Below the pieces are notes generated by a model. The model was given only the letters and a program-made list of their open reading frames with translations, was not told where the DNA came from and made no database searches. Positions 1 through 7,163 of a stretch of DNA of 7,163 nucleotides are shown one piece after another; within the stretch, counting starts at the first letter, position 1; each line of letters starts with the position of its first letter. The stretch is from Candidatus Zixiibacteriota bacterium (lineage in GTDB: Bacteria; Zixibacteria; MSB-5A5; GN15; PGXB01). The position numbers and the translations under genes are program-made. The DNA lies in the NCBI GenBank assembly GCA_900498245.1, contig LS998015.1, forward strand, positions 3,020,060-3,027,222, read 5' to 3'.

Positions 1-465
1 TTCGATATGCTTCCGAGGTTCTACTGGGGGCTATCAACCGATCCTGACCCGTTCGATACGGTGCGCTACACGCTCTATCTGGCGGTGGACAGCAATTTCC
101 AGTATGTGAAAGTAATCGATTCGATCGCGCCGTCCGAGAACCAGTATATCGCGACAGACAGTCTCTTTTTCGGGACGCAGTACTGGTGGAAAGTGAAGGC
201 GGCCGACCGGACGGGGCTTTATACCTATTCGAGCGATGTGAAATCGTTTAGAACGTGGAAACTGGGGGATGCCAACGGGAACTGGGCGGTGAATATTCTG
301 GATGTGGCGTATATCATCAATTTTCTCTATAACGAAGGGCCCTCGCCGGTTCCGAAATACGCGGCCGATATCAACGGCAACTGCGCGGTAAATATATTGG
401 ATGTTTCCTATTTAATAAATTATTTATATAAGAGCGGCCCGGCCCCGAAGATCGGGTGCGAGTAG
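1..465 (+). CDS. Secreted FN3 plus dockerin-type repeat protein, C-terminal part (5' end outside window)
   Basis: Partial gene: the reading frame is open from base 1 and ends at TAG 463-465, leaving 154 residues. Residues about 5-86 look like a fibronectin type III domain, with the typical Q-Y-W-W-K-V-K-A-x-D strand and a closing S-F-R-T-W. Residues 88-154 form a dockerin-like duplicated calcium-loop module. Loop 1 has D90, N92, N94, N98 and D101; loop 2 has D123, N125, N127, N131 and D134. Each loop is followed by an N-I-L-D-V-x-Y-x-I-N-x-L-Y helix and a G-P-x-P turn. Dockerin-type modules bind calcium and usually mediate protein-protein attachment. In cellulosomes they bind cohesins, but in FCB-group bacteria they commonly end unrelated secreted proteins, so a cohesin partner is not implied. 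N replaces D at the third and fifth loop positions. The catalytic or binding part of the protein lies upstream and cannot be judged. Confidence 0.85.
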   Translation, partial: FDMLPRFYWGLSTDPDPFDTVRYTLYLAVDSNFQYVKVIDSIAPSENQYIATDSLFFGTQYWWKVKAADRTGLYTYSSDVKSFRTWKLGDANGNWAVNILDVAYIINFLYNEGPSPVPKYAADINGNCAVNILDVSYLINYLYKSGPAPKIGCE

Positions 466-482
466 GATATGATATAAGAATT

Positions 483-505
483 CCGTCGGGAGAGACTCCT
501 GACGG
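483..505 (+). other. Stem-loop 3' of the dockerin gene
   Basis: Ten-base arms (483-492 and 496-505, one G-T pair) enclose a 3-base loop, 17 bases after the dockerin stop codon. No T-run follows, so it is not a canonical intrinsic terminator. It could be a 3'-end stabilising hairpin or a Rho-dependent end. The structure is seen; the role is inferred. Confidence 0.4.
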
Positions 506-654
506 CGCGCAGGTAAAGATGGCAGAACAAACTGAGGGACGGTATCGTTTAAGTAGTAAGACGGTTTGAGGCCGGGATTATTGTCCCGGGAAAATTAGAG
601 GGGAAAATTTGGTCGGCTGTTAAACAATCCGAAAATTTGAATAATTATATTTAA

Positions 655-728
655 AGCCCGTCGCAGGAAGGTGGGAATTTCCTTTAATTTACGTCATTCC
701 GCAATCGGGGTCCCATCGGCGGCGGGCT
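655..728 (+). other. Long-range inverted repeat in intergenic region
   Basis: Bases 655-664 can pair with 719-728 (10 pairs, one G-T), enclosing 54 bases that contain smaller pairings such as GGAA/TTCC. The arm sequence GGCGGCGGG (718-726) recurs directly at 740-748 inside the next hairpin. No protein-coding or known RNA family is recognised. It may be part of a structured 3' UTR. Confidence 0.3.
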
Positions 729-739
729 ATAAATTTACG

Positions 740-785
740 GGCGGCGGGGATTCCGGATCGGCCGGAAGGGGCCGCCTTTATTATT
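740..785 (+). terminator. Probable intrinsic terminator for the dockerin-gene transcript
   Basis: A nested GC-rich hairpin has GGCGGC (740-745) pairing with GCCGCC (771-776) and TTCCGG (751-756) pairing with CCGGAA (762-767) around a 5-base loop. The sequence TTTATTATT follows at 777-785. This fits a + strand intrinsic terminator, although it lies 275 bases after the stop codon and its U-tract is interrupted. Confidence 0.5.
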
Positions 786-798
786 ATCGGAAAAGGAT

Positions 799-828
799 AA
801 AAAAAATCCCCCCGTAAAACGGGGGGAT
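799..828 (-). terminator. Intrinsic terminator of the cytochrome operon
   Basis: ATCCCCCCG (806-814) and CGGGGGGAT (820-828) form a perfect 9-bp stem with a 5-base loop. Read on the - strand, it is followed by an uninterrupted T-run complementary to A799-A806. It starts 22 bases after the cytochrome stop codon. This is a textbook Rho-independent terminator ending the three-gene operon. Confidence 0.93.
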
Positions 829-850
829 CATATCGCCGACTTCACTTCCG

Positions 851-2002
851 TCACATTTTTTTCACGACTTTTCCGGGGGGAGCGCTCTGGTAGGTGCGGC
901 CGTCGTCATGGCACCCGGAGCAATCGGGTTTATTTTCGAATTTGCGGTCGAGATGGCAATCGGTACATCCCATGGCGTAGTGGGTCTCATCGAGTTGCAG
1001 GCCGGTGACGGCGTGGTCGAAATTATCGGTGTTCCATCCGGCGTGGCAGGTGGCGCAATCGGAATTGATTCTGGAAATTTTACGGCCGGTCGGGTGGCAG
1101 GCCTGGCAATCAAGGGTTTTATGATAGCGATTGAGGGCCCAGCCGGTGGTTTCATGGGTGAACGCCGGCCGTTCACGATTATCATGGCACTTGACGCAGC
1201 GGTCCTTGAGGTGGCAATCGTTGCAGACGGCGTGGATTTCGATATCGGTCTTGGCGTGGGAGGCCGGTTCCTTGATATCATGGCAGTAACTGCAGTTCTC
1301 CCGTTTGTGACAATCGACACAGCGCAGGCCAAAGAGGACGATATGCTCCTTGTGGCGGAAAGTCACGACCGGGGCCTTGGCCAGAGTGGTGTGGTAAATT
1401 CTTTTTTCCGGCTCGGTGATGATGGGGTGCGAGATGCCCATAATATCGGTGGAGTCCATCAACATCGATTCGGCCGCCAGGGCTTTACCCTCGGCGGGCA
1501 AATGACAGAGAATGCACTTGGTATCGTGGCTCCATTCCCGGTGACAGCCGAGGCACTGCCGGTGATAGGCGCCTTTCAAGCCGGGCTGACGGAGGTCGGC
1601 GGGATTGGTTTCGCCGCCGTGACAGGCCTTACAGGGCTGAATTTTGTCGGTCGGGCTGTAATGGTGACAGGTGGAGCAATTGCCGCCCATCTGTGACATG
1701 CCGGCGTGTCTTTTATGATTGAAGTGGACGGGTTGATACAGATCGGCGATGTCATCGAGGAGCATGGAATCGGGGGCCTCGCCCAGACTGTGGGTATCGG
1801 CGCCGTGCGCCAGGGAGATGCTGGGGCAAGTTTTGAGGCACTTGTTGGCCGCGGTCGGGTTGTCGCAGGAGTGGCAGGTTTTACAGTCCATCTTGGACAT
1901 TTCCCGGGTGGGCGGGGTATCGGCCCGGGAGACCAGACTGCCCCCTATCGCCAGGGAAAAAACAGCCGCCATGACAAATAAGATCAATTTATGATTTTTC
2001 AT
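851..2002 (-). CDS. Secreted 13-haem cytochrome c (class III-like), electron-transfer subunit of the HybAB module
   Basis: A 383-residue protein with 13 CXXCH haem c motifs; the first cysteines are at 40, 109, 124, 150, 163, 228, 237, 260, 269, 299, 316, 346 and 361. Eighteen further histidines outside the motifs in the mature part are enough for bis-His ligation of every haem. A Sec signal peptide spans about residues 1-27, with likely cleavage after S-R-A. Stretches such as V-x-F-x-H-K-x-H before CXXCH pairs resemble cytochrome c3/c7 domains, and residues 281-322 and 328-366 are a repeated di-haem unit. Three non-haem cysteines (46, 55, 59) follow haem 1. The frame extends to 2053, but ATG 2002-2000 is chosen because it has GAGGTGG five bases upstream and begins directly with the signal peptide. 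It overlaps hybB by 14 bases. Role inferred: periplasmic electron wire between HybA/HybB and an unidentified partner. Confidence 0.93.
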   Translation of the reverse strand: MKNHKLILFVMAAVFSLAIGGSLVSRADTPPTREMSKMDCKTCHSCDNPTAANKCLKTCPSISLAHGADTHSLGEAPDSMLLDDIADLYQPVHFNHKRHAGMSQMGGNCSTCHHYSPTDKIQPCKACHGGETNPADLRQPGLKGAYHRQCLGCHREWSHDTKCILCHLPAEGKALAAESMLMDSTDIMGISHPIITEPEKRIYHTTLAKAPVVTFRHKEHIVLFGLRCVDCHKRENCSYCHDIKEPASHAKTDIEIHAVCNDCHLKDRCVKCHDNRERPAFTHETTGWALNRYHKTLDCQACHPTGRKISRINSDCATCHAGWNTDNFDHAVTGLQLDETHYAMGCTDCHLDRKFENKPDCSGCHDDGRTYQSAPPGKVVKKM

Positions 2003-3269
2003 ATGAGCCACCTCTTCTGAGAACATATGAAGGTTCCGGGCGCGGCGATTCATTTCTGACTTTTTCCACGACGGGAGCCGCGATAACCGGGAAATTCATG
2101 ACCACAAAACGATATACTAAAATCAGCGCGGCCGCCAGCCCCAGAGTCACGGCAATTTCGTACAGAGAGGGATAATAGGGCGAAGTCCCATAAAGGGGTT
2201 TGTAGGCCACGATGAAGACATTGATTCGATTCAAGACGACGCCGAGAACAACCATGGCGGAAGCGGTAAAGAGCCCGGCGACCGAGTTGCGGACCTTCGT
2301 AATGGTCAACATGATAAGAGGTATGATGACGCCGCCGACAATTTCGAGAAAGTACATGAAGGATTGGAAGGTCCCCTGGAACAGGTACGGCCAGGCACCG
2401 CGCAGGGTCAGATCGACCAGTTTCACCGCCAGATAAACGCCCAGGGTAAGCGGGATGTAGCGGGCCAGGGAGGAGAGGACGCCGAGTTCCGGTTTGAGTT
2501 TGAAGGAACGGGAGGCCAGGGTCGATTCAAAAATGACCATGGGGAATCCGACCGCGATGGCCGAAAGGAGGAAGAGAAGGGGCGACATCGGGGTGTACCA
2601 GAGGGGATGCATTTTGTAGGGCGCGATGACCATCAGATTGCCCAGCGACGATTGATGCAGGCAAGAGAGGACGACCCCGGCGATGATGAAGAGAAAGAGG
2701 ACCTTTTTCAGGGTGCGGTCGGCCAGGCCGAGGATTTTTTCGCCGAGGCGGTTGAATCCGGAGAGCGGGCCGGGAAGATTGACACGTCCCTTGAACCGTT
2801 CCACGAAAATCGGGGTAAATTCGACATAGAGGACGGTCAGGTAAATCATCACGCAGATACCGACTTCGAAAAGCACGGAGTTGCCCTGCCACATCGACGG
2901 GAGCATGGGGTGCCATACATTATAGTAACGGCCGAGGTCGGCCAGGAGACCGATAACCACAAAGGTGTATCCGAGCATGGCGGTCAAAAGGGCGGGCCGG
3001 GTAATGACGTGATACTTGTCTTTATGGAAGATTTCGGCGAGGGCGGCGGTGGTAAAGCCGCCGGCGGCCAAGGCAACACCGGAGGCGACATCAATGGCGA
3101 TCCAGATGCCCCAGGGATACTGGTCGTTCAAATTGGTGGCGGCGCCGAGACCGAAGAGGAGACGGTAGGCATAGGCCAGCAGGCCGACGCCCATGATGGC
3201 GGCGAGAATCTTGGTTCCGGTGGTGAAAAATCTGGCCTGCACCGGCATCGGCATTTCCAGATTACTCAT
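1989..3269 (-). CDS. hybB: HybB/NrfD-family quinone-interacting integral membrane subunit
   Basis: A 426-residue polytopic protein of the NrfD/PsrC superfamily, HybB branch ('Ni/Fe-hydrogenase cytochrome b subunit', although the family binds no haem b). About ten hydrophobic helices lie near residues 18-38, 52-76, 92-112, 128-152, 188-206, 224-247, 268-288, 303-325, 330-348 and 370-391. HybB-type signatures are G-L-G-A-A-T-N-L-N-D-Q-Y-P-W-G at 40-54, the W-Q-G-N-S-V-L-F-E-V region at 127-136, and L-H-Q-S-S-L-G with H-P-L-W-Y-T-P at 204-227. Family members exchange electrons between menaquinone or ubiquinone and a periplasmic Fe-S partner. The start has AGGAAGGAG nine bases upstream and overlaps the end of hybA by 8 bases (ATGAGTAA), suggesting translational coupling. 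No hydrogenase large or small subunit is present in the window, so 'hydrogenase' is only a family name here. Confidence 0.92.
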   Translation of the reverse strand: MSNLEMPMPVQARFFTTGTKILAAIMGVGLLAYAYRLLFGLGAATNLNDQYPWGIWIAIDVASGVALAAGGFTTAALAEIFHKDKYHVITRPALLTAMLGYTFVVIGLLADLGRYYNVWHPMLPSMWQGNSVLFEVGICVMIYLTVLYVEFTPIFVERFKGRVNLPGPLSGFNRLGEKILGLADRTLKKVLFLFIIAGVVLSCLHQSSLGNLMVIAPYKMHPLWYTPMSPLLFLLSAIAVGFPMVIFESTLASRSFKLKPELGVLSSLARYIPLTLGVYLAVKLVDLTLRGAWPYLFQGTFQSFMYFLEIVGGVIIPLIMLTITKVRNSVAGLFTASAMVVLGVVLNRINVFIVAYKPLYGTSPYYPSLYEIAVTLGLAAALILVYRFVVMNFPVIAAPVVEKVRNESPRPEPSYVLRRGGSYEKS

Positions 3270-4167
3270 GCTCTTCGGCTCCTTCCTTGTTGTTCTTATC
3301 CCTCAAGTTGTACATGGCCAAGCCCAGAAGCCCGTAGAGGGCCAGGGGCGGGATGAAGTTCTTGAAAATACCGTGCTGGGTGGTTTCAGTGACTTCCGGA
3401 ACAGGGCGGTCGCCCAGTTTGGGGAGCTCCGTATTTATGAAGTCGGCCGAAGCCAGATACATCCAGGAGGTTCCGCCGATTTCATGTTCGCCGTAAACGT
3501 GGTCGAAATATTTTTCGGGATTGGCGGCGATCCGGGTATGGCCCATCTCGATCAATTCTTTCCGGGTTCCAAAGGTCAGGGCCTCATTGGGGCAGATACC
3601 GACGCAGGCCGGCTTCTCCCCTTTTTTCAGTTTTTCGGAGCAGAAGGTGCATTTGCGGACCTGCGGGGTCAGGACATTATTGAATTCATAGGCCGGAATC
3701 TGGAAGGGGCAGGCGATCATGCAATAGCGGCAACCCATGCATTTCCAGGCGTCATAGGTCACCGGCCCCTGCGGCGTTTTGCGGAAGGCCCCGACGATGC
3801 AGGCCGAGGCGCAGGCCGGGTCATTGCAGTGCATACACTGGACCTTCATGGAAAATTTCTGCTCGGGATTATCGGGCCGGGAATATTGATTGATGACGGT
3901 GTAGGCCGCGAAGTTGGGGCGGCGGTGCTCCTTGAAAATCGATTTGTCTTCGAAAGCACTGAGCGGTTTGTTGCTCAGGGTATTGGCATCATTGCACGCC
4001 CACTCGCACTTGCGACAGCCGATACAGACGACGGTATCGACGAGAACGCCGAACGCATTGTCGGTATCGATTTTGGTTTTTTTGTCTGAGGCGATCGCTT
4101 CTCCGGCAGTCAGCGTAAGTGTGCCGGCAGCGGCCAATTTAATAAAGTTGCGACGATTCAAACTCAC
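3262..4167 (-). CDS. hybA: HybA-like Tat-exported ferredoxin with four [4Fe-4S] cluster sites
   Basis: A 301-residue protein of the HybA/NrfC/DmsB ferredoxin family. It starts with a Tat signal (N-R-R-N-F-I-K, arginines 5-6) with a likely cleavage site after A-I-A (about residue 26). Sixteen cysteines in four ferredoxin groups (48/51/54/58, 111/114/119/123, 143/146/149/153, 173/176/188/192) fit four [4Fe-4S] clusters. The C-terminal hydrophobic stretch at about 271-288 would anchor it in the membrane, as in HybA of E. coli, whose L-Y-G-E-x-E-x-G-G-T-like segment is also present (V-Y-G-E at 224-227). Role: periplasmic Fe-S relay between the HybB quinone site and the haems of the third gene. 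GTG 4167-4165 is preferred because GAGGTG lies seven bases upstream. An in-frame TTG two codons earlier is almost on top of that site. First gene of the operon. Confidence 0.92.
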   Translation of the reverse strand: MSLNRRNFIKLAAAGTLTLTAGEAIASDKKTKIDTDNAFGVLVDTVVCIGCRKCEWACNDANTLSNKPLSAFEDKSIFKEHRRPNFAAYTVINQYSRPDNPEQKFSMKVQCMHCNDPACASACIVGAFRKTPQGPVTYDAWKCMGCRYCMIACPFQIPAYEFNNVLTPQVRKCTFCSEKLKKGEKPACVGICPNEALTFGTRKELIEMGHTRIAANPEKYFDHVYGEHEIGGTSWMYLASADFINTELPKLGDRPVPEVTETTQHGIFKNFIPPLALYGLLGLAMYNLRDKNNKEGAEEHE

Positions 4168-4174
4168 GTTCAAT

Positions 4175-4180
4175 CACCTC
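4175..4180 (-). promoter_or_regulatory. Ribosome binding site deciding the hybA start
   Basis: GAGGTG read on the - strand. It lies 7 bases before GTG 4167 but only 1 base before the in-frame TTG 4173. Spacing therefore favours the GTG start and a protein beginning M-S-L-N-R-R. Confidence 0.7.
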
Positions 4181-4212
4181 ATTATATCAAGCGTAAGATG
4201 TTCCACCATACA

Positions 4213-4230
4213 ATGTGAAATTATTCACAT
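4213..4230. promoter_or_regulatory. CRP-type operator palindrome in the hybA leader
   Basis: ATGTGAA-N4-TTCACAT, which contains TGTGA-N6-TCACA, a perfect match to the core consensus of CRP-family regulators. It lies 46-63 bases upstream of the hybA GTG. Relative to the consensus promoter at 4295-4323 it falls at about +59 to +76, a position more typical of repression or a roadblock. Relative to a possible second TATAAT (4186-4181) it would be upstream, near -47. A further half-site, TTCACA, lies at 4236-4241. Which CRP/FNR-family protein binds is unknown. Confidence 0.6.
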
Positions 4231-4294
4231 AATAATTCACAATTAAGACTGAATTTATCCTAATTTGACAATATTTCATCATTTTCATGTGAAA

Positions 4295-4323
4295 ATTATA
4301 ACTATATGTGCCACTATTGTCAA
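4295..4323 (-). promoter_or_regulatory. Consensus sigma70-type promoter of the hybA-hybB-cytochrome operon
   Basis: On the - strand, TTGACA (4323-4318) and TATAAT (4300-4295) are separated by exactly 17 bases, a perfect match to the housekeeping sigma factor consensus. Predicted transcription start is near 4288, giving a leader of about 120 bases before the hybA GTG. A TTTTCA-TG-TGAAAA palindrome (4282-4295) covers the predicted start site and the edge of the -10 box and could be a repressor operator. Confidence 0.75.
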
Positions 4324-4330
4324 GTATTAA

Positions 4331-4677
4331 ATATGACTTATTTCCTTCTATTTCCATATTTAATTAATCGACAAAAGTCGGAAAAAATAATACAAGTTTA
4401 ATCGGAGTTAACTCGATTTTTGGGAAGTTTCCAATAACCCGTTACAAGACAACAAATACGCCCGGGTCAAAAAATCGACAAGATGGTATCAAATCTGTCT
4501 GTTCCGAATTTTGTGAAGATTATCTATGGAAAAAGATGCCAATACTTAAGAGACGGCCATGATCACCCTTTCCCGGCCGCCGGGGGCAAGTATGGGGTTT
4601 AATTATGAATGCGCAACTTAACAAGAATAGTCGAACCAGGTTATTTGAAACGAAAATTGCCGTCTTTCCGGAGGCGC
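4331..4677. other. AT-rich intergenic region without a recognised gene
   Basis: No credible coding region is seen between the operon promoter and the 3' end of the lipoprotein gene. There are only small hairpins: CGAC/GTCG at 4369-4380, a bulged ATCGGAG/CTCGAT hairpin followed by TTTTT at 4401-4421 (+ strand terminator-like but with no gene to serve), and CCCGG/CCGGG at 4572-4584. No convincing terminator for the lipoprotein gene was found on the - strand. Confidence 0.5.
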
Positions 4678-6009
4678 CTAGAGGTAATAGAAAAGACTGA
4701 ATTCTCTCAACTTGACGCTGCCACTGATGCCGGCCCTTTGGGTCCAGGCATATATATACATTTTGACAGAATGTCCGGCCAGGAAATGAATATCTGCGGG
4801 CAGGGGCTCATCGAGCGCAAGTTCCTTTGTCCCACCCCAATATTTATTGGCATCGATCATGACGCCGTCAACCTGCATACCAATGTCAAACGAGGCTTCT
4901 TCTATCGATGCATTAATGACCCAGTATACTGCGGCCGCTTCCTGGGGGATCGCAATTCCATTTGCCATCATCAAAATTCCCATGTCGGTCGCCTGGCAGA
5001 AATCGTAACGATAACAATCATTTGCCGAATCGATATACCAGGGCAACCAGAAGTCGTAACGGGAAAATTTCCAGAGATTAACCGAGGAAATTCCCTCGGA
5101 TTGAAAGGCCAGGCGCCGGATCCTTCCAATGAAATCGATACTGGAGTCGGGATTCGAAATATCCACGGAAAAGTCTTGTGTCAACAGTTTATAGTTCGGA
5201 TTTCCCCCGTCGTGAATCCGGAGGATGATATTGCCATAAGGGACATTCTCTATTTTGTAATTACCCCCGGCGTCGGTCCGGGCCGTCAGTTCCGAAGCCG
5301 AACCATCAGGATTGATGACGGTTACCAGAGCGTCCATCAGAGGTGCAAACTCACGTGTCACGATTTGTCCCGAAACCGATGTCACCGCGGTAGCGCTTTG
5401 CAGAAATAGATTAATACTCGTGTCCGAGGTAATTTCGACGACGGTCGAAAAAGTGTCAAATTGAGGTTTGAAGGCCCGGATGTCATACTGGTTGGGGGCG
5501 ATATTGGGCAGGATGTAGGAACCGTTGGTATCGGAGGTATCGGCCCGATACCCGATCGAAATTTCCGCATCGGGAATCGGGATATGGGTTTGGGGATAAT
5601 ATATATTTCCGGTCAGGGTCAGGCCGGTATCAATAGAAATCCATTTATGGGCCTGGAACTTGTCAGCGCCATCGGTAATATCGACCATGACTTTTATCAT
5701 CATCCCGGCCTTCAGATTCACGGCGATACTCATATCGGTGATCGGCGCCAGACTGTCGGTGAATCGTCCGGCCCTCGGATAGGTGGACCAGGCATAACTC
5801 AGAGAGTCGTTATTGGGGTTGGAAACGACCGCTTCCAGACGGACCTGTCCGCCGGGGAGAATAAAACCGGGTGTTACCAAAATGGAATCGACCGCCGGAC
5901 CGACCGGCTCGATTTGCGGAGCGACGCTTTTTTCGGTACAACCTGTGAGGAGAATTAGCACCGACGACAGCAGACCCGCTATCAGGAAATACCGACAGCG
6001 AAAATTCAT
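4678..6009 (-). CDS. Lipoprotein with Ig/PKD-like and two carboxypeptidase-regulatory-like domains
   Basis: A 443-residue lipoprotein. Residues 1-23 are a signal peptide ending in the lipobox L-L-T-G-C (lipidated Cys24), so the protein is membrane-anchored, probably at the outer membrane. Residues about 37-126 look like an Ig/PKD-type beta-sandwich (S-Y-A-W-S-T core). Residues 130-204 and 211-292 each resemble a carboxypeptidase-regulatory-like domain: both have G-x-I at the start, then a D-A-x-(V/I) strand, and T-x-x-x-G-x-Y followed by an (N-I/N-V)-x-P/x-Y turn. The remaining 150 residues are beta-rich and aromatic, with a possible Cys332-Cys338 disulfide and no recognised family. There are no catalytic motifs, so a structural, binding or adhesion role is more likely than an enzyme. 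No Shine-Dalgarno site precedes the ATG. An AT-rich -10-like box lies just upstream, so the message may be leaderless. Confidence 0.87.
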   Translation of the reverse strand: MNFRCRYFLIAGLLSSVLILLTGCTEKSVAPQIEPVGPAVDSILVTPGFILPGGQVRLEAVVSNPNNDSLSYAWSTYPRAGRFTDSLAPITDMSIAVNLKAGMMIKVMVDITDGADKFQAHKWISIDTGLTLTGNIYYPQTHIPIPDAEISIGYRADTSDTNGSYILPNIAPNQYDIRAFKPQFDTFSTVVEITSDTSINLFLQSATAVTSVSGQIVTREFAPLMDALVTVINPDGSASELTARTDAGGNYKIENVPYGNIILRIHDGGNPNYKLLTQDFSVDISNPDSSIDFIGRIRRLAFQSEGISSVNLWKFSRYDFWLPWYIDSANDCYRYDFCQATDMGILMMANGIAIPQEAAAVYWVINASIEEASFDIGMQVDGVMIDANKYWGGTKELALDEPLPADIHFLAGHSVKMYIYAWTQRAGISGSVKLREFSLFYYL

Positions 6010-6016
6010 ATTATTA

Positions 6017-6044
6017 AATATATATCAGACGCAAAAAAAATCAA
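6017..6044 (-). promoter_or_regulatory. Possible promoter of the lipoprotein gene (leaderless message)
   Basis: On the - strand, TTGATT (6044-6039) and TATATT (6022-6017) are 16 bases apart. Predicted transcription start is near 6010, one base before the ATG. That would explain the missing Shine-Dalgarno site. The region is very AT-rich, so chance matches are likely. Confidence 0.35.
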
Positions 6045-6051
6045 TAGTCTA

Positions 6052-6079
6052 TTGACGTCCCCATCCATTTCCTTATCAT
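6052..6079 (+). promoter_or_regulatory. Probable sigma70-type promoter of the cupin gene
   Basis: TTGACG (6052-6057) and TATCAT (6074-6079), each 5 of 6 to consensus, are separated by 16 bases. Predicted start is near 6086, leaving a short leader of about 29 bases that includes the strong ribosome binding site at 6098-6106. Confidence 0.5.
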
Positions 6080-6114
6080 CAGCGGTATTACGCTTTTAAA
6101 GGAGGGTTTTTTGA

Positions 6115-6447
6115 ATGAAAATTGAGAATGTCCCTTTTACCGTAACAAATCTGGCCGCGGTGCCGCCGACTGAGCATAAGGGGGAAACCGGCACGGCCCT
6201 CTGGCACAGTTTCGAAAGCGGGAATATCAGGGTGCGGATAGTTGAATACTCCCCGGGGTACCTCGCCGATCACTGGTGTTCCCGGGGGCATGTGGTGCTG
6301 GTGCTCGAGGGGGAATTGGTCAATGAATTGAAGGACGGCACCAGGACCATATTGAAACCGGGGATGAATTATCAGACCTCGGATGACGAAAAGAACCCGC
6401 ATCGCTCATTCACCAAGACCGGGGCGAAATTGTTTATAGTTGATTGA
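6115..6447 (+). CDS. DHCW-motif cupin fold protein
   Basis: A 110-residue single-domain cupin. The segment G48-Y-L-A-D-H-W-C-S-R-G-H59 carries the D-H-W-C signature of the small family named 'DHCW motif cupin fold protein'. It replaces the usual H-x-H of cupin motif 1 with H53-x-C55 followed by H59. Glu65 and His96 are further candidate metal ligands, and the family-typical G-A-K-L-F-I-V-D ends the protein. Length is that expected for a complete family member. The start is secure: AAAGGAGGG lies eight bases before the ATG. There is no signal peptide, so it is cytoplasmic. Family function is not established; a small-molecule or metal-binding role is inferred from the fold only. It is monocistronic as far as can be seen, divergent from the lipoprotein gene, and followed by the repeat cluster. 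Confidence 0.88.
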   Translation: MKIENVPFTVTNLAAVPPTEHKGETGTALWHSFESGNIRVRIVEYSPGYLADHWCSRGHVVLVLEGELVNELKDGTRTILKPGMNYQTSDDEKNPHRSFTKTGAKLFIVD

Positions 6448-6455
6448 TCGGCAAA

Positions 6456-6612
6456 GATGTCGGGTTTCTCGAAAGTTCGCTTCGCTCACGTCTCGGAACC
6501 CGACCTACCAGGGCTTCTGCAGCCGGAAGAAGAGAATAATAAGTAGTAGCAGACCTTTAGGTTTTAAGGCGGAACCGCAAGACTTCGTCCGGGGTTCCGC
6601 CCTACTATTACT
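6456..6612. repeat. 157-bp composite repeat, copy A (two CTAC-footed palindromes)
   Basis: Direct copy of 6658-6814 with 6 mismatches. It starts 9 bases after the cupin stop codon. It contains palindrome R1 (GTCGGGTT 6459-6466, AACCCGAC 6497-6504, then CTAC 6505-6508) and palindrome R2 (GGCGGAACC 6568-6576, GGTTCCGCC 6593-6601, then CTAC 6602-6605). R2 has an inner GAC-TTC-GTC hairpin. A 59-base linker that is almost identical in both copies joins them. Read on the - strand each palindrome begins with GTAG, as in REP elements. No transposase or RAYT gene is in the window. Confidence 0.9.
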
Positions 6613-6626
6613 GACAAATATATGAA

Positions 6627-6649
6627 GGGCGGGTGCAACCCGCCCCTAC
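6627..6649. repeat. Third CTAC-footed palindrome, between the two 157-bp copies
   Basis: GGGCGGGT (6627-6634) and ACCCGCCC (6638-6645) enclose a 3-base loop and are followed immediately by CTAC (6646-6649). Arm sequence and loop length differ from R1 and R2, but the foot and its position are identical. Confidence 0.8.
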
Positions 6650-6657
6650 GAAATCAT

Positions 6658-6814
6658 GATGTCGGGTTTCTCGACAGTTCGCTCCGCTCACGTCTCGGAA
6701 CCAGACCTACGGGGGCTTCTGCAGCCGGAAGAAGAGAATAATAAGTAGTAGCAGACCTTTGGGTTTTAAGGCGGAACCGCAAGACTTCGTCCGGGGTTCC
6801 GCCCTACTATTACT
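6658..6814. repeat. 157-bp composite repeat, copy B
   Basis: Second direct copy, offset exactly 202 bases from copy A and 96% identical. The R2 hairpin (6770-6803, CTAC 6804-6807) is unchanged. The R1 hairpin (6661-6668 with 6699-6706, CTAC 6707-6710) carries a C-to-A change that breaks one stem pair. Confidence 0.9.
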
Positions 6815-6816
6815 TC

Positions 6817-6833
6817 TATCCGGATTCCGGATA
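6817..6833. other. 17-bp near-perfect palindrome
   Basis: TATCCGGA-T-TCCGGATA: 8-base arms around one central base, two bases after the end of repeat copy B and 144 bases before the next gene. It could be an operator for the downstream gene or part of the repeat boundary. The palindrome is seen; the role is unknown. Confidence 0.45.
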
Positions 6834-6931
6834 TACACCTGATTAGTTTCTAACCGTTTCCTATCATTCTCCCAAATCCACAATCGATTGATAATCAAGC
6901 AATTGTGCTGCAATTGAGGCCACACAAAATT

Positions 6932-6947
6932 GGGCACGAAAGTTGAA
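6932..6947 (+). promoter_or_regulatory. Weak sigma54-like promoter match upstream of the last gene
   Basis: GGGCACG-N4-TTGA resembles the -24/-12 element TGGCACG-N4-TTGC but has A instead of the strongly conserved C at -12. A start near 6957 would leave room for the ribosome binding site at 6965-6971. Two GCAATTG copies (6899-6905, 6910-6916) lie upstream. Low confidence. Confidence 0.2.
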
Positions 6948-6976
6948 TAACCTGAAATTGAGACAAAGGAGAAAAT

Positions 6977-7163
6977 ATGAGAAGGTATTTTAAATCTGCA
7001 ATAGTGGCTCGGCTCAGGGTTCTGGCGGCGAGCGCTTTGCTTTTTTCGGCCTACCCGGTTTGTGACGCACCAACCGGAACAAGTTCTGACACAGAAAACC
7101 ATCAAAGCTGGGACTTTGAGCAATATGTTGGGATCAGCGGCTATGTATATGATAGACAGACCG
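6977..7163 (+). CDS. Secreted protein, N-terminal part, probable carboxypeptidase-regulatory-like domain (3' end outside window)
   Basis: ATG 6977 has AAAGGAG (6965-6971) five bases upstream and opens a frame that runs off the window after 62 codons. Residues 1-31 look like a Sec signal peptide: a basic start (M-R-R-Y-F-K, then R12 and R14), a hydrophobic stretch at about 15-28, and likely cleavage after V-C-D-A. Cys29 is in a poor lipobox context (Y-P-V-C), so lipidation is doubtful. The mature part begins with a polar linker. It then reads I-S-G-Y-V-Y-D-R-Q-T, the usual first strand of carboxypeptidase-regulatory-like domains, which are also present in the lipoprotein at 4678-6009. The function of the full protein cannot be told from this fragment. 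Confidence 0.75.
   Translation, partial: MRRYFKSAIVARLRVLAASALLFSAYPVCDAPTGTSSDTENHQSWDFEQYVGISGYVYDRQT

Follow-up and report, generated by a model that had tools for sequence, protein, structure and literature searches.

The hairpin locus and its surroundings

The window, by which we mean the whole stretch of 7,163 nucleotides analysed here (G000:C1:3020060-3027222), belongs to a genome of 3,508,505 bases assembled as a single contig. It opens with the end of a dockerin-type protein (1-465). Further along, on the minus strand, lie operon-like genes for a multihaem cytochrome c, an NrfD-type membrane subunit and a 4Fe-4S protein (851-4173), probably encoding an anaerobic electron-transfer complex, and a predicted lipoprotein with carboxypeptidase-regulatory-like domains (4678-6009). 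An array of five hairpins occupies the interval between a DHCW-cupin gene and an ORF starting at 6977 (Table 1). A search of the window against Rfam returned no matches.

Table 1. Hairpins, repeat units and upstream flanking gene in the window
Feature	Positions	Strand	Description
DHCW motif cupin fold protein gene	6115-6447	+	Upstream flank, context only, outside the element; NF038084, 158.6 bits (cut-off 70)
First R1-R2-R3 unit, 202 bp	6456-6657	+	Direct repeat family D1, spacing 202
R1a	6459-6508	+	REP hairpin, 8-10 bp basal stem GTCGGGTTTC/GGAACCCGAC, imperfect apex, CTAC foot
R2a	6568-6605	+	REP hairpin, 9 bp GGCGGAACC/GGTTCCGCC, apex GCAAGACTTCGTCCGGG, CTAC foot
R3	6627-6649	+	Short perfect hairpin GGGCGGGT-GCA-ACCCGCCC, CTAC foot
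Second, partial R1-R2 unit, 157 bp	6658-6814	+	151/157 identical (96%) to 6456-6612
R1b	6661-6710	+	Second copy of R1, CTAC foot retained
R2b	6770-6807	+	Second copy of R2, identical to R2a, CTAC foot

The original prediction had described five palindromes of three kinds, each flush with CTAC and in the same orientation, and all of them are present at 6459-6807: every one of the five stems abuts CTAC on the plus strand (GTAG on the other strand) with no gap, and the five run head-to-tail. The REP strand of R1a, in which GTAG comes first, is the minus strand, and in R1b a single basal pair is broken (C to A at 6703). Because R1 and R2 recur as two copies of one 157-bp segment, the five hairpins are not five independent events; the array consists of three independent hairpin kinds and one tandem duplication. 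The prediction had also likened the array to the paired clusters known as BIMEs, but a BIME is an inverted REP pair with a linker and here all five hairpins point the same way, so that the comparison fails. One relative (G004), the only one to carry the upstream cupin gene (80% amino acid identity), has no hairpins at that place; its downstream gene differs and it does not serve as a clean empty site.

Enrichment of CTAC at hairpin feet

The tetramer following hairpin stems was counted in 20 evenly spaced 20-kb stretches of the same genome (400 kb, L032-L051); all outer stems with 8 perfectly paired bp and a loop of 3-45 were included, and the four bases directly after each were recorded. CTAC followed 20 of the 750 outer stems, compared with 0.73 expected from its background frequency, and was by far the most strongly enriched tetramer; 16 of these 20 stems lie outside the window cluster. 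The next clear excess was TTTT (24 against 7), as would be expected of terminator-like sequences. Over the window as a whole CTAC is not enriched (24 seen, 24 expected), and the excess therefore sits at the hairpin feet. Both CTAC and GTAG are rare in this genome, with 772 occurrences in 796,640 positions of the 400-kb sample, roughly a quarter as many as for the average tetramer.

Dispersed copies in the genome

REPs are non-autonomous repeats made up of a GTAG tetranucleotide and a hairpin, and RAYTs (TnpA-REP) are HUH nucleases with one catalytic tyrosine. The genome was searched for R1 and R2 with the foot left out of the patterns, and reversed patterns, which matched nothing for either hairpin, were used as controls. 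R1-type hairpins were found at 24 sites, 22 of which carry CTAC while the other two carry CCAC and CGAC, and all seven R2 sites found in this way carry CTAC; counting footed copies, R2-type hairpins number 11 (8 + 3). The hairpins are thus not confined to the window and the foot is kept in nearly all the other copies, as had been anticipated, at a modest copy number of tens per hairpin class. R1 stays conserved for about 8 nt in the 5' direction (AAAGAT-like) and for about 2 nt beyond the foot but no further, limits as sharp as expected of dispersed short elements.

The exact R3 sequence occurs once in the genome. In the loose R3 class (GGGCGG..CCGCCC hairpins), 13 of the 20 sites read carry CTAC and two more are one base off, while the reversed pattern also gave matches, 11 per strand; for these reasons R3 is the weakest member of the set.

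With ORFs as proxies for genes, 15 of 21 sampled hairpins lie outside ORFs of at least 200 aa and six inside, against an ORF cover of 81%, and all six belong to one array (L038 16363-16713). Proxies were set at 150 and 200 aa, those of 90 aa (91% of the sample) being too loose. The hairpins therefore have the features of the REP-like family that had been proposed: a GTAG directly adjoining a hairpin some 20-50 nt long, sharp ends and, for R1 and R2, multiple dispersed copies mostly outside genes.

Other features of the copies were observed. The L038 array is a second mosaic array in which GGGCGGAC- and R1-type hairpins alternate at a spacing of about 145 bp; as in the window array they run in one direction, here with a single exception. 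About 1.7 kb past the window end (L049 3903-3966) lies a decayed hybrid with an R1-like start and an R2-like end, in which CTAT replaces CTAC and which has the same TATTACT-like downstream bases as the window R2. Across the genome R1 keeps the same basal stem and foot, whereas its apex occurs in unrelated versions, of the GTTCGCTACGCTCACG type and the CCGGC..GCCGG type. The dinucleotide CT occurs within 8 nt after the foot in 14 of 22 R1 copies compared with a background of 31%, and R2 has no such excess; as a sign of RAYT cleavage this is only suggestive.

RAYT genes of the genome

The genome holds 11 PF01797 (Y1_Tnp) genes, which a REP-type RAYT profile splits into two scoring above 240 bits and others listed at 71-81. 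Both high-scoring genes pass the NCBIfam model for REP-associated tyrosine transposases (NF047646; 116-137 bits, cut-off 80) and fall below the cut-off of the NCBIfam IS200 model (29-33, cut-off 55), and the best solved relative of the RAYT profile is TnpA-REP (PDB 4er8; 1.2e-36). The gene at 1182403-1182879, minus strand, encodes the HUH motif and the single catalytic tyrosine and matches the REP-transposase profile. R1 hairpins lie just upstream and just downstream of it in inverted orientation (GTAG-hairpin-RAYT-hairpin-CTAC), so that a Y1 transposase flanked by the same hairpins, which the prediction called for, does exist; R1 is the only class at its flanks. One of these two hairpins is of each R1 apex type. 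The closest named relatives of this RAYT all belong to Candidatus Zixiibacteriota. The second high-scoring RAYT is flanked by hairpins of the GTCGAAACC class. A profile search found no R2-clade RAYT among the RAYTs of this genome, and its 11 R2 copies are therefore either orphans or served in trans.

Co-inheritance of hairpin classes and RAYT clades

A set of 88 distinct REP-type RAYTs with their flanks was collected, mostly from 60 genomes searched. A CTAC-footed hairpin lies within 160 bp of the gene in 80 of the 88, on both sides in 55, while random 490-bp stretches of the window's own genome have such a hairpin in 2.5% and on both sides in 0.09%. In the neighbourhood of RAYT genes, 145 stems have CTAC directly after them where 3.9 would be expected (the NNNN row of this count comes from stems in runs of N).

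The RAYT tree was built by a quick method for 83 of the 88 and leaves many inner branches unresolved. Hairpin class changes 22 times on it compared with 54 times when shuffled, and none of 200 shuffles was as low. In other Zixibacteria, orthologues of the R1 RAYT likewise have R1 hairpins as flanks, and the 20 RAYTs with R1 flanks all group in a single branch (SH-aLRT 99), which also holds three RAYTs without a hairpin in reach. Seven of the eight RAYTs flanked by R2-like hairpins fall in another branch (93). The R2 apex CAAGACTTCGTC recurs beside an R2-clade RAYT of a genome of the same genus (L280) and, slightly changed, beside one of a genome of the same family (L274). Among the RAYT loci collected, none was convincingly flanked by R3. 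The predicted link to RAYTs was accordingly supported for R1, on both sides of a RAYT in its own genome, and for R2, through a clade present only in related genomes; for R3 no enzyme was found.

Since 53 of the 60 relatives have Y1 genes, the plain presence of such genes is uninformative and the comparison was made by RAYT clade instead. Genomes were divided by hand, from the tree, into those with an R1-clade RAYT, of which 15 of 16 contain R1 hairpins, and those without one, of which 18 of 44 do (Fisher 2e-4, with no correction for relatedness). Some of the 18 genomes with R1 hairpins and no detected R1-clade RAYT are incomplete and some are possibly orphaned.

The residues matching E. coli W94, Q95 and R104, together with a C-terminal GE, are nearly invariant in 74 RAYTs, the GE being matched to G160/E161 by its C-terminal place as the alignment does not reach the tail. 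In E. coli, G160-E161 makes contact with the two final bases of GTAG (PMC8266576, PMC6006769). As hairpin class tracks RAYT clade and the foot-reading residues are nearly invariant, the most plausible view is that the shared foot is a fixed trait of the whole enzyme family, whereas the stems change with the clade.

Duplicated hairpin-RAYT-hairpin units

Two GTAG..CTAC units of 643 bp that differ by one mismatch lie 903 kb apart in a one-contig relative (G044), within G044:C1:1-1800 (L277/L349) and G044:C1:902900-904700 (L302), and their flanks are unrelated from 5-7 bases outside the feet. This pair is a candidate for recent movement of a complete REPtron. One copy starts 108 bases from the contig start, and the duplicate may instead be an assembly artefact. 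Three other genomes hold further unit copies at 86-90%. A pair in G052, at 90%, has its left edge exactly at GTAG, and a pair in G021 stands at 86%. The genome G001, of the same genus, has at least three copies of an R2-type RAYT (L344, L346, L347) that are about 90% identical and each accompanied by an R2-type hairpin; one copy is full and contig ends truncate the other two. The genome of the window has none.

From these sequences, we regard the chances as evenly balanced that whole hairpin-RAYT-hairpin units move as autonomous elements in this order, bounded a few bases outside GTAG/CTAC. In that case these RAYTs, rather than being purely domesticated genes present in single copy, would be mobile transposases. 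The duplicated units are also relevant to a question that is still open, whether RAYT genes can move by themselves.

Interpretation and alternative explanations

We hold with high confidence that the hairpins in the window are REP elements dispersed by RAYT enzymes, each class with its own RAYT lineage. The anatomy, the dispersal, the constant foot, the RAYT genes flanked by the same hairpins and the co-inheritance of hairpin class and RAYT clade are direct observations; binding, cleavage and movement of these hairpins by RAYTs would follow the E. coli enzyme. By that analogy the RAYT would bind the folded single strand, reading GTAG with a fixed residue set and the stem or apex with variable residues, and would cut and rejoin the strand. 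R1 has a cognate RAYT resident in this genome, and R2 would be an orphan here, its RAYT clade being present in one same-genus and one same-family genome. The array itself most likely formed from separate neighbouring REPs, a 202-bp stretch of which was then duplicated once in tandem.

The original prediction favoured one enzyme for several unrelated hairpin subfamilies, that is, a single RAYT mobilising R1, R2 and R3 together, mainly through the GTAG foot. All the hairpins do share one constant foot, and R2 persists without a RAYT of its own clade, so that service in trans is possible. However, R1 and R2 flank RAYTs of two separate clades, hairpin class tracks the tree and the R1 RAYT has only R1 flanks, and we consider a common enzyme very unlikely. 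Somewhat less probable again is that the hairpins have been retained for a signalling role in RNA or DNA, as transcription terminators or mRNA 3' hairpins, to which the foot is incidental. They do come after a gene end, and two weak terminator-like matches were found in 6400-7000 where 0.6 were expected, but no T run follows the hairpins on the plus strand. CTAC is not required of a terminator, but 22/24 and 7/7 copies retain it as their foot, as do hairpins beside RAYT genes, and genome-wide the R1 foot is conserved better than the neighbouring bases. REPs elsewhere have taken on terminator or mRNA-hairpin roles, and a later role of this kind would be compatible with a REP origin.

Chance hairpins in GC-rich intergenic DNA are the least credible explanation, to which we give almost no weight. 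Only R3 lends itself to this view, being short, GC-rich and present in one exact copy, with reversed matches to its loose class. For R1 and R2 chance is already excluded by the foot enrichment, the conserved genome-wide copies and the empty reversed controls.

Comparison with known systems

The REP reading places the hairpins and their RAYTs beside several described systems. IS200/IS605 elements (TnpA Y1) have in common with them the HUH Y1 nuclease fold and palindromic ends, but differ from the RAYTs and hairpins described here, which have the GTAG foot, dispersed gene-less hairpins and enzymes that pass the REP transposase model and stay below the IS200 cut-off. The group 3 REPtrons (Stenotrophomonas SMAGs, Marinomonas Mb, Pseudomonas; PMC8266576, PMC3733652) have short near-perfect hairpins like R2 and R3, a GTAG foot and several repeat-specific RAYTs per genome, as here. 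The host phylum differs, however, and the C-terminal GE tail, said to be missing from group 3, is present in the R2-clade RAYTs.

The E. coli REPs (Y, Z1, Z2) and their group 2 RAYT, TnpA-REP (PDB 4er8; PMC8266576), likewise have the GTAG foot. Their hairpin is long and imperfect, like R1, and the RAYT is flanked by inverted REPs, as here; the foot-contacting W94, Q95 and R104 and the C-terminal GE are matched in the RAYTs of this study. Unlike E. coli, the genomes described here have several RAYTs and stem classes each, the stem sequences differ, and the window hairpins run head-to-tail where E. coli BIME pairs are inverted. It has been published that every tnpA-REP is paired with a REP family of its own, even when a genome has several (PMC6006769, PMC3733652), and we found no account of REPs in Zixibacteria in the open-licence literature. 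The window is a clean, new and well-populated example of an already known REP/RAYT system, adding an uncultured and poorly studied phylum in which a single genome has several REP classes and several RAYTs. In the 88 RAYTs and their hairpins the foot-reading residues are fixed and the stem class varies, which opens the choice of REP by a RAYT to comparative study.
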